From NCBI RefSeq assembly GCF_000801335.2, contig NZ_JSEH01000003.1, positions 124,001-188,000 on the forward strand: a stretch of DNA of 64,000 bases. The letters run 5' to 3'. The translations under genes were made by a program, and so were the position numbers. Positions 1-64,000 of the stretch are shown piece after piece; the stretch's first letter is position 1; each line of letters begins with the position of its first letter. The notes beneath the pieces were generated by a model. It worked only from the letters and a program-made list of their open reading frames with translations, had not been told where the DNA came from and made no database searches. The DNA is from Desulfovibrio sp. TomC. GTDB lineage: Bacteria; Desulfobacterota; Desulfovibrionia; Desulfovibrionales; Desulfovibrionaceae.

Positions 1-2
1 TT

Positions 3-1634
3 ACCGGCACGGGCGTGCTCAAGGAAGAAATGCTCGAGCGCGACGCCGCCGCCCTGGAAGCCTACTACGCCAACCGCGGCTTTGTTGACGCCAAGGTCGG
101 CCAGCCCGAAGTCATCTACGGCGACGACGGCATCACCGTCATCTTCCGGGTTGAGGAAGGCGACCGCTACAAGGTCGGCACCGTCTCCTTTACCGGCGAC
201 CTGCTCTACGACCAGCCCAAATTGATGGACCGGATCAAGCTCGACGAATTGGCCGCTACCGGCGAATACTTCAACCGGTCGGTGGTTCGCGACGACTTGA
301 ACTCCCTGGCCGAACTCTATGCCGACGACGGTTACGCCTTTGCCGAGGCCGACGTCGACATGCAAAAGCATCCCGACACCAAGACCATCGACGTGGGCTA
401 CACCATCACCAAGGGCCGCAAGGTCTATGTGCGCCGCGTCACCATCGAGGGCAACGACAAGACCCGCGACAACGTCATCCGTCGCGAAGTCAAGCTGGCC
501 GACGGCGACTTGTTCTCCGGCTCCAAGCTGCGCCGCTCCAACGAGCGTCTGGACAAGCTTGAGTACTTCGAGAAGCTCGACATCGAGACCGTGCCCACCG
601 ACAACCCCGGCGAAGTCGACATCAAGGTCAAGGTCAAGGACAAGAACACCGGCTCCATCAGCCTCGGCGCCGGCTACTCGACCTCAGACAGCGTGTTCTT
701 CGGCGGTTCGGTCGAAGAGAAGAACCTCTTTGGCAAGGGCTACCACGCCAAGTTCCAGGGCATGTTCAGCGGCAAGTCCAGCCGCGGCATCCTGTCGTTC
801 ACCAACCCGCACGTCTACGACTCCAAACTGTCCGCGGGCGTGGACATCTATCAGGTCTACCGGGCCTACGACGACTTCAAGAAATCCACGACCGGCGCCA
901 AGGCCCGCTTCGCCTACCCGCTTGGCGAGTACACGATTCTGTCCTGGGATTACCGCCTGGATCACTACCACATCTATCACACCAACCCCTATGCCTCGAG
1001 CGTGATCACCCAGTCTGCGGGCTGGCACTGGACGAGTTCGGTCTACGCCGAAATCGACCGCGACACCGTGGACAGCGCCACCAAACCGACCAAGGGCACC
1101 AAGAACACCCTGGGCTTCGAATACGCCGGCGGCGTGGTCGGCGGGGATGACGCCTACGTCAAGCCCATGTTCACCTCGAACATCTTCTACCCCCTGCCCT
1201 TTGACAGCGTCTTCCACTGGCGCGGTCAGGCCGGAACCCTGTTCCCGAACTTTGGCGGCGACATTCCGGTGTACGAGCGCTTCTACCTCGGCGGCATCAA
1301 CAACGTCCGCGGCTATGAACTCGACAAGATTTCACCCCGCGACCCCTGGACCCATGAGCGTATCGGCGGCAAGGCCGAGTTCTTCACCAACTTTGAAACC
1401 ATCTTCCCCATCAGCAAGTCCAACGGCCTGTACGGCGTTGCCTTCTTTGACGCCGGTAATTCCTGGATGGATGTCTCCGACGTCGACTTCGACCTGTACA
1501 AGGGCGTGGGCGCTGGCGTCCGCTGGTACTCGCCCCTGGGCCTTATCCGGGTGGAATACGGTTACGGTCTCGACGCTTCCAAGCATAACATGCAGCCGTC
1601 GCAGATCGGTTTCTCCATGGGGCAGACCTTCTAA
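3..1634 (+). CDS. bamA: Outer-membrane protein assembly factor BamA (5' truncated by window)
   Basis: The window opens inside this gene; the frame is already open at position 3. BamA is the outer-membrane barrel that folds and inserts other outer-membrane proteins as core of the BAM complex. What is visible is the last POTRA repeats (about the first 210 residues, with stretches such as RRVTIEGNDKTRD) and the whole 16-strand-type barrel. The barrel has GGINNVRGYE, matching the family's VRG(F/Y) loop motif, and ends in an aromatic beta-signal (GFSMGQTF). It is followed by skp and fabZ, the familiar bamA-skp neighbourhood, although lpxD is not between them. The identification is secure; the N-terminus, signal peptide and promoter lie outside the window. 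Confidence 0.96.
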   Translation, partial: TGTGVLKEEMLERDAAALEAYYANRGFVDAKVGQPEVIYGDDGITVIFRVEEGDRYKVGTVSFTGDLLYDQPKLMDRIKLDELAATGEYFNRSVVRDDLNSLAELYADDGYAFAEADVDMQKHPDTKTIDVGYTITKGRKVYVRRVTIEGNDKTRDNVIRREVKLADGDLFSGSKLRRSNERLDKLEYFEKLDIETVPTDNPGEVDIKVKVKDKNTGSISLGAGYSTSDSVFFGGSVEEKNLFGKGYHAKFQGMFSGKSSRGILSFTNPHVYDSKLSAGVDIYQVYRAYDDFKKSTTGAKARFAYPLGEYTILSWDYRLDHYHIYHTNPYASSVITQSAGWHWTSSVYAEIDRDTVDSATKPTKGTKNTLGFEYAGGVVGGDDAYVKPMFTSNIFYPLPFDSVFHWRGQAGTLFPNFGGDIPVYERFYLGGINNVRGYELDKISPRDPWTHERIGGKAEFFTNFETIFPISKSNGLYGVAFFDAGNSWMDVSDVDFDLYKGVGAGVRWYSPLGLIRVEYGYGLDASKHNMQPSQIGFSMGQTF

Positions 1635-1697
1635 CACCGCCTGATTCCGCGGGACATCCCACGGTTGGGCGGGCGGTCGGTTAGCCACGAAATGACA

Positions 1698-1719
1698 CCG
1701 GGGGGCGCGAGCCCCCCGA
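1698..1719 (+). terminator. GC hairpin between bamA and skp
   Basis: An 8-bp stem (CGGGGGGC / GCCCCCCG) closes on a GCGA tetraloop 65 bases after the bamA stop. No T-run follows, so it is more likely a processing or stabilising hairpin, or a weak attenuator, than a full intrinsic terminator. Confidence 0.4.
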
Positions 1720-1747
1720 AAACATGGAATCAGCAAGGAGCTACATA

Positions 1748-2254
1748 ATGGGCGTTCTGTTTCGGATCCTGATCGTTATGGCCGTGTTGGCTGTGCCCAT
1801 GGCGGCGCAGGCCCAGGGAAAGATCGGCATCATCAATCTTGATGACGCCATGTCCAATTCCAGTGCCGGCAAGTCCGCGTTGGGAGGCCTCAAGTCCAGG
1901 TTTGAATCCCGCGAAAAGGCTCTGGCCGCCCAGGGCGACGACCTGAAGAAAATGCAGGACGAGCTGCAGAAAAAAAGCGTGGCCCTGTCCCAGGATGCCA
2001 TGAAGTCCAAGGCTGCCGACTTCGAAGCCAAGGCGCGCAAGTACATGGAAGACCGCAATAAGCTGCAGCAGGAAGAGCAGCAGGCCCAGCAGGGCGTGCT
2101 CCAGCCCTTGCTGACCCGCCTGCAGAAGGTCGTTAGCGACTACGCTACCAAAAACGGCTATTCCGTCATTCTCGAGTCGCACTCCGTCCCCTACTTCGAT
2201 CCCAAACTTGACGTGACTGCGGCTGTCCAGGCTGAGTTCGACAAGGGTAAATAG
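1748..2254 (+). CDS. skp: Skp/OmpH-family periplasmic chaperone
   Basis: 168-residue secreted protein of the Skp/OmpH family, which holds unfolded outer-membrane proteins in the periplasm on the way to BamA. The N-terminus is a signal peptide (LFRILIVMAVLAVPMAAQAQ), followed by the family's short strand GKIGIINLDDAM and a long charged, Gln/Lys-rich helical region (about residues 45-125) forming the coiled-coil arms of the Skp trimer. The ATG at 1748 is chosen because AAGGAG lies 7-8 bases upstream; a longer in-frame start at 1724 lacks such a site and would spoil the signal peptide. Downstream of bamA, with a strong terminator after its stop. Confidence 0.9.
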   Translation: MGVLFRILIVMAVLAVPMAAQAQGKIGIINLDDAMSNSSAGKSALGGLKSRFESREKALAAQGDDLKKMQDELQKKSVALSQDAMKSKAADFEAKARKYMEDRNKLQQEEQQAQQGVLQPLLTRLQKVVSDYATKNGYSVILESHSVPYFDPKLDVTAAVQAEFDKGK

Positions 2255-2277
2255 CGCACGCACTGGCATGATTTTGG

Positions 2278-2310
2278 GCCGGGACGCGACGAAGCGTCCC
2301 GGCTTTTTTT
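2278..2310 (+). terminator. Strong intrinsic terminator between skp and fabZ
   Basis: Perfect 10-bp stem GCCGGGACGC / GCGTCCCGGC with a 6-base loop, followed directly by seven T. It lies 24 bases after the skp stop and only 18 bases before the fabZ start, so it should separate skp from fabZ or attenuate read-through. Confidence 0.88.
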
Positions 2311-2327
2311 ACATGGAGGAACGGGAT

Positions 2328-2798
2328 ATGACCGGACAAGACGCTTCAGGCGTGATCACCATCAACGAGATTCAAACGCTGTTGCCCCACCGTTTCCCTT
2401 TTTTGCTTGTCGACCGGGTCCTGGCCTACGTCCCGGGCGAGTCCATTACGGCACTCAAAAACGTCAGCATCAATGAACCGTTTTTCCCCGGCCACTTTCC
2501 CGGAGCGCCGGTCATGCCCGGAATGCTCATCCTCGAAGCCCTGGCCCAGGCCGGGGGGATTTTGGTGTCCAAGTCCCTGGAGGGACCCCTTGGCAATCGC
2601 ATTTTCATGTTTACCGGGGTGGAGAAGGCCAAGTTTCGCCGGCCGGTCGTCCCGGGCGACCAGCTGACGCTGCGCTGCTTCAACCTCAAGCGCCGTCTCA
2701 CACTTTGCAAAATGTCGGCCCAGGCCACCGTGGACGGGCAGGTCGTGGCCGAGGCGGAGCTGAGTGCCGCCGTGGTCGATGCGGCCACGCTTGGCTAA
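2328..2798 (+). CDS. fabZ: 3-hydroxyacyl-ACP dehydratase FabZ
   Basis: 156-residue hot-dog-fold enzyme that dehydrates (3R)-hydroxyacyl-ACP to trans-2-enoyl-ACP in type II fatty-acid synthesis. Family hallmarks are present in order: LLPHRFPFLLVDRV near residues 19-31, the catalytic histidine in GHFPG (His56) and the catalytic glutamate in GMLILEALAQAGG (Glu70). The start is placed at the ATG at 2328 because GGAGG lies 8 bases upstream; upstream in-frame ATGs would overlap the terminator. The gene usually sits with lpxD and lpxA in lipid A clusters; neither is present here, and a non-coding stretch follows. Confidence 0.95.
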   Translation: MTGQDASGVITINEIQTLLPHRFPFLLVDRVLAYVPGESITALKNVSINEPFFPGHFPGAPVMPGMLILEALAQAGGILVSKSLEGPLGNRIFMFTGVEKAKFRRPVVPGDQLTLRCFNLKRRLTLCKMSAQATVDGQVVAEAELSAAVVDAATLG

Positions 2799-2958
2799 CG
2801 TCGGTATTTGGTCGCGTTCGTTGCAGCGCCTGTCACGCAACAAAGCGGAATGACGGCGTTCATGCATCGAAAGAAGCGATGGTTTGGGGACGCTCGCCAG
2901 GCGCGTTTGGACGACGGCCATTCTGGCCCGGCTGCCGGCGATTTAGCCTGTGCCCAGA

Positions 2959-3063
2959 ATGTTCCGCCTGACGCGCTGACGGTACTGCCTGTGAATCGCA
3001 AAGACGGCGCTGTCCATAGCCGACCGGGGATGTTCGCCTGACGAGCAGACGGTACTGCCTGTG
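2959..3063. repeat. Imperfect direct repeat, two units about 70 bp apart
   Basis: Units at 2959-2993 and 3030-3063 share ATGTT(C)CGCCTGACG then GACGGTACTGCCTGTG, with a one-base indel and a few substitutions. A remnant (GGATGCCCTGACGG) follows near 3076. Function unknown; it could be remains of a duplicated short element. Confidence 0.6.
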
Positions 3064-3097
3064 GGTGTGCGGGTCGGATGCCCTGACGGTTGGGAGG

Positions 3098-3120
3098 GCT
3101 CCCGGGCTGGAGCTTTTTTT
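3098..3120 (+). terminator. Weak terminator-like hairpin with T7
   Basis: GCTCC / GGAGC stem with a 6-base loop followed by seven T. It is short but well placed 300 bases after fabZ. Confidence 0.5.
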
Positions 3121-3168
3121 GCTGGGCGGCAACGCCGGTTTGCGTCTGTCTCCGGTGACGAGCTGACT

Positions 3169-3199
3169 GCCGGGACTTCACAGGGAGTCCCGGCTTTTT
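3169..3199 (+). terminator. Intrinsic terminator
   Basis: Nine-base stem GCCGGGACT / AGTCCCGGC with an 8-base loop and five T. Its stem is nearly the same as that of the skp terminator at 2278. It probably ends rightward transcription ahead of the convergent HD-GYP gene. Confidence 0.75.
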
Positions 3200-3292
3200 G
3201 CGTTTGCACGGGACGGCATGGCTTGAACAGGTCGGGCGGCGTGGCGGGGTGGACGGGAAGCGAGGGGTCGAGTCACTGCCGCAAACAAGCGG

Positions 3293-5011
3293 TCAGGTCC
3301 GTGATTCGCTCGGAGACGTCAGAAAATCCCTGAGGTCGAGGCGCTGTTCCAGCCGGGCGCAGTCACACTCCACGGCGTCGATGTTGTCGTTGAGGAGCTG
3401 CACCAGACGCGCGTCGATGCGCCCGGCCCGGGCTTCCTGCCACAGGACGCCGAGGGCTTTCTCCCGGGGCAGGGCCGGCTTGTAATGACGGGCCATGGTG
3501 ATGGCGTCGTAAATATCGACAATGGCGATGATGCGGCTTTGCAGCAGGATATCCGCATCCTGAAGCCGGCCCGGATAGCCTGAACCGTCCAGCCGTTCAT
3601 GGTGCTGGGAAATGATGGGAAGCAGCCGCTGCATGTTTTCCGGAAAGGGAATGTGCTGCAGAATACGGTGGCTTTCAGCCGGATGGCGCTCTATTTCCAG
3701 CCGTTCCTCCGGGGTCAGGTTGCCTCGGGCAATGAGCAGGCAGGCGGTTTCTTCAGGCTCGAGCAGCGGCAAGACGGTCTTCCCGAAGCGGATCTCCAGG
3801 GCTGCGATGTGTGCGACCAGGGCGGCGTCCTCGGCTGTGACGGTACCTGCGGCGTTGATGCGGCACAGCGCTTCGAAATTGTCCGTCTGATCCTGACCGG
3901 TGGAAAGGCCGAGCAGGGCCAGGCGCTGGCCGATGATCTGCATGGCCCCGGCGGAAAGGCGGGTGGCTTTGGTCAGCACCTCCTCGCGAATGCCGATCTT
4001 GCCGACATCATGGAGCAGGCCGGCATAGAGCAGTTCTTCCAGGTCGCTCGGCGTGAACGTGACCTCTGGAAAATACGAAGCATCAAAATGAACGGTGCGG
4101 GCCAACGCGACGCCGAGCCGGGCCACCCGTTGGGAATGACCGGCGGTGAATGGATCGCGGGCGTCGATGGCCGTGGCCAAGGCCTGCATGAGGGAGTTAA
4201 TGAGCGTCTGGATGGCGTCGAAATGAAGGGCGTTGCCCATGGCGATGCCGGCCACGGTGGCCAGGGTGCCGATATATTGCAGGTGGCTGGCTTCAAAAAG
4301 CATGGGAGTCGGGCCGCCAAGCACCAACATGCCGATGCAGCGACTGGCTGAAACCAGGGGGGAAAGGAGCAGGGAAGACAGCGGCGCTTCCCCGGCCCAG
4401 CGGCTGTCGGCCGGCAGATCGTTGACGATCTCGCCTTTCTGGCTGGCGCAGATGTCGCGGAACAGGGCCGAATCAGCCACCCGGTCCAGGGTGCAGGCAA
4501 CGGCGTCGCCGTAGGCGCAGACCGGCGTAAAGGTCGATTCCCCGGGCACGTGCAAAAAAACCATGCCGACTTCGGCCGGCAGTTCGCCGCGCCGGCATTC
4601 ATCCAGCAACGCCTGGGCCACGTCCTTGGGGCGAAGCGAACCGTTAAGGCCCAGGGTGGCCCGGTGGAGCATGGAGATTTCACGGTACTTGGTCAGGGTT
4701 TCCCCGGCCAGGGTGCGGCGCAGGGCCTCGCCGTCGATGATGGATTCCAGGCAGTCGGCCACGAACCGGGCCATTTGCGGCAGGTCTGGCCGGATGTCGT
4801 CAGTGTCGTTGGCGTCGGCGGGCGGGGTCAGAACCAAATACCCGAGCAGGGTTCCTTCGAGGCGCAGGGGTTCCAGGCGGCAGCCAGGGGGAGGGGTTTG
4901 GGCCGAAGCCTCAAGGATCGCTGCCTGCCAGCCCGGTCCGAGCATGGCCTGGGCTCGGGCGAGCAGGGGGGCCAGCGCCCGTTTCTTAAGCAGTCGTCGC
5001 AGCGCAACCAT
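3293..5011 (-). CDS. GAF/HD-GYP domain protein, probable cyclic-di-GMP phosphodiesterase
   Basis: 572 residues. A poorly conserved N-terminal part (1-120) precedes a GAF-like sensor region (about 120-270), then an HD-GYP domain, a class that hydrolyses cyclic di-GMP at a di- or tri-iron centre. Metal-ligand motifs are visible: GHSQRVARL, LLHDVGKIGI, IERHP, and QHHERLDGSGYPGRL with the intact GYP. Between HDVGK and ERHP there are about 110 residues where the domain normally has about 30, so roughly 80 extra residues are inserted inside the catalytic fold. It lies 18 bases after a CheY-like gene on the same strand, suggesting a two-protein signalling unit. No membrane segment is evident, so it is likely cytoplasmic. 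Confidence 0.88.
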   Translation of the reverse strand: MVALRRLLKKRALAPLLARAQAMLGPGWQAAILEASAQTPPPGCRLEPLRLEGTLLGYLVLTPPADANDTDDIRPDLPQMARFVADCLESIIDGEALRRTLAGETLTKYREISMLHRATLGLNGSLRPKDVAQALLDECRRGELPAEVGMVFLHVPGESTFTPVCAYGDAVACTLDRVADSALFRDICASQKGEIVNDLPADSRWAGEAPLSSLLLSPLVSASRCIGMLVLGGPTPMLFEASHLQYIGTLATVAGIAMGNALHFDAIQTLINSLMQALATAIDARDPFTAGHSQRVARLGVALARTVHFDASYFPEVTFTPSDLEELLYAGLLHDVGKIGIREEVLTKATRLSAGAMQIIGQRLALLGLSTGQDQTDNFEALCRINAAGTVTAEDAALVAHIAALEIRFGKTVLPLLEPEETACLLIARGNLTPEERLEIERHPAESHRILQHIPFPENMQRLLPIISQHHERLDGSGYPGRLQDADILLQSRIIAIVDIYDAITMARHYKPALPREKALGVLWQEARAGRIDARLVQLLNDNIDAVECDCARLEQRLDLRDFLTSPSESRT

Positions 5012-5029
5012 GACAGCACTACTGGTCCA

Positions 5030-5416
5030 TCAAGGGTCAAGACGCAGCAGTTCTTTGGCCACCTTGAGCACTTCGTCCGGGTCGAAGGGCTTGGTCATGT
5101 AGCGGCTCGCCCCCAGTTCCAACCCCTGGCGACGGTCCACTTCCTGTCCTTTGGCGGTGAGCAGGACGATGCCGATGTCGGTTATGGCCGGATCGTCTTT
5201 GACCCGCTGACAGACTTCGTAGCCGTTGAGTTTGGGCATCATGATGTCCAGAAAAACGACATCGGGTTTCTGTGATTTTATAAGCGCCAGACCCTCTTCG
5301 CCATTTTGGGCAGAGAGGATGTCAATGCCAAAATCTTCTTCGAGTTCCTCAAGCGTTTGCTCAAGGAGCATTCGGATGTGCACCTCATCGTCGACGATGA
5401 GAATTTTGCCCGGCAT
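5030..5416 (-). CDS. CheY-like single-domain response regulator
   Basis: 128 residues, a receiver domain only. Acidic pocket (ILIVDDEVHIR), phosphoacceptor Asp in DVVFLDIMMP, Thr in VLLTAKG and Lys in YMTKPFDPDE are all in place. With no output domain it must act by protein contact, and the adjacent HD-GYP gene 18 bases downstream is the obvious candidate partner. Start ATG has AAGGAGA 6 bases upstream. The cognate kinase is not in this window. Confidence 0.93.
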   Translation of the reverse strand: MPGKILIVDDEVHIRMLLEQTLEELEEDFGIDILSAQNGEEGLALIKSQKPDVVFLDIMMPKLNGYEVCQRVKDDPAITDIGIVLLTAKGQEVDRRQGLELGASRYMTKPFDPDEVLKVAKELLRLDP

Positions 5417-5497
5417 GACCGTCTCCTTTGGGTAGCGCCAACCGATTTGAATACTAGTAAATGGTCAGGCCAATGGCAAGGTCGCACACGGATTCAG

Positions 5498-5530
5498 AAA
5501 AAAAACCCCCAAAAAAAGAGGAAATGGGGG
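5498..5530 (-). terminator. Terminator after the first IscA/HesB-like gene
   Basis: On the minus strand a CCCCC / GGGGG stem with a long A/T-rich loop is followed by eight T, 15 bases after the stop codon of the gene at 5546. The stem is short but the T-run is strong. Confidence 0.6.
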
Positions 5531-5545
5531 CGGCGTCGTGACTGT

Positions 5546-5881
5546 TCAGTGATGTGAGCCGCATCCTCCACCGCAATTTCCGCCAGCTTCGGAAAAATCG
5601 AGACTGGAATCGAAGGAAAAACCGGCAGGGCCACAATCAATGGTGACCGGGCCAGCCTGGCCAAGCAACTGGGTATTCATGCAGATCGTGATGCCGGCGA
5701 GGTCCACGGTGGTGTCGGCAGCAGTGGCAGCGTCCGGGGCAATATCCAGGCGCGGGCCGGATTCGTACTGGAACGAGAGGAAAACACGCAGGACAGGACG
5801 GCTGGCGGATCCCAAAAGAGCGTCTAGGGCAGCCCTGGCCGCGTCCGTCAGCCGGATAGGATGGTCTTGGTTGGTTGCCAT
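5546..5881 (-). CDS. IscA/HesB-like protein, paralogue without the central cysteine
   Basis: 111 residues with the small HesB/IscA beta fold pattern: helix (LTDAARAALDALLG), strand RVFLSFQYESGPRLDI, then ITICMNTQLLGQAGPVTIDCGPAGFSFDSS. At the position where its neighbours have CC or Sec-Ala (after the GG turn) this copy reads FQYESGP, so that ligand is missing. The tail GGNCGGGCGSHH keeps two cysteines and two histidines. Fe-S carrier function cannot be assumed without the first cysteine. First of three tandem paralogues, each apparently an independent transcription unit with its own terminator. Start ATG has only a weak A-rich ribosome site. Confidence 0.75.
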   Translation of the reverse strand: MATNQDHPIRLTDAARAALDALLGSASRPVLRVFLSFQYESGPRLDIAPDAATAADTTVDLAGITICMNTQLLGQAGPVTIDCGPAGFSFDSSLDFSEAGGNCGGGCGSHH

Positions 5882-5933
5882 GCCTTTTTTTTAAGTGCCC
5901 CATCCGGCCCTGTCAACCAACTGGGGGCGCAAC

Positions 5934-5960
5934 AAAAAAGGCCGACCCAGGGGTCGGCCT
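5934..5960 (-). terminator. Terminator after the second IscA/HesB-like gene
   Basis: Stem AGGCCGACCC / GGGTCGGCCT read on the minus strand, followed by a T6 run, 33 bases beyond the stop at 5994. Confidence 0.85.
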
Positions 5961-5993
5961 CATACGGAAGAGTCAACAGTTTGTTCGTGCGTA

Positions 5994-6353
5994 TCAGGAG
6001 CAGCCGCAGCCGCCTTCGGAACCGCCGCCGGAGCCACAACCGCCTCCGGAACCACAGCCGCCTCCGGAACCGCAGGAGCCGCCGCCAAGCTGGAGGCTGG
6101 AGCCCACGGCAAAGCCGTAATCGGTCATGTCCACAGAAATGGGGCTGGCCTCGGCCATCAATTCCTTATCCACGACAAACGTGTAGCCGTTTAAGTCAAA
6201 CACGTCGTCATTGTCGCGGGCTTCGTCCAACGCCAGGGTCAGGGACGGGCCACAGCACCCACCCTTGTTGAGATACACACGGATAGGGGTTTTCTGTTTG
6301 TCGGCAAAGTAATTGTCCAGTTCGGCCCGGGCCGAGTCGGTCAAAGAAACCAT
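5994..6353 (-). CDS. IscA/HesB-like protein with Cys-Cys motif and Gly/Cys-rich tail
   Basis: 119 residues. Helix LTDSARAELDNYFADK, strand IRVYLNKGGCCGPSLTLALD, then YTFVVDKELMAEASPISVDM and a low-complexity tail with repeated GSGGGCGSGGG units ending CGCS. The family relates to A-type Fe-S carriers, but the GG-CC-GP turn and glycine/cysteine tail mark a subgroup known as HesB-like (seleno)proteins. Cys33 aligns exactly with the in-frame UGA of the neighbour at 6552. Start ATG preceded by GGAGG at 6 bases. Function unproven; metal, sulfur or selenium handling is plausible. Confidence 0.85.
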   Translation of the reverse strand: MVSLTDSARAELDNYFADKQKTPIRVYLNKGGCCGPSLTLALDEARDNDDVFDLNGYTFVVDKELMAEASPISVDMTDYGFAVGSSLQLGGGSCGSGGGCGSGGGCGSGGGSEGGCGCS

Positions 6354-6494
6354 GGATACCTCCAGGCGAGAGATACCATTGGGTAATCACGCCCTATGGG
6401 ATTGTCAAATAAGCCTGCTCTATGTCCAAGGTCCGTTTGGGTCGGAAAAATCAATGACGCACCCGGCAGGAATAAGGGACGCCCTGCCGGACGT

Positions 6495-6523
6495 AAAAAA
6501 AGGCCGGCTTAAAAAGCCGGCCT
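6495..6523 (-). terminator. Terminator after the selenoprotein gene
   Basis: Perfect 10-bp stem AGGCCGGCTT / AAGCCGGCCT with a 3-base loop, followed on the minus strand by six or seven T. It lies 29 bases after the stop at 6552. Confidence 0.9.
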
Positions 6524-6551
6524 AAACAGCACATCGTATGCGCCCGGCGAA

Positions 6552-6872
6552 CTACACCGAGCAGGAACCGCTGGAGCAGGAAGAGCCGCAACCGCCGCCC
6601 CCGCCAAGCTCCATGCTCGAGGAGACCGAGAAGCCCATGTAGGTCATGTCGACCTTGAGCGGCGAGGCCTTCTCGTAGAGTTCCTTTTCTATGACAAACG
6701 TGTATCCGGAAACGTCGAGCACCTCGTCCGCCTCGCGCGACTCATCCAGAGCCAGCGCTAACTTGGGACCTGCTCAACCGCCTGAGGACAAATAAATCCG
6801 GATAGGGGACTTTTCCTTGTCGGCAAAATACCCATCAAGCTGGGATTTTGCGGATTCTGTCAACTCAACCAT
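6552..6872 (-). CDS. HesB-like selenoprotein (in-frame UGA read as selenocysteine at residue 33)
   Basis: 106 residues if the TGA at 6774-6776 is decoded as selenocysteine. The reading frame runs from ATG 6872 (GGAGG 7 bases upstream) as VELTESAKSQLDGYFADK, IRIYLSSGG-Sec-AGPKLALALD, YTFVIEKELYEKASPLKVDM, and ends in a Gly/Cys tail (GSSCSSGSCSV). It aligns without gaps around the UGA to the paralogue at 5994, with Sec in place of the first Cys of GGCCGP and Ala in place of the second. Conservation continues past the UGA, and the gene has its own ribosome site, terminator and a hairpin just after the UGA, all of which argue against a nonsense pseudogene. Standard gene callers would miss or split it. 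Biochemical role unknown. Confidence 0.85.
6746..6776 (-). promoter_or_regulatory. Bacterial SECIS-like hairpin after the UGA codon
   Basis: Immediately downstream of the UGA (6774-6776), the mRNA can fold as CCAAGTTA-GCGC-TGGCT(C)TGG (6766 down to 6746), an 8-bp stem with two G-U pairs and one bulge and a GCGC loop. The first loop G is 16 bases after the UGA. Bacterial SECIS elements are hairpins just 3' of the UGA with a G at the start of the apical loop, recognised by SelB. Fold predicted by eye only. Confidence 0.65.
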
Positions 6873-7018
6873 GGGAACCTCCGTGGGACAAGCTCGTTTG
6901 ATGCAACTAAGCATGACCGATCAGAAAGTCAAATACCATCGTCCCGGCCAGGGCTGGCGCGATTGCCAGAGTTTCCCTTTTTGCGCTAGATGGTTTGAAA
7001 GCCTGGGGGAAAAAGCCT

Positions 7019-7555
7019 GTGAGCAAACATAAGAAAATCATGACCGGGGGCGAGGTGCGCCGCACCCTGGAACGCCTGGCCTTTGAGATCATCGAGCGCC
7101 ACGACCCGAGCTGCGAACTGGCCCTGGTCGGCATCCAGCGGCGCGGGGCGGAACTGGCGACGCGCCTTAAAACTATCATTGATTCCCGGGGCAAATGCGA
7201 TGTGCCGCTGGGCAAGATTGACATCAATTTGTACCGCGACGACTGGACCACCCGCGATGTCCAACCGCAGGTCGGTCCGTCGGAACTGGCCTTTTCCCTT
7301 GATGGGAAGAGTGTTGTACTCGTTGACGACGTGCTCTTTTCCGGGCGCACCATCCGGGCCGCCCTGGAAGCGCTCTTGGACTACGGCCGACCCAAGCTCG
7401 TGGAACTGCTGGTGCTCATTGACCGGCGCGGCCACCGCGAACTGCCCATCCAGGCCGATTATGTGGGCAAGCGGGTCCATACCGAACCCGGCGAGCATGT
7501 GGACGTGGCCGTGGCCGAACTCGACGGCGAAGACAGCGTGTTGCTCGTGGACTAG
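7019..7555 (+). CDS. pyrR: PyrR-type uracil phosphoribosyltransferase / pyrimidine regulator
   Basis: 178 residues of the PyrR family: type I phosphoribosyltransferase fold, with the PRPP loop in SVVLVDDVLFSGRTIRAAL (about residues 97-115), the conserved GIQRRGAELA near residue 40, and INLYRDDW. PyrR proteins bind pyr-operon mRNA in Gram-positives and have weak UPRT activity; in Gram-negatives they usually act mainly as a UPRT. GTG at 7019 is chosen because GGGGGAA lies upstream; a TTG at 6995 is the only longer option. It stands alone, divergent from the selenoprotein, with no pyrimidine biosynthesis gene nearby. Confidence 0.9.
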   Translation: MSKHKKIMTGGEVRRTLERLAFEIIERHDPSCELALVGIQRRGAELATRLKTIIDSRGKCDVPLGKIDINLYRDDWTTRDVQPQVGPSELAFSLDGKSVVLVDDVLFSGRTIRAALEALLDYGRPKLVELLVLIDRRGHRELPIQADYVGKRVHTEPGEHVDVAVAELDGEDSVLLVD

Positions 7556-7935
7556 GCGTCAACGCCGGAGCCATGGTCTGGGGGCGGTGCGGACGCCGCT
7601 GCCCGGGCCGCCTGGGGGCCAACTGGCGCAGAGACGGCCCGTTGGGCCGTGCCCGCGGGGAGTGGCGTGGGGTCATTGGCCTCTACGGCGCGGCAACGTG
7701 CTGTCCGCTCTCCGGCCGACAGCTGGGCCGCAGGCTGCGGGAGGGGTCCGGGGAGCCGGCGGCGCTGCCGGTCATCGGGGCGCTCGACCCGCAAACCGTG
7801 GGCGGCTGCGGGAGGGACCGGGGCGCTGACGGTGTCGGTACCCTTTCAGTGCCTCTGTACCTCTTTGGGAAGCCATTGCACGGCCCGCAACTTGTGCGTA
7901 CACGATAGCCATATCCCGCCCAGGAGGCAGTACGC
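7556..7935. other. GC-rich intergenic stretch, no gene seen
   Basis: 380 bases between pyrR and the flavin reductase. Open frames exist in several phases but have arginine/proline-rich shadow composition and no ribosome sites. Two related segments (GGCTGCGGGAGGG at about 7733 and GGCTGCGGGAGGG at about 7803) suggest a short local duplication. The last 20 bases carry the ribosome site for the next gene. Confidence 0.5.
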
Positions 7936-8592
7936 ATGAACATCTTGGCCATTAACGGCAGTCCGCGCAAGAAGTGGAATACGGCCATGCTGCTTGGCAG
8001 CGCTCTGGAAGGTGCAGCCGCTGCCGGCGCTACAACCAAGCTCGTCCATCTCTACGACTACGACTACAAAGGCTGCATCAGCTGCTTTGAGTGCAAGCGC
8101 ATCGGCGGCAAAAATTACGGGCGCTGCGCCGTCAAAGACGGCCTCAAGCCGCTTTTGGAAGAAGCCGCCGCCGCAGACGCGCTTATTCTCGGCACGCCGG
8201 TCTATTTCGGGGCGGAAACCGGGGAGATGCGTTCCTTCATGGAACGGATGCTGTTCCCGTACCTGACCTACACCCCGGGCTATGCCTCGATCTTTCCCCG
8301 CAAGATTCCCACAGCCCTCATCTACGACATGAACGTGCCGGAGGCGGCCATTGTCGAGCGGCAATACGATTCGTTTCTCGAACGCGCACGCGGGTTCATG
8401 GAACGCACCTTTGGCGCCTGCGAGATCCTTACGGCCAACGACACCCTGCAATTTGACGATTATGCAAAATATCTCTGCACGGTCTGGGACGCCGACGCCA
8501 AGGCCAAACGCCGTAAAGAGGTGTTTCCCCAGGATCTGGCCAAGGCCTACGCCCTGGGCGGCCGTCTGGCCGCCGGCCTGGGCAGCGTGTGA
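7936..8592 (+). CDS. Flavodoxin-fold NAD(P)H:FMN reductase / iron-sulfur flavoprotein family
   Basis: 218 residues. Begins MNILAINGSPRKKWNTAMLL, the FMN phosphate-binding loop of NADPH-dependent FMN reductase-like proteins, followed by GCISCFECKR...GRC, a cysteine cluster like that of Isf-type flavoproteins from anaerobes, and the GTPVYFGAETGEMRSFMER flavin loop. Such proteins transfer electrons between flavin and low-potential donors; the substrate is unknown. The third and fourth cysteines are spaced differently from classic Isf, so a 4Fe-4S cluster is possible, not shown. Start ATG follows AGGAGG at 7 bases. Repeat element R1 follows the stop. Confidence 0.85.
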   Translation: MNILAINGSPRKKWNTAMLLGSALEGAAAAGATTKLVHLYDYDYKGCISCFECKRIGGKNYGRCAVKDGLKPLLEEAAAADALILGTPVYFGAETGEMRSFMERMLFPYLTYTPGYASIFPRKIPTALIYDMNVPEAAIVERQYDSFLERARGFMERTFGACEILTANDTLQFDDYAKYLCTVWDADAKAKRRKEVFPQDLAKAYALGGRLAAGLGSV

Positions 8593-8607
8593 GAGAAGAA
8601 AAAGAGT

Positions 8608-8690
8608 GCCTCCGGCGGCCGGGGGCCTGAGGCCCCCGGACCCCCCAACGGGAGAAATTTGTAAAGGGGTTCTGGACGCTGGCTGGCAAT
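8608..8690 (+). repeat. Palindromic intergenic repeat, type A copy R1
   Basis: Full-length copy: GCCTCCGGCGGCC, then the palindrome GGGGGCCTGAGGCCCCC, GGACCCCCC, an A-rich spacer, and the tail AAAGGGGTTCTGG...GGCTGGCAA. Begins 16 bases after the stop of the upstream gene and points in the same direction. Confidence 0.85.
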
Positions 8691-8693
8691 TGC

Positions 8694-8797
8694 TCCGGCG
8701 GCCAAAGGGGCGACCCCTAGTGCATCTACGCTAACCCATTTAAATCTTTCCCATCAAGGGGGTCCGGGGGGGATTATCCCCCCCGGCCGCCGGAGGC
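8694..8797 (-). repeat. Palindromic intergenic repeat, type A copy R2 (inverted to R1)
   Basis: Read on the minus strand from 8797: GCCTCCGGCGGCC, GGGGGGGATAATCCCCCCC, GGACCCCC, TTGATGGGAAAGATTT. It lies 31 bases after the argB stop, oriented with argB, so R1 and R2 face each other between convergent genes. A fragment GCTCCGGCGGCCAAAGGGG on the plus strand at 8694 is a related partial unit. Confidence 0.8.
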
Positions 8798-8828
8798 CTG
8801 TCTTTCTCTTCCCAGTCTTCCCTTCTCT

Positions 8829-9725
8829 CTACGCCTGGCACCGTTTGCACACGATTTCGGTGCCGATGCCGGATCTGGTGAAGAACTCCAGGATGATGCA
8901 GTTCTCCACCCGGCCGTCGAGGATGTGGGCCTTTTCCACGCCCGCGTCCACGGCCTCCATGCAACAGGCGACCTTGGGGATCATGCCGCCTTTGAGCACG
9001 CCGTCGGCCATGGCCTGGGAGGCTTCCTTGATGTCGAGCGACGAGATGAGGGTCTTGTCCTTGTCGAGCACCCCGGACACGTCGGTCAGGAGAACGAGTC
9101 GCTTGGCTCCCAGGGCAGCGGCCATGGACCCGGCCACGGAGTCGGCGTTGATGTTGTAGGTCGCGCCGTGTTCGTCCACGCCGACCGGGGCGATGACCGG
9201 AATAAAGCCCTTGTCGAGCAGGGTGGTGATCAGCTCGGTGTTGATGCCGGTCACTTCGCCAACCTTGCCGAGGTCGATGATCTCGGGCGGCGCGTCGGTG
9301 CGCTCCAGCACCATTTCGAGCTTTCGGGCGGTGATGAGCCGGCCGTCCTTGCCGGACAGGCCGACGGCTGTGCCGCCGTTTAAGTTGATCAGATTGACGA
9401 TGTTCTTGTTCACCTTGCCGACGAGCACCATTTCCACCACGTCCATGGTGGCGTCGTCGGTGATGCGAAGGCCCTGGTGGAACTGGCTGACGATGTTGAG
9501 CTGCTTGAGCATCTGGCCGATCTGCGGCCCGCCGCCGTGGACGATGACCGGGTTTATGCCGATGTATTTGAGCAGGATGACGTTTAAGGCAAAGCTCTCC
9601 TGGAGATGCTCATCCACCATGGCGTGGCCGCCGTATTTGATGACCACGGTCTTGCCGAAAAACTGGCGGATATAGGGCAGGGCCTCCAGGAGCAGATGGG
9701 CCTTGGCGTGTTCGCGGTTCATCAT
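8829..9725 (-). CDS. argB: Acetylglutamate kinase ArgB
   Basis: 298-residue amino-acid kinase phosphorylating N-acetyl-L-glutamate in arginine biosynthesis. Motifs: [10 protein letters not shown] (ATP phosphate contact), [11 protein letters not shown] (substrate loop), [15 protein letters not shown], and the C-terminal [13 protein letters not shown] with the second conserved lysine. The N-terminal extension of about 20 residues before VVIKYGG is typical of the arginine-inhibited hexameric class. Start is one of two adjacent ATGs. Follows hslU by 15 bases and is probably co-transcribed with hslV-hslU. The final residues include CKRC, a pair of cysteines seen in some homologues. Confidence 0.96.
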
Positions 9726-9740
9726 CGTTTCTCCGGTTGT

Positions 9741-11114
9741 CTAGAGAATGTAGCGGGACAAATCCCGGTCCTCGGCCACGTCGGCGAGGTTGGCCTGCAC
9801 GTAGGCCGGGTCCACGACCACGGTCTGGCCGCCCTGGTCCGATGCGGCAAAGGACAGGTCGGACAGGATTTTTTCCATGATGGTATAGAGCCGCCGGGCT
9901 CCGATGTTCTCGGTCTCCTCATTGACGCGCTGGGCAAAGGCCGCCACTTCGCGAAGGGCCTCGTCGGTGAATTCCAGGGTCACGCCCTCGGTGGCCAGAA
10001 GCGCCCGGTACTGGACGGTGAGCGCGTTTTGCGGCTCGGTCAGGATGCGGTAGAAATCCTCGGCCGTCAGCGCCCGCAGCTCCACCCGCAAGGGGAAGCG
10101 ACCCTGCAACTCCGGCACGAGGTCGGAGGGCTTGGAGAAGTGAAAAGCGCCGGCGGCGATAAAGAGGATGTGGTCGGTTTTCACCATGCCGTACTTGGTG
10201 TTGACCACGCAGCCCTCGACCACGGGCAGCAGGTCGCGCTGCACGCCCTCGCGCGACACGTCCGGGCCTTGCCCCCCGCCCTGTTTGCCGCAGATCTTGT
10301 CGATCTCGTCGATAAAGATGATGCCGGTCTGCTCCACGCGCTCCTTGGCCGTCTCGGACACCTTGTCCATGTCCACCAGACGGTCGGATTCCTCCTGCAA
10401 AAGCACTTCGTAGGCATCGCGCACCCGCATGGAGCGGGTCTTTTTGCGCTGGGGAAAGACCTTGGAGAACATGTCCTTGAACTGGCTGCCCATGTCTTCC
10501 ATGCCCGGCATGGACATGATTTCCACCTGGGGCGAGGGGACGGACACCTCGACCGGCACCATGCGGTCGTCGAGTTTGCCCTCGCGCCAGAGCTTGCGCA
10601 GCTTCTCGCGGGTGCTCAGGGTGGAATCTTCGGGCGGCGCGGCCGGAGCTTCCAGGGACGACATCATGGGAATCGGGGCCATGCCCGTGTGGGCGGATTC
10701 GGGCAAAAGGATGTCGAGCAGGCGTTCCTCAGCCGCTTTTTCGGCTTTGACCGCCACCCGGGCCAGCTCTTCCTTGCGCACCAGACTGACCCCGATTTCC
10801 ATCAGGTCGCGCACCATGGACTCCACGTCGCGGCCGACATAGCCGACCTCGGTGAACTTGGTGGCCTCGACCTTGAAAAAGGGCGAACCGGCCAGCTTGG
10901 CCAGCCGCCGGGCAATCTCGGTCTTGCCCACGCCCGTGGGTCCGATCATGATGATGTTTTTCGGCGCGATCTCCTCGCGCAAGACCGGTTCGATCTGCTG
11001 GCGTCGCCAGCGGTTGCGCATGGCAATGGCCACCATGCGTTTGGCGTCGCTTTGGCCGATGATATAATTGTCGAGCTCGGAAACGATCTCGCGCGGCGTC
11101 AGACTGGCGTGCAT
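9741..11114 (-). CDS. hslU: HslU, ATPase subunit of the HslVU protease
   Basis: 457-residue AAA+ unfoldase that feeds substrates into the HslV peptidase. Features: early [20 protein letters not shown], pore GYVGRD, Walker A GPTGVGKT (58-65), the I-domain insertion (about 110-240), Walker [12 protein letters not shown], sensor and arginine-finger regions, and the extreme C-terminus LSRYIL that docks into HslV. Length matches the family. Starts 12 bases after hslV, so the pair is translationally close. Confidence 0.97.
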
Positions 11115-11126
11115 GGCAACTCCTCG

Positions 11127-11669
11127 TTAAACCCGTTCAATCGTCTCCACCACCAGACGGTCGTTGGTGTAGACGCACATCTCGGACGCTATGGCCATGG
11201 ATTTTTCCACAATTTCCCGGGGGGACAGCTGGGTATGGCGCAGAAGCGCCCGGGCCGCCGCCAGGGCATAGGGACCGCCCGAACCAATGGCCGCCGCGCC
11301 GTCGTCCGGCTCAATCACATCGCCCGTGCCGGACAGCATCAGCACGTTGCCGGCATCGGCCACGATCATCATGGCTTCCAGCCGGCGCAAATATTTGTCC
11401 TTGCGCCAATCCTTGGCCAGCTCCACGCTGGCCCGGACTAGATTGCCGCCATATTCTTCCAGCTTGGCCTCAAAGCGCTCAAAGAGCGTAAAGGCATCGG
11501 CCGTGGCCCCGGCAAAGCCGATGACCACCTTGTCTTTGTACATCCGGCGCACCTTGCGCGCCGTGTGCTTGACGGCAATGGCCTGCCCAAGCGTCACCTG
11601 CCCATCGCCGGCCACGGCCACCCCGGCCTCGGTGCGCACGGCGAGTATCGTCGTTCCACGTAGTTCCAT
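11127..11669 (-). CDS. hslV: HslV, peptidase subunit of the HslVU protease
   Basis: 180-residue proteasome-like threonine peptidase. The start at 11669 ([11 protein letters not shown]) leaves the catalytic threonine at residue 6, after a short propeptide; the active form should begin TTILAVR. Other landmarks: [33 protein letters not shown] and [15 protein letters not shown] longer open frame to 12023 contains repeat sequence and is not credible. First gene of the hslV-hslU-argB operon, with a type B repeat directly upstream. Confidence 0.95.
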
Positions 11670-11681
11670 GTGTTTGTCTGT

Positions 11682-11780
11682 GCCTCCGGCGGGTGGGGGA
11701 GGAAACCCCTTTTTGAAAAAGGGTTTCCTCCCCCAGACCCCCTCCTTCCCCAAAAACGTTTTATGGGGGGTTACATACGA
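11682..11780 (-). repeat. Palindromic repeat, type B copy (R3)
   Basis: Contains a long palindrome (GGGGGAGGAAACCC ... GGGTTTCCTCCCCC with a T5/A5 centre) and ends in GCCGGAGGC next to the hslV start. Read with hslV it begins AAAACGTTTTTGGGGAAGG, as does the copy before the epimerase gene at 39697. It shares its GCCTCCGGC end with the type A family. Confidence 0.75.
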
Positions 11781-11845
11781 AAATTGCCCGGTTCGTCCGG
11801 CGGGCAGGGGCGGGTTGCCCGGACCGAGGCCGGCGCAGCTGAATA

Positions 11846-12628
11846 TCAGACGGCCTTGGCTGTGGCCGTAAAAAAGAAGCGGGGAAACCGGAAAATGATC
11901 CGCCCGTCTCGTTGCTTGGGGTAGGCCTGGACCACCCGGTCGGAGACGTCGCGCGCAAAAGCGGCCTGATCCGCATCGGACAGGGCGCGAAGATACGGGC
12001 GAAGCCCTGTGCCGCGATACCATTCCATGATGTCGGCATGGGAGCCGAGCACATGGTAGTAGGTGGTCTGCCAGAGGGTGAAATCCGCCGCAAGGTCTGA
12101 GAGCAGATCGAAATACTGTCCTGGGAGCAGGTTATAAAAGATGCGCGGGTTTGAAAAAGCGCCCGACCATGTTGCTCCGGCCACCAGCTCGGCAATGATC
12201 CGGTGGATCGGTTCGTCATAATTCATGGGCGTCTGCACGGCCAGCACGCCGCCGGGGCGCAACAGGCCAAACATGTTGCGCAAGAGTCCCGGGTGGTCGG
12301 GAATCCACTGGATGCAGGCATTGGAAAAGACCACATCAAAACCGTGTTGTTCCAGGCTGCCCAGGTCCTGGCCGGCGTCGCACAGGGCAAACTCCAGGTC
12401 GGGGTGATTGGCCCTGGCGGCCGCGATCATTTCCGGGGAACTGTCGATGCCCAGGATGCGCGCCCCAGGGAAGCGTCCGGCCAGGACCCGGCTGCTGTTG
12501 CCCGGCCCGCAGCCCAGGTCGAGGACGTCTTGCGGCGCATTGCACGCGATCCTGCCCGCCAGGTCGATGGCCGGTTGGGTCCGTTCCCGTTCAAACTTCA
12601 AATATTGCCCGCTGTCCCAATCCGCCAT
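11846..12628 (-). CDS. tam: Class I SAM methyltransferase, trans-aconitate 2-methyltransferase-like
   Basis: 260 residues from ATG 12628 (AAGGACA upstream). SAM-binding motif [17 protein letters not shown], motif [18 protein letters not shown], motif for the acidic adenine contact [10 protein letters not shown] and post-motif [20 protein letters not shown], which is characteristic of Tam: the phrase NACIQWI(P) with following LL..M is shared with E. coli Tam. Tam methylates trans-aconitate, a by-product inhibitor of aconitase. The ORF extends upstream to 12940 through non-coding sequence with a repeat; that part is rejected. Stands alone on the minus strand. Confidence 0.82.
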
Positions 12629-12940
12629 AGCCTGTCCTTTTGCCTCCGAGAGGCGACGCCCCCATTGGGGCCGGGGAACGTCCCGCCCCGACTGTGCGCC
12701 GGTTTTGAAAGCCTGCCAGCCCGTCAAGGGACCGGGGTGATCCTCTCGGCCCGGGGCAGGGCCTCGGCCGGCGGAGCAAAGGTGGTTCCCGTCAAGCGCA
12801 AGCGCTGGCTGTCCTCGTCCGAAGCCGACCGGATTGCCAGTCAACCCCAAGAACCCTTTGAAAACGTTCCCCATTGCAGGGGTCCGGGGGGATGATCCCC
12901 CCGGTGGGGTCCGGGGCAAAGCCCCGGCCGCCGGAGGCAA
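12629..12940. other. Intergenic region upstream of the methyltransferase
   Basis: 312 bases without a gene. The right third is repeat copy R4. The left part should contain the promoter of the methyltransferase gene, but no clear -35/-10 pair stands out in the GC-rich sequence. Confidence 0.5.
12838..12938 (-). repeat. Palindromic intergenic repeat, type A copy R4 (compound)
   Basis: Minus-strand reading from 12938: GCCTCCGGCGGCC, a first palindrome GGGGCTTTGCCCC, then GGACCCCACC, a second palindrome GGGGGGATCATCCCCCC, GGACCCCTGCA, and the full tail GTTTTCAAAGGGTTCTTGG...GACTGGCAA. It begins 2 bases after the stop of the macro-domain gene, in that gene's direction. The doubled palindrome looks like one element inserted into another. 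Confidence 0.8.
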
Positions 12941-13507
12941 TTACCGCGACGGTGTCCCCAATAAGGCCTCGGCCGCACTCCGCCAGAGGGCGAAGGCCTG
13001 GGAGCCGTGCAGGTACATGCGGATTTCCCGGAGCGGCCCGTTTTCCAGGGCCTTGGCCAGGACGCCAAGGGCCAGGGGGGCGGCCAACTCGACGGGATAA
13101 CCGTAGACGCCGGTGGAGATGGCCGGGAAGGACACGGTGGCCAGATTGTGTTCGACGGCCCGGGCGATGGACTCGGCATAGGCCGAGCGCAGGGCTTCGG
13201 GTTCGCCCTGGGAGCCGCCGCGCCAGATGGGGCCGACGGTATGAATGATATGCCGGGCAGGGAGGTCGAAACCGGGGGTGATGACCGCCCCGCCGGCCGG
13301 CAGACGGCCGATTTGGGCGATGATGTCCCGGCAGGCGGCCGGCAGTTTCGGCCCGGCGGCGCGGTGGATGGCCCCGTCCACGCCGCCGCCGCCGGCCAGG
13401 GCGGAATTGGCGGCGTTGACGATGGCGTCGGCGTCATCCCGGGTGATGTCGCCTTCAATGAGGCGCAGGGTGCCGTGGCCGATGGGGTAGTTTGCGGTAT
13501 CGGGCAT
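12941..13507 (-). CDS. Macro domain protein (O-acetyl-ADP-ribose / ADP-ribose hydrolase family)
   Basis: 188 residues, essentially one macro domain. Signature residues: [33 protein letters not shown] (ADP-ribose pocket), and the phosphate loop [13 protein letters not shown]. MacroD/YmdB-type enzymes hydrolyse O-acetyl-ADP-ribose or remove ADP-ribose from proteins, and YmdB also modulates RNase III. ATG at 13507 has GGAGG upstream. It is the third gene of a pspF-M16-macro unit (19 bases after the peptidase). Confidence 0.92.
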
Positions 13508-13526
13508 GGGGGCCTCCGATGGCTGT

Positions 13527-14786
13527 CTAGGGAAGGGCGGCGTTGGGTCCCATGATGCAAAGGCCGGTGGCGGCCTCGGTAAACGCCGCCTTGGCCGTGG
13601 CGGCCACGTCGGCCGTGGTGACGGCGTCGAGGGCGGCGGCGGTCTCCTCAAGGGGAATCTGGCGGTCAAAGAGCAGGATATTGCGGGCCAGGCGCATCAT
13701 GCGGTTTTCGGTGGATTCCGCGCCGAGGTAGAGCAGGCCTTTTAAGTGTTCCCGGGTGTGGTCGAGTTCTTCGGCGGCCACGGCCCCGTCGGCCACGGCG
13801 GCCAGTTCGGCGGCCACCACGTCCAGGAGTTCGCCGGTGCGCTCGGGGTCCACGGCGGCCTGGATTTCCAGCAGCCCGGTATCGGACAGGCCGTTGACCC
13901 CGGCGTAGATGGAATAGGCCAGTCCGCGTTTTTCGCGCACTTCCTGAAAGAGCCGTGAGGACATATTGCCGCCAAGGAGCGTGGCCAGCAGGGTGTGGGC
14001 GAAGCGGTCCGGGCTGGCGTTGCCCACAGACGGAAAGGCCATGATGACGTGGTTTTGTTCCCAGTCGCGGAGAAGGGCGATCTTGGGCGGCGTATAGAGG
14101 CCGGCCGGCTGGGCCGGGGCGGCGGCCAGGGCGGACAGGTGGCCAAAAGCGGCGGCGGCCAGATCGGTCAGGGCCTCGTGGTCAATGGCCCCGGCGGCCA
14201 CCACGGTGATGGCGTCGGGGCGGTAATTGGCCTGTCGCCAGTCGGCCAGGGAGGCGGCGGTGGCGGCCGAGACCGAGGCTGGCGTGCCGGTGATGGAATG
14301 GGCCAGGGCCGGGTTGGCCCAGGCGGCGGCCCAGAAGTCCTCGTGGATCTTCTCCTCGGGCGTCTCCTCGACCATGGAGATTTCCTGAAGAATGACGGCT
14401 TGTTCGCGGCCGAGTTCCTCAGGGTCGATGCGCGCATTGAGCACGATGTCGCTTAAAATATCAAAGGCCCGGACCAGATGGGCGTCCATGACCCGGATAT
14501 AAAAGCAGGTGGCCTCGCGGGAGGTGAAGGCATTGGACAGGCCGCCCAGGGTGTCCAGTTCCTTGGCGATGGTCAGGGCGTCGCGGCGGGCGGTGCCTTT
14601 AAAGGCCATGTGCTCCATGAGATGGGCCATGCCTTCCTGGCCGGCGGCCTCGTGGCGGGAGCCGGCTTCGATCCAGAGGCCAAGGCTTGCGGTCTTGGAC
14701 TGGGGCATGTGTTCGGTGACGACGCGCACGCCGTTTGGCAGGCGTGTGGCCCGGGAGTGGCTGTCGAATTCGGTGGTTTGGCGCAT
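13527..14786 (-). CDS. M16 family zinc peptidase (processing-peptidase-like)
   Basis: 419 residues. The inverted zinc motif HLMEH lies at residues 55-59 within [18 protein letters not shown], followed by the third ligand region [13 protein letters not shown] and a C-terminal non-catalytic M16 half ([30 protein letters not shown]). This is the compact bacterial form of mitochondrial processing-peptidase beta-like proteins; substrates are usually unknown. Nine bases downstream of pspF, hence probably expressed with it. Confidence 0.93.
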
Positions 14787-14795
14787 GGCCTGGGG

Positions 14796-15962
14796 CTACG
14801 GGTGTTTGGTCGCGGCGTCAAGAGCAGCGGCATATTTGCGGTACAGGCCGCGCAGCTGATGGTAGGTGAGCCCCAAAAGCGCGGCCGCCTTGCGCTGGTT
14901 GCCGCCGGCCCGGGCCAGGGCGCTGGCGAGCAGATCGGTCTCGAAAGCGGCGGTGGCTTCGGTCCAGGTGGGGGGGGGAGAAGAGAAGGCGGAAGAGGCC
15001 TCCGGCGGCCGGGGGGATGATCCCCCCGGACCCCTGCACAGGGAGAGGGGTTGCGGGGGGAGAGTGGTTGGAGGGTGGACGGCGGGCGGCTGGGGGGCGC
15101 TGCCGTCCTGGTGCTCAAAGGCCGTACGAGCCGGGGGAAAAGGGGCCGTGCGAACAGGGGAAAAAGGGGCGTGGGGGTGGGCGAAGGGGTCGAGGGTGAC
15201 GTGGTCGATGCGCGGGGAAGGCGATTGGAGAACGGCGCGTTCGATGACGGTCTTGAGTTCGCGGATGTTGCCGGGCCAGGGATGGGCGGCCAGGGCGGCC
15301 AGGGCCGCGGCGGTGAAGACGGGCGGCTCGGGCCGGCCGATTTCGGCGGCAAAGCGGGCGGCAAAGCGCTCGGCCAGATAGGCGACGTCGCCCTGGCGAT
15401 GGCGCAGCGGCGGAGCAAAGAGCACCGAAAAAGCCAGCCGGTCAAGCAGATCGGGCAACAACCGGCCCCGGCGCACCAGTTCGCGGGGATCGACGTTGAC
15501 CGCGGCCACCACACGCACGTTGACCCCAACCGGCAGGCTGGTCCCCACCCGCTCGATCACGCCGTATTCCACGGCCCGCAGCAGCTTGGCCTGGACCGAG
15601 ATGGGCACGGTTTGCAGCTCGTCCAGAAAGATCGTGCCGCCGTCGGCCACTTCAAAGCGTCCCGGCCGGCGTCGGATAGCCCCGGTGAAGGCCCCGGCTT
15701 CGTGGCCGAAGAGTTCGGATTCGATGAGCGTGCGCGGCAGGGCGGCCAGGTTGACGGGCACATACGGCCCCTGCCAGCGCGGCGAGTGGTAATGGAGGCG
15801 GGCGGCGGCCAGCTCCTTGCCGGCGCCGCGTTCGCCAACGATGAGCGCCGGCCGGTCGATGGCGGCGGCCAGGGCCACGGCTTCCATGAATTCCAGGAAG
15901 GCATCGGACTGGCCCAGGGCTTCGGCCAGCCAGGGGGCGGCGGACGGCATGGTCGGTTTCAC
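14796..15962 (-). CDS. pspF: PspF-like sigma-54 enhancer-binding protein, with a repeat element inside its linker
   Basis: 388 residues. No receiver domain: the AAA+ domain starts at once, as in PspF. Walker A GERGAGKE, ELFGHEAGAFTGAIRRRPG with the sigma-54-contacting GAFTGA loop, Walker B GGTIFLDEL, and WPGNIRELK. After an unusually long proline-rich linker (about residues 245-335) comes a Fis-type helix-turn-helix, GNQRKAAALLGLTYHQL. Part of the linker (CRGPGGSSPRPPEA) is encoded by an intergenic repeat unit. The gene is divergent from pspA across a sigma-54 promoter, which supports the PspF role: activating pspA during envelope stress, normally restrained by PspA. Confidence 0.88.
   Translation of the reverse strand: MKPTMPSAAPWLAEALGQSDAFLEFMEAVALAAAIDRPALIVGERGAGKELAAARLHYHSPRWQGPYVPVNLAALPRTLIESELFGHEAGAFTGAIRRRPGRFEVADGGTIFLDELQTVPISVQAKLLRAVEYGVIERVGTSLPVGVNVRVVAAVNVDPRELVRRGRLLPDLLDRLAFSVLFAPPLRHRQGDVAYLAERFAARFAAEIGRPEPPVFTAAALAALAAHPWPGNIRELKTVIERAVLQSPSPRIDHVTLDPFAHPHAPFSPVRTAPFPPARTAFEHQDGSAPQPPAVHPPTTLPPQPLSLCRGPGGSSPRPPEASSAFSSPPPTWTEATAAFETDLLASALARAGGNQRKAAALLGLTYHQLRGLYRKYAAALDAATKHP
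14998..15042 (+). repeat. Palindromic repeat type A copy R5 inside pspF coding sequence
   Basis: GCCTCCGGCGGCC, GGGGGGATGATCCCCCC and GGACCCCTGCA, identical in form to intergenic copies R6 and R9, here within the pspF frame and antisense to it. It encodes CRGPGGSSPRPPEA in the linker without breaking the frame. The T-rich tail of the repeat is absent. Confidence 0.85.
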
Positions 15963-15970
15963 CTCTTATG

Positions 15971-16004
15971 TGGCGAAAAATGCCAGAAAATGGCGAATGC
16001 TGCA
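15971..16004. promoter_or_regulatory. Candidate PspF upstream activating sites
   Basis: Two copies of TGGCGAA (15971 and 15991) start exactly 20 bases apart, about two helical turns. The first is part of an inverted repeat TGGCGAAAAATGCCA. They lie 54-87 bases upstream of the sigma-54 core element of pspA, a usual enhancer distance. Site assignment is inferred. Confidence 0.5.
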
Positions 16005-16057
16005 AGACTTGTCTGGGGCGCTAGCGGCATAAGCCCGAAATATTGCCGATTATTTCC

Positions 16058-16073
16058 TGGCACGGTCCCTGCT
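16058..16073 (+). promoter_or_regulatory. Sigma-54 promoter of pspA
   Basis: TGGCACGGTCCCTGCT matches the -24/-12 consensus, with GG and GC separated by the required 10 bases. It is 48 bases upstream of the pspA start and next to pspF, whose product would activate it. Confidence 0.88.
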
Positions 16074-16120
16074 TTATGGGCTGCGAAGGCCGCAACAAAG
16101 ATGCGGCACGGAGGAACGCC

Positions 16121-16798
16121 ATGGGAATTTTCAGCCGCTTCAGAGACATCATCCACTCCAACATCAATGCCATGCTCGACAAGGCCGAAGAGCCGGAAAA
16201 GCTCATCCGGCTCATGATCCAGGAGATGGAGGAAACGCTGGTCGAACTCAAGGCCGACTGCGCCCGCACCATGGCCCAGGCCGCCAAGATCGCCCGCGAA
16301 CACGACGCCATGGCCGACCGGGCCGTGCGCTGGGGCCAGAAGGCCGAACTGGCCGTGGACAAGGGCCGCGAAGATCTGGCCCGGGAGGCGCTGCTGGAAA
16401 AGCGCGACCTCGAAGCCCGTTCCGATGTCCTGGCCGGAGAGCTGGCCGCCGTCGAAGGCATGGTCGCGGCCTGCCGTGAAGACATCGGCACCCTGGAAGA
16501 AAAGCTCGTCTCGGCCAAGGAACGCCAGCGCACGCTGCTTGCCCGCCACATGCGCGCCACCGGCAAGAAGCGGATGCGCGAAGACGTCTCCCGGGTCGAT
16601 TCCTCCGACGCCCTGCGCCGCTTCGAGGAATTCGAGAACCGCATCGAACGCCTGGAAGCCGAGGCCGAACTGGCCGGTACAGTGTCCAGCCGCCGCCCGG
16701 CCGACGACGAGAGCCTGGACGCCCGCTTCGACCGTCTGGCCGCCGACGAAGACGTCGAACGCGAACTGGCCCGCCTCAAGGCCAAGCGGGTGGGGTAG
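16121..16798 (+). CDS. pspA: Phage shock protein A (PspA/IM30)
   Basis: 225 residues of nearly continuous coiled coil. The N-terminus MGIFSRFRDIIHSNINAML is the amphipathic membrane-binding helix, followed by the conserved EEPEKLIRLMIQEMEETL. PspA forms ESCRT-III-like oligomers that protect the inner membrane, and it inhibits PspF in resting cells. ATG 16121 has GGAGGAA upstream. Transcribed from the sigma-54 promoter at 16058, with repeat R6 between it and pspB. Confidence 0.96.
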   Translation: MGIFSRFRDIIHSNINAMLDKAEEPEKLIRLMIQEMEETLVELKADCARTMAQAAKIAREHDAMADRAVRWGQKAELAVDKGREDLAREALLEKRDLEARSDVLAGELAAVEGMVAACREDIGTLEEKLVSAKERQRTLLARHMRATGKKRMREDVSRVDSSDALRRFEEFENRIERLEAEAELAGTVSSRRPADDESLDARFDRLAADEDVERELARLKAKRVG

Positions 16799-16831
16799 TT
16801 GGCGAAACGAGGACGATGAAAGACAGAAGAA

Positions 16832-16895
16832 GCCTCCGGCGGCCGGGGGGATGATCCCCCCGGACCCCTGCACCTGGAGAGGCTTTTCAAGCGGA
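16832..16895 (+). repeat. Palindromic intergenic repeat, type A copy R6
   Basis: GCCTCCGGCGGCC, GGGGGGATGATCCCCCC, GGACCCCTGCA, GGAGAGGCTTTTCAAG. Located 33 bases after the pspA stop, same direction, within the psp operon; a partial transcription block or mRNA-stability hairpin between pspA and pspB is possible. Confidence 0.85.
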
Positions 16896-16937
16896 CGCCG
16901 CCAACCGGCCAAGGGGCGGTAACGACAAGGACGCAAC

Positions 16938-17219
16938 GTGCTCGAACATACCATATATATCGGCCATCTGCCGGCCCTCGTCAAAGTGCTGCTGGTGGTC
17001 GTGGCCATTGTCGCCCTGCGCGAACTGCGCCGGCGCGACGACCGCAGCCGCAGCGCCGACGACGCCGAGGCCATGGCCGTCCTGGAAGACGTCAGGAAGA
17101 CGCTGGTCCGGTTGGAAGAACGTATGGACAACCTGGAAACCCTGCTGCCGGGCACGCCCGGCAACGCCGGCAACACCCGCCCGCAGCCGGGCGATCCCGA
17201 CAAGAGAGGCGACAGATGA
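16938..17219 (+). CDS. pspB: PspB-like small inner-membrane protein
   Basis: 93 residues. An N-terminal membrane helix (ALVKVLLVVVAIVALREL) is followed by a cytoplasmic helix with leucine-heptad character (VLEDVRKTLVRLEERMDNLETLL) and a proline/glycine-rich tail. This is the architecture of PspB, which with PspC senses envelope stress and sequesters PspA. GTG start; overlaps pspC by four bases (ATGA). Sequence similarity to E. coli PspB is modest, so assignment leans on size, topology and position. Confidence 0.8.
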   Translation: MLEHTIYIGHLPALVKVLLVVVAIVALRELRRRDDRSRSADDAEAMAVLEDVRKTLVRLEERMDNLETLLPGTPGNAGNTRPQPGDPDKRGDR

Positions 17220-17578
17220 GACGCAGTGAAACGACTTCTTCCGGCCGGCGGCTCTTTCGTTCCCGTCGGGGCATGGCCCTTGGCGTATGCCGGGGGTTGG
17301 CCGAATACCTGGGCCTGCCGGTCCTGGTGGTCCGGGCCTTTGTGGTGGTGCTGTTCGTGGCCACCGGCTTTGTGGCCGTGCTTGGCTATGTGGCCTGCGG
17401 CCTTCTCCTGCGCCTGGAGCCGGTTGGCGACGAACCGTCAGGGCCTTCGGGACGGTTGCATCGCAAGGTCGGCGGGTTGTCGCGCCGGGCCAGGGATCTT
17501 GACGCGCGCATTGCCCGGATGGAATCGCATGTGACCTCCCGGGAATACGATTTCGACCGTCGCCTGCGCCGCTCCTAA
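17216..17578 (+). CDS. pspC: PspC domain protein
   Basis: 120 residues. PspC domain RSRRGMALGVCRGLAEYLGLPVLVVR leads into a membrane helix (AFVVVLFVATGFVAVLGYVACGLLL, about residues 41-65) and a C-terminal cytoplasmic helix ending HVTSREYDFDRRLRRS. The same ending occurs in the second PspC at 20390. Translationally coupled to pspB. Expected partner of PspB in sensing membrane stress. Confidence 0.92.
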   Translation: MRRSETTSSGRRLFRSRRGMALGVCRGLAEYLGLPVLVVRAFVVVLFVATGFVAVLGYVACGLLLRLEPVGDEPSGPSGRLHRKVGGLSRRARDLDARIARMESHVTSREYDFDRRLRRS

Positions 17579-17952
17579 GGGGCCGGGCCGCAGCGGGCTG
17601 CAGTTTGAAGGACAATGGGCCGGAATTTTCTTCGTGTGATCGATATCGGAGTCCGATATGGTGAAAGAAGGAACAAGGTTGGAAAGCGGTGCGGTTATCC
17701 GGCCGCATGGCGAAAGGCACAAAACCGGTTTCAGGAAGTGGTGCGCTGCCAGGGGCGGTGGATTTGGCGTGTTGTTGTTTTGAAAAAAAACAACACTGCC
17801 GGAATTGATGAAGGCTTTTGGCCGGAGTGCAATCTACAAAAGAGCCACTACTCTCCGTCCGTGAAAAGATATGAACCATGCTGGTTGCATAAAAGTGCAA
17901 CAGTATATGGGGAATAATTACACAGTCAAACTAACCCTTGCGCCCAAACCAT
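17579..17952. other. AT-richer intergenic stretch before the riboswitch
   Basis: 374 bases without a gene. It contains two inverted repeats: GTGTTGTT...AACAACAC (17769-17796, with an A8 stretch) and GTTGCA-TAAAAG-TGCAAC (17884-17901). The second, 52 bases upstream of the riboswitch, could be an operator over the chemoreceptor promoter. No confident -35/-10 pair was assigned. Confidence 0.5.
17884..17901. promoter_or_regulatory. Inverted repeat upstream of the chemoreceptor leader
   Basis: GTTGCA-N6-TGCAAC, a perfect 6-base dyad in an AT-rich context where a promoter is expected. Function unknown. Confidence 0.35.
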
Positions 17953-18064
17953 GGTGTTGCTAGGAAATTCTATCCCAATAAGGCCACCCCTGCCGCGAGG
18001 CAGGTCCGGAAAGCCACGGGTCTCGGAGGATGTTGCCGAGACAGCCGGGCCGCTGGGCAACACC
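17953..18064 (+). ncRNA. GEMM-type cyclic-dinucleotide riboswitch (c-di-GMP-I class)
   Basis: The leader of the chemoreceptor gene shows the GEMM-I core. AAGGCCACC precedes a hairpin CCTGCC-GCGA-GGCAGG with a GNRA loop, then CGGAAAGCCACGGGTCT, a second hairpin (GGGTCTCGG...CCGAGACAGCC), and AGCCGGGCCG where the consensus has GCCGGGTTACCG. An outer 8-bp helix, GGTGTTGC (17953-17960) with GCAACACC (18057-18064), encloses the element. The ribosome site GAGGGGG follows immediately, so ligand binding could control translation. The ligand could be c-di-GMP or, in the variant known from Geobacter relatives, cyclic GMP-AMP; this cannot be settled by eye. Confidence 0.78.
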
Positions 18065-18076
18065 GAGGGGGACGTG

Positions 18077-20125
18077 ATGCGGGTTTCCATAGCGGCCAAA
18101 ATTCTGGCCTTGGTCATTGCTTCCGTCGTGGCCACTGTGGCCATCATCCAGTGCGTCGCCTTCACCAGCGTCCGCAACGGATACGAGGTCATTACCGGCC
18201 AGGCTGTCCGAAGTTATTTGAATGTCTTCAACCGACAAGTGGCTGATTACAAAGAGACTTATTTGGATATGGCCCGCGCCCAGGCGACGCGGCCAAACAT
18301 CATCGACGGCGTTCTGGCCGGCAATGCCGCCCGATTGCGTGAACTCGGCCAGGTGGTCCTGGCCTCCGGCAAGGTCGATCTGGTCGTTTTTACCGATGCC
18401 AAGGCCACTGTCGTGGCCCGGGCGCACTCGGACAAGGCCGGCGACAACATCGGCAATCAGGAAGGCCTCAAGCGCGCCCTGGCCGGGGAGGCCGTCAGTC
18501 TGTTCGAGCCCGGCAACACCGTGGGTTTTTCCATTCGCGCCTACGCCCCCATTAAAAAGGACGGCGCTGTCATCGGCGTGGTCATCATCGGCCAGGACGT
18601 CGCCAACAACACCGCTCTGGTCGACAGCGCCAAAAAAGACCTCGGGGCCGAGGCCACGATTTTTTACGGCGACACCCGCGTTTCCACCTCCCTTGAAGTC
18701 AACGGCAAGCGGGCCGTGGGCACCAAGCTCGACAATCCGGCCATCCTTGATGTCGTGCTGCGCCAAGGCAAGACCTACCTCGGCGACAACCGGATTCTCG
18801 GCCGTGAGTACCGCACGGCCTATGAACCGCTCAAAAACGGCGACCAGATTGTCGGCATGGTCTTTATTGGCACGGACATCTCCGAGGCCCTGGCTGCGCG
18901 CGACGCCATCATCCTGAAAATCGGTCTGGCCGGTCTGGCCGGGACGATCTTTTTCGCCGTCCTGGCCTGGCTGTTCGCCCGGCTGTTGACCAAGCCGCTT
19001 CTGGCCTGCCTGGACTTCGCCCGGGCCGTGGCCAAGGGGGAAACCGGCCGGACCCTGGACGTCAGAAGCCGGGACGAGACCGGCGTGCTGGCCAAGGCCC
19101 TGGCGGCCATGGCCGCCGACATCGACTGCCGCATGGACGAGGTGGCCAAGGCCAAGGAAGTGGCCGAGGCCGAGGCCAGGCGAGCCAGGGAAGAGACGGC
19201 CAAGGCCGACGAAGCCTGCCGCATGGCCGAAAATGCCAAGGTCGAGGGAATGCTTCACGCGGCCGGGCGCATTGAAGGCGTGGTGGAAGCGGTCACCGCC
19301 GCCTCGGAGCAGCTCGCCGCCCAGGTCGAGCAGTCGAGTCGGGGGGCCCAGGACCAGTCCAAGCAGGTGGCCGAGGCGGCCAGTTCCATGGACCAGCTCA
19401 ATTCCACCGTGCTTGAAGTGGCCAAAAATGCCTCCCAGGCCGCCGATTCCGCTGATTCCGCCCGCTCCAAGGCCGAGGAGGGGGCAGCCGTGGTCGAGGC
19501 CGTGGTCAAGGGCATCGTTGCCGTGGCCGATCAGGCCCGCGCCCTCAAGGAAGACATGGGGGCGCTGGGGCGTAAGGCCGAAGGCATTGGGGCCATCATG
19601 GACGTCATTTCCGATATCGCCGACCAGACCAACCTGTTGGCCTTAAACGCCGCCATTGAGGCCGCCCGGGCCGGCGAGGCCGGACGCGGCTTTGCCGTTG
19701 TGGCCGACGAAGTGCGCAAGCTGGCGGAAAAAACCATGACCGCCACCAAGGAAGTCGGTGCGGCCATCAAGGGCATCCAGGACGGTACCCAGCAAAACGT
19801 GGCCGGCTTTGACAAGGCCGTGCAGAATGTCGAAGCGGCCACGGCCATGGCCCGCCGCTCCGGCGACGCCCTGACCGCCATCGTCGGGCTTGTCGACGCC
19901 GTGGCCGATCAGGTACGTTCCATTGCCACCGCCGCCGAGGAGCAGTCCGCCGCGGCCGAGGAAATCGGCCGGACCGTGGACCGCATCAACCGTATTTCCG
20001 GCGAAACCGCCCAGGTCATGCACCAGTCCTCCTCGGCTGTGGACAATCTGGCCGGTCAGGCCAAAGCCCTGCACGGACTCGTGCTCGACATGCAACGTGA
20101 GGGGTCGGGAAAGGCCATCGCCTGA
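18077..20125 (+). CDS. Methyl-accepting chemotaxis protein with double-Cache sensor
   Basis: 682 residues. TM1 ([19 protein letters not shown]), a periplasmic Cache_3/Cache_2-type sensor (about 40-285), TM2 ([20 protein letters not shown]), HAMP, and a long coiled-coil signalling domain with the hairpin tip [20 protein letters not shown] and [18 protein letters not shown]. No pentapeptide for CheR docking at the end. It would pass ligand signals to CheA/CheW. ATG 18077 is preceded by GAGGGGG directly after the riboswitch; upstream in-frame ATG 17951 lies inside riboswitch RNA. Placed between two pspBC cassettes. Confidence 0.93.
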
Positions 20126-20147
20126 TCCCGTCCCGGAGAACAGACAC

Positions 20148-20402
20148 ATGATGGGATTGCTTTCCTCCCTGGTCGTGGCCGGAGCCGTCCTGATCGGTCT
20201 GGTCATCATGGGCGTCATTTTCCTGCTTGGCGTCCGTCTGGTGCGGCCGGGCTCTTCGGCCCCGCGCGGCGGCGATCCCGATGAGGCCCAGCTGCTCCAG
20301 GAGATCCACCGCAGCCTGGGACGCCTGGAAAGCCGTGTCGAAACCCTGGAAACCCTCGTTCTCGACGCTCGAAACAAGGGGAACGGGCCATGCGACACAT
20401 AA
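20148..20402 (+). CDS. PspB-like membrane protein, second copy
   Basis: 84 residues starting MMGLLSSLVVAGAVLIGLVI: one membrane helix, then an acidic hinge and amphipathic helix LLQEIHRSLGRLESRVETLE, the same plan as the PspB at 16938 (compare LVRLEERMDNLETLL). Starts 22 bases after the chemoreceptor stop and overlaps the following PspC gene by 13 bases. Likely a diverged duplicate co-expressed with the receptor. Either of two adjacent ATGs may be used. Confidence 0.72.
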   Translation: MMGLLSSLVVAGAVLIGLVIMGVIFLLGVRLVRPGSSAPRGGDPDEAQLLQEIHRSLGRLESRVETLETLVLDARNKGNGPCDT

Positions 20403-20776
20403 GCGAACTGGATTTTCGCAATCTCTACCGTTCGCGCCGCGGGGCCATTTTGGGCGTGTGCAAAGGGCTGGCCGTCTTCCTCGACGTGCCGGTCTACGCC
20501 GTGCGTCTGGGCGTCGTCGTGCTCACGCCCTTTACCGGCGTCTGGCCCATGCTCGCCGCCTACCTGATCGCTGGATTCGTCATCAAGCCCGAGCCGGTGC
20601 TGGCCCCGGCTTCCGACGAAGAACGGGATTTTTACGATGATTACGTGAGCTCGCGCAAAAACGCCCTGACCCGGGTCAAGCGCCGTTTCGAGGCCCTGGA
20701 GCGCCGGGTGCGCCGCCTGGAAGATCACGTCACTTCACGGGAGTATGATTTCGACCGCCGGCTGCACCGGCCCTGA
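20390..20776 (+). CDS. PspC domain protein, second copy
   Basis: 128 residues. RSRRGAILGVCKGLAVFLDVPVYAVR is a clear PspC domain, followed by a membrane helix (LGVVVLTPFTGVWPMLAAYLIAGFVI) and a charged cytoplasmic helix ending HVTSREYDFDRRLHRP, nearly identical to the end of the first PspC. Overlaps the PspB-like gene. The shared C-terminal motif suggests both PspCs dock the same partner. Confidence 0.9.
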   Translation: MRHISELDFRNLYRSRRGAILGVCKGLAVFLDVPVYAVRLGVVVLTPFTGVWPMLAAYLIAGFVIKPEPVLAPASDEERDFYDDYVSSRKNALTRVKRRFEALERRVRRLEDHVTSREYDFDRRLHRP

Positions 20777-20986
20777 CCAGGGCCAGGGCATACCGCAACG
20801 CCGGGCGCAGGAGGGCCTTGTCGCTGGGACGCGTTCCCAAATCCGCGATGCCATGCAGGGGTGACGCTATCGAGCCTCGAACCAGTCGCGGGGAGCGGAC
20901 GGCGCAATGCGTCCCGGGTGCTGGCAAGACAGGTCACAAGCGGGCACTGGAACTGCTTCCGGTTGCGTCAGGGAAGACGGACAGTG

Positions 20987-21643
20987 TTAGGCGTTGACGG
21001 GAAGGCGTTCGCCGACTCCGCCGCTCAGCCCGCTGCCTTCGTTGATCCCTGCAGTTCCCGTTGTTGTGCCAGAAGCTCCGCCTTTTTGCTCTTGCTTCAA
21101 TAGCTGGGCGTTAAGCGTTGCCAAGGTCATTGTCAGCAGATTGACTTCAGTCGCAATCGTTTTTACTTCTGGATTGTCGCTGTTCTCTGGATTCTCTGTC
21201 TGAGCAGTTCCTGCATCTTGAGTTTGTTCATCAGTCTCTTGAGACGCTTTGTCTTTGCCGCTATTGGTGTCATGTTTCGTCTTTGACATTGCGGATGCAA
21301 GACGATCTTGGGCATCTTGTAATTGTTTCTGAACCTTGTCTATTTGTTTCAAAAGTATTGCTTTTGGATCTGAAGTAGTATCGTCACTGGATTCACCGTC
21401 TGTCGCGCTTGCCTGTGCAGATAGAGTCGTGACAGATGTTGGTCCAGAAGACTCTTCCTGTTTTTTTCGAGCTTCTTCTGAGATTGAAATAGTGTCGCCA
21501 CTCTCAATTTTCTCGCCAGTCTTAGGATCGTCTTTGGAAGAAGTCGTTGAGGACGTCACGCTCTGAATGGATTTCGTGGCTTCCTGGTAGGCTTGTAACG
21601 AATCGCCTTGCCAACCGTTATGTATGTTCATTTGAATATCCAT
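20987..21643 (-). CDS. Hypothetical protein, Ser/Thr/Gln-rich, behind a sigma-28-like promoter
   Basis: 218 residues, not recognised. N-terminus MDIQMNIHNGWQGDSLQAYQ, then GDTISISEEARKKQEE (the IS-EEAR pattern recurs in FlgM-like and flagellar-associated proteins), a hydrophilic Ser/Thr/Asp-rich middle with a coiled-coil-like stretch (ILLKQIDKVQKQLQDAQDRL), and a Gly-rich tail. No signal peptide or membrane helix. ATG at 21643 has AGGAGG 6 bases upstream. Base composition is clearly more AT-rich than neighbours, which could mean recent acquisition. The promoter suggests a flagellar-regulon role, possibly export or motility; that is inference. Confidence 0.7.
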   Translation of the reverse strand: MDIQMNIHNGWQGDSLQAYQEATKSIQSVTSSTTSSKDDPKTGEKIESGDTISISEEARKKQEESSGPTSVTTLSAQASATDGESSDDTTSDPKAILLKQIDKVQKQLQDAQDRLASAMSKTKHDTNSGKDKASQETDEQTQDAGTAQTENPENSDNPEVKTIATEVNLLTMTLATLNAQLLKQEQKGGASGTTTGTAGINEGSGLSGGVGERLPVNA

Positions 21644-21699
21644 ATTGCCTCCTGGAATGACGAGGGGCCGCTTTGGCCTGGAATTCATTCATACTCGTT

Positions 21700-21726
21700 A
21701 TATCGGTCGGAAACATGTATACTTTA
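21700..21726 (-). promoter_or_regulatory. Sigma-28 (FliA)-type promoter
   Basis: On the minus strand: TAAAGTAT, 11 bases, ACCGATAT. The FliA consensus is TAAAGTTT-N11-GCCGATAA, so 13 of 16 positions match with exact spacing. It lies 57 bases upstream of the start of the orphan gene at 21643. Confidence 0.75.
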
Positions 21727-21880
21727 TGCGCTGAGCGCAAAATATGGCAAAAAGCAGCCATGGCAGCCAGAACTGAAGGGGTTTTCGGGTGGCGGGGCGC
21801 CTTTCTGGGACCGCCGGGCAGCGTTCTGGAGTGAAGTCAGGCTCTCCCCCGCGCCCGGCGTTGTCGGTTATGCCTGCCCG

Positions 21881-22867
21881 CTACCAGCGCCCAGGCATAA
21901 CCGACAGCCAGCTCTCCGGAATATGCCCCCGGAAATCCTTGCCCACCTGCCATAACTTGGTCAGCCGACCCTCAATGACGATGGACCGGGGCTTGGGCCG
22001 CAGCGACTGGTAGTGCCTGGGGACCTGGAAGCGGTTGTTTTTTGACAGCACGACGTCGAGTTCCGCGTCCCGGTCGCGCACAACCAGGGCCTCGGGAAAG
22101 AAAATCGTCTTTTTAAGGCGCTGCGACATGGCCGCAAAAAGCGCGGCATGGATTGTGCTGAACGGTTCCGCCGTGTAGCGCGACGTGGGAGCCGGCACGT
22201 TCTCATTCCCGACAAAGGCGATCGGTCCGTCCGGCAGGCCGGCATACAGGGCCGGATCACGGGCATCGCCAATGCGCATTTCGCCGAGGCCAAGGGACGT
22301 AAAAAGCGCTCCCGTGCGTTCGCCAATCTGGCTGTCGAGCTCCACGCCGAAGAGCTGCGTGACGGCCACGCCGTTACGCTTGGCCTGAAACCAGGCCGCT
22401 GCCAGTATAATGCCGCTGCCCGTGCCGAGATCAAGGCCCAGAAACGGGTCCTGCACCATGGCCGGCGGCAACGGCCGATTGGCCACCGACCGGAAAATAT
22501 GGGCCGTGCGCGGCAAATCCGCCAGCATCCGCAGCGGATAGGCGCTGTATTCGCCCGCCAGCGGCAGGACCTGGTCAGACTTGTCGCCCACCCACAGCTC
22601 GTAGAACTGCGCCAGCAGATCACTTATTTCTCCAAGCGGGACGGCATGATCCTGGGAACCGGGAAACAGGCAGGCATGGAAGTATTTGAGCAGGAAACTC
22701 AGGATGTCCGCATCCGCCATGGGGACGGCCGGACTGGCCAGTCGGTCGAAATCGTCCCGCAACGAGCCGGTGCGGTACAGGTCCCGGGCAATGACGGTTT
22801 CCCGACGGTCGCCGGACGCAAGAAACTTCCGCGACAAAGCAGGCGCAGCATCAAACGGTCGCGACAT
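21881..22867 (-). CDS. Class I methyltransferase-like protein of unknown substrate
   Basis: 328 residues from ATG 22867 (AAGGAG upstream). A helical N-terminal half (KYFHACLFPGSQDHAVPLGE) precedes a Rossmann SAM-binding core with LGLDLGTGSGIILAAAWF, then FGVELDSQIGERTG, MRIGDARDP and AFVGNENVPAPT. The EN-P-P-like NENVPAP is placed where N-methyltransferases have (D/N)PP(Y/F). The end SLRPKPRSIVIEGR has no known motif. No close family was recognised; protein, RNA or small-molecule methylation are all possible. The much longer frame to 23818 overlaps the opposite-strand nuclease gene and is not real. Confidence 0.75.
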   Translation of the reverse strand: MSRPFDAAPALSRKFLASGDRRETVIARDLYRTGSLRDDFDRLASPAVPMADADILSFLLKYFHACLFPGSQDHAVPLGEISDLLAQFYELWVGDKSDQVLPLAGEYSAYPLRMLADLPRTAHIFRSVANRPLPPAMVQDPFLGLDLGTGSGIILAAAWFQAKRNGVAVTQLFGVELDSQIGERTGALFTSLGLGEMRIGDARDPALYAGLPDGPIAFVGNENVPAPTSRYTAEPFSTIHAALFAAMSQRLKKTIFFPEALVVRDRDAELDVVLSKNNRFQVPRHYQSLRPKPRSIVIEGRLTKLWQVGKDFRGHIPESWLSVMPGRW

Positions 22868-22999
22868 GGGGGCTCCTTCCTTGGATGATCGTTCAGGCCC
22901 GGCGGAAAAAAACACCGGCCAGCGTAACCCTTGCAGAATTAATGCCGTCACCTCCCCGCAGTGGTTGAGGACCTTCGCCAAAACAGGTACACGACCCGC

Positions 23000-23857
23000 G
23001 TGCTTACCCATACCTTCCTGCATCTTCCCGGCCTTGGCCCTTCCACCGAACGCCGCCTCTGGGACGCCGGTTTCCTGACCTGGGACGACGTTCTCGACGC
23101 CAAGGAAGCGCCGCTGGCCTCCAGCAAAGCGCCCCTGTGGCGCGATGAACTGCTGGCCTCCAAAGAGCGCCTGCAAGCCGGCGACGCCGACTGGTTCGCC
23201 GCCCGTCTGCCCCCGGCCGAGAGCTGGCGACTGTTCTTCGATTTCCGCGACCACCTCGCCTGCGTCGATATCGAAACCGACGGCACCCCCCAAAACGAGA
23301 TCACCGCCGTGGCCCTCTACGACGGCAAAAATACCGCCCGGACCTACGCTCACGGCAAAAATCTCCACGACTTCACCGACGACATCACCGCCAGCAAAGT
23401 GCTCGTCACCTTTAATGGCCGCTGCTTCGACGCGCCCATCCTGACCTCCCATCTCGGCGCGAAACTGCCCAAGGCCCACATCGACCTGCGAAATGTCCTG
23501 TGCGGCATCGGCATCAAAGGCGGGCTTAAAAAATGCGAGGAACACTACGGCGTCGATCGCGGCGACCTGGCCGGCGCCGACGGCTACCTGGCCGTGCTCC
23601 TGTGGCGTGAATATGCCCGCCATGGAACGCCCGCCGTTCTTGAAACCCTGCTCGCCTACAACGCCGCCGATGTCCTGGCCCTGCCCGTCCTGCTGGCCCA
23701 CGCCATAAACGAACGCCTGCGCCAGACACCCTTCGCCCACCTGTACACCCAGCCCATCCCCGCTCCCGGCGAGAATCCCCACAGCCCCGATACCGAGGTG
23801 CTGCGCCGCGTCTGGCATGACCGACGCCCCGGTTCCGGGTTCGGTTGGGGCCGGTAG
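23000..23857 (+). CDS. RNase H-like DEDD exonuclease, YprB family
   Basis: 285 residues starting (GTG)LTHTFLHLPGLGPSTERRLW, a helix-hairpin-helix-like motif, then a ribonuclease H-like exonuclease fold: ACVDIETDG (DEDD motif I), VLVTFNGRCFDAPIL (motif II), GGLKKCEEHYGV and LLAYNAADVLALPVLL (final Asp). This order is that of YprB-type predicted exonucleases. GTG 23000 is selected because homologues begin MLTHTFLH-like; GTG 22961 is an alternative and neither has a strong ribosome site. Divergent from the methyltransferase-like gene. Confidence 0.8.
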   Translation: MLTHTFLHLPGLGPSTERRLWDAGFLTWDDVLDAKEAPLASSKAPLWRDELLASKERLQAGDADWFAARLPPAESWRLFFDFRDHLACVDIETDGTPQNEITAVALYDGKNTARTYAHGKNLHDFTDDITASKVLVTFNGRCFDAPILTSHLGAKLPKAHIDLRNVLCGIGIKGGLKKCEEHYGVDRGDLAGADGYLAVLLWREYARHGTPAVLETLLAYNAADVLALPVLLAHAINERLRQTPFAHLYTQPIPAPGENPHSPDTEVLRRVWHDRRPGSGFGWGR

Positions 23858-23983
23858 CGTCAGGCTCGGGAACGGCTGTTCTCCTCGTCTCGCGAGACAT
23901 GCTGCAGGCCTTGCTTTTCTCTTAAGCAGCCGAAATGCTCGTTAAGATCGTCCCCCGGCCCGGGCTGTCGGGAAAGGGCGGGC

Positions 23984-24006
23984 TTGACAAATGTTCTACG
24001 TAGAAC
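23984..24006 (+). promoter_or_regulatory. marR promoter -35 and palindromic operator O1
   Basis: TTGACA (23984-23989) followed 3 bases later by the perfect palindrome GTTCTACGTAGAAC (23993-24006), in the spacer of the promoter and 13 bases before the MarR start codon. Binding by the MarR protein would block its own transcription. Confidence 0.8.
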
Positions 24007-24019
24007 TATTCCTCCTTAC

Positions 24020-24445
24020 ATGCCAACCGATCATGTCGTATCGCTCATCAGCCGGGTCCGGGAGAGGGCCAATGCGCTTGTCGTGGCGGAACTTAAGCGG
24101 CGTGGGCATCCCGATCTGGCCCCGTCCCATGGAGCGATCCTGGCCACGCTGTATGCCTGCGGCCCGGTTCCCATGGGCGCGTTGGCCAGGAGCATCGACC
24201 GGAAAAAAAACACGCTGACCGTGCTGGTCAGGAAGCTCGAAAGCGCCGGCTATGTGTGTCGTCAGGACTCTCCGTCCGATTCCCGGGTGGCTCTCATCGC
24301 CCTGACGCCCAAAGGCGAAGGGTTTCGCAAGGATTTTCAGGAAATCTCGGACATACTCCTGGCCGCTGTCTGGGGAACCATGGAAGAAACGTCCAAAGAG
24401 GCCCTTGTCGACGGGTTGGAGCGGGTGTTGGCCAACCTGGAGTGA
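24020..24445 (+). CDS. MarR family transcriptional regulator
   Basis: 141 residues, winged helix-turn-helix: LAPSHGAILATLYACGPVPMGALARSIDRKKNTLTVLVRKLE with the wing CRQDSPSDSRVALIALTPKG (the DSR...LT.KG signature). MarR proteins act as dimers that release DNA on binding phenolic ligands or on oxidation; one cysteine is in the recognition region. ATG 24020 has CTCC-rich context and AGGA is absent, so translation may be modest. Matching palindromes before and after the gene indicate autoregulation and control of the cupin downstream. Confidence 0.92.
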   Translation: MPTDHVVSLISRVRERANALVVAELKRRGHPDLAPSHGAILATLYACGPVPMGALARSIDRKKNTLTVLVRKLESAGYVCRQDSPSDSRVALIALTPKGEGFRKDFQEISDILLAAVWGTMEETSKEALVDGLERVLANLE

Positions 24446-24461
24446 TTTTTTTAGCAAAATA

Positions 24462-24475
24462 GTTCTATATAGAAC
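24462..24475 (+). promoter_or_regulatory. Palindromic operator O2 between marR and cupin
   Basis: GTTCTATATAGAAC, differing from O1 only at the two central bases, sits 17 bases after the marR stop and upstream of the cupin gene. It defines the common site GTTCTANNTAGAAC. Confidence 0.78.
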
Positions 24476-24630
24476 AAAATAACAGGAGGAACGTGCCGGC
24501 GCAGTTGCCGCAGGAGATGGCCTTGGCTGGGCCGGAAACGGTCAATCGGATGTGGTTGGATGGCGCTTTAGAGGAACGTGTTCAAACCCTGGCGTCTGGT
24601 TTGGTCCAGCGTCCAGAAAAGGGGAAGCGT

Positions 24631-25026
24631 ATGGAAAAGGCTCAAACGAATTACACGGTCGGGTCATTTGCGGGAGTGGAGACGACTGGAAGGATGACAT
24701 TCAAGGACATGTTGGATCTTTCCGGATCGGAGCTGTCGGTCAATGCCTTGCCGGCTGGCGTCAGTGTTCCCTTCACGCACTGGCACAAACGAAATGAAGA
24801 GGTGTATGTCGTCCTCAGTGGAACGGGGCAGTTTTACGTGGATGGCGATGAATTCGCCGTCGCCCAGGGCAGCGTCATCCGCGTCAGTCCGGCTGGGGAG
24901 CGATGCCTGAAGGCCGACGCAACAAGCCCTTTGCTGTATCTTTGCCTCCAGACCGAGGCCAACAGCCTCGTGCAGGCCACTGAAAACGACGGTGTCATTG
25001 TGGCTTCCAAGCCTTCGTGGCTGTAG
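24631..25026 (+). CDS. Cupin domain protein
   Basis: 131 residues, one cupin barrel. Motif 1 PFTHWHKRNEEVYVVLSGTGQFYVDG supplies HxH and Glu ligands; motif 2 is degenerate (VIRVSPAGERCL lacks the usual histidine). ATG 24631 is preceded by AGGGGAAG; a GTG at 24493 three bases after AGGAGG would add 46 residues of unremarkable sequence and is a possible alternative. Controlled with marR by the O2 palindrome. Likely a small metal-binding or ligand-binding protein in the response sensed by the MarR regulator; no substrate can be named. Confidence 0.82.
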   Translation: MEKAQTNYTVGSFAGVETTGRMTFKDMLDLSGSELSVNALPAGVSVPFTHWHKRNEEVYVVLSGTGQFYVDGDEFAVAQGSVIRVSPAGERCLKADATSPLLYLCLQTEANSLVQATENDGVIVASKPSWL

Positions 25027-25044
25027 TCGGCCCACGCCTGGCTT

Positions 25045-25076
25045 CGCCCCGCAATGCAGAGCGTTGCGGGGCGTTT
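25045..25076 (+). terminator. Terminator between convergent cupin and hypothetical genes
   Basis: Perfect 10-bp stem CGCCCCGCAA / TTGCGGGGCG with a 9-base loop and a short TTT, 18 bases after the cupin stop. Confidence 0.7.
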
Positions 25077-25111
25077 GCTTATGCCGGACCGGGCAGGAGC
25101 CGGGCTTGCGG

Positions 25112-25510
25112 TCAACGATCGCGGCCGAACTTCTCAAACTCGGCGAAGGCGCTGCGTTTGGCTTTGTTTTTGGCCTTGATGTCATCGAGAATGGAGTGGC
25201 TGAGGTCGGCGGCGTCCACGGGCTTGACCTTGGTCTGGGAGATAGGGCCGGAATTCAGGAATTGGCCGCCGATGTCGGCCAGCTCGTTGATGGTGAGTCG
25301 GCCGCCGGGCTGTTGGGGCGGCGGCTGCGGCAGGAAGGGATCGGGATCGGCCGGCATCTGGTCGACGATGGCCGGGGCGGCGTGGCCGGGCTGGGCGGGC
25401 GGCGGCGTGGCGGCCAGGGGGGTGCCCTGGCTGACGGCTTGTCGCAGCAGGCGCAGTTCAGCCAAAATCTCGTTTTGGACCTCGAGGATTTTGAGCAGGA
25501 TGGTTTCCAT
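25112..25510 (-). CDS. Hypothetical protein with N-terminal coiled coil and proline-rich linker
   Basis: 132 residues, not recognised. METILLKILEVQNEILAELRLLRQAV is a strong amphipathic helix, followed by a Pro/Ala-rich linker with PPPQQPGG, and a C-terminal region LSHSILDDIKAKNKAKRSAF rich in charge. No membrane helix or signal. The layout suggests an oligomerising adaptor. It lies 50 bases from the SGNH gene start region on the other side but in the same orientation as that gene; a shared transcript is unlikely given the order. Confidence 0.6.
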   Translation of the reverse strand: METILLKILEVQNEILAELRLLRQAVSQGTPLAATPPPAQPGHAAPAIVDQMPADPDPFLPQPPPQQPGGRLTINELADIGGQFLNSGPISQTKVKPVDAADLSHSILDDIKAKNKAKRSAFAEFEKFGRDR

Positions 25511-25560
25511 GGGGCGGCTCTAGCATGGCTTGTGGGGGTGGTAAAGGGCGTGCCGGGCCT

Positions 25561-26694
25561 TTAGGGCTTGGCCAGCGCGGCCAGATTGGGGCCAAGGGAG
25601 GCCAGGGTGGCGCTGGCCAGCAGTTTTGCGCCGTAGGGGGTCAGGTGGACGCCGTCTTTGGTGCGGGTGGCGCGGGGGCCGTCGGGCGTTTGCTGGGCCG
25701 GGGCGTAGTGGCCGGCGGCATCGGCCAGGGTGCGGGAGACGTCGAGAAAGCGGGCGCCGGGCAGGGTGGCAAGTTCCTTGGCGATGACGGCGTTTATGGC
25801 GGCCACGTCGGCATTGAGTTTGGGATCGCCCATGACCGGCGCGCCGATCCAGTGGATGCGGGTGTCCGGATTGGCCGTGCGGGCCAGTTCCACGAGGCGG
25901 CGGACGCGGCGGGCGTATTCGGCGTCCCAGCCGGGGCGGCGGAAGGCCACTTTGGAGCCGTCGGGCCGGGTGAGCGTCTGGTTGTCGTTGGTGGCGATCA
26001 TGACGATGACGGTATCGGGCCGGTGGGCGGCGACCAGGGCGGCCATTTCGCGTTCCCAGTTAAAGAAGTCGGGCCGGGCCAGGCCGCTTGAAACCTTGCC
26101 GCGCGAGGCAAAGGCGGTCTGGGGGCGGTTGGCGAGGAGCGGTCGCAGGGCGTCGGCCAGAAAGAGCGACAGGGAATCGCCGGCCACGAGAATGCTTTTG
26201 CCGGGGACAGCCGGAGCCAGGGCGGCATGCACTGGCGGCGGGGACGGTCTGGGCGACAGAGTTTTGACGGCCGGCGGCGGGGGCGCGGCCGGCTGCGGGG
26301 CCTGGGCCAGGCGTTGGGGTTCGGGGGCGGGCTCTTTGCTGGCGAGGCTGACGAGGCGAAGCGGCGCGGCCAGGGAGCCGAGCCGAGTGGTGCGGTGAAT
26401 GGCCACGGGGCCGTCGAGCGGATGTCTGGCCGTCTTGTCCACGGCCAGGCGCACGGCAGAGGGCGAGACGGCGGCGCGAAGCGCGTCATAGGTCGTAGCT
26501 GTGTCCGTGCCCGTGGCCGGGGCGGCGTCGAATTGGCCAAGACGGCCGGTCAGGGCGTGCAGGCTGGTTTCGGGGCCGGGCGGCGGGGCCAGACCGGGAT
26601 GGGTCAGGCGCGGCGCGGCCACGAGCATGGCCAGGGCCATGGTCAGGGCCAGGGCGGGACGTCTGGCAGGGAAAGCTGTTGCGACATGGGGCAT
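25561..26694 (-). CDS. DUF459-type SGNH/GDSL hydrolase-like protein, membrane-anchored
   Basis: 377 residues. An N-terminal hydrophobic segment (ALALTMALAMLVAAP) acts as signal or anchor, then a Pro/Ala-rich periplasmic linker, then an SGNH domain: block I ILVAGDSLSLFLADAL, block II KVSSGLARPDFFNW, block III VIVMIATNDNQ and block V TKDGVHLTPYG. Closely related to the SGNH part of the protein at 28733 (shared KVSSGLA-P-FF-W). DUF459 proteins accompany MBOAT acyltransferases and are thought to transfer or remove acetyl groups on cell-surface polymers. Divergent from the MBOAT gene. Confidence 0.85.
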   Translation of the reverse strand: MPHVATAFPARRPALALTMALAMLVAAPRLTHPGLAPPPGPETSLHALTGRLGQFDAAPATGTDTATTYDALRAAVSPSAVRLAVDKTARHPLDGPVAIHRTTRLGSLAAPLRLVSLASKEPAPEPQRLAQAPQPAAPPPPAVKTLSPRPSPPPVHAALAPAVPGKSILVAGDSLSLFLADALRPLLANRPQTAFASRGKVSSGLARPDFFNWEREMAALVAAHRPDTVIVMIATNDNQTLTRPDGSKVAFRRPGWDAEYARRVRRLVELARTANPDTRIHWIGAPVMGDPKLNADVAAINAVIAKELATLPGARFLDVSRTLADAAGHYAPAQQTPDGPRATRTKDGVHLTPYGAKLLASATLASLGPNLAALAKP

Positions 26695-26926
26695 GGCAGC
26701 GGCCTTGGGTTTGCCCGGCGCGGAGCAGCCGGCCGGGGGTACGAACGGGAAAGCAAGGTCCGGGCCGAAATGGAAATTGGCACAACTTCCCGGGATCTAG
26801 CGAAAAAATGTTGCGAGGCGGGCGTCAGCCGGCCGACGGTCGGCCGGCCGGCTCCCAAGCCGGTTGCCTTTTGACGGCGGCGCAGCTAGTTTGCGCCTCA
26901 CTTCCCGGAGGTCGCCAAGAGCCGCG

Positions 26927-28414
26927 ATGAATATTACCAGTTTTGAATTCGCCTTGTTTTTTGCCGTTATTTTGCCGCTCAATTGGCTGTTGCGGTCGCG
27001 GGCCGGCGCCTATCGACTGTTTCTGCTGTTGGCCTCCTATATCTTTTACGCCTCCTTCAACGCCAAATTCCTGTTGATCCTGCTGGTTTTCAGCTTCCTG
27101 ACCTGGTTTTTCGCCGTGGTCTTTGCCGAGACCAGCGATGCCCGGTTCCGGCGGTTCTGCCTCATCCTCTATGTTGGCTTTTCCCTGGGGATGTTGATTT
27201 TCTTCAAGTATTACGAGATGCTCTATATCTCGGCCGATTGGCTGTTCCGGGTGCTGTCCTTTACCAGCCCGGTCCCGCTGCTCGACGTCATCATGCCGAT
27301 CGGCATTTCCTTTTTCACCTTCCAGGGCATGTCCTACGCCATCGACGTCTACCGCGACCCGGCCAAGGTGGAGCGCAGCCTGGTCGAGGTGTTCTGCTTC
27401 ATCTCCTTTTTCCCCACCATTTTGTCCGGTCCCATCCTGCGGGCCGGCAGTTTTCTGGGCCAGCTCAAAAAAGAGCAGGTGGGGCAGGTCGATTTCACCC
27501 GGGCCTTTTACCTGCTGACCCGGGGCCTCATTAAAAAAATCATCATTTCAAGTTACCTGTCCGAGCACATCGTGCGGGTGACCTTTGGCGCGCCCGAGGG
27601 CTACAGTTCGGCGGCGGTCGCGGTCGGCATCCTGTCCTACACCATGCAGATCTATTGCGATTTCTCCGGCTATTCCGATCTGGCCCAGGGTATCGGGCTG
27701 CTCATGGGCTTTGACATCCCGGACAATTTCAACGCGCCGTACACGAGTCTGAGCCTGCGCGATTTCTGGCGGCGCTGGCATATCACCTTTTCCACCTGGC
27801 TTCGAGACTACCTCTATATTTCCTTGGGCGGCAACCGCAAAGGCACGGGCCGCAAGTACGTCAACCTCGTGACCACCATGGCCCTTGGCGGATTGTGGCA
27901 CGGGGCGGCCTACAACTTCCTGGTCTGGGGATTTATCCACGGTTTCGGCCTGATCGGGGCGCACATGGCGGGCGAGTATCGGGCCACCCGGCTGGCGGCC
28001 CGGGAAGCAGGACGGCAGGAAGCCCTGAAAGCGGCCGGCGGACTGCCCGAACCGGCGGCTGGTCCGGGCGTTGGCAGCGCGCTGTGGAACGCGGCCTGTT
28101 GGACGGTCACCTTTGCCTACGTCAACGTGGCCTGGGTGTTTTTCGGGGCTGAGGATGCCGGCAAGGCCGTGGACATCCTGCGCCGGGCTGTGGCCCTTGA
28201 TCCGACCGGCGCGACATTTCGACCCACCTGTCTGGTCTTGGTGGCCGTGGTCCTCCTGGTGCAGCTGCTCCATCTGACGGGGCGGGATTTTTTTCGCAAG
28301 AGCTTTGAATGGTTGCCTTTCCCGGCCCAGGGGCTGGCCCTTGGGCTGGCGGCGGCCTGCATCTTGAAGCTTGGACCGGACGGCGTTCTGCCGTTTATAT
28401 ACTTCCAGTTTTAG
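26927..28414 (+). CDS. MBOAT family O-acyltransferase (AlgI/PatA-like)
   Basis: 495 residues with about ten membrane helices. Family signatures: PIGISFFTFQGMSYAIDVYR, RDFWRRWHITFSTWLRDYLY, ISLGGNRKG and the active-site region GGLWHGAAYNFLVWGFIHG with the conserved histidines. These proteins move acetyl groups across the inner membrane for O-acetylation of alginate, peptidoglycan or cellulose. The two flanking SGNH proteins would be the periplasmic partners. ATG 26927 is taken because the helix starts at once and GGAGG lies 16 bases upstream; the upstream extension is not membrane-like. Confidence 0.93.
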   Translation: MNITSFEFALFFAVILPLNWLLRSRAGAYRLFLLLASYIFYASFNAKFLLILLVFSFLTWFFAVVFAETSDARFRRFCLILYVGFSLGMLIFFKYYEMLYISADWLFRVLSFTSPVPLLDVIMPIGISFFTFQGMSYAIDVYRDPAKVERSLVEVFCFISFFPTILSGPILRAGSFLGQLKKEQVGQVDFTRAFYLLTRGLIKKIIISSYLSEHIVRVTFGAPEGYSSAAVAVGILSYTMQIYCDFSGYSDLAQGIGLLMGFDIPDNFNAPYTSLSLRDFWRRWHITFSTWLRDYLYISLGGNRKGTGRKYVNLVTTMALGGLWHGAAYNFLVWGFIHGFGLIGAHMAGEYRATRLAAREAGRQEALKAAGGLPEPAAGPGVGSALWNAACWTVTFAYVNVAWVFFGAEDAGKAVDILRRAVALDPTGATFRPTCLVLVAVVLLVQLLHLTGRDFFRKSFEWLPFPAQGLALGLAAACILKLGPDGVLPFIYFQF

Positions 28415-28732
28415 TTTTTTCCTGTTTTTTCCGAGCACTGCAAGAATTTGGTATTCTTCTTGTAAGCGTATTCCCGTTCTGCTATGGTGGAAACCCAGGA
28501 TGGGAACGCAGCATCGGCGGTTTCGTTCAATGGTAAGTGCCCAAAATCGTTGGGGAACGAGTCTTTGGGAGGCTTGGGCACAGGACCGGACGAGACGTTT
28601 AGGGACGTCTGCTGTTTGAGAATCTCATACCATCCAGGGTCGCGTTTCTTACATTATCATGCTGTGTCCGGGGCGTTGGCGCACGATGGGGGTCGTGGCG
28701 CGGCGGGTCGGGACGGCGATGAGGTGTCGATT
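28415..28732. other. Intergenic leader before the SGNH-LysM gene
   Basis: 318 bases without a gene; moderately AT-rich at the left. From 28537 to 28609 it can fold into nested hairpins (see separate entry). The frame that is open back to 28484 is not translated as far as can be judged: it lacks a ribosome site and precedes a good signal-peptide start at 28733. Confidence 0.5.
28537..28609 (+). ncRNA. Possible structured mRNA leader
   Basis: Outer stem GTGCCCAA (28537-28544) with TTGGGCAC (28574-28581) encloses a hairpin TCGTT-GGGG-AACGA; a further hairpin GACGT / ACGTC follows at 28594-28609. No known riboswitch consensus was recognised. Evidence is limited to pairing seen by eye. Confidence 0.35.
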
Positions 28733-31051
28733 ATGCGAAACCCGAGTCAGGTCCTCCTCCTGGCCGTCATGATGGTCTCCCTGATCCTTCCTCCCGGTCT
28801 GCCCGTTGCGGGCGCGGCCAAGGTCGATCCGGCAGCCCCGGCCGTCAAACGCATCCTGCTCGTGGGCGATTCGTTGTCCATCGGACTCGGCAAGCAGCTC
28901 GAAACCGCTTTTGCCGGCCAATCCTCGGCACGTTTTGCCTACCTGGGCAAGGTGTCGAGCGGGCTGGCCAATCCGGCCTTTTTCGACTGGGACGCCCAGT
29001 TGACCGCCCAGGTGGCCAGCCATCATCCCGACGTGGTCCTGATCATGCTCGGCGCCAACGACGACAAGCCTCTGCCGACCGGCGAAGGGCGCAGCGCAGC
29101 CTTTGGCTCCAAGGCCTGGGAAGCGCAGTACGCCAAGCGCCTGGCCCGGCTGCACAGCATTGCCCGGTCGCAAAACCCGTCCGCCGCCGTCTATCTGATC
29201 GGCGTGCCGGTTATGGGCGACGCGGCCTTCAACGCCTCCATGGACAAGGTCAACGCCGTCCTGGCCGGCACTGCCGCCAGTCTGCCGGATTGCACCTATA
29301 TTGACGTGCGCGACGTGTTGGCCGACGCCCGGGGAGCCTATGCCCCGGTGGCCAGGACCGCCTCCGGCGCAGTGGTGAAGCTTCGGGCCGACGACGGGGT
29401 GCACATCTCCGGAGCCGGTTCGCGCCTGCTGGCCGCCCGCCTGATCGAAACCATTGCCGCGCCTGCAGGCCTGCCCCGGGGACCGCTGTTGGCCGCCATC
29501 GACAATCGCGACATCACCCCGGTGGCCCGCGCCGCCCAGACCCCGATCCACGTGGCTGATCTGGGCCGTCCGGCCGTCCCGACCCTGGCCCCGGCTCCGA
29601 TTACCGCGCCGGCTCCCGCCGTTGCCAAGGCTGCGGCCCCGGTCGCGCCCCAGAGTCCGGCCAAGCCGGTGTTGGCGGCGGCCGCCCCGAAAATTGTTGA
29701 ACAGCCGGCCCCGTCGCCGGCAGCCCCGTCCGCTGCCAAGGCCCAGGCCGTCGTCGCCTCCGGCCAGCCGGCCTCTGTGGCCGCTGCCCCGGCTTCGTCT
29801 GCTTTGGCCTATACGGTGGCCGACGGCGACACCCTGTGGTCCGTGGCCAAGCGGCTGGGCGTGTCGGCTGACGCCCTGGTTGCGGCCAACCCCGGCATCG
29901 ATCCCCGGCGTCTGTCCATTGGCCAGCGTCTGGCTGCGCCGGCCGGGGTGGACGCCCTGGTCGTGGCCCAGGCCATGCAGCGACCGTCCACGCCGTCCAG
30001 CCCGGCCCCGTCCGTGGCCCGGGCCCATACCGTGGCCGACGGCGACAACTTCTGGTCCGTCGCCCGCCAGTACGGCGTGAGCGTGGCGGCGCTGACCGAG
30101 GCCAATCCCGGCGTCGATCCGACCCGGCTGCGCATCGGCCAGGGACTGGCCCTGCCGGTCACCTCCCAGGCCGCCGTCCGCCCGGCGGCCGCGGGCAAGC
30201 CCCATGCCGAGGCGGCAGGCGGGTCCACGGCCGGCTACGTGGTGGCCGACGGCGACAACTTCTGGACCATTGCCCGGCGTCTGGGTGTGGGGACGGATGA
30301 TCTGACCCGGCTCAACGCCGGGCTCGATCCCCTGCATTTAAAGCCCGGCCAGGTGCTGGCCGTGCCGGAAAACGCCCGGGCCGAGGCCCGGCGTCCGGCG
30401 ACCGCCCCGGCTTCCGGCGAGGCGCGTGCGATCAGCGACGCGGGCCTGTATCCCGTGGCCCCGGGCGACACCTTGTGGGCCTTGTCGCGCCGCTTCGGCG
30501 TGTCCCTGGAATCCCTCATTGCGCTTAACGGCGAGGTTGATCCGGTCCGCCTCAAGGTGGGCCAGCTCGTCACCGTGCCGGCTGATGGCCCGATTACCAC
30601 TTCGGAACTGCTGGTTTTCCCGGTCTCGGCCGGCGACTCCCTGTGGAGCATCGCCCGTCGCTTTGACCTGAGCGTCGAGGCCCTGGCTGCGGCCAATCCC
30701 GGCGTCGATCCCCTGCATCTGCGCGAAGGCCAGTTGTTGCGGGTGCCGTCGTCCCTGGCTGCTGTGGCGGCCTCGGGCGCGCCGAAGAAGCCGGCTGCCG
30801 CGACCCCGGCCCCGGCCGTGTCCGAGGGTGCGCCGGCGCAGGCGCAGCCTGTCCCGGCCGTCGGTCCGGCCCACGCCCCGGCGCGCCAGCACGTCATCTC
30901 CGAGGGGGACACCATCTGGGAACTGGCGCGGCTGTACGGCTTGAGCGCCCAGCGTATTCTGGCTGAAAACGCCGGGCTCAATCCGGTCCGGCTGCAGATC
31001 GGCCAGATTGTGCAGTTGCCGGTGGGCCTGGCCGCCATGGCCGCCCGGTAG
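28733..31051 (+). CDS. Secreted SGNH hydrolase-like protein with six LysM domains
   Basis: 772 residues. Signal peptide (VLLLAVMMVSLILPPGLPVAGA), SGNH/DUF459 domain (about 35-245: ILLVGDSLSIGLG, KVSSGLANPAFFDW, IMLGANDDKP, DDGVHISGAG), an Ala/Pro linker, then six LysM repeats from about residue 360 to the end, each of the form Y-V--GD-LW-IA...-N---D---L--GQ-L--P (for example VADGDTLWSVAKRLGVSADA and ISEGDTIWELARLYGLSAQR). LysM binds peptidoglycan, so the esterase or transferase would be tethered to the wall. With the MBOAT gene upstream, a peptidoglycan or polysaccharide O-acetylation system is likely. Confidence 0.88.
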   Translation: MRNPSQVLLLAVMMVSLILPPGLPVAGAAKVDPAAPAVKRILLVGDSLSIGLGKQLETAFAGQSSARFAYLGKVSSGLANPAFFDWDAQLTAQVASHHPDVVLIMLGANDDKPLPTGEGRSAAFGSKAWEAQYAKRLARLHSIARSQNPSAAVYLIGVPVMGDAAFNASMDKVNAVLAGTAASLPDCTYIDVRDVLADARGAYAPVARTASGAVVKLRADDGVHISGAGSRLLAARLIETIAAPAGLPRGPLLAAIDNRDITPVARAAQTPIHVADLGRPAVPTLAPAPITAPAPAVAKAAAPVAPQSPAKPVLAAAAPKIVEQPAPSPAAPSAAKAQAVVASGQPASVAAAPASSALAYTVADGDTLWSVAKRLGVSADALVAANPGIDPRRLSIGQRLAAPAGVDALVVAQAMQRPSTPSSPAPSVARAHTVADGDNFWSVARQYGVSVAALTEANPGVDPTRLRIGQGLALPVTSQAAVRPAAAGKPHAEAAGGSTAGYVVADGDNFWTIARRLGVGTDDLTRLNAGLDPLHLKPGQVLAVPENARAEARRPATAPASGEARAISDAGLYPVAPGDTLWALSRRFGVSLESLIALNGEVDPVRLKVGQLVTVPADGPITTSELLVFPVSAGDSLWSIARRFDLSVEALAAANPGVDPLHLREGQLLRVPSSLAAVAASGAPKKPAAATPAPAVSEGAPAQAQPVPAVGPAHAPARQHVISEGDTIWELARLYGLSAQRILAENAGLNPVRLQIGQIVQLPVGLAAMAAR

Positions 31052-31169
31052 GGCGCGGCTCCCTGCCCTTGACCGGGATGCGCGGCATGGGTAGATGCAA
31101 CGAAGAAGACGGTTGATTCGGCCCTGGCTAGGCTGCTTTCAGTTAGCGAACCCGTCCCGGGAGGGCGAG

Positions 31170-31466
31170 ATGGGCAACTCCTACGGCAATGGGATGGGTA
31201 GTGCGGCTTCCTATGCAATTGTAGCCAAAACGTTGGACAATATGAACAATATCAGTGCCACGTCAGCTATCGGCGAATCCGCTCCCATCGACAAGCAGAC
31301 AGTGGGCGCGGCTGTTGTCAGCAAGACCTTGGATGCCATGAATACCGAGACAGGGCCTTCGGCCACTGCGACGTCCAAGGACATGAGCCAGACCTATCAG
31401 CTTTCCAAAGACGTGCTCGGGGCCTACACCTCGGGCATCGGCTCCCTGACCGACGCCAAGGGCTAG
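31170..31466 (+). CDS. Small hypothetical protein with an internal repeat
   Basis: 98 residues. Two similar segments, SYAIVAKTLDNMN and GAAVVSKTLDAMN, are separated by about 40 residues; otherwise Ser/Thr/Ala-rich, ending LSKDVLGAYTSGIGSLTDAKG. No signal peptide or membrane helix. The V-S/A-KTLD-MN pattern recalls short YjfB-type putative motility proteins, but the match is weak. ATG 31170 has GGGAGGG upstream, a good ribosome site, which supports translation. Confidence 0.62.
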   Translation: MGNSYGNGMGSAASYAIVAKTLDNMNNISATSAIGESAPIDKQTVGAAVVSKTLDAMNTETGPSATATSKDMSQTYQLSKDVLGAYTSGIGSLTDAKG

Positions 31467-31737
31467 TGCGGCCGGCCCGGTCCGCCACAGGCGGGGACCG
31501 GGGCGACGTCAGCCGGCCGTCGGCCGTGTGGGAAGGGCACAGGCGTCTCGCTCCCTGGCCGGGCCTTGCCCGGGACAGGAACCGGTTGACGCCGGCTGCC
31601 ACTTGGGCGCAGCGTGGGCCACCGCGCCGCAGCCGCCTGGGCGTTTGCCGTTGCCTCGGCACTGGAATGGAATTTTTTTTTCTGACGGTTCAAAGACAGG
31701 GGCGATGCTCCTGTTTTGTTTTTTTGAGGGAGTGACC

Positions 31738-32595
31738 GTGCGCAAATTGCTTCGAGTTGATATGACGGCGGCCAGCGGCGAGCTGGCCGAACGGGTGGAA
31801 GCCTGGCTCTCGGACCGGGCGGCCCAGGGTTGGGAAGAGGACACGGCCGCAGACGGCGCGAGCGTGCGTTTTCGCGTCCACCTGGAAGACGCGCCCCCGG
31901 CCCGGGAGTTTGCCGAGGAGGCGGCCCGGGACTGGCCGGAGTTGCCCATAGCGGTGTCCACCATTGAGGAAGAGGACTGGGGCGCGGCCTGGATGGCCTT
32001 TTTTACGCCCATCGAGGTCGGCGGCGTCTATGAGATCCTGCCGCCCTGGATGGCCGACCACGACACCGGGGATCGCCGGCCCATCCTGATCGAACCCAAG
32101 ATGGCCTTCGGCACCGGCCACCATCCGACCACGGCCCTGTGCCTGGAGGCCTTTGCCACGGCCCACCAGGCCGGCTGGCTCACCCCGGCCATGCGTTTTC
32201 TCGATCTGGGCACCGGTTCCGGCATCCTCGGCATCGGCCTGTGCCGTCTGGGCCTGACCGGCCTTGGCGTCGACATCGACCCCCAGGCCGTGTGGTGCGC
32301 CGCCGACAACGTCCGGTTAAACGGCGTGGCCGACGGCATGACCCTGGCCGTTGGCGGGGTGGGCTGTCTGGCCGAGGACAGCCGCTACGAAGTGGTCGTG
32401 GCCAATATCCTGGCCGCGCCGCTTGTGGCCATGGCCCCGCGCATTGTCTCCCATGTGGCCGAGGGCGGGATGCTGGTCCTGTCCGGCATCCTGGAAACCC
32501 AGGCCGACGACGTGACCGCCGCCTACCGCGCCGTCGGGCTGCCCGAGCCGGAGCGCCGGGTGTCCGGGGAATGGGCGTCGCTTGTCTGGCGATGA
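31738..32595 (+). CDS. prmA: Ribosomal protein L11 methyltransferase PrmA
   Basis: 285 residues. N-terminal substrate-recognition domain (about 1-100) joined to a Rossmann methyltransferase: EPKMAFGTGHHPTT is the PrmA signature, motif I FLDLGTGSGILGIGL, GVDIDPQAV, and VVANILAAPLV in the catalytic loop. PrmA trimethylates L11 lysines and N-terminus. GTG at 31738 follows TGAGGGAG. The preceding 270 bases are GC-rich and empty apart from a T9 stretch near 31672. Confidence 0.93.
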   Translation: MRKLLRVDMTAASGELAERVEAWLSDRAAQGWEEDTAADGASVRFRVHLEDAPPAREFAEEAARDWPELPIAVSTIEEEDWGAAWMAFFTPIEVGGVYEILPPWMADHDTGDRRPILIEPKMAFGTGHHPTTALCLEAFATAHQAGWLTPAMRFLDLGTGSGILGIGLCRLGLTGLGVDIDPQAVWCAADNVRLNGVADGMTLAVGGVGCLAEDSRYEVVVANILAAPLVAMAPRIVSHVAEGGMLVLSGILETQADDVTAAYRAVGLPEPERRVSGEWASLVWR

Positions 32596-32679
32596 TTTAC
32601 ATTCGCTGCAAACGGGTCTATTGAGGCGCTTTCCACGTTTGTAATCTAACCACCTCAAACCGTCTTCAAGGCACAAGCC

Positions 32680-33630
32680 ATGCACCTGAAAAAACGTGTT
32701 CTCGTCACCGGCGGCGCCGGCTTCCTCGGCTCGCACCTGTGCGAACGCCTGCTCGACCGGGGTTGCGACGTTCTCTGCCTGGACAACTATTTCACCGGGG
32801 CCAAGCAAAACGTCCTGCATCTCCTCGATAATCCGCATTTCGAGCTGCTGCGTCACGACGTCACCTTCCCGCTTTATGTGGAAGTCGACGAGATCTACAA
32901 TCTGGCCTGCCCGGCTTCGCCCATCCACTACCAGCACGATCCGGTCCAGACCACCAAGACCAGCGTGCATGGGGCCATCAACATGCTCGGCCTGGCCAAG
33001 CGGTTGCGGGCCAAGATCATGCAGGCCTCGACTTCCGAGGTCTACGGCGACCCGTCGGTGCACCCCCAGCCGGAATCCTATTGGGGCAACGTCAACACCA
33101 TCGGCTTCCGCTCCTGCTACGACGAAGGCAAGCGCTGCGCCGAGACCCTTTTCTTCGACTACCGCCGCCAGCACAACCTGCGCATCAAGGTGGCCCGTAT
33201 TTTCAATACCTACGGACCCCGGATGCACCCCAACGACGGCCGGGTGGTCTCCAACTTCATCATCCAGGCCCTTCGCGGCGAGCCGCTGACCGTGTACGGC
33301 CAGGGCCAGCAGACCCGTTCGTTCTGCTACGTCGACGACCTCATTGAGGCCTTCATCCGCCTCATGGATACGCCGGACGACTTCACCGGCCCGGTCAACA
33401 CCGGCAACCCGGGCGAGTTCACCATCCTCGAACTGGCCAAGCTGGTCATCGAGTACACCGGCTCCAAGTCGGTCATCGAGTACCGGCCCCTGCCGACCGA
33501 CGACCCCAAGCAGCGCCGTCCGGACATCACCCTGGCCAAGGCCAAGCTCGGCTGGGAACCCAAGGTGGCCCTGGCTGAGGGGCTGAAAAAGACCATTGAG
33601 TACTTCGACCAATTCCTGCGCCAGCAGTAA
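32680..33630 (+). CDS. UDP-glucuronate decarboxylase-type (UXS) extended SDR
   Basis: 316 residues. NAD-binding [11 protein letters not shown], catalytic triad with STSEVYG and YDEGKR (YxxxK), and the UXS-specific [23 protein letters not shown] and [13 protein letters not shown] oxidises and decarboxylates UDP-glucuronate to UDP-xylose or the 4-keto-pentose. First gene of a sugar cluster whose next member is an ArnC-like transferase, so a pentose destined for a polyprenyl carrier is one possibility. Confidence 0.9.
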
Positions 33631-33652
33631 GCTGCCGCCGGCGGACCCTTTC

Positions 33653-34636
33653 ATGACGCATGACGAGCACAGCCGCTCCGCCTCCGGGCGGGGCGGCAAA
33701 ATATCCCTTGTGGTTCCCGTGTATAACGAGGGCCAGGGACTCTATGCCCTGCGCGACAGCATCACGGCCGTCATGGACGCCACGGCCTACGAATGGGACT
33801 GCATCCTGGTCGACGACGGCAGCCGCGACGGCTCCTGGGGGATCGTCGAGGAGCTTTCCGCTGCGGACCCGCGTTTCAAGGGCCTGATGTTTTCCCGCAA
33901 TTTCGGCAAGGAAATGGCCCTTACCGCCGGAGTCGAGCACGCCATCGGGGCCGATGCCGTGGTCTGTCTCGACGCCGATTTGCAGCATCCGCCGGAAATC
34001 ATCCCGGACCTGCTGGCCAAGTGGGAGGAGGGCTACGACATCGTGGCCACCATCCGCGAAAAGGTCGCGGACTACTCCCTGGTCAAAAAGCTCGGCTCCA
34101 GGACCTTTTACTGGTTCATGAGCCGGTTTACCGACCTCGATCTGCCGCCCAATTCCACAGATTTCCGCCTGCTCGACCGCAAGGTCGTGGAGACGCTGTC
34201 CAAATTCACCGAGGGCTCGCGGATGTTTCGCGGCCTGATCGACTGGATGGGCTACAAAAAGACCTACATCTCTTTTTGCGCCCCGGCCCGCAGCCAGGGC
34301 GAGCCGGCCTATTCCGTCAAAAAGCTCTTTGATCTGGCCATCAACAGCTTCACCTCCTTTTCCCTCGTGCCGCTGCGCCTGGCCGGCTACCTGGGCCTTT
34401 TGATCATGACCGTCACCGTGCCGGTGCTGGGACTTATGGTCCTCAGTAACTGGTTTCTCGGGGCCAATATTACGGCCCTGGCCTTTTTCACGGTCTTCAA
34501 CACGCTTTTGATCGGCATTGTCCTGTGCGCCCTGGGCATGATGTCGCTCTACATCGGCCATATCCACACCGAGGTGGTCAACCGGCCCCTCTATATCGTG
34601 CGCTCCCGCGCCGGAACCTGGGACGAGACGCAGTGA
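33653..34636 (+). CDS. GT2 glycosyltransferase, ArnC/GtrB/DPM1-like, membrane-bound
   Basis: 327 residues. GT-A domain: LVVPVYNEGQGLYALRDS, VDDGSRDGSW, CLDADLQHPPEIIP with the DxD metal site, and NSTDFRLLDRKVV. Two C-terminal membrane helices (LAGYLGLLIMTVTVPVLGLM and the one starting FFTVFNTLLIGIVLC). This family loads a sugar from a nucleotide onto undecaprenyl phosphate. Overlaps the next GT2 gene by four bases (GTGA). Ribosome site is poor, consistent with coupling to the UXS gene 22 bases upstream. Confidence 0.9.
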   Translation: MTHDEHSRSASGRGGKISLVVPVYNEGQGLYALRDSITAVMDATAYEWDCILVDDGSRDGSWGIVEELSAADPRFKGLMFSRNFGKEMALTAGVEHAIGADAVVCLDADLQHPPEIIPDLLAKWEEGYDIVATIREKVADYSLVKKLGSRTFYWFMSRFTDLDLPPNSTDFRLLDRKVVETLSKFTEGSRMFRGLIDWMGYKKTYISFCAPARSQGEPAYSVKKLFDLAINSFTSFSLVPLRLAGYLGLLIMTVTVPVLGLMVLSNWFLGANITALAFFTVFNTLLIGIVLCALGMMSLYIGHIHTEVVNRPLYIVRSRAGTWDETQ

Positions 34637-35661
34637 GCTTTGACGCGCCGCTTTTTTCCATCATCATTCCGTTCAAGGCCCCTGGTCCCTACCTGCAAGA
34701 GAGCCTGCCCCACTTGCTGGCTCTGGCCGAGACGGATTTCGAGATCATTCTCGTCGCCGACGACGCCATGGACGTGGCGGCCCTGACCGCCGATCCCCGG
34801 GTGCGGGCTCTGGCCTCCGGGCCGGTGTCGCCGGCCGTCAAACGCGATCTGGGGTCGGTCTCGGCCCTGGGAACCTATCTGGCCTTTATTGACGACGACG
34901 CCTATCCCGACCGGGGCTGGCTGTCCGTGGCCCGGGCCGTGTTCGAAGCCTCGCCCGAGGTCTCGGCCGTAGGCGGTCCGGCCGAGACTCCGCCCGACGA
35001 CCCGTTCTGGGCCAGGGCGTCAGGCGCGGTCTTCTTAAGCCGCCTGACCGGCTTTCCCGAACGTTACCGGCCAACGCCGCCGCGCCGGTTTGTCGACGAC
35101 TGGCCGACGGTCAATCTGATCGTGCGCCGGGACGCCTTTTTTGCCGTGGGCGGCTTCGATACCGCCTGCTGGCCCGGCGAGGACACCAAGTTCTGCCTGG
35201 ACCTCGTCCACAAAAAGGGCGGCCGCATCCTCTATCTGCCCGAGCTTTTCGTCTGGCACCACCGCCGCCCGGGACTGGCCAAGCATCTGCGCCAGGTCGG
35301 CAACTATGGCCTGCACCGGGGCCATTTCGTGCGGGTGCATCCCGAAACCTCACGCCGCCCCTGTTATTTCGCCCCGGCCGCCTGGGTGCTCTTTCTGGCC
35401 GTGGCCCTGGCCTACGGCTTCTTCTATGTAGCCGACGGCGCCTCGCCCGCCCCGATCCTGGGGACGCTTTTGAGCCTGGGCTTTGGCGCCTACGGCCTGT
35501 TTCTCCTGGCCGTTTTTCTCGAACTCCGGCTCATGCGCCAGGAATCCCCGGCCGTGGCCCTGGCCGCCATCCCCTACGTGGCCCTGACCCACCTCTGGTA
35601 CGGCCTGCGTTTCCTCTATGGCCTCACCCGCAAAACGCTGACCAGCTCTCTTGGCAGGTAA
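34633..35661 (+). CDS. GT2 glycosyltransferase with C-terminal membrane helices
   Basis: 342 residues from a GTG that overlaps the upstream stop. GT-A features: FSIIIPFKAPGPYLQESLP, FEIILVADD, AFIDDDAYPDRGW (DDD in place of DxD), and GGFDTACWPGEDTKFCLDLV, the GGFD...EDxxxC-like acceptor/catalytic region. C-terminal hydrophobic segments WVLFLAVALAYGFFY and FGAYGLFLLAVFLEL anchor it. Acceptor unknown. Confidence 0.86.
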   Translation: MSFDAPLFSIIIPFKAPGPYLQESLPHLLALAETDFEIILVADDAMDVAALTADPRVRALASGPVSPAVKRDLGSVSALGTYLAFIDDDAYPDRGWLSVARAVFEASPEVSAVGGPAETPPDDPFWARASGAVFLSRLTGFPERYRPTPPRRFVDDWPTVNLIVRRDAFFAVGGFDTACWPGEDTKFCLDLVHKKGGRILYLPELFVWHHRRPGLAKHLRQVGNYGLHRGHFVRVHPETSRRPCYFAPAAWVLFLAVALAYGFFYVADGASPAPILGTLLSLGFGAYGLFLLAVFLELRLMRQESPAVALAAIPYVALTHLWYGLRFLYGLTRKTLTSSLGR

Positions 35662-35662
35662 T

Positions 35663-37138
35663 ATGAAAATTTCCGTGGCCTATCCGCCGCTTTCCTCGGA
35701 CAAGGGAACGCCGCTTTTAACGCAAAATCGCCAGTTCCAGTGGTTCACCAACCCCACCTACATCTATCCCATGGTGCCGGCCTACGCCGCGAGCCTCTTG
35801 GCCGCGCGCGGCCACGACGTCTCTTTTGACGACGGCATCGCCGATGAGAAGCGCTACGACGACTTCATGCGCGAACTCATCGCCAAGGCCCCGGACCTCA
35901 TCGCCCTGGAGACCAAGACCCCGGTGGTCACGCGCCACTGGAAGATCGTGGCCGAGCTCAAAAAGGCCCTGCCAAAGACCCGCGTGGTGCTCATGGGCGA
36001 CCACGTGACTGCCCTGCCGCGCGAATCCATGGAAAATTCCCCGGTGGACTTCGTCATCTGCGGCGGCGACTTCGATTTCATCCTGGCCGATCTGGCCGAT
36101 CATCTGGCCGGCACGCTGGCCGAGATGCCGGCCGGCGTGTGGCGGCGCGAGGGCGACGCAATCATCGACGGCGGCGTGGGGAGCCTCACCCACAACCTCG
36201 ACGAGCTGCCGTATATCGACCGCAAGCTGACCAAATGGGAACGCTACGCCTATAAAAACGGCAACTTCAAGTACACGCCCGGCACCTATGTCATGGCCGG
36301 CCGCGACTGCTGGTGGGGCCGGTGCACCTTTTGCAGCTGGACCACGCTGTTTCCGGGCAAGACCTACCGCACGGTCTCCCCGGCCCGGCACGTGGCCGAG
36401 ATCGAGCATCTGGTCAACGAGCTTGGCGTGCGCGAGATTTTCGACGACTCGGGCTGCTTTCCGCGCGGGGCCTGGCTGGAAGAATTCTGCAACCTGCTGA
36501 TCAGCAAGGGCCTGCATAAAAAGGTCGTGCTCGGCTGCAACATGCGTGTTGGCGAGTTGACCCAGGCCCAGTGGAATCTCCTGAAAAAGGCCAATTTCCG
36601 CTTCATCCTGATCGGCCTGGAATCCATGTCCCAGGACACGCTCAATAGGCTTAAAAAGGGCATCCAGGTCTCCCAGATCGAGGAGACCATGCGCATGGCC
36701 AAAAAGGCCGGCCTTGAGCCGCATATCACCACCATGGTCGGCTATCCCTGGGAGTCGCGCGAGGACGCCCGGCGCACGGTCGATTTTGCCAAGTCGCTTT
36801 TTTCCCGCGGCCTGCTCAATACCCTGCAAGCCACCATCGTCGTGCCCTATCCCGGCACGCCGCTCTTTGAAGAAGCCAGGCAAAACGGCTGGTTGACCAC
36901 CGAGAACTGGGACGACTACGACATGCGCATGTCGGTCTGGAAAAGTCCGATCTCCAATGCCGACGTGTTGCAATTTAAAGATGAGTTGTATAAAGCCGCC
37001 TTGTCGCCGGCGTTTATCGTCCGCAAAATCATGAGCATCCGGGACATCGACGACATAAAATTCCTGGCCCGGGCCGCTTCCAAGCTGCTGGGCCATCTGC
37101 TCAACAAAAGCCGCGCCAAGGGTTGCGACTGCAAATAA
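35663..37138 (+). CDS. B12-type radical SAM protein with CX4CX2C cluster motif
   Basis: 491 residues. N-terminal region (about 1-150: YPMVPAYAASLLAARGHDVS, VVLMGDHVTALP, VICGGDFDFIL) has the fold pattern of the cobalamin-binding domain of B12-dependent radical SAM enzymes, though the DxHxxG loop is not obvious. The [4Fe-4S] motif is CWWGRCTFC (Cys216, 221, 224), spacing 4 and 2 rather than the usual 3 and 2. SAM-site features follow: FDDSGCFP, GCNMRVGEL, FILIGLESMSQDTL, TTMVGYPWE. Such enzymes methylate unactivated carbons or rearrange sugars and lipids. Starts one base after the previous stop, so within the glycosyltransferase operon. Confidence 0.87.
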   Translation: MKISVAYPPLSSDKGTPLLTQNRQFQWFTNPTYIYPMVPAYAASLLAARGHDVSFDDGIADEKRYDDFMRELIAKAPDLIALETKTPVVTRHWKIVAELKKALPKTRVVLMGDHVTALPRESMENSPVDFVICGGDFDFILADLADHLAGTLAEMPAGVWRREGDAIIDGGVGSLTHNLDELPYIDRKLTKWERYAYKNGNFKYTPGTYVMAGRDCWWGRCTFCSWTTLFPGKTYRTVSPARHVAEIEHLVNELGVREIFDDSGCFPRGAWLEEFCNLLISKGLHKKVVLGCNMRVGELTQAQWNLLKKANFRFILIGLESMSQDTLNRLKKGIQVSQIEETMRMAKKAGLEPHITTMVGYPWESREDARRTVDFAKSLFSRGLLNTLQATIVVPYPGTPLFEEARQNGWLTTENWDDYDMRMSVWKSPISNADVLQFKDELYKAALSPAFIVRKIMSIRDIDDIKFLARAASKLLGHLLNKSRAKGCDCK

Positions 37139-37249
37139 GCCCGCAACAAGCCGTCTGCATATTGCCATGACCACCATGCCCACCGCTTTCGCCGGCCCTG
37201 GCCGCTGCCCTCCCTCCCGTTGCCTTCGTCCGGCAGGCGGCCGCTAGTC

Positions 37250-38185
37250 ATGGCGCGTGTCTCCGTGGTCGTTACCACGAAAAATGAAGCCGCCAACATC
37301 GGCCACTGTCTGGCCTCGGTGGCGGCCCAGGATTTTCCCAGCCAAGACCTGGAAATCATTGTCGTGGACAACGGCTCCGACGACGACACCAAGGCCATTG
37401 CCAGGCAGTATACCGATCTGGTCTTCGACAAGGGACCGGAACGCTCGGTCCAGCGCAACTACGGCATGCTCGACGTGGCCACGGGCGACTATGTCATGTT
37501 TCTTGACGCGGACATGATCCTGTCGCGGACCGTGATCCGCCGCTGCGTGGAGTTGCTCGACGCCGCCGGCCACGTGGCCCTGCATATTCCCGAAATTGTT
37601 CTGGGCGCGGATTATTTTCCGTCGGTTCGCCGCTTTGAACGCAGCTTCTACGACGGCACCGTCATCGACGGTGTGCGCATCATTGCCAAGGATGCTTTTG
37701 CCGCCGTCGGCGGCTTCGACGCCTCCCTGACCGGCCCGGAGGACTGGGACCTGGATAAAAAGCTCAAAGGCATTGGAACCATCGGGCTCCTGTCGCGCTA
37801 CGATTTCGACGCGGTGGATGCCTATGTCTCCAACCTGCCCAGGGACGGATTTCTCGATGCGCTGACCGGCTTCGAGGACCGCAGCGGGCTGGACGTGCCG
37901 CTTTTATTTCACAACGAAGCCGCTTTCCACCTCGGCCGCTACCTGAAAAAGAAGACGTATTACACAGGCAGCGCCGAGGCCTACATCGCCAAATGGACCA
38001 GGGAAGACCCGGATATTGCCCGCCAATACGGTGCGGTCTACCGGTTTTTTGGCGTCTTTATTGAACAAGGCCGCTACCGAAGGCTCATAACCCATCCGGG
38101 CAAGGCCTTCGGCATGTATTTCCTGCGTTTCCTCGTGGGCGCACTGTTTCTGGCCAGAAGAACACGCCAGGCCCCAAGCGCGTAA
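37250..38185 (+). CDS. GT2 glycosyltransferase
   Basis: 311 residues. VSVVVTTKNEAANIGHCLAS, LEIIVVDNGSDDDT, VMFLDADMILSR (DxD) and GGFDASLTGPEDWDLDKKL (catalytic ED). No long membrane helix until a weak segment FGMYFLRFLVGALFLARR at the end. Belongs to the same cluster and direction as the radical-SAM gene, 111 bases downstream. ATG 37250 is preferred over a TTG at 37220. Confidence 0.88.
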   Translation: MARVSVVVTTKNEAANIGHCLASVAAQDFPSQDLEIIVVDNGSDDDTKAIARQYTDLVFDKGPERSVQRNYGMLDVATGDYVMFLDADMILSRTVIRRCVELLDAAGHVALHIPEIVLGADYFPSVRRFERSFYDGTVIDGVRIIAKDAFAAVGGFDASLTGPEDWDLDKKLKGIGTIGLLSRYDFDAVDAYVSNLPRDGFLDALTGFEDRSGLDVPLLFHNEAAFHLGRYLKKKTYYTGSAEAYIAKWTREDPDIARQYGAVYRFFGVFIEQGRYRRLITHPGKAFGMYFLRFLVGALFLARRTRQAPSA

Positions 38186-38232
38186 GCCGCCCTCGAAACT
38201 CGCACCCAACCCGCCAACAGGAGTAGATCCCC

Positions 38233-39300
<1,068 letters not shown>

Positions 39301-39336
39301 TGTAGAGTTGCATAGAAATAGTAGAGAAGAGAAGAT

Positions 39337-39400
39337 GCCTCCGGCGGCGGGCGGGATAATCCCCCCGGACCCCTTGATGGGAAAAGTTGTCAAGGGGAGC
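39337..39400 (+). repeat. Palindromic intergenic repeat, type A copy R7
   Basis: GCCTCCGGCGGCG, GGCGGGATAATCCCCCC, GGACCCCTTGATGGGAAAAG, TTGTCAAGGGG. Begins 36 bases after the epimerase stop, in the same direction. Confidence 0.82.
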
Positions 39401-39516
39401 GCGTTACAATGATCGGAGTTGCCCCGCGAATCCCTTGCCTTCCAGGAGGGATTCCAAAGGGCACTGCCCTTTGGCCGCCGGAGGCATCCGGGGAGTGCCC
39501 GCAGACTCCCTCCTTT

Positions 39517-39551
39517 GGCGGGGCGGCGACCGAAGCGGTCGCCGCCCCGCC
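39517..39551. repeat. Perfect 16-bp inverted repeat
   Basis: GGCGGGGCGGCGACCG / CGGTCGCCGCCCCGCC with a 3-base centre AAG. No T-run follows on either strand. A very stable hairpin within the repeat block; may act as a transcript-end stabiliser. Confidence 0.75.
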
Positions 39552-39589
39552 ATTTCAGTTGATCAACCAGCGGTGATCGACGTATCCCC

Positions 39590-39672
39590 CCGTTAAGAAT
39601 TTTTGGGGAAGGCGGGGGTCTGGGGGAGGGAACCCTTTTTTGCAAAAAAGGGTTCCCTCCCCCAGGTCTTCG
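39590..39672 (+). repeat. Palindromic repeat, type B copy (R8)
   Basis: AATTTTTGGGGAAGG, GGGGGTCTGGGGGAGGG, then a palindrome AACCCTTTTTTGCAAAAAAGGGTT flanked by GGGAGG/CCTCCC. Same order and same position relative to the downstream start as the copy upstream of hslV. Confidence 0.75.
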
Positions 39673-39696
39673 CCTCGTCTCCCACAGGAGTCCTGT

Positions 39697-40764
39697 ATGC
39701 AGACCATGCTTGTGACCGGCGGGGCCGGGTTTGTCGGCAGCAATCTGGCTATGGCCTTCAAGAAGAAATATCCGGAACGCTCCGTGATCGTGCTGGACAA
39801 CTTGAAGCGGCGCGGGTCGGAATTCAACGTACCGCGTCTGGTTGCGGCCGGCATCCGGTTTGTGCATGGGGACATCCGCAACCTGGAAGACCTGGAACTG
39901 GCCGACAAGATCGACGTGCTCCTCGAGTGTTCGGCCGAGCCGTCGGTGCTGGCCGGCTTTGGCGGCTCGCCCAAGTATCTCATCAACACCAATCTGACCG
40001 GCACCATCAACTGTCTGGAAGTGGCCCGCAAAAACGCCGCCGACGTGGTGTTTCTGTCCACCAGCCGGGTCTATCCCTACGATCCCATCAATGCCATCGG
40101 GGTACGGGAAGAAGCGTCGCGGTTTGTCTGGGAGTCCGGCCAGGGGCCGCGCGGCTGGTCCGAAGCGGGCGTGGACATCGACTTCGATCTCAACGGGCCG
40201 AAGTCCATGTACGGGGCCACCAAGCTCTGCTCGGAATTCGTGCTGCGGGAATACGAAGCCATGTACGGCGTGCGCAGCGTGATCAACCGCTGCGGCGTCA
40301 TTGCCGGGCCGTGGCAGTTCGGCAAGGTCGACCAGGGTGTGTTTTCCTTGTGGGTCCAGGCCCACTATTTCAAGAAATCGCTGTCGTATATCGGTTTTGG
40401 CGGTCTGGGCAAGCAGGTGCGCGATCTGCTGCACATCGACGATCTGTTCGATCTGCTGGATATCCAGCTGTCAGACCTTGAGAAAGCCCGCGGCAAGGTG
40501 TACAATGTCGGCGGCGGAAGAGACACGAGCCTGTCGCTGCTGGAAACCACGCGGCTTTGCCAGGAGCTGACGGGCAACACCATTGAAATCCGCAGTGACC
40601 CGGTCAACCGGCCGGCCGATCTGGCTATTTATATGGGCGACAACCGGCGGGTGACGGAAGATTACGGTTGGAAGCCCAAGCGCAGTGCGGAAACGATCCT
40701 GCAGGATCTTTTTCATTGGGTCCGCGAAAACGAGACAAGCCTGCGCACGCTTTCCGCCCTGTAA
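39697..40764 (+). CDS. NAD-dependent epimerase/dehydratase (CDP-sugar epimerase-like)
   Basis: 355 residues. NAD loop [37 protein letters not shown] (the SAEPSV...GG group shared with tyvelose epimerases), STSRVYPYD, SMYGATKLCSEFV with intact YxxxK, RCGVIAGPWQFGKVDQGVF and VRDLLHIDDL. ATG 39697 follows AGGAG. It probably works on the same nucleotide sugar as the epimerase upstream; two related but non-identical epimerases side by side suggest successive steps. Confidence 0.87.
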   Translation: MQTMLVTGGAGFVGSNLAMAFKKKYPERSVIVLDNLKRRGSEFNVPRLVAAGIRFVHGDIRNLEDLELADKIDVLLECSAEPSVLAGFGGSPKYLINTNLTGTINCLEVARKNAADVVFLSTSRVYPYDPINAIGVREEASRFVWESGQGPRGWSEAGVDIDFDLNGPKSMYGATKLCSEFVLREYEAMYGVRSVINRCGVIAGPWQFGKVDQGVFSLWVQAHYFKKSLSYIGFGGLGKQVRDLLHIDDLFDLLDIQLSDLEKARGKVYNVGGGRDTSLSLLETTRLCQELTGNTIEIRSDPVNRPADLAIYMGDNRRVTEDYGWKPKRSAETILQDLFHWVRENETSLRTLSAL

Positions 40765-40895
40765 CAACGGGGGGAGTACGGCGCTCCCGGAAAACGAGCG
40801 TCATGTTGTAACGCTTCGTGCTCTTGGAAACTGCGGGCCTCATTTTTGACCGACATGGATTTCGATGACCTGACACGAGCATGGAGGCGGGCAGG

Positions 40896-41741
40896 ATGGC
40901 GGTGCGCAAGGTCGATCATCAGCGGATGCTGGCAGATGCCCGCACCATTCGGGAAAACATCAGTCGCGCCCGGGGCTACCTGCGGCGCGACGATTTGTAT
41001 CGGTGCATCGAGGCGGCCAACGATGCCCTGGTGCTCAAGGGCACCAGTTCGGCCCTGGGCATGGGCCGGTCCGAAGTCGATCTGCTGTTTGTGGAGATGT
41101 GCGACGAGTTCAGCCGCTACCCCCGTGTTGTGGCCTTTCTGGAGAGCATCGGCGTCTCGGGAGGGCCTTTTTTACGCTACAAGGCCGGCGATGAGACGCT
41201 GCTGATCAAAAAGCTCACGGCTTTTCGCATCAAGATGGAAGACGTCGAAGAGCACCAAAGCGCCCGGGAGGAAAAGCGGCGGGCGGCCCAGCGCGACGAG
41301 TGGCTGGCCCTTGGGCGCGAACATCTGGCCCAGAAGAGTTTCCCCAAGGGCAAGGTCTATCTGCGCCGGGTGGTGGAGAGCTACGGCGAGGAGCCGGGCA
41401 TTGTGCGCGAAGTGGGCAGCCTCTTTTTCGAGGCCGGTTTGCTCCCGGAAGCAGCCGAGATGTTCATGCTGGCCATCAAGACCACGCCCTCGGACGAACA
41501 GGCCTGGCGCGGGGCCATCGAGGCCTGGGACGCCCTTGGCGAATTCAAGCAGGCCGAGGCGCTCTATCTCGACGCGGTGCGCACCTTTGGCGGCCATCCC
41601 ATGACCTTTCTCAATATTGCCAAGTTCTACCTCAAATGGAACCGCAAGGACGACGCCTACGCCTACGCCCAGCGCGCCCTGGACTTGGACGGCAGCCTGA
41701 CCGAGGCCCAGGAGATCCAGGACCGCATTGAAAGGCGGTAG
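40896..41741 (+). CDS. Tetratricopeptide-repeat protein
   Basis: 281 residues. N-terminal half is charged and helical (TIRENISRARGYLRRDDLYR; EEKRRAAQRDEWLALGREHL). The second half contains TPR-like units with the A/Y/F spacing: EVGSLFFEAGLLPEAAEMFM, AWDALGEFKQAEALYLDAVR, KFYLKWNRKDDAYAYAQRAL. Likely a scaffold; no enzymatic motif. ATG 40896 has GGAGG 8 bases upstream; ATG 40881 is an alternative. No clear operon partner, followed by repeat R9. Confidence 0.8.
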   Translation: MAVRKVDHQRMLADARTIRENISRARGYLRRDDLYRCIEAANDALVLKGTSSALGMGRSEVDLLFVEMCDEFSRYPRVVAFLESIGVSGGPFLRYKAGDETLLIKKLTAFRIKMEDVEEHQSAREEKRRAAQRDEWLALGREHLAQKSFPKGKVYLRRVVESYGEEPGIVREVGSLFFEAGLLPEAAEMFMLAIKTTPSDEQAWRGAIEAWDALGEFKQAEALYLDAVRTFGGHPMTFLNIAKFYLKWNRKDDAYAYAQRALDLDGSLTEAQEIQDRIERR

Positions 41742-41785
41742 CCGCCTTTTGGCAGGAAGGAGATGGGGACGGAAGTCGCAAGCGT

Positions 41786-41872
41786 GCCTCCGGCGGCCGG
41801 GGGGATGATCCCCCCGGCCCCCTGCAAAGGAAGACGTTTTTCAAGGGGTTCTTGGCGTTGGCTGGCAAACTG
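41786..41872 (+). repeat. Palindromic intergenic repeat, type A copy R9 (full length)
   Basis: GCCTCCGGCGGCC, GGGGGGATGATCCCCCC, GGCCCCCTGCAAAGGAAGAC, then the tail GTTTTTCAAGGGGTTCTTGG, CGTTGGCTGGCAA. Begins 44 bases after the TPR gene stop, same direction. Best copy for defining the family. Confidence 0.88.
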
Positions 41873-41896
41873 GGCGGCTACCGGCCTGGGCGCACC

Positions 41897-43288
41897 TTAT
41901 TTCCCGATACAGAACCGGTCGAACACGGCGTTTAGGACGGCATCCGGGGTGGTCTCGCCGGTGATGTCGGCCAGGAGCGCGCTGGCCGTCTCCAGGCGAA
42001 CGCCCATGATGTCGTAGGGCAGGCCCCTGGCGATGTCGGCCAGGAGTTCGGCCAGTTCGGCCCGGGCGGCGGTCAGGGCGGCGGCTTCGCGGTCGCTTGG
42101 GGCCGGGGTGTCGGGTTCGGGCGGGCCGGCGTCCCGGGTAAGGATGGCCCGCATGGCCGCGACCAGTCCGGTCAGGCCGAAACCGGTGCGCGAGGAGACT
42201 GCCACCTGGGCCAGCCCCCGGGCAGCCAGCAACGCGGCGGGAGCGGGTTCTGCCGGGGGCAGGTCGGCCTTGGTGATTACGGCCAGCACTTTGGCCGGGG
42301 TCAGCGCCGCGATGACGGCCTCGGCCTCGGCGTCCGGGACAAAGGGGGCGGAGCCGTCCACCAGATAAAGGCCAAGCTCGGCCCGGCTGGCCTTGGCCTT
42401 GCCGCGCTCCTTGCCGATTTTTTCAATGGCATCCTCGGTAGAACGCAGGCCGGCGGTGTCGGTCAGGCGTACGGGCAGGCCGTCGAGGTCGAGGGATTCT
42501 TCCAGGTAATCGCGGGTGGTGCCGGGCAGATCGGCCACAATGGCCCGGTCGGCGCCGAGCAGGGCGTTAAACAGACTGGATTTGCCGGCATTGACCCGGC
42601 CAAAAAGGGCCACGGTCGTCCCCTCGCGGTAGGGCCGGGCCCGGCGGCCGGCCTCAAGCAGGGCGTCGATGCGGGTCAGAACGGCGGCCACCCCCTCGGC
42701 AAAGGCGGCCTTGGGCAGACACTCCACTTCCTCTTCGGGAAAATCCACAGCCAGACAGATGCCGGCCATGAGATCGGCCAGGACCGCGCCGAGTTCCCGG
42801 GCGGCCTGGCCCATGGCCCCGGAGAGGCGGGTGAGCGCCAGCTCGGCCTGCGCCTCGCCCCGGGCGGCGATGAGTTCGGCCACGGCTTCGGCCTGGGACA
42901 GGTCCAGGCGACCGTTTACGTAGGCCCGCTTGGTGAATTCTCCGGGGCCGGCCGGCCGGGCTCCCAGGGCATAGACGGCTTCCAGGACAGACCGCAGCAC
43001 GGCCGGGGAGCCGTGGCAGAAGAGTTCCACCGTGTCTTCGCCGGTATAGCTGCCGGGACCGGGCATGAAGGCGGCCATGCCTTCATCCAGAAGCTTGCCG
43101 GCCGGGGTTGAAAACGTGCCGTGGTGCAGGCGGTAGGGTTGTAGACCGGCGAAATCCGGCCGGCCGGACCGAAACAGACGCTCGCCGATTGGCCGGCTGG
43201 CCGGACCGCTTACGCGTACGATACCGACGCCGCCGCGGCCCGGCGGGGTGGCCACGGCGGCAATGGTGTCCGAGGCGGGCAGGCGCAT
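41897..43288 (-). CDS. mnmE: tRNA modification GTPase MnmE
   Basis: 463 residues. N-terminal tetrahydrofolate-binding domain (DTIAAVATPPGRGGVGIVRV; PGSYTGEDTVELFCHGSP), helical domain, and an inserted G domain: P-loop GRVNAGKSSLFN, PGTTRDYLEE, DTAGLR, and NKxD-like ITKAD. Ends in the invariant FCIGK whose cysteine is required for the reaction. With MnmG it makes 5-carboxymethylaminomethyl-uridine at wobble position 34. The N of NKxD is T here (ITKAD), a conservative variant. Ten bases downstream of the aminotransferase, same strand. Confidence 0.96.
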   Translation of the reverse strand: MRLPASDTIAAVATPPGRGGVGIVRVSGPASRPIGERLFRSGRPDFAGLQPYRLHHGTFSTPAGKLLDEGMAAFMPGPGSYTGEDTVELFCHGSPAVLRSVLEAVYALGARPAGPGEFTKRAYVNGRLDLSQAEAVAELIAARGEAQAELALTRLSGAMGQAARELGAVLADLMAGICLAVDFPEEEVECLPKAAFAEGVAAVLTRIDALLEAGRRARPYREGTTVALFGRVNAGKSSLFNALLGADRAIVADLPGTTRDYLEESLDLDGLPVRLTDTAGLRSTEDAIEKIGKERGKAKASRAELGLYLVDGSAPFVPDAEAEAVIAALTPAKVLAVITKADLPPAEPAPAALLAARGLAQVAVSSRTGFGLTGLVAAMRAILTRDAGPPEPDTPAPSDREAAALTAARAELAELLADIARGLPYDIMGVRLETASALLADITGETTPDAVLNAVFDRFCIGK

Positions 43289-43297
43289 GGCGGCAGC

Positions 43298-44500
43298 CTA
43301 GCTGCCTGCGGCGCAGGCCGGGTTTTGAAGCAGGGCGGCGATGGCCCGGCCCATGCGGCCGATGCCTTCGACGATGCGCTCGGGGTCGGCGTTGGAGAAG
43401 TTGAGCCGCATGGTGCGCTGGCCCGAGCCGTCCACGAAAAACGGCTCGCCCGGCACAAAGGCCACCTTTTCCTTGATGCACAGGTCAAACAGGGCAAAGG
43501 CCGAGCAGCCTTCCGGCAGGGTGACCCACAGGAACATGCCGCCCTCGGGTTCGGTGCAGGTAACGCCTTCCGGGAAATCGGCCTTGATGCGCTCGACCAT
43601 GAGATTGCGCTGGCTGCCGTAGGCGGCCTTGATGGTGGCGATGTGGGCGTCGAGGTCGTTGTCGGCCAGGTAGCGCATGAGGATGCGCTGGACCAGCGTC
43701 GAGCAATGCAGATCAGAAGCCTGTTTGGCGGTCACGAGCTTGGGCAGGCTGTCGGGATCGGCCACCACCCAGCCCAGGCGCAGGCCTGGGGCGGCGATTT
43801 TGGAAAAGGTGCCGAGCATGTAGCGGTCCTGGGTCATGAAGGCCGAGACCGGCGGTTGGGGGTCGCCCAAAAACCGCAGTTCGCCGTAGGGGTCGTCCTC
43901 GACAAAGACGGCGTCGGACACGCGCATGGCTTCGGCCACGGCCCGGCGGGCGGCCAGGGAGTAGGTCAGACCGGACGGGTTCTGGAAGTTGGGCACGGCG
44001 TAAAACATTTTGGCGTTTTGCCGGGTCAGCACGTCCACCAGCCGCTCCACGTCCGGGCCTTCGGGGCCAAGCGGCACCCCGGCAAAGACCGGTTCGAACA
44101 TGGAAAAGGCCTGGATCGCGCCGATGTAGCCGGGCAGTTCCACGGCCACCACGTCGCCCGGGTCGAGAAAGACCTTGCCCAGCAGGTCCAGGCTTTGCTG
44201 CGAACCGTTGGTGATAAGCACCGTGGCCGGATCGATGTCCATGCCGCGCTTGGCCTTGTAGCGGTCGGCAATCCACTGGCGCAGGCCCGGTTCGCCCTCG
44301 GATACGGAATACTGGAGCGCTGCCGCCCCGGATTCGGCCAATACGCTGGCTGCGGCCGCGGCTATGGGACCGGTGGGAAACAGGTCGGGCTTGGGCAGGC
44401 CGCCGGCAAAGGAAATGATGGACGGATCGGCGGTGACCTTGAGAATTTCCCGGATAAACGAACGGCGCACCTGGGACATGCGTTTGGCAAAAGCGGGCAC
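43298..44500 (-). CDS. PLP-dependent class I aminotransferase (2-aminoadipate/aromatic type)
   Basis: 400 residues from GTG 44500, which has AGGAGG upstream; a longer frame to 44569 lacks this. Fold type I landmarks: SFAGGLPKPDLFPT, VLITNGSQQSLDLLGKVFLD, VPNFQNPSGLTYS, EDDPYGEL, and the PLP lysine in LGTFSKIAAPGLRLGWV. This matches the LysN/ARO8-like subgroup often labelled MocR-like aminotransferases without the DNA-binding domain. Donor and acceptor cannot be named. Its stop is 10 bases from mnmE. Confidence 0.9.
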   Translation of the reverse strand: MPAFAKRMSQVRRSFIREILKVTADPSIISFAGGLPKPDLFPTGPIAAAAASVLAESGAAALQYSVSEGEPGLRQWIADRYKAKRGMDIDPATVLITNGSQQSLDLLGKVFLDPGDVVAVELPGYIGAIQAFSMFEPVFAGVPLGPEGPDVERLVDVLTRQNAKMFYAVPNFQNPSGLTYSLAARRAVAEAMRVSDAVFVEDDPYGELRFLGDPQPPVSAFMTQDRYMLGTFSKIAAPGLRLGWVVADPDSLPKLVTAKQASDLHCSTLVQRILMRYLADNDLDAHIATIKAAYGSQRNLMVERIKADFPEGVTCTEPEGGMFLWVTLPEGCSAFALFDLCIKEKVAFVPGEPFFVDGSGQRTMRLNFSNADPERIVEGIGRMGRAIAALLQNPACAAGS

Positions 44501-44639
44501 GGCATAACCTCCTGGATGTGGAGGGCCGCGATCTGGCGACGTGACGGGCCGCCAGACGCGGCCGGTCACGCCATGCTACCCCGGACGGTTTCCGGTTGAA
44601 AGCATTTTGTCGGGCCGGGCGGGTGGAAAGAGGTTCGCC

Positions 44640-45989
44640 TCAGCCCGGAGGAATTGGCCCGCCAAGGGCATATTCCAGACGCACCAAGGCCTCCTGTTCG
44701 GCGAGCAGGGCCTGGTTGTGGCGCAGCCGCTCGCGCAAAAGCTCCAGGGAGGCCTCCAGGGCGGTCAGCTCGGAGAGCTGCATGGCTCCGGCATAGGTGG
44801 CGGCCCATTTGGCCGCCCGGGCCGCCGGGGGCAGCACGCCCGTTTCCAGGGCCTGCCCCGTGGCCCGGGCCAGCCCGGCGTCTTCCAGGGCGCGGACGGC
44901 CTCTTCCCGGGCCTGTCCCTGGGCCTGGGCCACCAGCCGGGCGGCCTGCCGGGCCTGATAGGCCGCCTTGGCCTTGTGGGCCTGGTTCTGGTCGAAAACG
45001 GGCAGGCGCACCGAGGCCCCGGGACCGACAGTGCGGTTGCTTTCGATGTCCAGATCGTAGCCGGCCCCGATCTCGAAGTCCTTGAGCCAACGGATGTTTT
45101 CCAGGGCCACGCCGCTGGCGGCGGCCTTTTCGGCGAACCGGGCGGCCTGGACGGTCAGATTGTTGGCCTCGGCGTAGGCTGCGGCCGTGGCCGTGTCGGG
45201 CAGCGGCAGGGCCTTGTCCGGAACCTCGCCGGCGATGGCGAAGTCCTGGCCGGCGGGCAGGCCCATGACCCGGGCCAGTCGGGCCTTGGCCACCTGCTCC
45301 CGGGCCGCAAGATCGGCTGTTTCCAGCTTGGCCCGGGCCACGGCCGCTTCCAGGGCGGCCACCTTGGCCTCGTCGGCCAGCCCGAAAGAGCGGTAGCGCT
45401 TGCCGGCCTCGGCCAGTTTTTTGGTCTGTCCGGCCACGTCCCCGGCCAGGGTTGCGCCGCGCCGGGCATAGGCCAGTTCCAGCCAGGCGAGGCGGGCTTC
45501 CCGGGCGGCGGCCATGGCCTCATGGCCGACCAGCAGGATGTCGCGCTCCAGTTCGGCCTGGGCCTTGGCCGTGCGGTCCTTGATTTCGGCCAGATCGGAA
45601 ACCGAGGTCATGGCCGTGGCGGCCAGGCTGCCCAGTGGGCCGCCGGCAAAGAGCGGAAAACCGAACAGCACGGCCAGCGACGGATTTTGCGGCAGCCCGG
45701 CCTGGACCACCTCGGCCCGGGCGATGCCGATGTCCTCGAACCGGGCCTGGACGCCGGGATTATTGATCAGGGCCAGCCGCACGGCGTCGCGCAGGGTCAC
45801 GCCCCGGGCGACGATGGCCGCGACCTCTTGTTGCACGAAGGCCACGTCTGCGGGGGTGCGCTGCCACAACGGCTGCTCGTGTTCCCGGGCGGCGACCAGG
45901 GCGGCCATTCTGGCAAAATCGGCTTGCGGCTCCACCTTGGCGCAGCCAACCACGGACAGCAGGCACAGAGCGGGAAGGAGGCGGCGCAT
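44640..45989 (-). CDS. TolC-family outer-membrane efflux lipoprotein
   Basis: 449 residues. Lipoprotein signal MRRLLPALCLLSVVGC with lipobox VVGC, then long helical segments typical of OEP proteins: two repeats with ARAEVVQAGLPQNPSLAV, LAEIKDRTAKAQAELERDIL and AREARLAWLELAYARR. ATG 45989 lies one base from the multicopper oxidase stop, with GGAGGGA upstream, so it is co-translated. A copper efflux role is suggested by the partner gene; the cognate inner-membrane pump is not adjacent. Confidence 0.86.
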   Translation of the reverse strand: MRRLLPALCLLSVVGCAKVEPQADFARMAALVAAREHEQPLWQRTPADVAFVQQEVAAIVARGVTLRDAVRLALINNPGVQARFEDIGIARAEVVQAGLPQNPSLAVLFGFPLFAGGPLGSLAATAMTSVSDLAEIKDRTAKAQAELERDILLVGHEAMAAAREARLAWLELAYARRGATLAGDVAGQTKKLAEAGKRYRSFGLADEAKVAALEAAVARAKLETADLAAREQVAKARLARVMGLPAGQDFAIAGEVPDKALPLPDTATAAAYAEANNLTVQAARFAEKAAASGVALENIRWLKDFEIGAGYDLDIESNRTVGPGASVRLPVFDQNQAHKAKAAYQARQAARLVAQAQGQAREEAVRALEDAGLARATGQALETGVLPPAARAAKWAATYAGAMQLSELTALEASLELLRERLRHNQALLAEQEALVRLEYALGGPIPPG

Positions 45990-45990
45990 A

Positions 45991-47484
45991 TCAGTTCCCT
46001 CCGGACGGGTTGTGGCCGGCATGGGGCGAGGCGGGCATTGCCTGGCCCTGGCCGCCGGGTGGCGGGGAGGGCGGTTGTTTCCGGTCCGGGTCGGCCATGG
46101 CCGGAGCATCCTGGCCATGCCCGGCGTGGGGTGCGGCGGTCTGGGGCGCGTGTCCGTGCCCGGCCTGGGGACCCTGCGCCGGCGGGGTGTGGCCGCCATG
46201 GCCCGGTCCGGCCTCGGCCACTTCAAAAAGCATGGTCATGCCGCCCATGGGCATGACCCCCATGGGCACCGAGGCATGGGCGTTCACCACGTGATGGAGC
46301 TTGTGGCAGTGCATGTGCCAGTAGCCGGGGTGGGTGAAGGTGAATTCCACGTCGCGGATGGCTCCGGGCGAGACATTGACGGTGTTGCCGGGCCACTGGG
46401 CCGATTCGGGAATGGGACCGCCCTCGGTGCCGGTGACGCGCCAGGTGACGCCGTGCAGATGGATGGGGTGGGCGTGCATGTTGGACAGGTTGGCCAGCCG
46501 CAGGCGCACGGTCTGGCCGACGACGGCCGTCAGCACCTCGGTCGAGGGCGCGGACTTGCCATTCATGGTAAACCAGTTGGGGTCGGTGGAGGTGACGTCC
46601 ACGTATTCGTTGCCGGGCAGGAAGAACCACTCCTGGAGCAGGATGGCGTAGTCGCGGTCCACCCGGCGCGTGCCGTCGGCGGGGTGGATGATGAAAAAGC
46701 CGCCCAGGCCCATGCCCACCTGCTTTTTTTCATTAAATGACGAATGGTACATGAACGTGCCGATCTGGTGCACGGTGAACTCGTAGGTGTAGCTCGCGCC
46801 GGGCGGAATGGGCGGTTGGGTGAGGCCGCCCACGCCGTCCTGATCGTTGGGCACTTCCAGGCCGTGCCAGTGGATGCTGGTCGGTTCGGGCAGCTCGTTT
46901 TTGACGATGACGCGCACCGTATCGCCCTGGACCACCTCGATGGTCGGGCCGGGCATGGAGCCGTTAAATCCCCAGAGCTTCACTTTCTTGGGGATATCCA
47001 TGCCGTGCATGGCCCCTTTGGCCTTGTGCCAGCGGTCCCACAGGGACCCTGGCGGCGGCGGACCGTTAAGGAGGAGGGGTTCGACCGGCTGGGCGGTCAA
47101 GCGAAAGACCTTCACCTCGCCGTCGCGTTCATAGCCGAGGTTTGGCACATGGGGCGTCATGACCACGCCCTCGCCCTTGCCGGTCAGTCGCGGCGGCGGG
47201 GTGAGGGCGATGGCGGGATTCCGCCAGGGATAAATCTGGCCGCCATGCCCGCCGTGCCCGCCGGGCATGGACCCGGCCGGATTGCCGTGGCCGTCGTGGC
47301 CGGCATGGGGATCGGCTGCGCCCAGGACCGGGGCAGCGGCAAAAAGCGGGGCCAGGGCGGTGAGCGCCAGGAAACGGCGACGTCCGGATTGGCCGGCGGG
47401 ATGCTCGGCCGGGTCGGTTTCGGGACGCCCGGAGCGTTGGTCCTGGCCGAGCCAGGGGAGAAAACGGTTGAAAAAGCCTGCCAT
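45991..47484 (-). CDS. Multicopper oxidase with Tat signal and altered second copper motif
   Basis: 497 residues. N-terminal Tat-like motif SGRRRFLALTALAPLFAAAP. Three cupredoxin domains with motifs HWHG (about residue 204), HPIHLHG (about 340) and HMHCHKLHH (about 394). The second motif, usually HxH, reads MYHSSFNEKKQ, so one type 3 copper ligand appears replaced by serine. A His/Met/Gly-rich tail (GHGGHTPPAQ, HGHAPQTAAPHAGHG) may collect copper. Such enzymes oxidise Cu(I) in the periplasm. ATG 47484 has AAGGAG upstream; the frame further upstream overlaps non-coding DNA. Followed by the TolC-like lipoprotein. Confidence 0.88.
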   Translation of the reverse strand: MAGFFNRFLPWLGQDQRSGRPETDPAEHPAGQSGRRRFLALTALAPLFAAAPVLGAADPHAGHDGHGNPAGSMPGGHGGHGGQIYPWRNPAIALTPPPRLTGKGEGVVMTPHVPNLGYERDGEVKVFRLTAQPVEPLLLNGPPPPGSLWDRWHKAKGAMHGMDIPKKVKLWGFNGSMPGPTIEVVQGDTVRVIVKNELPEPTSIHWHGLEVPNDQDGVGGLTQPPIPPGASYTYEFTVHQIGTFMYHSSFNEKKQVGMGLGGFFIIHPADGTRRVDRDYAILLQEWFFLPGNEYVDVTSTDPNWFTMNGKSAPSTEVLTAVVGQTVRLRLANLSNMHAHPIHLHGVTWRVTGTEGGPIPESAQWPGNTVNVSPGAIRDVEFTFTHPGYWHMHCHKLHHVVNAHASVPMGVMPMGGMTMLFEVAEAGPGHGGHTPPAQGPQAGHGHAPQTAAPHAGHGQDAPAMADPDRKQPPSPPPGGQGQAMPASPHAGHNPSGGN

Positions 47485-47591
47485 CGTGTCTCCTTGCGGC
47501 CGGGGCAACGGCGGAGCATTGTTTCCCCCCATGGTAAGCAGCAATTCGGGGGAAAAGGCAAGGGGGAGGACGGAAGTAACAGGCGCGGGGG

Positions 47592-48590
47592 TTAGCGGCG
47601 AAGGGCCTCCCAGATTGCGGCCAGGGCCGTCCGTTGTGCCCCAGGCCCATAGGCCGCCGCCGTCTGCCGGCCGCTTTCGAGCACCGCTTCCAAGGCCGCG
47701 CCGCCCGCCAGCCACAGCCGCGACGCCTGCTCCAGGCACACGCTCGCCCCGAAAACGTCATTGTCGGCAGCGTAAAAACCATTGCCGCCCCAGGCAACGT
47801 CGCGCAGCGCAACCGACGGCCCATACGCGCCGTCCCCGGCCTGGCGCATGTAATCGAACCCGCCGAACCCGGCAAAGCCGGCCACGACGCAGCCGCAGGC
47901 CAGGGCTTCGAGCGGCGGCAGCGGGCAGCCCTCGGGAAAGCCGGTGGCCAGAAACACATGGCAGCTGCGAAGCGCCTCGGCCACGCCGTCCGGCGGCAGA
48001 TTTTCGATGGGCAGCCAGTCGAGGACAAGGCCGGTGCGCCCAGACCGGGCCTCGGCCATGTGCCGGAGCATGGCGGCCAGCCCCTTGTTTTTGCGCGGCA
48101 TATAGCCCACCCGCACCGGCCCAAGGTCCGGCTTGGCCGGGGGCGGGAAAAACCGGGCCGGGTCGATGGCCGGGCGCAGGACCGGCGGGCGCGTCCCGGT
48201 GGCCTGTTCGATGAATCGGGCCACCGGATCGGACACGGCCAGGAAGGACACGGGCAGCCGGTCCCAGCCCACGCCGTCCGGCAGGCCGTTAAAGAGATAG
48301 GCCCAATTCTGGCAGTAGACCACGCAGCGCGCCCCGGCGGCCAACCCCGGCGCCAGGGCATTGGGCCAGCCCTCGGGCACAAGGTAGACGTCGTTCGGGC
48401 CAAGGCCCGCTTCGGTCAGCGGCACAACCGGCAGCCCCGGCGGCAGGGCCAGCGGCGGGGCGGCCGGATCGCGAAGGACCAGCCGGACGTCGTGGCCAAG
48501 GGCGGCCAGACCGGCCGCCGCCTCGGCCAGCACAACCAGTCCGCCGGAAACCGAACGCAGCGGCGGCAGAAAAATACAGGTCCGTCCCAA
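47592..48590 (-). CDS. Glycosyltransferase family 4-like protein
   Basis: 332 residues with a GT-B layout: N-terminal RSVSGGLVVLAEAAAGLAAL, CVVYCQNWAYLFNGLP, SDPVARFIE, linker to VRVGYMPRKNKGLAAML, and the C-terminal nucleotide-sugar motif FLATGFPEGCPLPPLEALACGCVV (ExxG.PxxEAxACG), as in GT4. Single gene between the copper genes and pfk. Acceptor unknown; part of the rich glycan repertoire of this region. Confidence 0.87.
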   Translation of the reverse strand: MGRTCIFLPPLRSVSGGLVVLAEAAAGLAALGHDVRLVLRDPAAPPLALPPGLPVVPLTEAGLGPNDVYLVPEGWPNALAPGLAAGARCVVYCQNWAYLFNGLPDGVGWDRLPVSFLAVSDPVARFIEQATGTRPPVLRPAIDPARFFPPPAKPDLGPVRVGYMPRKNKGLAAMLRHMAEARSGRTGLVLDWLPIENLPPDGVAEALRSCHVFLATGFPEGCPLPPLEALACGCVVAGFAGFGGFDYMRQAGDGAYGPSVALRDVAWGGNGFYAADNDVFGASVCLEQASRLWLAGGAALEAVLESGRQTAAAYGPGAQRTALAAIWEALRR

Positions 48591-48689
48591 AGAGGCCTCC
48601 CGGGCGATGCGCCCTGTTGCCGGAAACAGCCCAAAAGGCTACCACGACAACAACTGTACGAAGCCTCTCTGATGCCGCAAGGAGTCCCT

Positions 48690-50018
48690 ATGCGCAACAA
48701 CAAGGATGCCAGCCTCAATATGGCCCTCACCCCGGCCGACACGGCCGTGTCCACCCTGGGCCAAAGCGCCTGCGCCAGTCCCAAATGCTCCGACGCCTTC
48801 ACCACCGACGAGGCCGGGGTGCTGGTCGGCATCTCCAGGGATACGCTGGCCACAAAGGACGTGGCTCCGGTCTTTTTTGAGGAGGCCGGCCCCCGCCAGC
48901 AGCTCTTTTTTTCGCCCCACAAGACCAAGATCGCCATCGTCACCTGCGGCGGCATCTGCCCCGGCATAAACGACGTCATCCGCTCCATCGTCATGGAGGC
49001 CCACCACCACTACGGCGTGGCCGCCACCCTTGGCATCCGCTACGGCCTGCGCGGCTTCATCCCGGCCTGCCGCCACGACGTGATGGAATTTTTCCCGGAC
49101 AACGTGGCCGAGATTCAGCAATTTGGCGGCACCATCCTTGGGTCCTCGCGCGGCTCCCAGCCCGTGGACGAGATCGTGGACGCCATGGAGCGGCTCGGCA
49201 TCGGCTTTTGCATCTTTATCGGCGGGGTCGGCACCATGCGGGCCGCCGAGGCCATCGGGGCCGAAATCGCCGGCCGGGACCTGCCCATCGGCGTGGTGTG
49301 CATCCCCAAAACCGTGGATAACGACATCCATTTCGTCTCGCGCACCTTCGGCTTTTCCACCGCCGCCGAGCAGGCCACCGAGGCCATCGCCTGCGCCCAT
49401 GTCGAGGCGGTCGGCGCTCCCTACGGCATCGGTCTGGTCAAGCTCATGGGCCGCCAGTCCGGGTTTATCGCGGCCGAGGCCAGTATGGGTCTGAAACACG
49501 TCAATATGGTCCTCGTGCCTGAGGAGCCTTTTGCCCTGACCGGCCCGGGCGGCGTGATCGACGTCCTGGAGACGCGGCTTCGCACCCGCGGCCATGCCGT
49601 CATTGTGGCCGCCGAAGGGGCGGGGCAGCACCTGGTGGACGAGACCGGGCGCACCGATCCCTCGGGCAACCCCGTCCTGGGCGATTTTTGCGGTCTGCTC
49701 TCGGCCGAGATCAAACGGCATTTCAAGGAAAAAGCCCTGCCCATCACCATGAAGGCCATCGATCCGAGCTACATCATCCGCTCGGTGCCGGCCAACACCG
49801 CCGACGCCGTCTACTGCGGCTTCCTCGGCCGTCTGGCCGTCCACGCCGGCATGGCCGGCAAAACCGGGCTGATGATCGGCTCGGTCAACGACCGCTACGT
49901 CCATGTGCCGCTGCCGCTGGTCACCCGGGAGCGCAAGCACATCGACATCCATTCCGACTATTGGCAGGCCGTGCTCGATTCCACCGGCCAGCCGCGTTTT
50001 GCCCCCGATCAGGCTTGA
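48690..50018 (+). CDS. 6-phosphofructokinase-like protein with altered ATP/Mg site
   Basis: 442 residues. PFK fold motifs: IVTCGGICPGINDVIRSI (N-terminal phosphate loop), RYGLRGF, GGTILGSSRG, CIPKTVDNDI with the catalytic aspartate, TAAEQATEAI, and LMGRQSGFIA. At the nucleotide site the usual GGDGT (or GGDDT in PPi enzymes) reads GGVGTMRAAE, so the Mg-contacting aspartate is valine. That may lower or change activity. ATG 48690 has AAGGAG upstream. The N-terminal 60-residue extension is typical of plant-like PFKs. Repeat R10 follows. Confidence 0.85.
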   Translation: MRNNKDASLNMALTPADTAVSTLGQSACASPKCSDAFTTDEAGVLVGISRDTLATKDVAPVFFEEAGPRQQLFFSPHKTKIAIVTCGGICPGINDVIRSIVMEAHHHYGVAATLGIRYGLRGFIPACRHDVMEFFPDNVAEIQQFGGTILGSSRGSQPVDEIVDAMERLGIGFCIFIGGVGTMRAAEAIGAEIAGRDLPIGVVCIPKTVDNDIHFVSRTFGFSTAAEQATEAIACAHVEAVGAPYGIGLVKLMGRQSGFIAAEASMGLKHVNMVLVPEEPFALTGPGGVIDVLETRLRTRGHAVIVAAEGAGQHLVDETGRTDPSGNPVLGDFCGLLSAEIKRHFKEKALPITMKAIDPSYIIRSVPANTADAVYCGFLGRLAVHAGMAGKTGLMIGSVNDRYVHVPLPLVTRERKHIDIHSDYWQAVLDSTGQPRFAPDQA

Positions 50019-50037
50019 TGGGTGTTCCTGCGACGAA

Positions 50038-50172
50038 GCCTCCGGCGACCGGGGAGCGGGAGCAGGAAAGGCAGAAGAAGCCTCCGGCGGCCGGGGGCCT
50101 GAGGCCCCCGGACCCCCCAACGGGAAGAGGTTTTTGAAGGGGTTTTTGACGGGGGCCGGCAATCCGCTCGGC
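50038..50172 (+). repeat. Palindromic intergenic repeats, type A copy R10 with partial copy
   Basis: A fragment GCCTCCGGCGACCGGGGA at 50038 is followed by a full copy at 50080: GCCTCCGGCGGCC, GGGGGCCTGAGGCCCCC, GGACCCCCCAACGGGAAGAG, GTTTTTGAAGGGGTTTTTG, GGCCGGCAA. The fragment begins 20 bases after the pfk stop. Fragment plus full copy resembles nested insertion. Confidence 0.85.
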
Positions 50173-50303
50173 TGCGGACCGGGACGACTGCAGCAACCGC
50201 TTGACCGGGAACACTGTCGCTCGGACCCGGGAAGCGGGGGAGCGCGCAGTGCAGCACCGACGGCCAACCATGCCGTCCAACCCATAGCCCAAGGGGATGC
50301 CAG

Positions 50304-52916
50304 ATGTTTAAACACCTCAAGACTGCCGCCGGAATATTGGGATGTCTAAGCGTCTGCACGCTCCTCCTGTGGGGGTGCAGCCAGAGCGAAGCTCCGGTCT
50401 CCTCAGCCAAGCCGGCCGGAGAGACGGGCGCGTCGACGCCGGCCTTTAAACCCGGCGTGCCGGAAAGCAAGCAACTGGCCGCCCTTGATCCTGTCGCCGA
50501 AGCGGCCCGGCTTCAAAAGATCATGGAGCGCAAACGGGCCAAGCCCAAGAAAAGTTTTGACAAGCCCAGGGAAGCGCAGATCTTTTTTGCCGAAAAACGC
50601 GCCCCGGTGGGTGAAACAGCCATTCCGGTCCAGCGCTATGTCACGGCCATGGAGGCCATGCGGGACATGCCGCTTTTCTCCACCCGCGACAACGCCCTGG
50701 TTCCGGCTGCGGATCGTCGGGCCTACGACGCCCGCGGCGGGGCGGCGCTTGGCAACTGGACCGGCGTCGGTCCCGGCAATGTCGGCGGGCGCATCCGGTC
50801 CATGGTGATCGACCCGGCCACGCCGGCCACCATGTATATCGGCGGCGTGGCCGGGGGCGTGTGGAAAACCACCAACGCCGGCACCACCTGGACGCCGCTG
50901 ACTGACTTGCTTTCCAATCTGGCCGTGTGCTCCATGGCCATGGACCCCAAAAATTCTTCCATCATCTACGCCGGCACGGGTGAAGGCTATTACAACGTCG
51001 ACGCTGTGCGCGGGGCTGGCATTTTTAAGACCACCAACGCCGGGACAAACTGGACCCAGCTGGCCTCCACAGCCAACGAGGATTTTTATTACGTCAACAA
51101 GGTTGTGGTCAGCCCCAACGACTCTACACGGCTTTATGCCGCCACCCGCAAAGGCGTTGCCGTCTCCACCGATACCGGCGCGAGTTGGACGCTCAAGCTG
51201 GATGCCGCAAACGTCAGCGGCTGCACCGATCTGGTCGTTCGCACCGACGTCACAAGCGCCGATACACTCGTCGCCTCGTGCGGCACCTACCTGACCGCAC
51301 CCACCCAGGCCGCCATCCACCGCTCCACCGACAACGGCCAGACCTGGACCTCGGTGCATACTCAGACGAACATGGATCGCACCTCCCTGGCCATTGCCAA
51401 AAGCGACCAGAGCATCCTGTACGCCCTGGTCTCGTCCAACGCTCCCGGCAACTGGAACAACGGCTTGCTGACCGTGCTCAAGTCCGTCAACGGCGGAGCG
51501 AGCTGGGTGGCCGTGTATACCAATCTCGGCGCAAAAGTCCTCGAAAACATGCTGCTGACCAACGTCTGCTCAGCCTTCTGCGCCCAGTGCGAAGCGTCGG
51601 ACACCTATGCCAACCAGGGCTGGTACGACAATGTCATCGCCGTGGACCCGATCAATCCCAACATCGTCTGGACCGGCGGCATCGACCTTTTCCGCTCCGA
51701 CAACGGCGGCGTCTCCTGGGGGCTGGCTTCGGTCTGGTGGGCCAATACCAGCCTTGCCGCCTACAACCACGCCGACCATCACGTGCTGGTCTTTCATCCG
51801 AACTACAACGGCGACACCAACAAGACGCTCTACAACGGCAACGACGGCGGCCTGTTCCGTACGGACAACGCCCGGGCCGACACCACCACCCAGACCTGTT
51901 CGGACACGGCGTCCAAAGTGCCCTGGGTCAGTCTCAACAACGGCCTGGGCATCACCCAGTACTATTATGGCGCGGTCTACCCCGGCGGCGGGACCTTTTT
52001 CGGAGGAGCCCAGGACAACGGCACCACCCGCGGGAGCATTGCTGGCGGGGCCAACGCCTGGGCCACGCTTCTTGGCGGCGACGGCGGCGGCGTGGCTGTC
52101 AATCCGCAAAACACCAACACCCTTTACGGCGAATATACCAATCTGAGCCTCCAGCGCTCCATCAACGGCGGCACGGCCTTTGCCCAGGCCACCACCGGCA
52201 TCACCGAAGCCTCGGCCAACTTCGCCTTTATCGCGCCGTTTACCATGGACCCCAACAACCCGGCCAATCTGTGGATCGGCGGCAAGACGCTCTGGCGCAC
52301 CACCAATGGCGCGGACGCCTGGACCCAGGCATCCACCGCCCTTGCCGGCAACGGTACGGTCAGCGCCATTGCCGTGGCTCCGGGCAATTCCAACCTCGTC
52401 GCCGTGGGCACCAATAACGGCTCGGTCTTTGTGTCCACCACGGCCCTGTCCGCCACTGCCGCCACCGTCTGGAGTTCCACCTCGCCGGTAGCCGGCCAAA
52501 TCGCTTCCCTGGCCTTTGATCCCGGCAACTCCAGCATCCTCTACGCCACCTGTTCCAACTTCGGGCAGCCGCATGTGCTTAAATCGAGCAACCGGGGCGC
52601 GACCTGGACCACGATTACCGGCACGGGATCGACGGCCCTGCCCGACATCCCAACCTTTGCCCTCGTCGTCGACCCCAATTTCCGAAATCGCCTCTACGTC
52701 GGCACCGACCTCGGCGTCTTTGCCAGCCTGGACGGCGGCGCCTCTTGGGCCGTGGAAAATTCCGGCTTTGCCAATGTCATCACCGAATCCCTGAGAGTTG
52801 AACCCGTGTCCAAACGGTTGTACGCCTTCACCCACGGCCGGGGCGTCTGGTACGTTCCCCTGCCGGCCAAGGCCGCCTCCGGGCCGGCGGCCGATCTGCT
52901 GCTGCTCAAGCAGTAA
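50304..52916 (+). CDS. Large lipoprotein with BNR/VPS10-like beta-propeller repeats
   Basis: 870 residues. Signal with lipobox-like LLLWGC, then a Lys/Pro linker, then about ten beta-propeller blades with BNR/Asp-box motifs (S/T-x-D/N-x-G-x-x-W): TTNAGTTW, TTNAGTNW, STDTGASW, STDNGQTW, SVNGGASW, SDNGGVSW, SSNRGATW, SLDGGASW. The fold resembles sortilin or xyloglucanase propellers but no catalytic carboxylate pair is evident. Two cysteine-rich points (CSAFCAQCEAS) are unusual. Ligand unknown; surface exposed if lipidated. Confidence 0.85.
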   Translation: MFKHLKTAAGILGCLSVCTLLLWGCSQSEAPVSSAKPAGETGASTPAFKPGVPESKQLAALDPVAEAARLQKIMERKRAKPKKSFDKPREAQIFFAEKRAPVGETAIPVQRYVTAMEAMRDMPLFSTRDNALVPAADRRAYDARGGAALGNWTGVGPGNVGGRIRSMVIDPATPATMYIGGVAGGVWKTTNAGTTWTPLTDLLSNLAVCSMAMDPKNSSIIYAGTGEGYYNVDAVRGAGIFKTTNAGTNWTQLASTANEDFYYVNKVVVSPNDSTRLYAATRKGVAVSTDTGASWTLKLDAANVSGCTDLVVRTDVTSADTLVASCGTYLTAPTQAAIHRSTDNGQTWTSVHTQTNMDRTSLAIAKSDQSILYALVSSNAPGNWNNGLLTVLKSVNGGASWVAVYTNLGAKVLENMLLTNVCSAFCAQCEASDTYANQGWYDNVIAVDPINPNIVWTGGIDLFRSDNGGVSWGLASVWWANTSLAAYNHADHHVLVFHPNYNGDTNKTLYNGNDGGLFRTDNARADTTTQTCSDTASKVPWVSLNNGLGITQYYYGAVYPGGGTFFGGAQDNGTTRGSIAGGANAWATLLGGDGGGVAVNPQNTNTLYGEYTNLSLQRSINGGTAFAQATTGITEASANFAFIAPFTMDPNNPANLWIGGKTLWRTTNGADAWTQASTALAGNGTVSAIAVAPGNSNLVAVGTNNGSVFVSTTALSATAATVWSSTSPVAGQIASLAFDPGNSSILYATCSNFGQPHVLKSSNRGATWTTITGTGSTALPDIPTFALVVDPNFRNRLYVGTDLGVFASLDGGASWAVENSGFANVITESLRVEPVSKRLYAFTHGRGVWYVPLPAKAASGPAADLLLLKQ

Positions 52917-52957
52917 CGTCGGGACGTCCCGTTTCGTTGCTGCCAAGGCGAAAAAGG

Positions 52958-52983
52958 CGGCCGGAAGGATCACCTTCCGGCCG
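52958..52983 (+). terminator. Stable hairpin between the BNR gene and cobT
   Basis: Perfect 11-bp stem CGGCCGGAAGG / CCTTCCGGCCG with a 4-base ATCA loop, 42 bases after the BNR stop. No T-run, so termination would be weak or factor-dependent. Confidence 0.5.
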
Positions 52984-53014
52984 TCCGATGTTTGCAATAC
53001 GCAAAGGAGTATTC

Positions 53015-54085
53015 ATGTCCCGCACCCTGTCCGATGTCCTGGCCGCCATCGCGCCCGTTGATCCGGCCCTTTTTCCCGTGGCCAAGGCCCATCTCGACAA
53101 CCTCACCAAGCCGCGCGGCAGCCTTGGGCGTCTGGAAGAAATGGCCGAGCGCCTGTTTGCCATCCGCGGCGGCCAGACTCCGGTGGTCGATCCGGCCCGC
53201 ATCTATGTCTGCGCCGGCGACCACGGCGTGGCCGAAGAGGGTGTCAGCCTGTTTCCCCAGGAAGTCACCCGGCAGATGGTGGCCAACTTTCTGGCCGGCG
53301 GGGCCGGCATCAATGTCCTGGCCGCCACTGCCGGCGTGGATCTCCGGGTGGTGGACGCCGGCTGCCTGGGCGATCCTTTTGCGGCCCATCCCCGCTTTGC
53401 CGGAACGCGCGTGGCCTCGGGCACGGCCAATTTCGTCACCGGTCCGGCCATGAGCCTTGCTGTGTGCACCGAGGCCCTGCTCCTTGGCGTCTCTCTGGCT
53501 GATGCGGCTGCGGCCGAAGGCATCAAGGCCCTTGGCACCGGCGACATGGGCATTGCCAACACCACGCCCTCCACCGCGCTTTTTTGCGCCTATCTGGGGC
53601 TGGCCCCGCAAGCCATCACCGGTCCCGGCACCGGCCTTGATGCCCATGGCGTGCGCCGCAAGGCTGAAATCGTCGGCAAAGGCCTGGCCCGCCACAGCGA
53701 CGTGGTGGCCGCAGGCGACCCGGTGGCCATCCTGGCCGCCCTGGGAGGCCTTGAAATCGCCTGTCTGGCCGGGCTGGTCCTGGGCGCTGCCGCCAACCGC
53801 CTGCCCATTGCCGTGGACGGATTTATTTCCACCGCCGCCTACACAGCCGCCCGGGCCATCTGCCCGAACGTGGCCGACTACGCCTTTTTAAGCCACGCCT
53901 CGGCCGAACCCGGCTATGCCGCCATCATGAGCGCCATGGGCCAAAAGCCGCTGCTCGACCTGGGCCTTCGCCTGGGCGAGGGAACCGGCGCTGCCCTGGC
54001 CCTGTTCCTGATGCGGGCCAGCGCCAATATGTACAACGATATGGCTACGTTCGCCGCCGCCGGCGTCAGCGATGGCGTCGTGTAG
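53015..54085 (+). CDS. cobT: Nicotinate-nucleotide:dimethylbenzimidazole phosphoribosyltransferase CobT
   Basis: 356 residues. Transfers phosphoribose from nicotinate mononucleotide to DMB (or another base) to build the lower ligand of cobamides. Motifs: TKPRGSLGRLEE, YVCAGDHGVAEEGVSLFP, NFLAGGAGINVLA, GTGDMGIANTTPSTAL, SHASAEPGY, and the catalytic glutamate in LRLGEGTGAAL. ATG 53015 follows AAAGGAG. No other cobalamin gene or B12 riboswitch is adjacent. A B12 radical-SAM enzyme elsewhere in the window would use the product. Confidence 0.97.
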   Translation: MSRTLSDVLAAIAPVDPALFPVAKAHLDNLTKPRGSLGRLEEMAERLFAIRGGQTPVVDPARIYVCAGDHGVAEEGVSLFPQEVTRQMVANFLAGGAGINVLAATAGVDLRVVDAGCLGDPFAAHPRFAGTRVASGTANFVTGPAMSLAVCTEALLLGVSLADAAAAEGIKALGTGDMGIANTTPSTALFCAYLGLAPQAITGPGTGLDAHGVRRKAEIVGKGLARHSDVVAAGDPVAILAALGGLEIACLAGLVLGAAANRLPIAVDGFISTAAYTAARAICPNVADYAFLSHASAEPGYAAIMSAMGQKPLLDLGLRLGEGTGAALALFLMRASANMYNDMATFAAAGVSDGVV

Positions 54086-54111
54086 GTGAAAAAGAAGAGA
54101 AGGCAGAAGAG

Positions 54112-54200
54112 GCCTCCGGCGGCCGGGGATGCGAGGAGAGGGGGGAGTGCCTCCGGCGGCCGGGGGCCTGAGGCCCCCGGACCCCCCAATGGGTTAAGGG
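54112..54200 (+). repeat. Palindromic intergenic repeats, type A copy R11 with partial copy
   Basis: Fragment GCCTCCGGCGGCCGGGGATG at 54112, then a copy at 54149: GCCTCCGGCGGCC, GGGGGCCTGAGGCCCCC, GGACCCCCCAATGGGTTAAG. Starts 26 bases after the cobT stop. Same fragment-then-copy arrangement as R10. Confidence 0.85.
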
Positions 54201-54331
54201 AGGGGCGTTACCGCGACGGTGAGCGGGAGCGGGAAAAATCGTGTTTGACGGGAACCACCGTTGCTGCGGTGGTCGGGGGCAGCTTTCCCGGACCCCTTTC
54301 AGGGGGAAATCCAGAGACGAGTGGATGGCTC

Positions 54332-54382
54332 AAGAAACGGATCGGGACCTTGCCGCGGCAAGGTCCCGATCCGTTTCTTTTT
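54332..54382. terminator. 48-bp perfect palindrome, bidirectional terminator
   Basis: Arms of 24 bases (AAGAAACGGATCGGG... and ...CCCGATCCGTTTCTT) with no central gap, followed by TTTTT on the plus strand and bounded by TTTCTT on the minus strand. Placed between convergent genes, it can end both transcripts. Confidence 0.85.
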
Positions 54383-54415
54383 GCTTTCGGGCGTCGCGTT
54401 GCAACGCTGCCGGCC

Positions 54416-55558
54416 TTATTCCTCCAGCACGTAGGCCCCCCGGTAAAACGCCTCCCGCTCCATGTCGGCGGCAAAGCGCACCCGGCTGGCCGGGACCAGA
54501 CAGTCTTCGGCGGCAATGGGCCGGCCCAGGCCGCTTCGATCTACCGGTCGGGGCGTCTCATGGTCCGGGGCCGTGCGCGGGATAACGCGCCAGCAGGGGC
54601 TGTGCTGGTAGACGGGCAGGCAGTGGGCGGTGTTGGCCGTGGCAATGTAGCGCGGCGACCAGGTGTGGGCCTGGGCGTCCGGGTTTAAGAAATGGAGTTC
54701 CGGCAGGTCGCTGACCAGCCGGGCCGTAAAAAGGGGCGGGGCCGGCTTTTGGAGCAAAAGCGGCGGGGCCGTCGGATCAGCCAGGGCCTCGGGGCCAAGC
54801 CAGGCCAGGAAGGCCTCGGGGTCGGCTCCGGCCGGGGTCTGGACGAACCAGGGACCGACCACGTGGGTCGTCACGGCGGTCTGGCGGTAGCGCGCCCCGG
54901 CCAGGATCTTTTCGGCCAGGGCCAGATCGGCGGCCGTGTCGATATCCACGGTTTCGGGCAGGGTCACGTCCAGCCGGTATTCCCGCTCGCCCAGGCGGTA
55001 GCCCAGGCGCATGGCATGGGTTTGCGGGGTTTCGCGCCGCCACAGCATGTAGCTGGTGGAGGAAAAACGCAGCAGATTGGGAAACCCGGCAAAGACCGGG
55101 GCAACACCGCCGGCAACGGGAAAGAAATAGTCGCGGTCCCAGTGCTGTTCCGGGCGCACGGCCTGGACGCGCAGGGCATAGCCGGTATGGATGGCGGCGG
55201 CGGCCTCGTGCAGGCGTTCGGTGCGGCGAAAGGGGAAGGTCGGCATGAAAAGCCCGGCCCAGTGAAGCCCGGGGCGGTTTTCCACATAATGATCCGCCAC
55301 CTGGGCCAGGGGCGCATCGTCGCCGGCCAGGGCGTCCGGGCGCATAAGGATGCGGACGTCCCCGGCCGGATAGCGTTGGCGAACGAGGTCGGCCAATTCG
55401 CGGCTTTCGGTCGAGACGGTCACATCGGCAAAGACGCCGCTGGCCAGGAGCACGTCCAGGGTGCGGCAGACCAGCGGCACGCCGCCGAGGTCCACGGCGT
55501 TCTTGCCGGGCAGGCGTTTGGACCCCATCCGGGCCGGCACCAGGGCTCCGATGCGCAT
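54416..55558 (-). CDS. Cytidylyltransferase (CMP-sialic-acid synthetase/KdsB type) with C-terminal extension
   Basis: 380 residues. N-terminal nucleotidyltransferase MRIGALVPARMGSKRLPGKN with the CTP-binding RxGSKRLPxKN, LVCRTLDVLLASGVF, DVTVSTESRELADL, and LFMPTFPFRRTE. About 150 residues after residue 230 are additional and unrecognised (YRLDVTLPETVDIDTAADL ends the core). Related enzymes activate acidic nonulosonic sugars such as legionaminic or pseudaminic acid. The earlier in-frame ATG at 55735 overlaps the upstream gene. Last gene of a three-gene operon, five bases after the GT fusion. Confidence 0.82.
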   Translation of the reverse strand: MRIGALVPARMGSKRLPGKNAVDLGGVPLVCRTLDVLLASGVFADVTVSTESRELADLVRQRYPAGDVRILMRPDALAGDDAPLAQVADHYVENRPGLHWAGLFMPTFPFRRTERLHEAAAAIHTGYALRVQAVRPEQHWDRDYFFPVAGGVAPVFAGFPNLLRFSSTSYMLWRRETPQTHAMRLGYRLGEREYRLDVTLPETVDIDTAADLALAEKILAGARYRQTAVTTHVVGPWFVQTPAGADPEAFLAWLGPEALADPTAPPLLLQKPAPPLFTARLVSDLPELHFLNPDAQAHTWSPRYIATANTAHCLPVYQHSPCWRVIPRTAPDHETPRPVDRSGLGRPIAAEDCLVPASRVRFAADMEREAFYRGAYVLEE

Positions 55559-55563
55559 ACGGT

Positions 55564-58206
55564 TCACTGCTCCTTGGCCGGAAAGAAATGGGAACGATGG
55601 CGGTCCAGACTCCGCTGCACCTCGGCCATGTACTGGTCGTAGAGGACCACGGCCCGGTTGCTGCCGTGGCGACGGTAGCCGCCGATCAGGCGGTCGATGG
55701 TCACGAGACGTTCCCGTTGGAAAAACCGCAGCCACAAATCAAAGTCGCCGGCCAGCGGAAACTGCGGGGCAAAGCCGGCCCCGGCGGCCTGCCACAGCGT
55801 GCGGGCGAAAAAGGTGCTTTCCTGCTGGATAAAGGCCCGGAAATCGCCGTTGTAAAAGATTGCCGGGGTCCAGGCCGGCAGGTCCGGGCGCACCCAGGTC
55901 ACCTGCCCGGCGGCGTCAAAGGCCGTGGGGCGGCCGGTGATCCAGCGGGCGGACGGATCGGACAGGAAGGCGTCGGCCACCTTCAAAAGGGCCTGGGGAT
56001 GGAGCAGGTCGTCGGCATTGAGCCAGCCGCAAAGGGGCGCGTCGCTCCCGGCCAGGCCTTCGGCCACGGCCGGGTAGTGGCCGGCATCGGGCCGGCTTCG
56101 CCAGGAGGCCAGATGGGGGCCAAGCCGGCGGATGATGCCGGCCGAACCGTCGGTGCTGCCGCCGTCCAGGACGACATAGGACAGGGCGGGATAGTTCTGG
56201 GAGAGCACGCTGTCCAGGGCGGCGGCCAGAAAGGGGGCTTGGTTGAGCGACGGCGTGACCAGGCGGATGGCCGGCAGCGGCGTGCGCTTGAGGATTTCCG
56301 GCAGGCCCAGGGCCGAGACGGCGTCGCGGGCCAGAAGGACAGCCGGGGCGTGGCCTGGGACGGCCTCGGCCTCCGGGGCCAGTTCCTCGGCCGTGAAAAA
56401 GAGATTCCAGGAAAAGGCCCGGCCGAAATTGGCAAAGGGGACGCCGGTCACCGGCAGCCAGTTGCGCTCGTAGGCGGCCCGGGACAGATGGTGCCAGTCC
56501 GGGTCGGCTGTTGCGGCGGCAAAGGACGTCAGTTCGCCCTGCCGGCCGAGCCGGGCCAGCAGATAGGGCAGGAAGCTGCTCGTCCAGGGACCGTCCGGCT
56601 TGTCCACCACATCGAAGAGGTGCAGGTGGAACCCGCCTGGCCGGGCCAGCCGGGCCAGATCAGCAGCCAGGGCGCGCCAGACGTCGGGATCTTCAGGCAC
56701 ATGCTCCAGGGCCGAGACCGAGACGACGGCGTCAAAGGCGGCGTCCGGCAGGTCGCCGGACAAGTCCCCCAGGGCGGCGCGCACCAGCCGGCCGGGATGG
56801 TCGGCCGGCAGTCCGGTCGGGCCGTTGCCGGCCCCGGCCAGGGGGTCGAGATTGGTGTAGGCGAAACGCCCGGCCAGCACCCGCCCAAGCGGCGAGACGC
56901 CGCCGCCGATTTCCAGCACCCTGGCCCCGGCCGGGAGGGCTGCCGACAGGACCTGCCAGGCCAGCAAATGCTGGTAGTATTTGAGATCGGCCAGCCCGGC
57001 GTCGCGAAAGGCCAATTCCGGCGGCGGGGTGAAGGCGGCGAAATGGCTTTTTTGAGAGATGCGCCAGGGCAGAAAGTCGCGGCCCGTGGCCAGGGGCAGG
57101 GGCGGGTGGCCGGTTGCCGCCAGATGGCGTTCCCGCCGGGCCGTGTGCACCGCCTCGGGCAGGGCGCTGGCGAAGAACCGGCTGGCCGGCCCGTCGAGGG
57201 CCAAGGCCGGCTGGCGGCAAAGGCTCACCGGGTCGCGCAACAGGCGTTCGTAGGCCTCAACGTAATAGGCCACCCGGGTCCTGGCGGAAAAATGGCTGGT
57301 CAGCCAGTCGCGCCCGGCCAGTCCTACGGCGGTTGCAGCTTCGGGATCGGCCAACAGCGCCCGGATGGCCGGGCCGGCCTCTTCCAGCCGGACATTGACA
57401 AAGGGGCAGCGCGGGGTGCCGGCAAAGGCGGCCAAGAGTTCCAGGCAGCGGCCGTCGAGAAAGGCCAGCACCGGCTTGGCCATGGCCAGCCCTTCCAGGC
57501 CGGTTAGGTGGTAGCTGCCGCTGGCCAGATCGTCGAGGACGATCCTGGCCCGGCGTTTGCGGGCCAGGGCCTTTGCCAGGGGCAGGCCGGAGACGATGTC
57601 GCTGGCGATGCCGTGGTCGCGCCCAAGCTGCCCCAGCAGGGCGGCCGTTTCCGGCGCGGCCTTGGTGTTCCAGCGGTCCTCGAAGGCCCCGACCGTCTTG
57701 GTGTGGCTGAAAAACACGTCGACGTCAGGCGGGCCGTCGGCCGGCTGGTAGCCGGGTTCGTCCTCGGGCACGAAATTGGGCACAACCCAGGCCCGGGGAT
57801 AGAGACGTTCGGGATACTGGGCAATGACCAGGGCCGGCAGGGGATCGGCCAGCAACTCGGCCACGGGGATGCCCATGGTTCCGGCCACCAGGGCCGGGGT
57901 GCTGTGAAACTGGCGCACCACCGCCGTGCCCCGCCGGGCCAGGGCGGCGAAATCAAGGGGCGCAAAGGCCGTGGAGCCCAGGCCCAGGTAATTGTGCAGA
58001 TGGATGATGTCAGCCCGCTCGGCCAGGGCCACGGCCGCCTCCGGCGTCTCGTCAAAGACCACGTCCTGGCCAAAGAGCCCGAAGCGGGTGGTGTCCACGA
58101 GGCGGGCCTCGATGCCGGCGTGGCGGGCCAGGGCGGCCGTCAGGCGAAGCGGCATCCCGGCCAGCGGGGTGGTGGAAAAATGGACCACGCAAAGGGGCCG
58201 GCTCAT
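55564..58206 (-). CDS. Three-domain fusion: GT-B glycosyltransferase, SAM methyltransferase, GT2 glycosyltransferase
   Basis: 880 residues. Residues 1-330 look like a GT-B enzyme (MPLRLTAALARHAGIEARLV, IIHLHNYLGLGS, GSYHLTGLEGLAMAKPVLAF). About 425-600 is a class I methyltransferase (ARVLEIGGGVSPLGRVLA, NLDPLAG, VSVSALEHVPEDPDVW). About 640-880 is GT2 (IRLVTPSLNQAPFLAAALDS, YVVLDGGSTDGSAGI, GWLNADDLLHPQALL). One polypeptide could attach, methylate and extend a glycan. Overlaps the next gene by ATGA. A longer frame upstream of 58206 belongs to the antisense reading of the CgeB-like gene. Confidence 0.86.
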   Translation of the reverse strand: MSRPLCVVHFSTTPLAGMPLRLTAALARHAGIEARLVDTTRFGLFGQDVVFDETPEAAVALAERADIIHLHNYLGLGSTAFAPLDFAALARRGTAVVRQFHSTPALVAGTMGIPVAELLADPLPALVIAQYPERLYPRAWVVPNFVPEDEPGYQPADGPPDVDVFFSHTKTVGAFEDRWNTKAAPETAALLGQLGRDHGIASDIVSGLPLAKALARKRRARIVLDDLASGSYHLTGLEGLAMAKPVLAFLDGRCLELLAAFAGTPRCPFVNVRLEEAGPAIRALLADPEAATAVGLAGRDWLTSHFSARTRVAYYVEAYERLLRDPVSLCRQPALALDGPASRFFASALPEAVHTARRERHLAATGHPPLPLATGRDFLPWRISQKSHFAAFTPPPELAFRDAGLADLKYYQHLLAWQVLSAALPAGARVLEIGGGVSPLGRVLAGRFAYTNLDPLAGAGNGPTGLPADHPGRLVRAALGDLSGDLPDAAFDAVVSVSALEHVPEDPDVWRALAADLARLARPGGFHLHLFDVVDKPDGPWTSSFLPYLLARLGRQGELTSFAAATADPDWHHLSRAAYERNWLPVTGVPFANFGRAFSWNLFFTAEELAPEAEAVPGHAPAVLLARDAVSALGLPEILKRTPLPAIRLVTPSLNQAPFLAAALDSVLSQNYPALSYVVLDGGSTDGSAGIIRRLGPHLASWRSRPDAGHYPAVAEGLAGSDAPLCGWLNADDLLHPQALLKVADAFLSDPSARWITGRPTAFDAAGQVTWVRPDLPAWTPAIFYNGDFRAFIQQESTFFARTLWQAAGAGFAPQFPLAGDFDLWLRFFQRERLVTIDRLIGGYRRHGSNRAVVLYDQYMAEVQRSLDRHRSHFFPAKEQ

Positions 58207-59885
58207 GAGGCGGCCTCCAGCGGCGGCAGGGGCAGGCCCCGGGCCAGGAGTTCGGCCCGCAGCCGGCCGGAGGGATCCGCCAGGGCGAGGCGTCGGGAAA
58301 AGCGGGCCAGCTGTCCCTGGCCGGCTGCGGCCATGGCGGCGTCCATGGCTTCCTCCAGGCCGGGTTCGCGGCGAAAGGCGTGCAGGTTGGCCTGGGCCAA
58401 CTCCAGGCCCAAGGCCCAGTCGTTGCGGCGATGGAGCGACAGGTTGGACAAAAGCCCCACCCGCTCGGCCTGCCCCCCGGCATGGCGGCTCAGGATCCCG
58501 GCCAGCCGGCGGTCGACTTCCAGGGAGTCCGGACGCAGCTGCTTGGCCGTCACCAGGCATTCGGCCGCGTTTTCGGGCAGGTGGCGGTCCGGGTTAAAGA
58601 GCAGGCCCGGCGCGCTGTCATAGCCGCGCGCTTCGAGGGCGGCGGCGAAAAAAAGCAGGTAGTCAAAGGCGTCGTGCAACCGGGCCGCCTGGGTCCGGCC
58701 GGTGGCCCGCACATAGGCGGCGTACGTCCGTCTGGCCCCTTCCGGATCGTCCATGCGCCAGCAGGCCGCGCAGGTCAGGGCCGCAGCCTGGACGTTGGCG
58801 GCCAGGTCGGGCCGGGCCAGGCATATGCCGGCCAGCTGGGCCACCAGCGTTCGCTCGTCCATGTCGACGGCCACGTGGAGCATGGCCGCGATCACGTCCG
58901 GCGTGGGCGGGGCGGCGCTGAGCCGGTCCCAGACCACGGACTGGGGCAGGGGCAGCTGTTCGCTGCGAGACAGGCGGAAAAAGGTCAGGGCCGTGGCTTC
59001 GGCCGCAGCCGGCCCTGTGGCCGGGCTGCCCGGCCTGTGTACGGCCTCGGCGGCCAGGGCGAGCAGGGCGGCCGCCCGGTGCTCGACCAGATGGCGCTCC
59101 CCCACGGCGGCATGGGCGGCCCGGGCCATCTTCTCGATCAGCCCGGGATGGGCCGCGGCAAAGCGGAGCTGTTCGTCGAGTTCCAGGACGTCGTCGTAAT
59201 ACAGGGCCTCGCGGCCCGGCACGAACAGTTCGGCCACGGCCTCGGGGGTGCGTTCGGAGATGGGCAGGCAGCCGCTGGACGCGGCCTCGAACAGGCGCTG
59301 GTTGACCTCGCCGGCCAGACACTCGTTGGGGGCGACCCGGGCAGCGTCGTAGTGAGCGGCCATGGCCTCGCCGTGGGCGTTTTGGCAGGGGACGAGCCCG
59401 GCCGCAGCGAGGTGGTCGGCGAACCACTGGCGGCGGCGGCGAAGCGGGGTGATGCGGCCGACAAAGGCCATGGCCCGGGTGCGTGCGGCAAAGGGCACAA
59501 AGGGGCGGCTGGTCCCGTGCCAGGTGATCCAGTCGGTCCGGGCCGCGCCAGCCGCGGCAAAGGCATCGAGCAGATGGGGCTGGGTGCTGGCCACGGCGGA
59601 AAACTGGCGGGCGTAATGGCGCTGCCAGAACAAATTTTGATGGGGGTCGCGGGCCCAGAAGATGGTGGGGCAGGGGGCGGCTTCAATATCGGTCAGGATG
59701 AAGCGTTTGCCGAGATGTTCCTGGTGGATGACGCAGTCGGGCGGTTCGGGCAGGTTGGCCAGCAGGCTTGGCAGGCTGGCCGTGCCCATGGGCGGATCAA
59801 TGACCACGGCGGAAACCCCGAGGCGGTTGAAGACCCCGGCCAGGGAGGAATGGATGAGGCAGACAGTGCGTATCTGGGCGGCCAT
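58203..59885 (-). CDS. CgeB-like glycosyltransferase with C-terminal helical domain
   Basis: 560 residues. N-terminal GT-B half: VCLIHSSLAGVFNRLGVSAV, CVIHQEHLGKRFILTD, PTIFWARDPHQNLFW. The C-terminal nucleotide-sugar part has VAPNECLAGEVNQRLFEAAS, GCLPISERTP and EALYYDDVLELDEQL, as in the Glyco_trans_1_2/CgeB family. From about residue 290 a helical, TPR-like extension follows. First gene of the minus-strand glycan operon. Such proteins decorate flagellin or spore surfaces elsewhere; target here unknown. Confidence 0.82.
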   Translation of the reverse strand: MAAQIRTVCLIHSSLAGVFNRLGVSAVVIDPPMGTASLPSLLANLPEPPDCVIHQEHLGKRFILTDIEAAPCPTIFWARDPHQNLFWQRHYARQFSAVASTQPHLLDAFAAAGAARTDWITWHGTSRPFVPFAARTRAMAFVGRITPLRRRRQWFADHLAAAGLVPCQNAHGEAMAAHYDAARVAPNECLAGEVNQRLFEAASSGCLPISERTPEAVAELFVPGREALYYDDVLELDEQLRFAAAHPGLIEKMARAAHAAVGERHLVEHRAAALLALAAEAVHRPGSPATGPAAAEATALTFFRLSRSEQLPLPQSVVWDRLSAAPPTPDVIAAMLHVAVDMDERTLVAQLAGICLARPDLAANVQAAALTCAACWRMDDPEGARRTYAAYVRATGRTQAARLHDAFDYLLFFAAALEARGYDSAPGLLFNPDRHLPENAAECLVTAKQLRPDSLEVDRRLAGILSRHAGGQAERVGLLSNLSLHRRNDWALGLELAQANLHAFRREPGLEEAMDAAMAAAGQGQLARFSRRLALADPSGRLRAELLARGLPLPPLEAAS

Positions 59886-59927
59886 GGGCAGGCTGGGGAA
59901 GCGTTACCCCGCGCCCGGGCGGGCACA

Positions 59928-59981
59928 GCCGGCGCAAACCGGCCGGGCGTTCCGGGGAGCGCCGGGCCGGTTAGCGCCGGC
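59928..59981. repeat. Long inverted repeat downstream of the CBM48 gene
   Basis: Arms of 17 bases (59928-59944 and 59965-59981), complementary except one pair, around GCCGGCGC / GCGCCGGC. It lies between two minus-strand genes, 9 bases after the stop of the CBM48 gene, and may act as a transcript-end hairpin. Confidence 0.65.
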
Positions 59982-59989
59982 TGCCGACG

Positions 59990-60298
59990 TTAGACCAGGA
60001 CCACGGAATTTTCGCAGTCGCCAAACGGGCTGAAGGCGTACTTGTCCGCCTCGGGGTCGCTGATCCAGATTTCCCCATCGATCAGGTAGCGGAACTGGTA
60101 TTCGCGCCCGGTGTCCAGGTCAAGGGTGGCGGTGAAGGAACCGTCTTTTTGTCGACGCATGGCGGCGGCATGGATGTCCCAGTCGTTGAATTCTCCGACC
60201 AGATGCACGGTGCCAGCCCCTTTGGCCTGTTCCTTGGCCAGGGTGAACGTGACCTTGCAAACGGGCTTGCTTTTGAGCGGTTTTTTCTTCAGCGACAT
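59990..60298 (-). CDS. CBM48 (isoamylase N-terminal / AMPK-type) glycogen-binding domain protein
   Basis: 102 residues. After a basic N-terminus (MSLKKKPLKSKPVC) comes a single CBM48 immunoglobulin-like domain: VTFTLAKEQAKGAGTVHLVG, GEFNDWDIHAAAM (the FNxW sugar-contact site), and YQFRYLIDGEIWISDPEAD. Stand-alone CBM48 proteins bind alpha-glucans or serve as adaptors. No catalytic domain is attached. Confidence 0.9.
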   Translation of the reverse strand: MSLKKKPLKSKPVCKVTFTLAKEQAKGAGTVHLVGEFNDWDIHAAAMRRQKDGSFTATLDLDTGREYQFRYLIDGEIWISDPEADKYAFSPFGDCENSVVLV

Positions 60299-60437
60299 AT
60301 CCTCTCCTTGCGATGACGGCCGGTCGCTGTGCGGGAAACCGGCGGACGCACAGCATCTTTTGGAAGCATCTTCGGAAAATATCCCCTCTCTGTGACGTTG
60401 TAAAATCTTTTTTGGGGAATTTGTGGTCCCTTCCGAC

Positions 60438-60833
60438 CTACAGCACCGCTTCCTTTTTCAGCGTTTCCACCATGGCCGCCAGATTGAGGGGTTTGGTGAA
60501 ATAGCAGGTGACGTTGCCCCTGAAAAACGAGGTGGCCACGTTTTTGACGTCGTCGTGGCAGGTGATCATGACCGCCTTGGCCTCGCGGCCCGGGGGCAGG
60601 CCCCGCTCTTTTTCCAGGGCCCGGATGGCGGTCAGCGCGGTGTGTCCATCCATGATCGGCATTTGGATATCCATAAAAACCACGGAGAACGGCTCGCCGG
60701 CATCAAGCGCCCGGGTATAGAGGTCGAGGCCTTCGCTGCCGTTTTCAGCGCAGAGGCAGGGACCGAACCTGGACAAGGTGGCTTCCAGGGTCAAACGGGA
60801 AAGAGGATCGTCGTCCACAATGAGAATTTTCAT
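60438..60833 (-). CDS. Single-domain response regulator
   Basis: 131 residues, receiver only: MKILIVDDDPLSRLTLEATL, phosphoacceptor in VVFMDIQMPIMDG, KAVMITCHDD and YFTKPLNLAAM. ATG 60833 has AAGGGGA upstream. The IQMP-(I)MDG type is common in partner-modulating receivers; no kinase or output gene is adjacent. Confidence 0.92.
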   Translation of the reverse strand: MKILIVDDDPLSRLTLEATLSRFGPCLCAENGSEGLDLYTRALDAGEPFSVVFMDIQMPIMDGHTALTAIRALEKERGLPPGREAKAVMITCHDDVKNVATSFFRGNVTCYFTKPLNLAAMVETLKKEAVL

Positions 60834-60981
60834 GCAGGTCCCCTTTGGGTGCGCCCGGTCAAAGGGACGCGTCAGCTTCCGTGGTGCCAAAAAAGGCTCA
60901 TCGATGCAAGGCTGCCGCAAATCGAATCAGCCTCTGGGCAGGCCGCAAGACTGGATTTTTTTGGCGCGCGAAACTAGGATG

Positions 60982-61012
60982 AAAAACGGGCCGGCCATTT
61001 CCTGGCCGGCCC
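60982..61012 (-). terminator. Intrinsic terminator on the minus strand upstream of plsC
   Basis: Perfect 10-bp stem GGGCCGGCCA / TGGCCGGCCC with a 5-base loop; on the minus strand it is followed by GTTTTTC. It faces transcripts that would come leftward from the plsC region and would shield the response regulator from them. Confidence 0.7.
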
Positions 61013-61044
61013 GGCCCTGGCCAACGTGCAAACGGACGTGATGT

Positions 61045-61758
61045 ATGCGAGCTTTGCTGTTTAAATTGGCGGTTGCTCCGCTGACTTTTTTTTTCAGCAG
61101 TCTGTGCTGGTTGTTTGCCCATGTGGGCAAAAACGGCCTGCTCTCCCACTGGTCTGAATGCCAGTGGGCCAAGTGCCTGCTATGGACGGCCGGGGTGCGC
61201 ATCGAGGCCGATCTGTCGGCCCTGGACCCTGCGGCCACGTACATTTTCATGGCCAACCACCAGAGCCATATGGACATCCCGATTCTTTTCGCCGCGCTGC
61301 CGGGATACAATTTCCGCTTTCTGGCCAAGGAGAGCCTGTTCGCCATTCCGGTGTTCGGCCCGGCCATGCGCCGCATGGGCCACGTGGCCATCGACCGGGG
61401 CAACCGGCGAAAGGCCATGGAGTCCATCCAGGAAGCCGTGCATCTGGTCGACAGCGGCGTGGGCCTGCTCGTTTTCCCGGAAGGCACGCGGTCCATGGAT
61501 TATTCCCGGCTCCAGGAATTCAAGACCGGCGGCATGATCGTGGCCCTGAAGTGCCGGGCCATGGTGGCCCCGATTATCGTATCCGGCTCCGGGAACATTC
61601 TGGCCAAGCATGGCCGGAAGCTGACGCCCGGCGTGGTGCGGGTCCGGGCCTTGCCGCCTTTTGACGCTGCCGCCGCCTATTCGCTCAAACAGCGCGATAC
61701 TTTTAAAAACGACCTTTGGGACCGCATGGACGCGGCCTACCAGGAGATGCGCTCATGA
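61045..61758 (+). CDS. plsC: 1-acyl-sn-glycerol-3-phosphate acyltransferase PlsC
   Basis: 237 residues. An N-terminal membrane segment (LAVAPLTFFFSSLCWLFA) precedes the acyltransferase motifs NHQSHMD (HX4D), FRFLAKESLF, VFPEGTRS and VAPIIVSGSG. Converts lysophosphatidate to phosphatidate in the inner membrane. Overlaps rnj by ATGA, so the two are translationally coupled. A nearby ATG at 61041 is out of frame. Confidence 0.93.
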   Translation: MRALLFKLAVAPLTFFFSSLCWLFAHVGKNGLLSHWSECQWAKCLLWTAGVRIEADLSALDPAATYIFMANHQSHMDIPILFAALPGYNFRFLAKESLFAIPVFGPAMRRMGHVAIDRGNRRKAMESIQEAVHLVDSGVGLLVFPEGTRSMDYSRLQEFKTGGMIVALKCRAMVAPIIVSGSGNILAKHGRKLTPGVVRVRALPPFDAAAAYSLKQRDTFKNDLWDRMDAAYQEMRS

Positions 61759-63410
61759 ATTCGTCCCCCGCCGTGACCCTCTACCCCTTGGGCGGCCTCG
61801 GCGAAATCGGGCTGAACTGCATGGCCCTTGTTTCCGGCGATTCGATGATCGTCGTGGACTGCGGCCTGATGTTTCCCGACGACTCCCTGTTCGGCATCGA
61901 CGTGGTCATCCCGCGTTTCGATTTCATTTTACAAAACCGCGATAAATTAAAGGGCATTGTCCTCACCCACGGCCATGAAGACCACATTGGCGCGCTGCCC
62001 TGGCTCATGCGGTCCTGCGACGCGCCCCTGTACGGCTCGAAATTCACCCTGGCCCTGGCCGGCAAGAAGCTCGAAGAGCACAGTCTGCGGGAATTCACCC
62101 GGTTTGAGCCGGTGGCTGCCGGCGACGTGGTCACTCTGGGCGATTTTCGCGTCACCTTTTTCCCGGTCTGCCATTCCATTGTCCATGGCTTTGGCCTGGG
62201 CATCGAAACCCCGGCCGGGCGCATCGTCCACACCGGCGATTTCAAGATCGACCGCAATCCGCTCGACGGCCACGCCACCGATCTGGAGGCCATCAAGCGC
62301 TTTGCCAAGCCGGGCGTGACCCTGCTTCTCTCCGACTCCACCAATGCCGAACGCGAGGGGTTTGCCCTCACGGAACGCGAGATCAAGGCCGCCCTGGGCG
62401 ACATCTTCACCGATGCCGCCGGCCGCATTGTGGTGACGCTTTTTTCCAGCCACATCCAGCGGATGCAGGAAGTCTTCGATCTGGCCCACGCCACCGGCCG
62501 CAAGGTGGCTGTGTCGGGCAAGAGCCTTTTCACCAACATCGAGATCGCCCGGGAACTGGGCCATCTGCGCATTCCGCCCGGGACCGAGGCCAGCCTGGAC
62601 GAGCTGCCGGGCCTGCCCGACCATCAGGTGGTGCTGCTGGTCACCGGCTCCCAGGGGGAACCGCTCTCGGCCCTGTCGCGTCTGGCCTACGGCGAACACC
62701 GGCAGGTGAAAATCCAGCGGGGCGATACGGTCCTTTTGTCTTCGCGCTTTATCCCCGGCAACATCCGGGCCATCACGAGGCTTATAAACCGCCTCTACAA
62801 GCTCGGGGCCGAGGTCCTCTACGAGCGTGTCCAGGCCATCCACGCCTCGGGACACGCCCATGCCGAGGAACTGCGGCTCATGCTGCGCACGGTTTCGCCC
62901 AAGTTTTTCATCCCCATCCACGGCGAGTATCGCCATCTGGTCAAGCACGCCCGCATTGCGGTGTCCTGCGGCGTGGCCCCGGAACGGGCCCTGGTGATCG
63001 AGGACGGCCAGCCCGTGACCTTTGGCGGGGGGCTTATCCGCATGGAAGACGCCATCCCGGTCGAGCATATCTACGTTGACGGCAAAGGGGTCGGCGACGT
63101 CGGGGCCACCGTGCTCAAGGAACGCCAGCTGCTGGCCGGCGAGGGCTTGGTCATCGTGGTCATGGTGGTGGACGAGAAATCCGGCGAACTGACCTTTGGT
63201 CCGAACATCCTCTCCAAGGGCTTTGTTTTCGAGCAGCACTACAGCCACGTGCTGGAAGACGCCAAATGCATCGTGCTCGACATCTACGAAAACGTGCCCC
63301 CGGGCCAGTCCGATCTGCTCAAGGAGCGCATTCGCTCCGCCTTGCGGCGGTTTTTTCGCAAGATCCTCGAACGCGACCCGGTGGTGGTGCCGCTGGTCAT
63401 CACCCTGTAA
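61755..63410 (+). CDS. rnj: Ribonuclease J
   Basis: 551 residues. Metallo-beta-lactamase with beta-CASP insertion: LGGLGEIGLNCMAL, VVDCGLMFP, zinc ligands LTHGHEDHIGALPW, PVCHSIVHGFGL, GDFKIDRNPLDG, beta-CASP VVTLFSSHIQRM and VTGSQGEPLSAL, and HASGHAHAEEL with FIPIHGEYRHL. C-terminal dimerisation domain (IYVDGKGVGDVGATVLKERQ) present. A 5'-3' exo- and endoribonuclease for RNA turnover. ATG 61755 overlaps the plsC stop. Confidence 0.96.
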   Translation: MNSSPAVTLYPLGGLGEIGLNCMALVSGDSMIVVDCGLMFPDDSLFGIDVVIPRFDFILQNRDKLKGIVLTHGHEDHIGALPWLMRSCDAPLYGSKFTLALAGKKLEEHSLREFTRFEPVAAGDVVTLGDFRVTFFPVCHSIVHGFGLGIETPAGRIVHTGDFKIDRNPLDGHATDLEAIKRFAKPGVTLLLSDSTNAEREGFALTEREIKAALGDIFTDAAGRIVVTLFSSHIQRMQEVFDLAHATGRKVAVSGKSLFTNIEIARELGHLRIPPGTEASLDELPGLPDHQVVLLVTGSQGEPLSALSRLAYGEHRQVKIQRGDTVLLSSRFIPGNIRAITRLINRLYKLGAEVLYERVQAIHASGHAHAEELRLMLRTVSPKFFIPIHGEYRHLVKHARIAVSCGVAPERALVIEDGQPVTFGGGLIRMEDAIPVEHIYVDGKGVGDVGATVLKERQLLAGEGLVIVVMVVDEKSGELTFGPNILSKGFVFEQHYSHVLEDAKCIVLDIYENVPPGQSDLLKERIRSALRRFFRKILERDPVVVPLVITL

Positions 63411-63423
63411 GGGAGAACGCGCA

Positions 63424-64000
63424 ATGAAGGTCCTTCGGGTGCGCCACGGCGACGCCGCATTTTACGCCCAGCTTGTGGTCGAAAACAGTACCGTTGTCTG
63501 TCTCGACCGCGCCTTGGGCCTGCCCGATCCCATCCCGCTGGCCGAGGTGGCCGTGCTGCCGCCGGTGACGCCGTCGAAGATCATCTGCGCCGCCGGCAAC
63601 TTCCGCAGCCGCCTGCGCGAGATGGGACGGGAGGCTGCCGATGCGCCCATGCTGTTTTTAAAGCCGCCCTCGGCCGTCATCGGTTCCGGGCAGGCCATCG
63701 TGCTGCCCCAGGCCTCGGCCCGGGTGGATGCCGAGGGCGAACTGGCCCTGGTCATCGGCCGGGCCTGTCGCAACCTGGCCGCAGCCGACGTGGCCAAATA
63801 CCTGTTCGGCTATGCCTGTGCGGGCGACGTGACCGCCGTGGACCTGCGCGCCCTCGACGAAACCCTGGGGCGGGCCAAGGGCTTTGACACCTTTGCCCCC
63901 ATCGGCCCGTGGATCGAAACCGAGGTGGACAACCCGACGGCGCTGGGCCTGCGGATGTTTGTCAACGGACAGCTCGTCCAGGAAGGAAACACCAGCGACA
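63424..64000 (+). CDS. Fumarylacetoacetate hydrolase family protein (3' truncated by window)
   Basis: 192 codons visible; no stop before the window end. MKVLRVRHGDAAFYAQLVVE, then the FAH core beginning PPVTPSKIICAAGNFRSRLR, FLKPPSAVIGSG, DAEGELALVIGRACRNL (acidic metal ligands), AGDVTAVDLRALD and GPWIETEVDNPTALGLRMFV ending QEGNTSD, as in 2-hydroxyhepta-dienedioate isomerase/acylpyruvase-type enzymes. ATG 63424 follows GGGAGA. These Mg-dependent enzymes cleave or isomerise beta-keto acids; the exact substrate needs the missing C-terminus. Confidence 0.9.
   Translation, partial: MKVLRVRHGDAAFYAQLVVENSTVVCLDRALGLPDPIPLAEVAVLPPVTPSKIICAAGNFRSRLREMGREAADAPMLFLKPPSAVIGSGQAIVLPQASARVDAEGELALVIGRACRNLAAADVAKYLFGYACAGDVTAVDLRALDETLGRAKGFDTFAPIGPWIETEVDNPTALGLRMFVNGQLVQEGNTSD

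Follow-up and report, generated by a model that had tools for sequence, protein, structure and literature searches.

The window analysed is a stretch of 64,000 nucleotides from Desulfovibrio sp. TomC. In its first part three related genes and a response regulator gene lie on the minus strand, and the following features were assigned, given in the direction of reading:

6873-6885, minus strand: ribosome-binding site with GGAGG at a distance of 5 nt from the ATG
6552-6872, minus strand: IscA/HesB-like gene with a Sec codon, 106 residues, starting with ATG and ending with TAG, frame translated with the TGA read
6774-6776, minus strand: in-frame UGA, codon 33, selenocysteine, placed by alignment at the cluster-binding N-terminal Cys in IscA-type proteins
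6739-6753, minus strand: core hairpin of a bacterial SECIS, GGCUC-UGGAU-GAGUC, starting 20 nt downstream of the UGA, assigned from conserved pairs and a recoding test
6501-6523, minus strand: intrinsic-terminator-like hairpin 3′ of the Sec gene, a consensus match only, 10-bp stem and T run
5994-6353, minus strand: Cys paralogue in tandem, with GGCCGP, 119 aa, tail rich in Cys and Gly, 120 bits to NF038090, adjoining the Sec gene in 14 of 14 genomes of the genus
5938-5961, minus strand: intrinsic-terminator-like hairpin 3′ of the Cys gene, a consensus match only
5546-5881, minus strand: third paralogue, diverged, 111 aa, with neither Cys nor Sec at the ligand position (FLSFQYESGPRL), Cys in the tail, 49.8 bits to NF038090 and thus below the cut-off
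5030-5416, minus strand: response regulator downstream of the triad, PF00072 at 102.5 bits, a conserved neighbourhood with no shown functional link

An earlier note on this DNA had singled out the Sec gene, claiming a single TGA opposite the first cysteine of the GG-CC-GP turn in the neighbour at 5994, an intact ribosome-binding site and a terminator. Translation and alignment bore out the first of these claims. The protein begins with MVELTESA, reads GGUAGP around codon 33 (U), followed by KLALALDES, contains no other TGA in its frame, and its U33 was aligned to the first Cys of GGCCGP in the Cys paralogue. The ribosome-binding site and the terminator were also found as claimed, but a scan of positions 5000-7100 yielded 6 terminator-like sites versus 3.1 expected from shuffles, and thus the terminator taken alone is weak evidence. 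The further claim that normal gene calling would discard the gene may hold for generic callers, as the frame 6872-6552 is absent from the plain list of open reading frames, but NCBI has a family model for such proteins. With the TGA read, the Sec protein matched this model, NF038090 (IscA_HesB_Se), with 122.7 bits (cut-off 85) over positions 1-101 of 101. It was also observed that the response regulator and then a protein with GAF and HD domains directly follow the triad (3293-5416, minus strand).

The triad was compared among the genomes of the genus, the named relatives of which belong to Solidesulfovibrio. The UGA copy and the Cys copy were both present in all 14 genomes searched. The third paralogue was present in all 14 as well; it was third in order in 13 of them and resided on another contig in G097. 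Its ligand site was never Cys in the 13 third copies that were read (e.g., FLSFLSESGPRL, FLSFMHASGPRL). The response regulator followed the triad in 12 of the 14 genomes and lay outside of the fetched stretch in G097 and G152. Six of the eight named matches of the Cys copy were from Solidesulfovibrio or 'Desulfovibrio sp. DV', with 84-95% identity (including S. aerotolerans, S. alcoholivorans, and S. magneticus), which places the window within or close to Solidesulfovibrio. For the 14 UGA copies a pN/pS of 0.123 before the UGA and of 0.190 after it was calculated, showing that the Sec gene is under purifying selection on both sides of the UGA, in accordance with the conservation that the earlier note had claimed, and no decay after the UGA was found in any of these orthologues. 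The pS was 0.530 upstream of the UGA, fell to 0.293 over the 15 codons that directly follow it, and was 0.489 beyond them; such a dip is expected if this stretch also carries an RNA signal.

The RNA signal was characterized with 57 distinct UGA genes and 73 distinct Cys genes from 127 loci that had been chosen as best matches, after a motif filter that removed duplicates, genes lacking [CU]xGP, and genes truncated by the end of a locus. The SECIS core of the Sec gene consists of a 5-bp stem with one G-U pair and has GG in the loop, in agreement with the claim of a hairpin with a G at its apex. All five pairs (positions 23-27 with 33-37 after the UGA) can form in 57 of 57 UGA genes versus 1 of 73 Cys genes; four of the five can form in 16 of the 73 Cys genes. 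The single Cys gene with all five pairs is the Cys copy of locus L021, which also contains a UGA gene. It may carry a fossil SECIS, perhaps after a recent change from Sec to Cys. The eighth codon downstream of the UGA is GCT in 56 of the 57 UGA genes, and GCT is found at this place in 9 of the 73 Cys genes. Beneath this core, the stem differs among the lineages; in one fixed register the pair adjoining the core holds in 86% of the cases, the next one in 42%, and further pairs in fewer. The SECIS claim is limited to the core hairpin, and the lower stem is not claimed.

The stability of the hairpin was compared with that of 300 synonymous recodings of each segment. For 47 distinct UGA segments the mean z was -2.96, and 85% had a p of 0.05 or less, versus a mean z of -0.16 and 6% for 65 distinct Cys segments. 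The hairpin of the Sec gene itself had a z of -2.9, and equal stability was reached by 0.7% of 3000 synonymous recodings. An Rfam scan of positions 5400-7400 (E up to 10) yielded no match that reached its gathering score; the best one was close to the terminator (6494-6575, anti-hemB, 33.5 versus 49.5 bits), and the matches were rejected as due to chance. These results also bear on the explanation that the UGA is an ordinary stop codon, a sequencing error or a recent nonsense mutation, and that the downstream part is decaying. The absence of the frame from the plain list of open reading frames is in line with this explanation. It is opposed by the presence of the same UGA in all 14 genomes of the genus and in 57 distinct genes of the family, by the pN/pS value after the UGA, and by a hairpin that goes beyond protein constraint, and its probability is practically nil. 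Readthrough and a decaying pseudogene were ruled out by the conservation of the UGA, the downstream frame, and the hairpin.

The machinery for selenocysteine incorporation was searched for in the source genome, which is 99.95% complete, and selA, selB, selD, and a tRNA-Sec(UCA) were all present. Profile searches revealed SelA (C29:39090-40193, 526.7 bits) and SelB (C29:35411-37315, 374.1 bits); for SelB, this one alone of 10 matches exceeded the cut-off. The selD gene (L010:1501-2439, minus strand, contig C2) has an in-frame TGA of its own near the start of the protein, TAAGUAAK. The tRNA-Sec gene scored 83.3 bits and was annotated by ARAGORN as tRNA-SeC with the anticodon TCA. As a control, 14 well-known genomes were searched; the numbers over the cut-off were 2 for SelA, 2 for SelB, 2 for SelD, and 5 for tRNA-Sec. 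In the source genome three further tRNA-Sec matches passed the gathering score (48-51 bits), and thus the tRNA-Sec score alone is not specific and the anticodon call matters. One of these three, at locus L016, turned out to be a tRNA-Trp. At Rfam gathering scores the loci L058 and L013 yielded only the tRNA-Sec, and the hairpin was caught by no Rfam family.

The complete machinery argues against a genome-wide reassignment of UGA to a sense codon other than Sec. Nothing beyond the open frame favors such a reassignment, and 20 of 53 UGA genes of the family end in TGA, as the frame end was read. The reassignment is thus refuted as far as sequence can do so, and the remaining chance is negligible. 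It is proposed that SelB and the Sec-tRNA(UCA) would decode the UGA at codon 33 as selenocysteine in strain TomC, directed by the hairpin 20 nt further downstream. From the computed frame, conservation, machinery, and hairpin, together with the fold and the Sec position described below, it is close to certain that the gene encodes a Sec-decoded selenoprotein of the IscA/HesB type.

The distribution of the UGA copy was analyzed in a sample of 199 genomes of the family. SelB was over the cut-off in 167 of the 199, with 6 candidates scored in most genomes, and 185 of the 199 had a match to NF038090; 8 of the other 14 have SelB. A UGA copy was counted at 80 bits or more, a line of our own, and the tallies were partly made by hand from match tables. 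On this basis 148 of the 159 selB-positive genomes with an NF038090 match had a UGA copy (90, including G058, plus 58 of 69), and the UGA copy thus mostly goes with the Sec machinery. Eleven selB-positive genomes had no UGA copy at 80 bits (G001, G026, G027, G042, G063, G092, G095, G111, G158, G162, G180), of which G027, G158, and G180 had a lower-scoring UGA match of 45-70 bits and G001 and G026 had weak ones. SelA was present in all 6 of these 11 genomes that were tested (partial in G095), indicating that the machinery is often kept without the Sec gene. Among the 26 selB-negative genomes with an NF038090 match, 12 have a UGA copy. SelA was detected in 7 of these 12 (partial in G188), and thus the SelB miss there is probably an assembly gap. 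Neither SelB nor SelA was detected in the other five, i.e., G167 (96% complete, 5% contamination), G194 (73%), G175 (81%), G022 (67%), and G125 (80%); gaps in the assemblies would explain this most easily, though G167 is nearly complete. In the 14 selB-negative genomes with an NF038090 match and without a UGA copy, SelA was found in none; one of them, G107, has a 24.5-bit match with a TGA, which was not counted. G001, G152, and G012 gave additional weak matches to the family, some of which contain a TGA in frame, and these are possible further HesB-type selenoproteins of another subfamily. A search of plasmids yielded 4 records from Priestia with 33-35% identity, and no relative was found in viral contigs.

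An exchange of Cys and Sec at codon 33 was found across the homologues. A quick maximum-likelihood tree was calculated from 123 cores with the Sec/Cys column masked, for which 90 columns are a small basis given the number of rows. In this tree 17 changes between the Sec and the Cys state were needed, at least 6 of which were forced by well supported branches. In the loci L126, L050, and L121 the neighbouring Sec and Cys copies were mutual closest relatives, with a support of 95-98. Taken together, these results suggest that the Sec/Cys pairs arose repeatedly or were evened out by gene conversion. The tree is compatible with the pairs having re-arisen in different branches of the family, through either a switch between Sec and Cys or gene conversion. 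In an earlier survey, two conversions of Sec to Cys were already tabulated for HesB-like proteins (PMC1794560).

The structure of the Sec protein was predicted with AlphaFold2 using 47 sequences, which yielded a mean pLDDT of 79.8 and a pTM of 0.64. A Foldseek search with the model gave an E value of 1.7e-6 to 1x0g_C. The nearest solved structure was IscA 1s98 (Z 11.8, 91 residues, rmsd 2.7), and further structural neighbours were IscA with a [2Fe-2S] cluster (1x0g, Z 11.3), SufA (2d2a, Z 10.5), and DsrR (2k4z, Z 10.3, rmsd 4.5). The latter has the IscA fold and is a possible analogy for the ligand-less third paralogue. The Sec protein is thus predicted to fold like the A-type carriers IscA and SufA. 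A phmmer search placed Sec33 opposite the Cys of GGCSG in AQ_1857 and HI1723, and its counterpart is presumably Cys35 of E. coli IscA, the N-terminal cluster-binding cysteine. In 47 aligned members C95 and C104 of the tail are invariant and C99 is conserved in at least 90%. The tail was modelled at low confidence, with a pLDDT under 50 for residues 91-106, and thus the supposed site formed by Sec33 and the tail is not seen in the model. According to the consulted part of PMC7144353, A-type proteins bind their cluster with one N-terminal and two C-terminal cysteines, and this, combined with the IscA fold and the alignment of Sec33, suggests that Sec33 could be a metal or cluster ligand.

It is therefore tempting to propose that Sec33 would substitute for the N-terminal cluster-binding cysteine, and that the selenolate of Sec33, together with C95, C99, and C104 in the flexible tail rich in Gly and Cys, would most likely bind Fe or a transient Fe-S cluster, which could then be delivered to apo-proteins. 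This whole reading, a Sec-decoded A-type-carrier-like selenoprotein including the role in Fe-S transport, is somewhat favored by us. It has to be weighed against a selenoprotein that is not a cluster carrier and in which Sec33 would be a redox residue or a residue handling sulfur or selenium on an IscA scaffold, for example in a selenenylsulfide with a tail cysteine, as a persulfide acceptor, or as a binder of a metal or metalloid. The tail motif of IscA is C-x-C, and the tail of the Sec protein is richer in Cys, with a very variable spacing. The Pfam model Fe-S_biosyn (PF01521) scored 24.6 bits, just under its cut-off of 26.3. Furthermore, a relationship to thiol oxidoreductases or a redox motif is found in many selenoproteins, as stated in the available sections of PMC13188914. 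Arguments to the contrary are the Sec at an IscA-type ligand position on an IscA fold, and the lack of a UxxC or CxxU pair at Sec33, as the third residue after the Sec is P in all 57 UGA genes. A non-carrier function is thus doubtful, though it deserves serious consideration. A mutant of the HesB-like gene of Methanococcus maripaludis was not impaired in nitrogen fixation (an unpublished observation quoted in PMC11097638, as far as the text of this source was available), and therefore no phenotype in that source supports a carrier role.

The Cys copy at its side could be a selenium-independent isoform of the Sec protein. This leads to the possibility that the UGA is mainly a selenium switch, i.e., that translation would stop at residue 32 without selenium and the Cys copy would take over. 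The invariable adjacency of the two copies in the genus fits to such a switch, as does a switching from Sec to Cys isoforms by selenium in M. maripaludis, which is described in the accessible part of PMC11097638. It is opposed by the terminator-like sites that follow the Sec gene and the Cys gene individually. A switch as the main role is unlikely, yet it would be compatible with a Sec-decoded carrier and is not opposed to it. It would be a bolder speculation that the selenolate of Sec33 natively ligates the Fe-S cluster of a cluster carrier, and that the triad comprises carriers with differing cluster stability, perhaps forming mixed oligomers, tuned by the selenium supply; this is judged to be rather improbable. 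In each of the 14 genomes, the Sec copy and the Cys copy at its side are a pair matched by nature, with which the contribution of selenium at an Fe-S ligand position could be studied.

The conserved triad of Sec, Cys, and no-ligand copies and the scattering of Sec/Cys pairs over the tree are mildly new, and the triad and the sharp contrast of the hairpin between UGA and Cys genes are useful additions. A literature search, in which the texts were covered in part, yielded no functional study of the IscA_HesB_Se subfamily, and no paper was found with the accession NF038090. With this family the Sec protein has the GG[U/C]xGP site and the Cys-rich tail in common, and no difference was found. The HesB-like selenoprotein model TIGR01911, which is the model given for HesB-like proteins in the available part of PMC13188914, shares the UxGP site and related sequence (35.3 bits), but the score is below its curated cut-off of 66.35, and thus the Sec protein belongs to a sister subfamily. 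The A-type Fe-S carriers IscA, SufA, and ErpA resemble it in the fold, in the residue of the N-terminal ligand site (Cys or Sec), and in the tail cysteines. Unlike them, the Sec protein has Sec for Cys and a longer Gly/Cys tail, and it scored far below the cut-offs of the equivalog models (21.1 versus 150.6 for IscA and 21.6 versus 117 for ErpA). The earlier note had called HesB-like selenoproteins known but poorly understood, which agrees with the accessible parts of two sources: they were tabulated for Desulfovibrio vulgaris and D. desulfuricans in 2006 (PMC1794560), and in M. maripaludis mutagenesis and 75Se labelling identified a HesB-like protein as a selenoprotein, its function being unclear (PMC11097638). 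The two Desulfovibrio proteins are of the same named family and from related bacteria, the likeness being one of family name. Given these entries, as far as the sources could be consulted, this kind of protein is known, and the gene at 6552-6872 is a new member of it.
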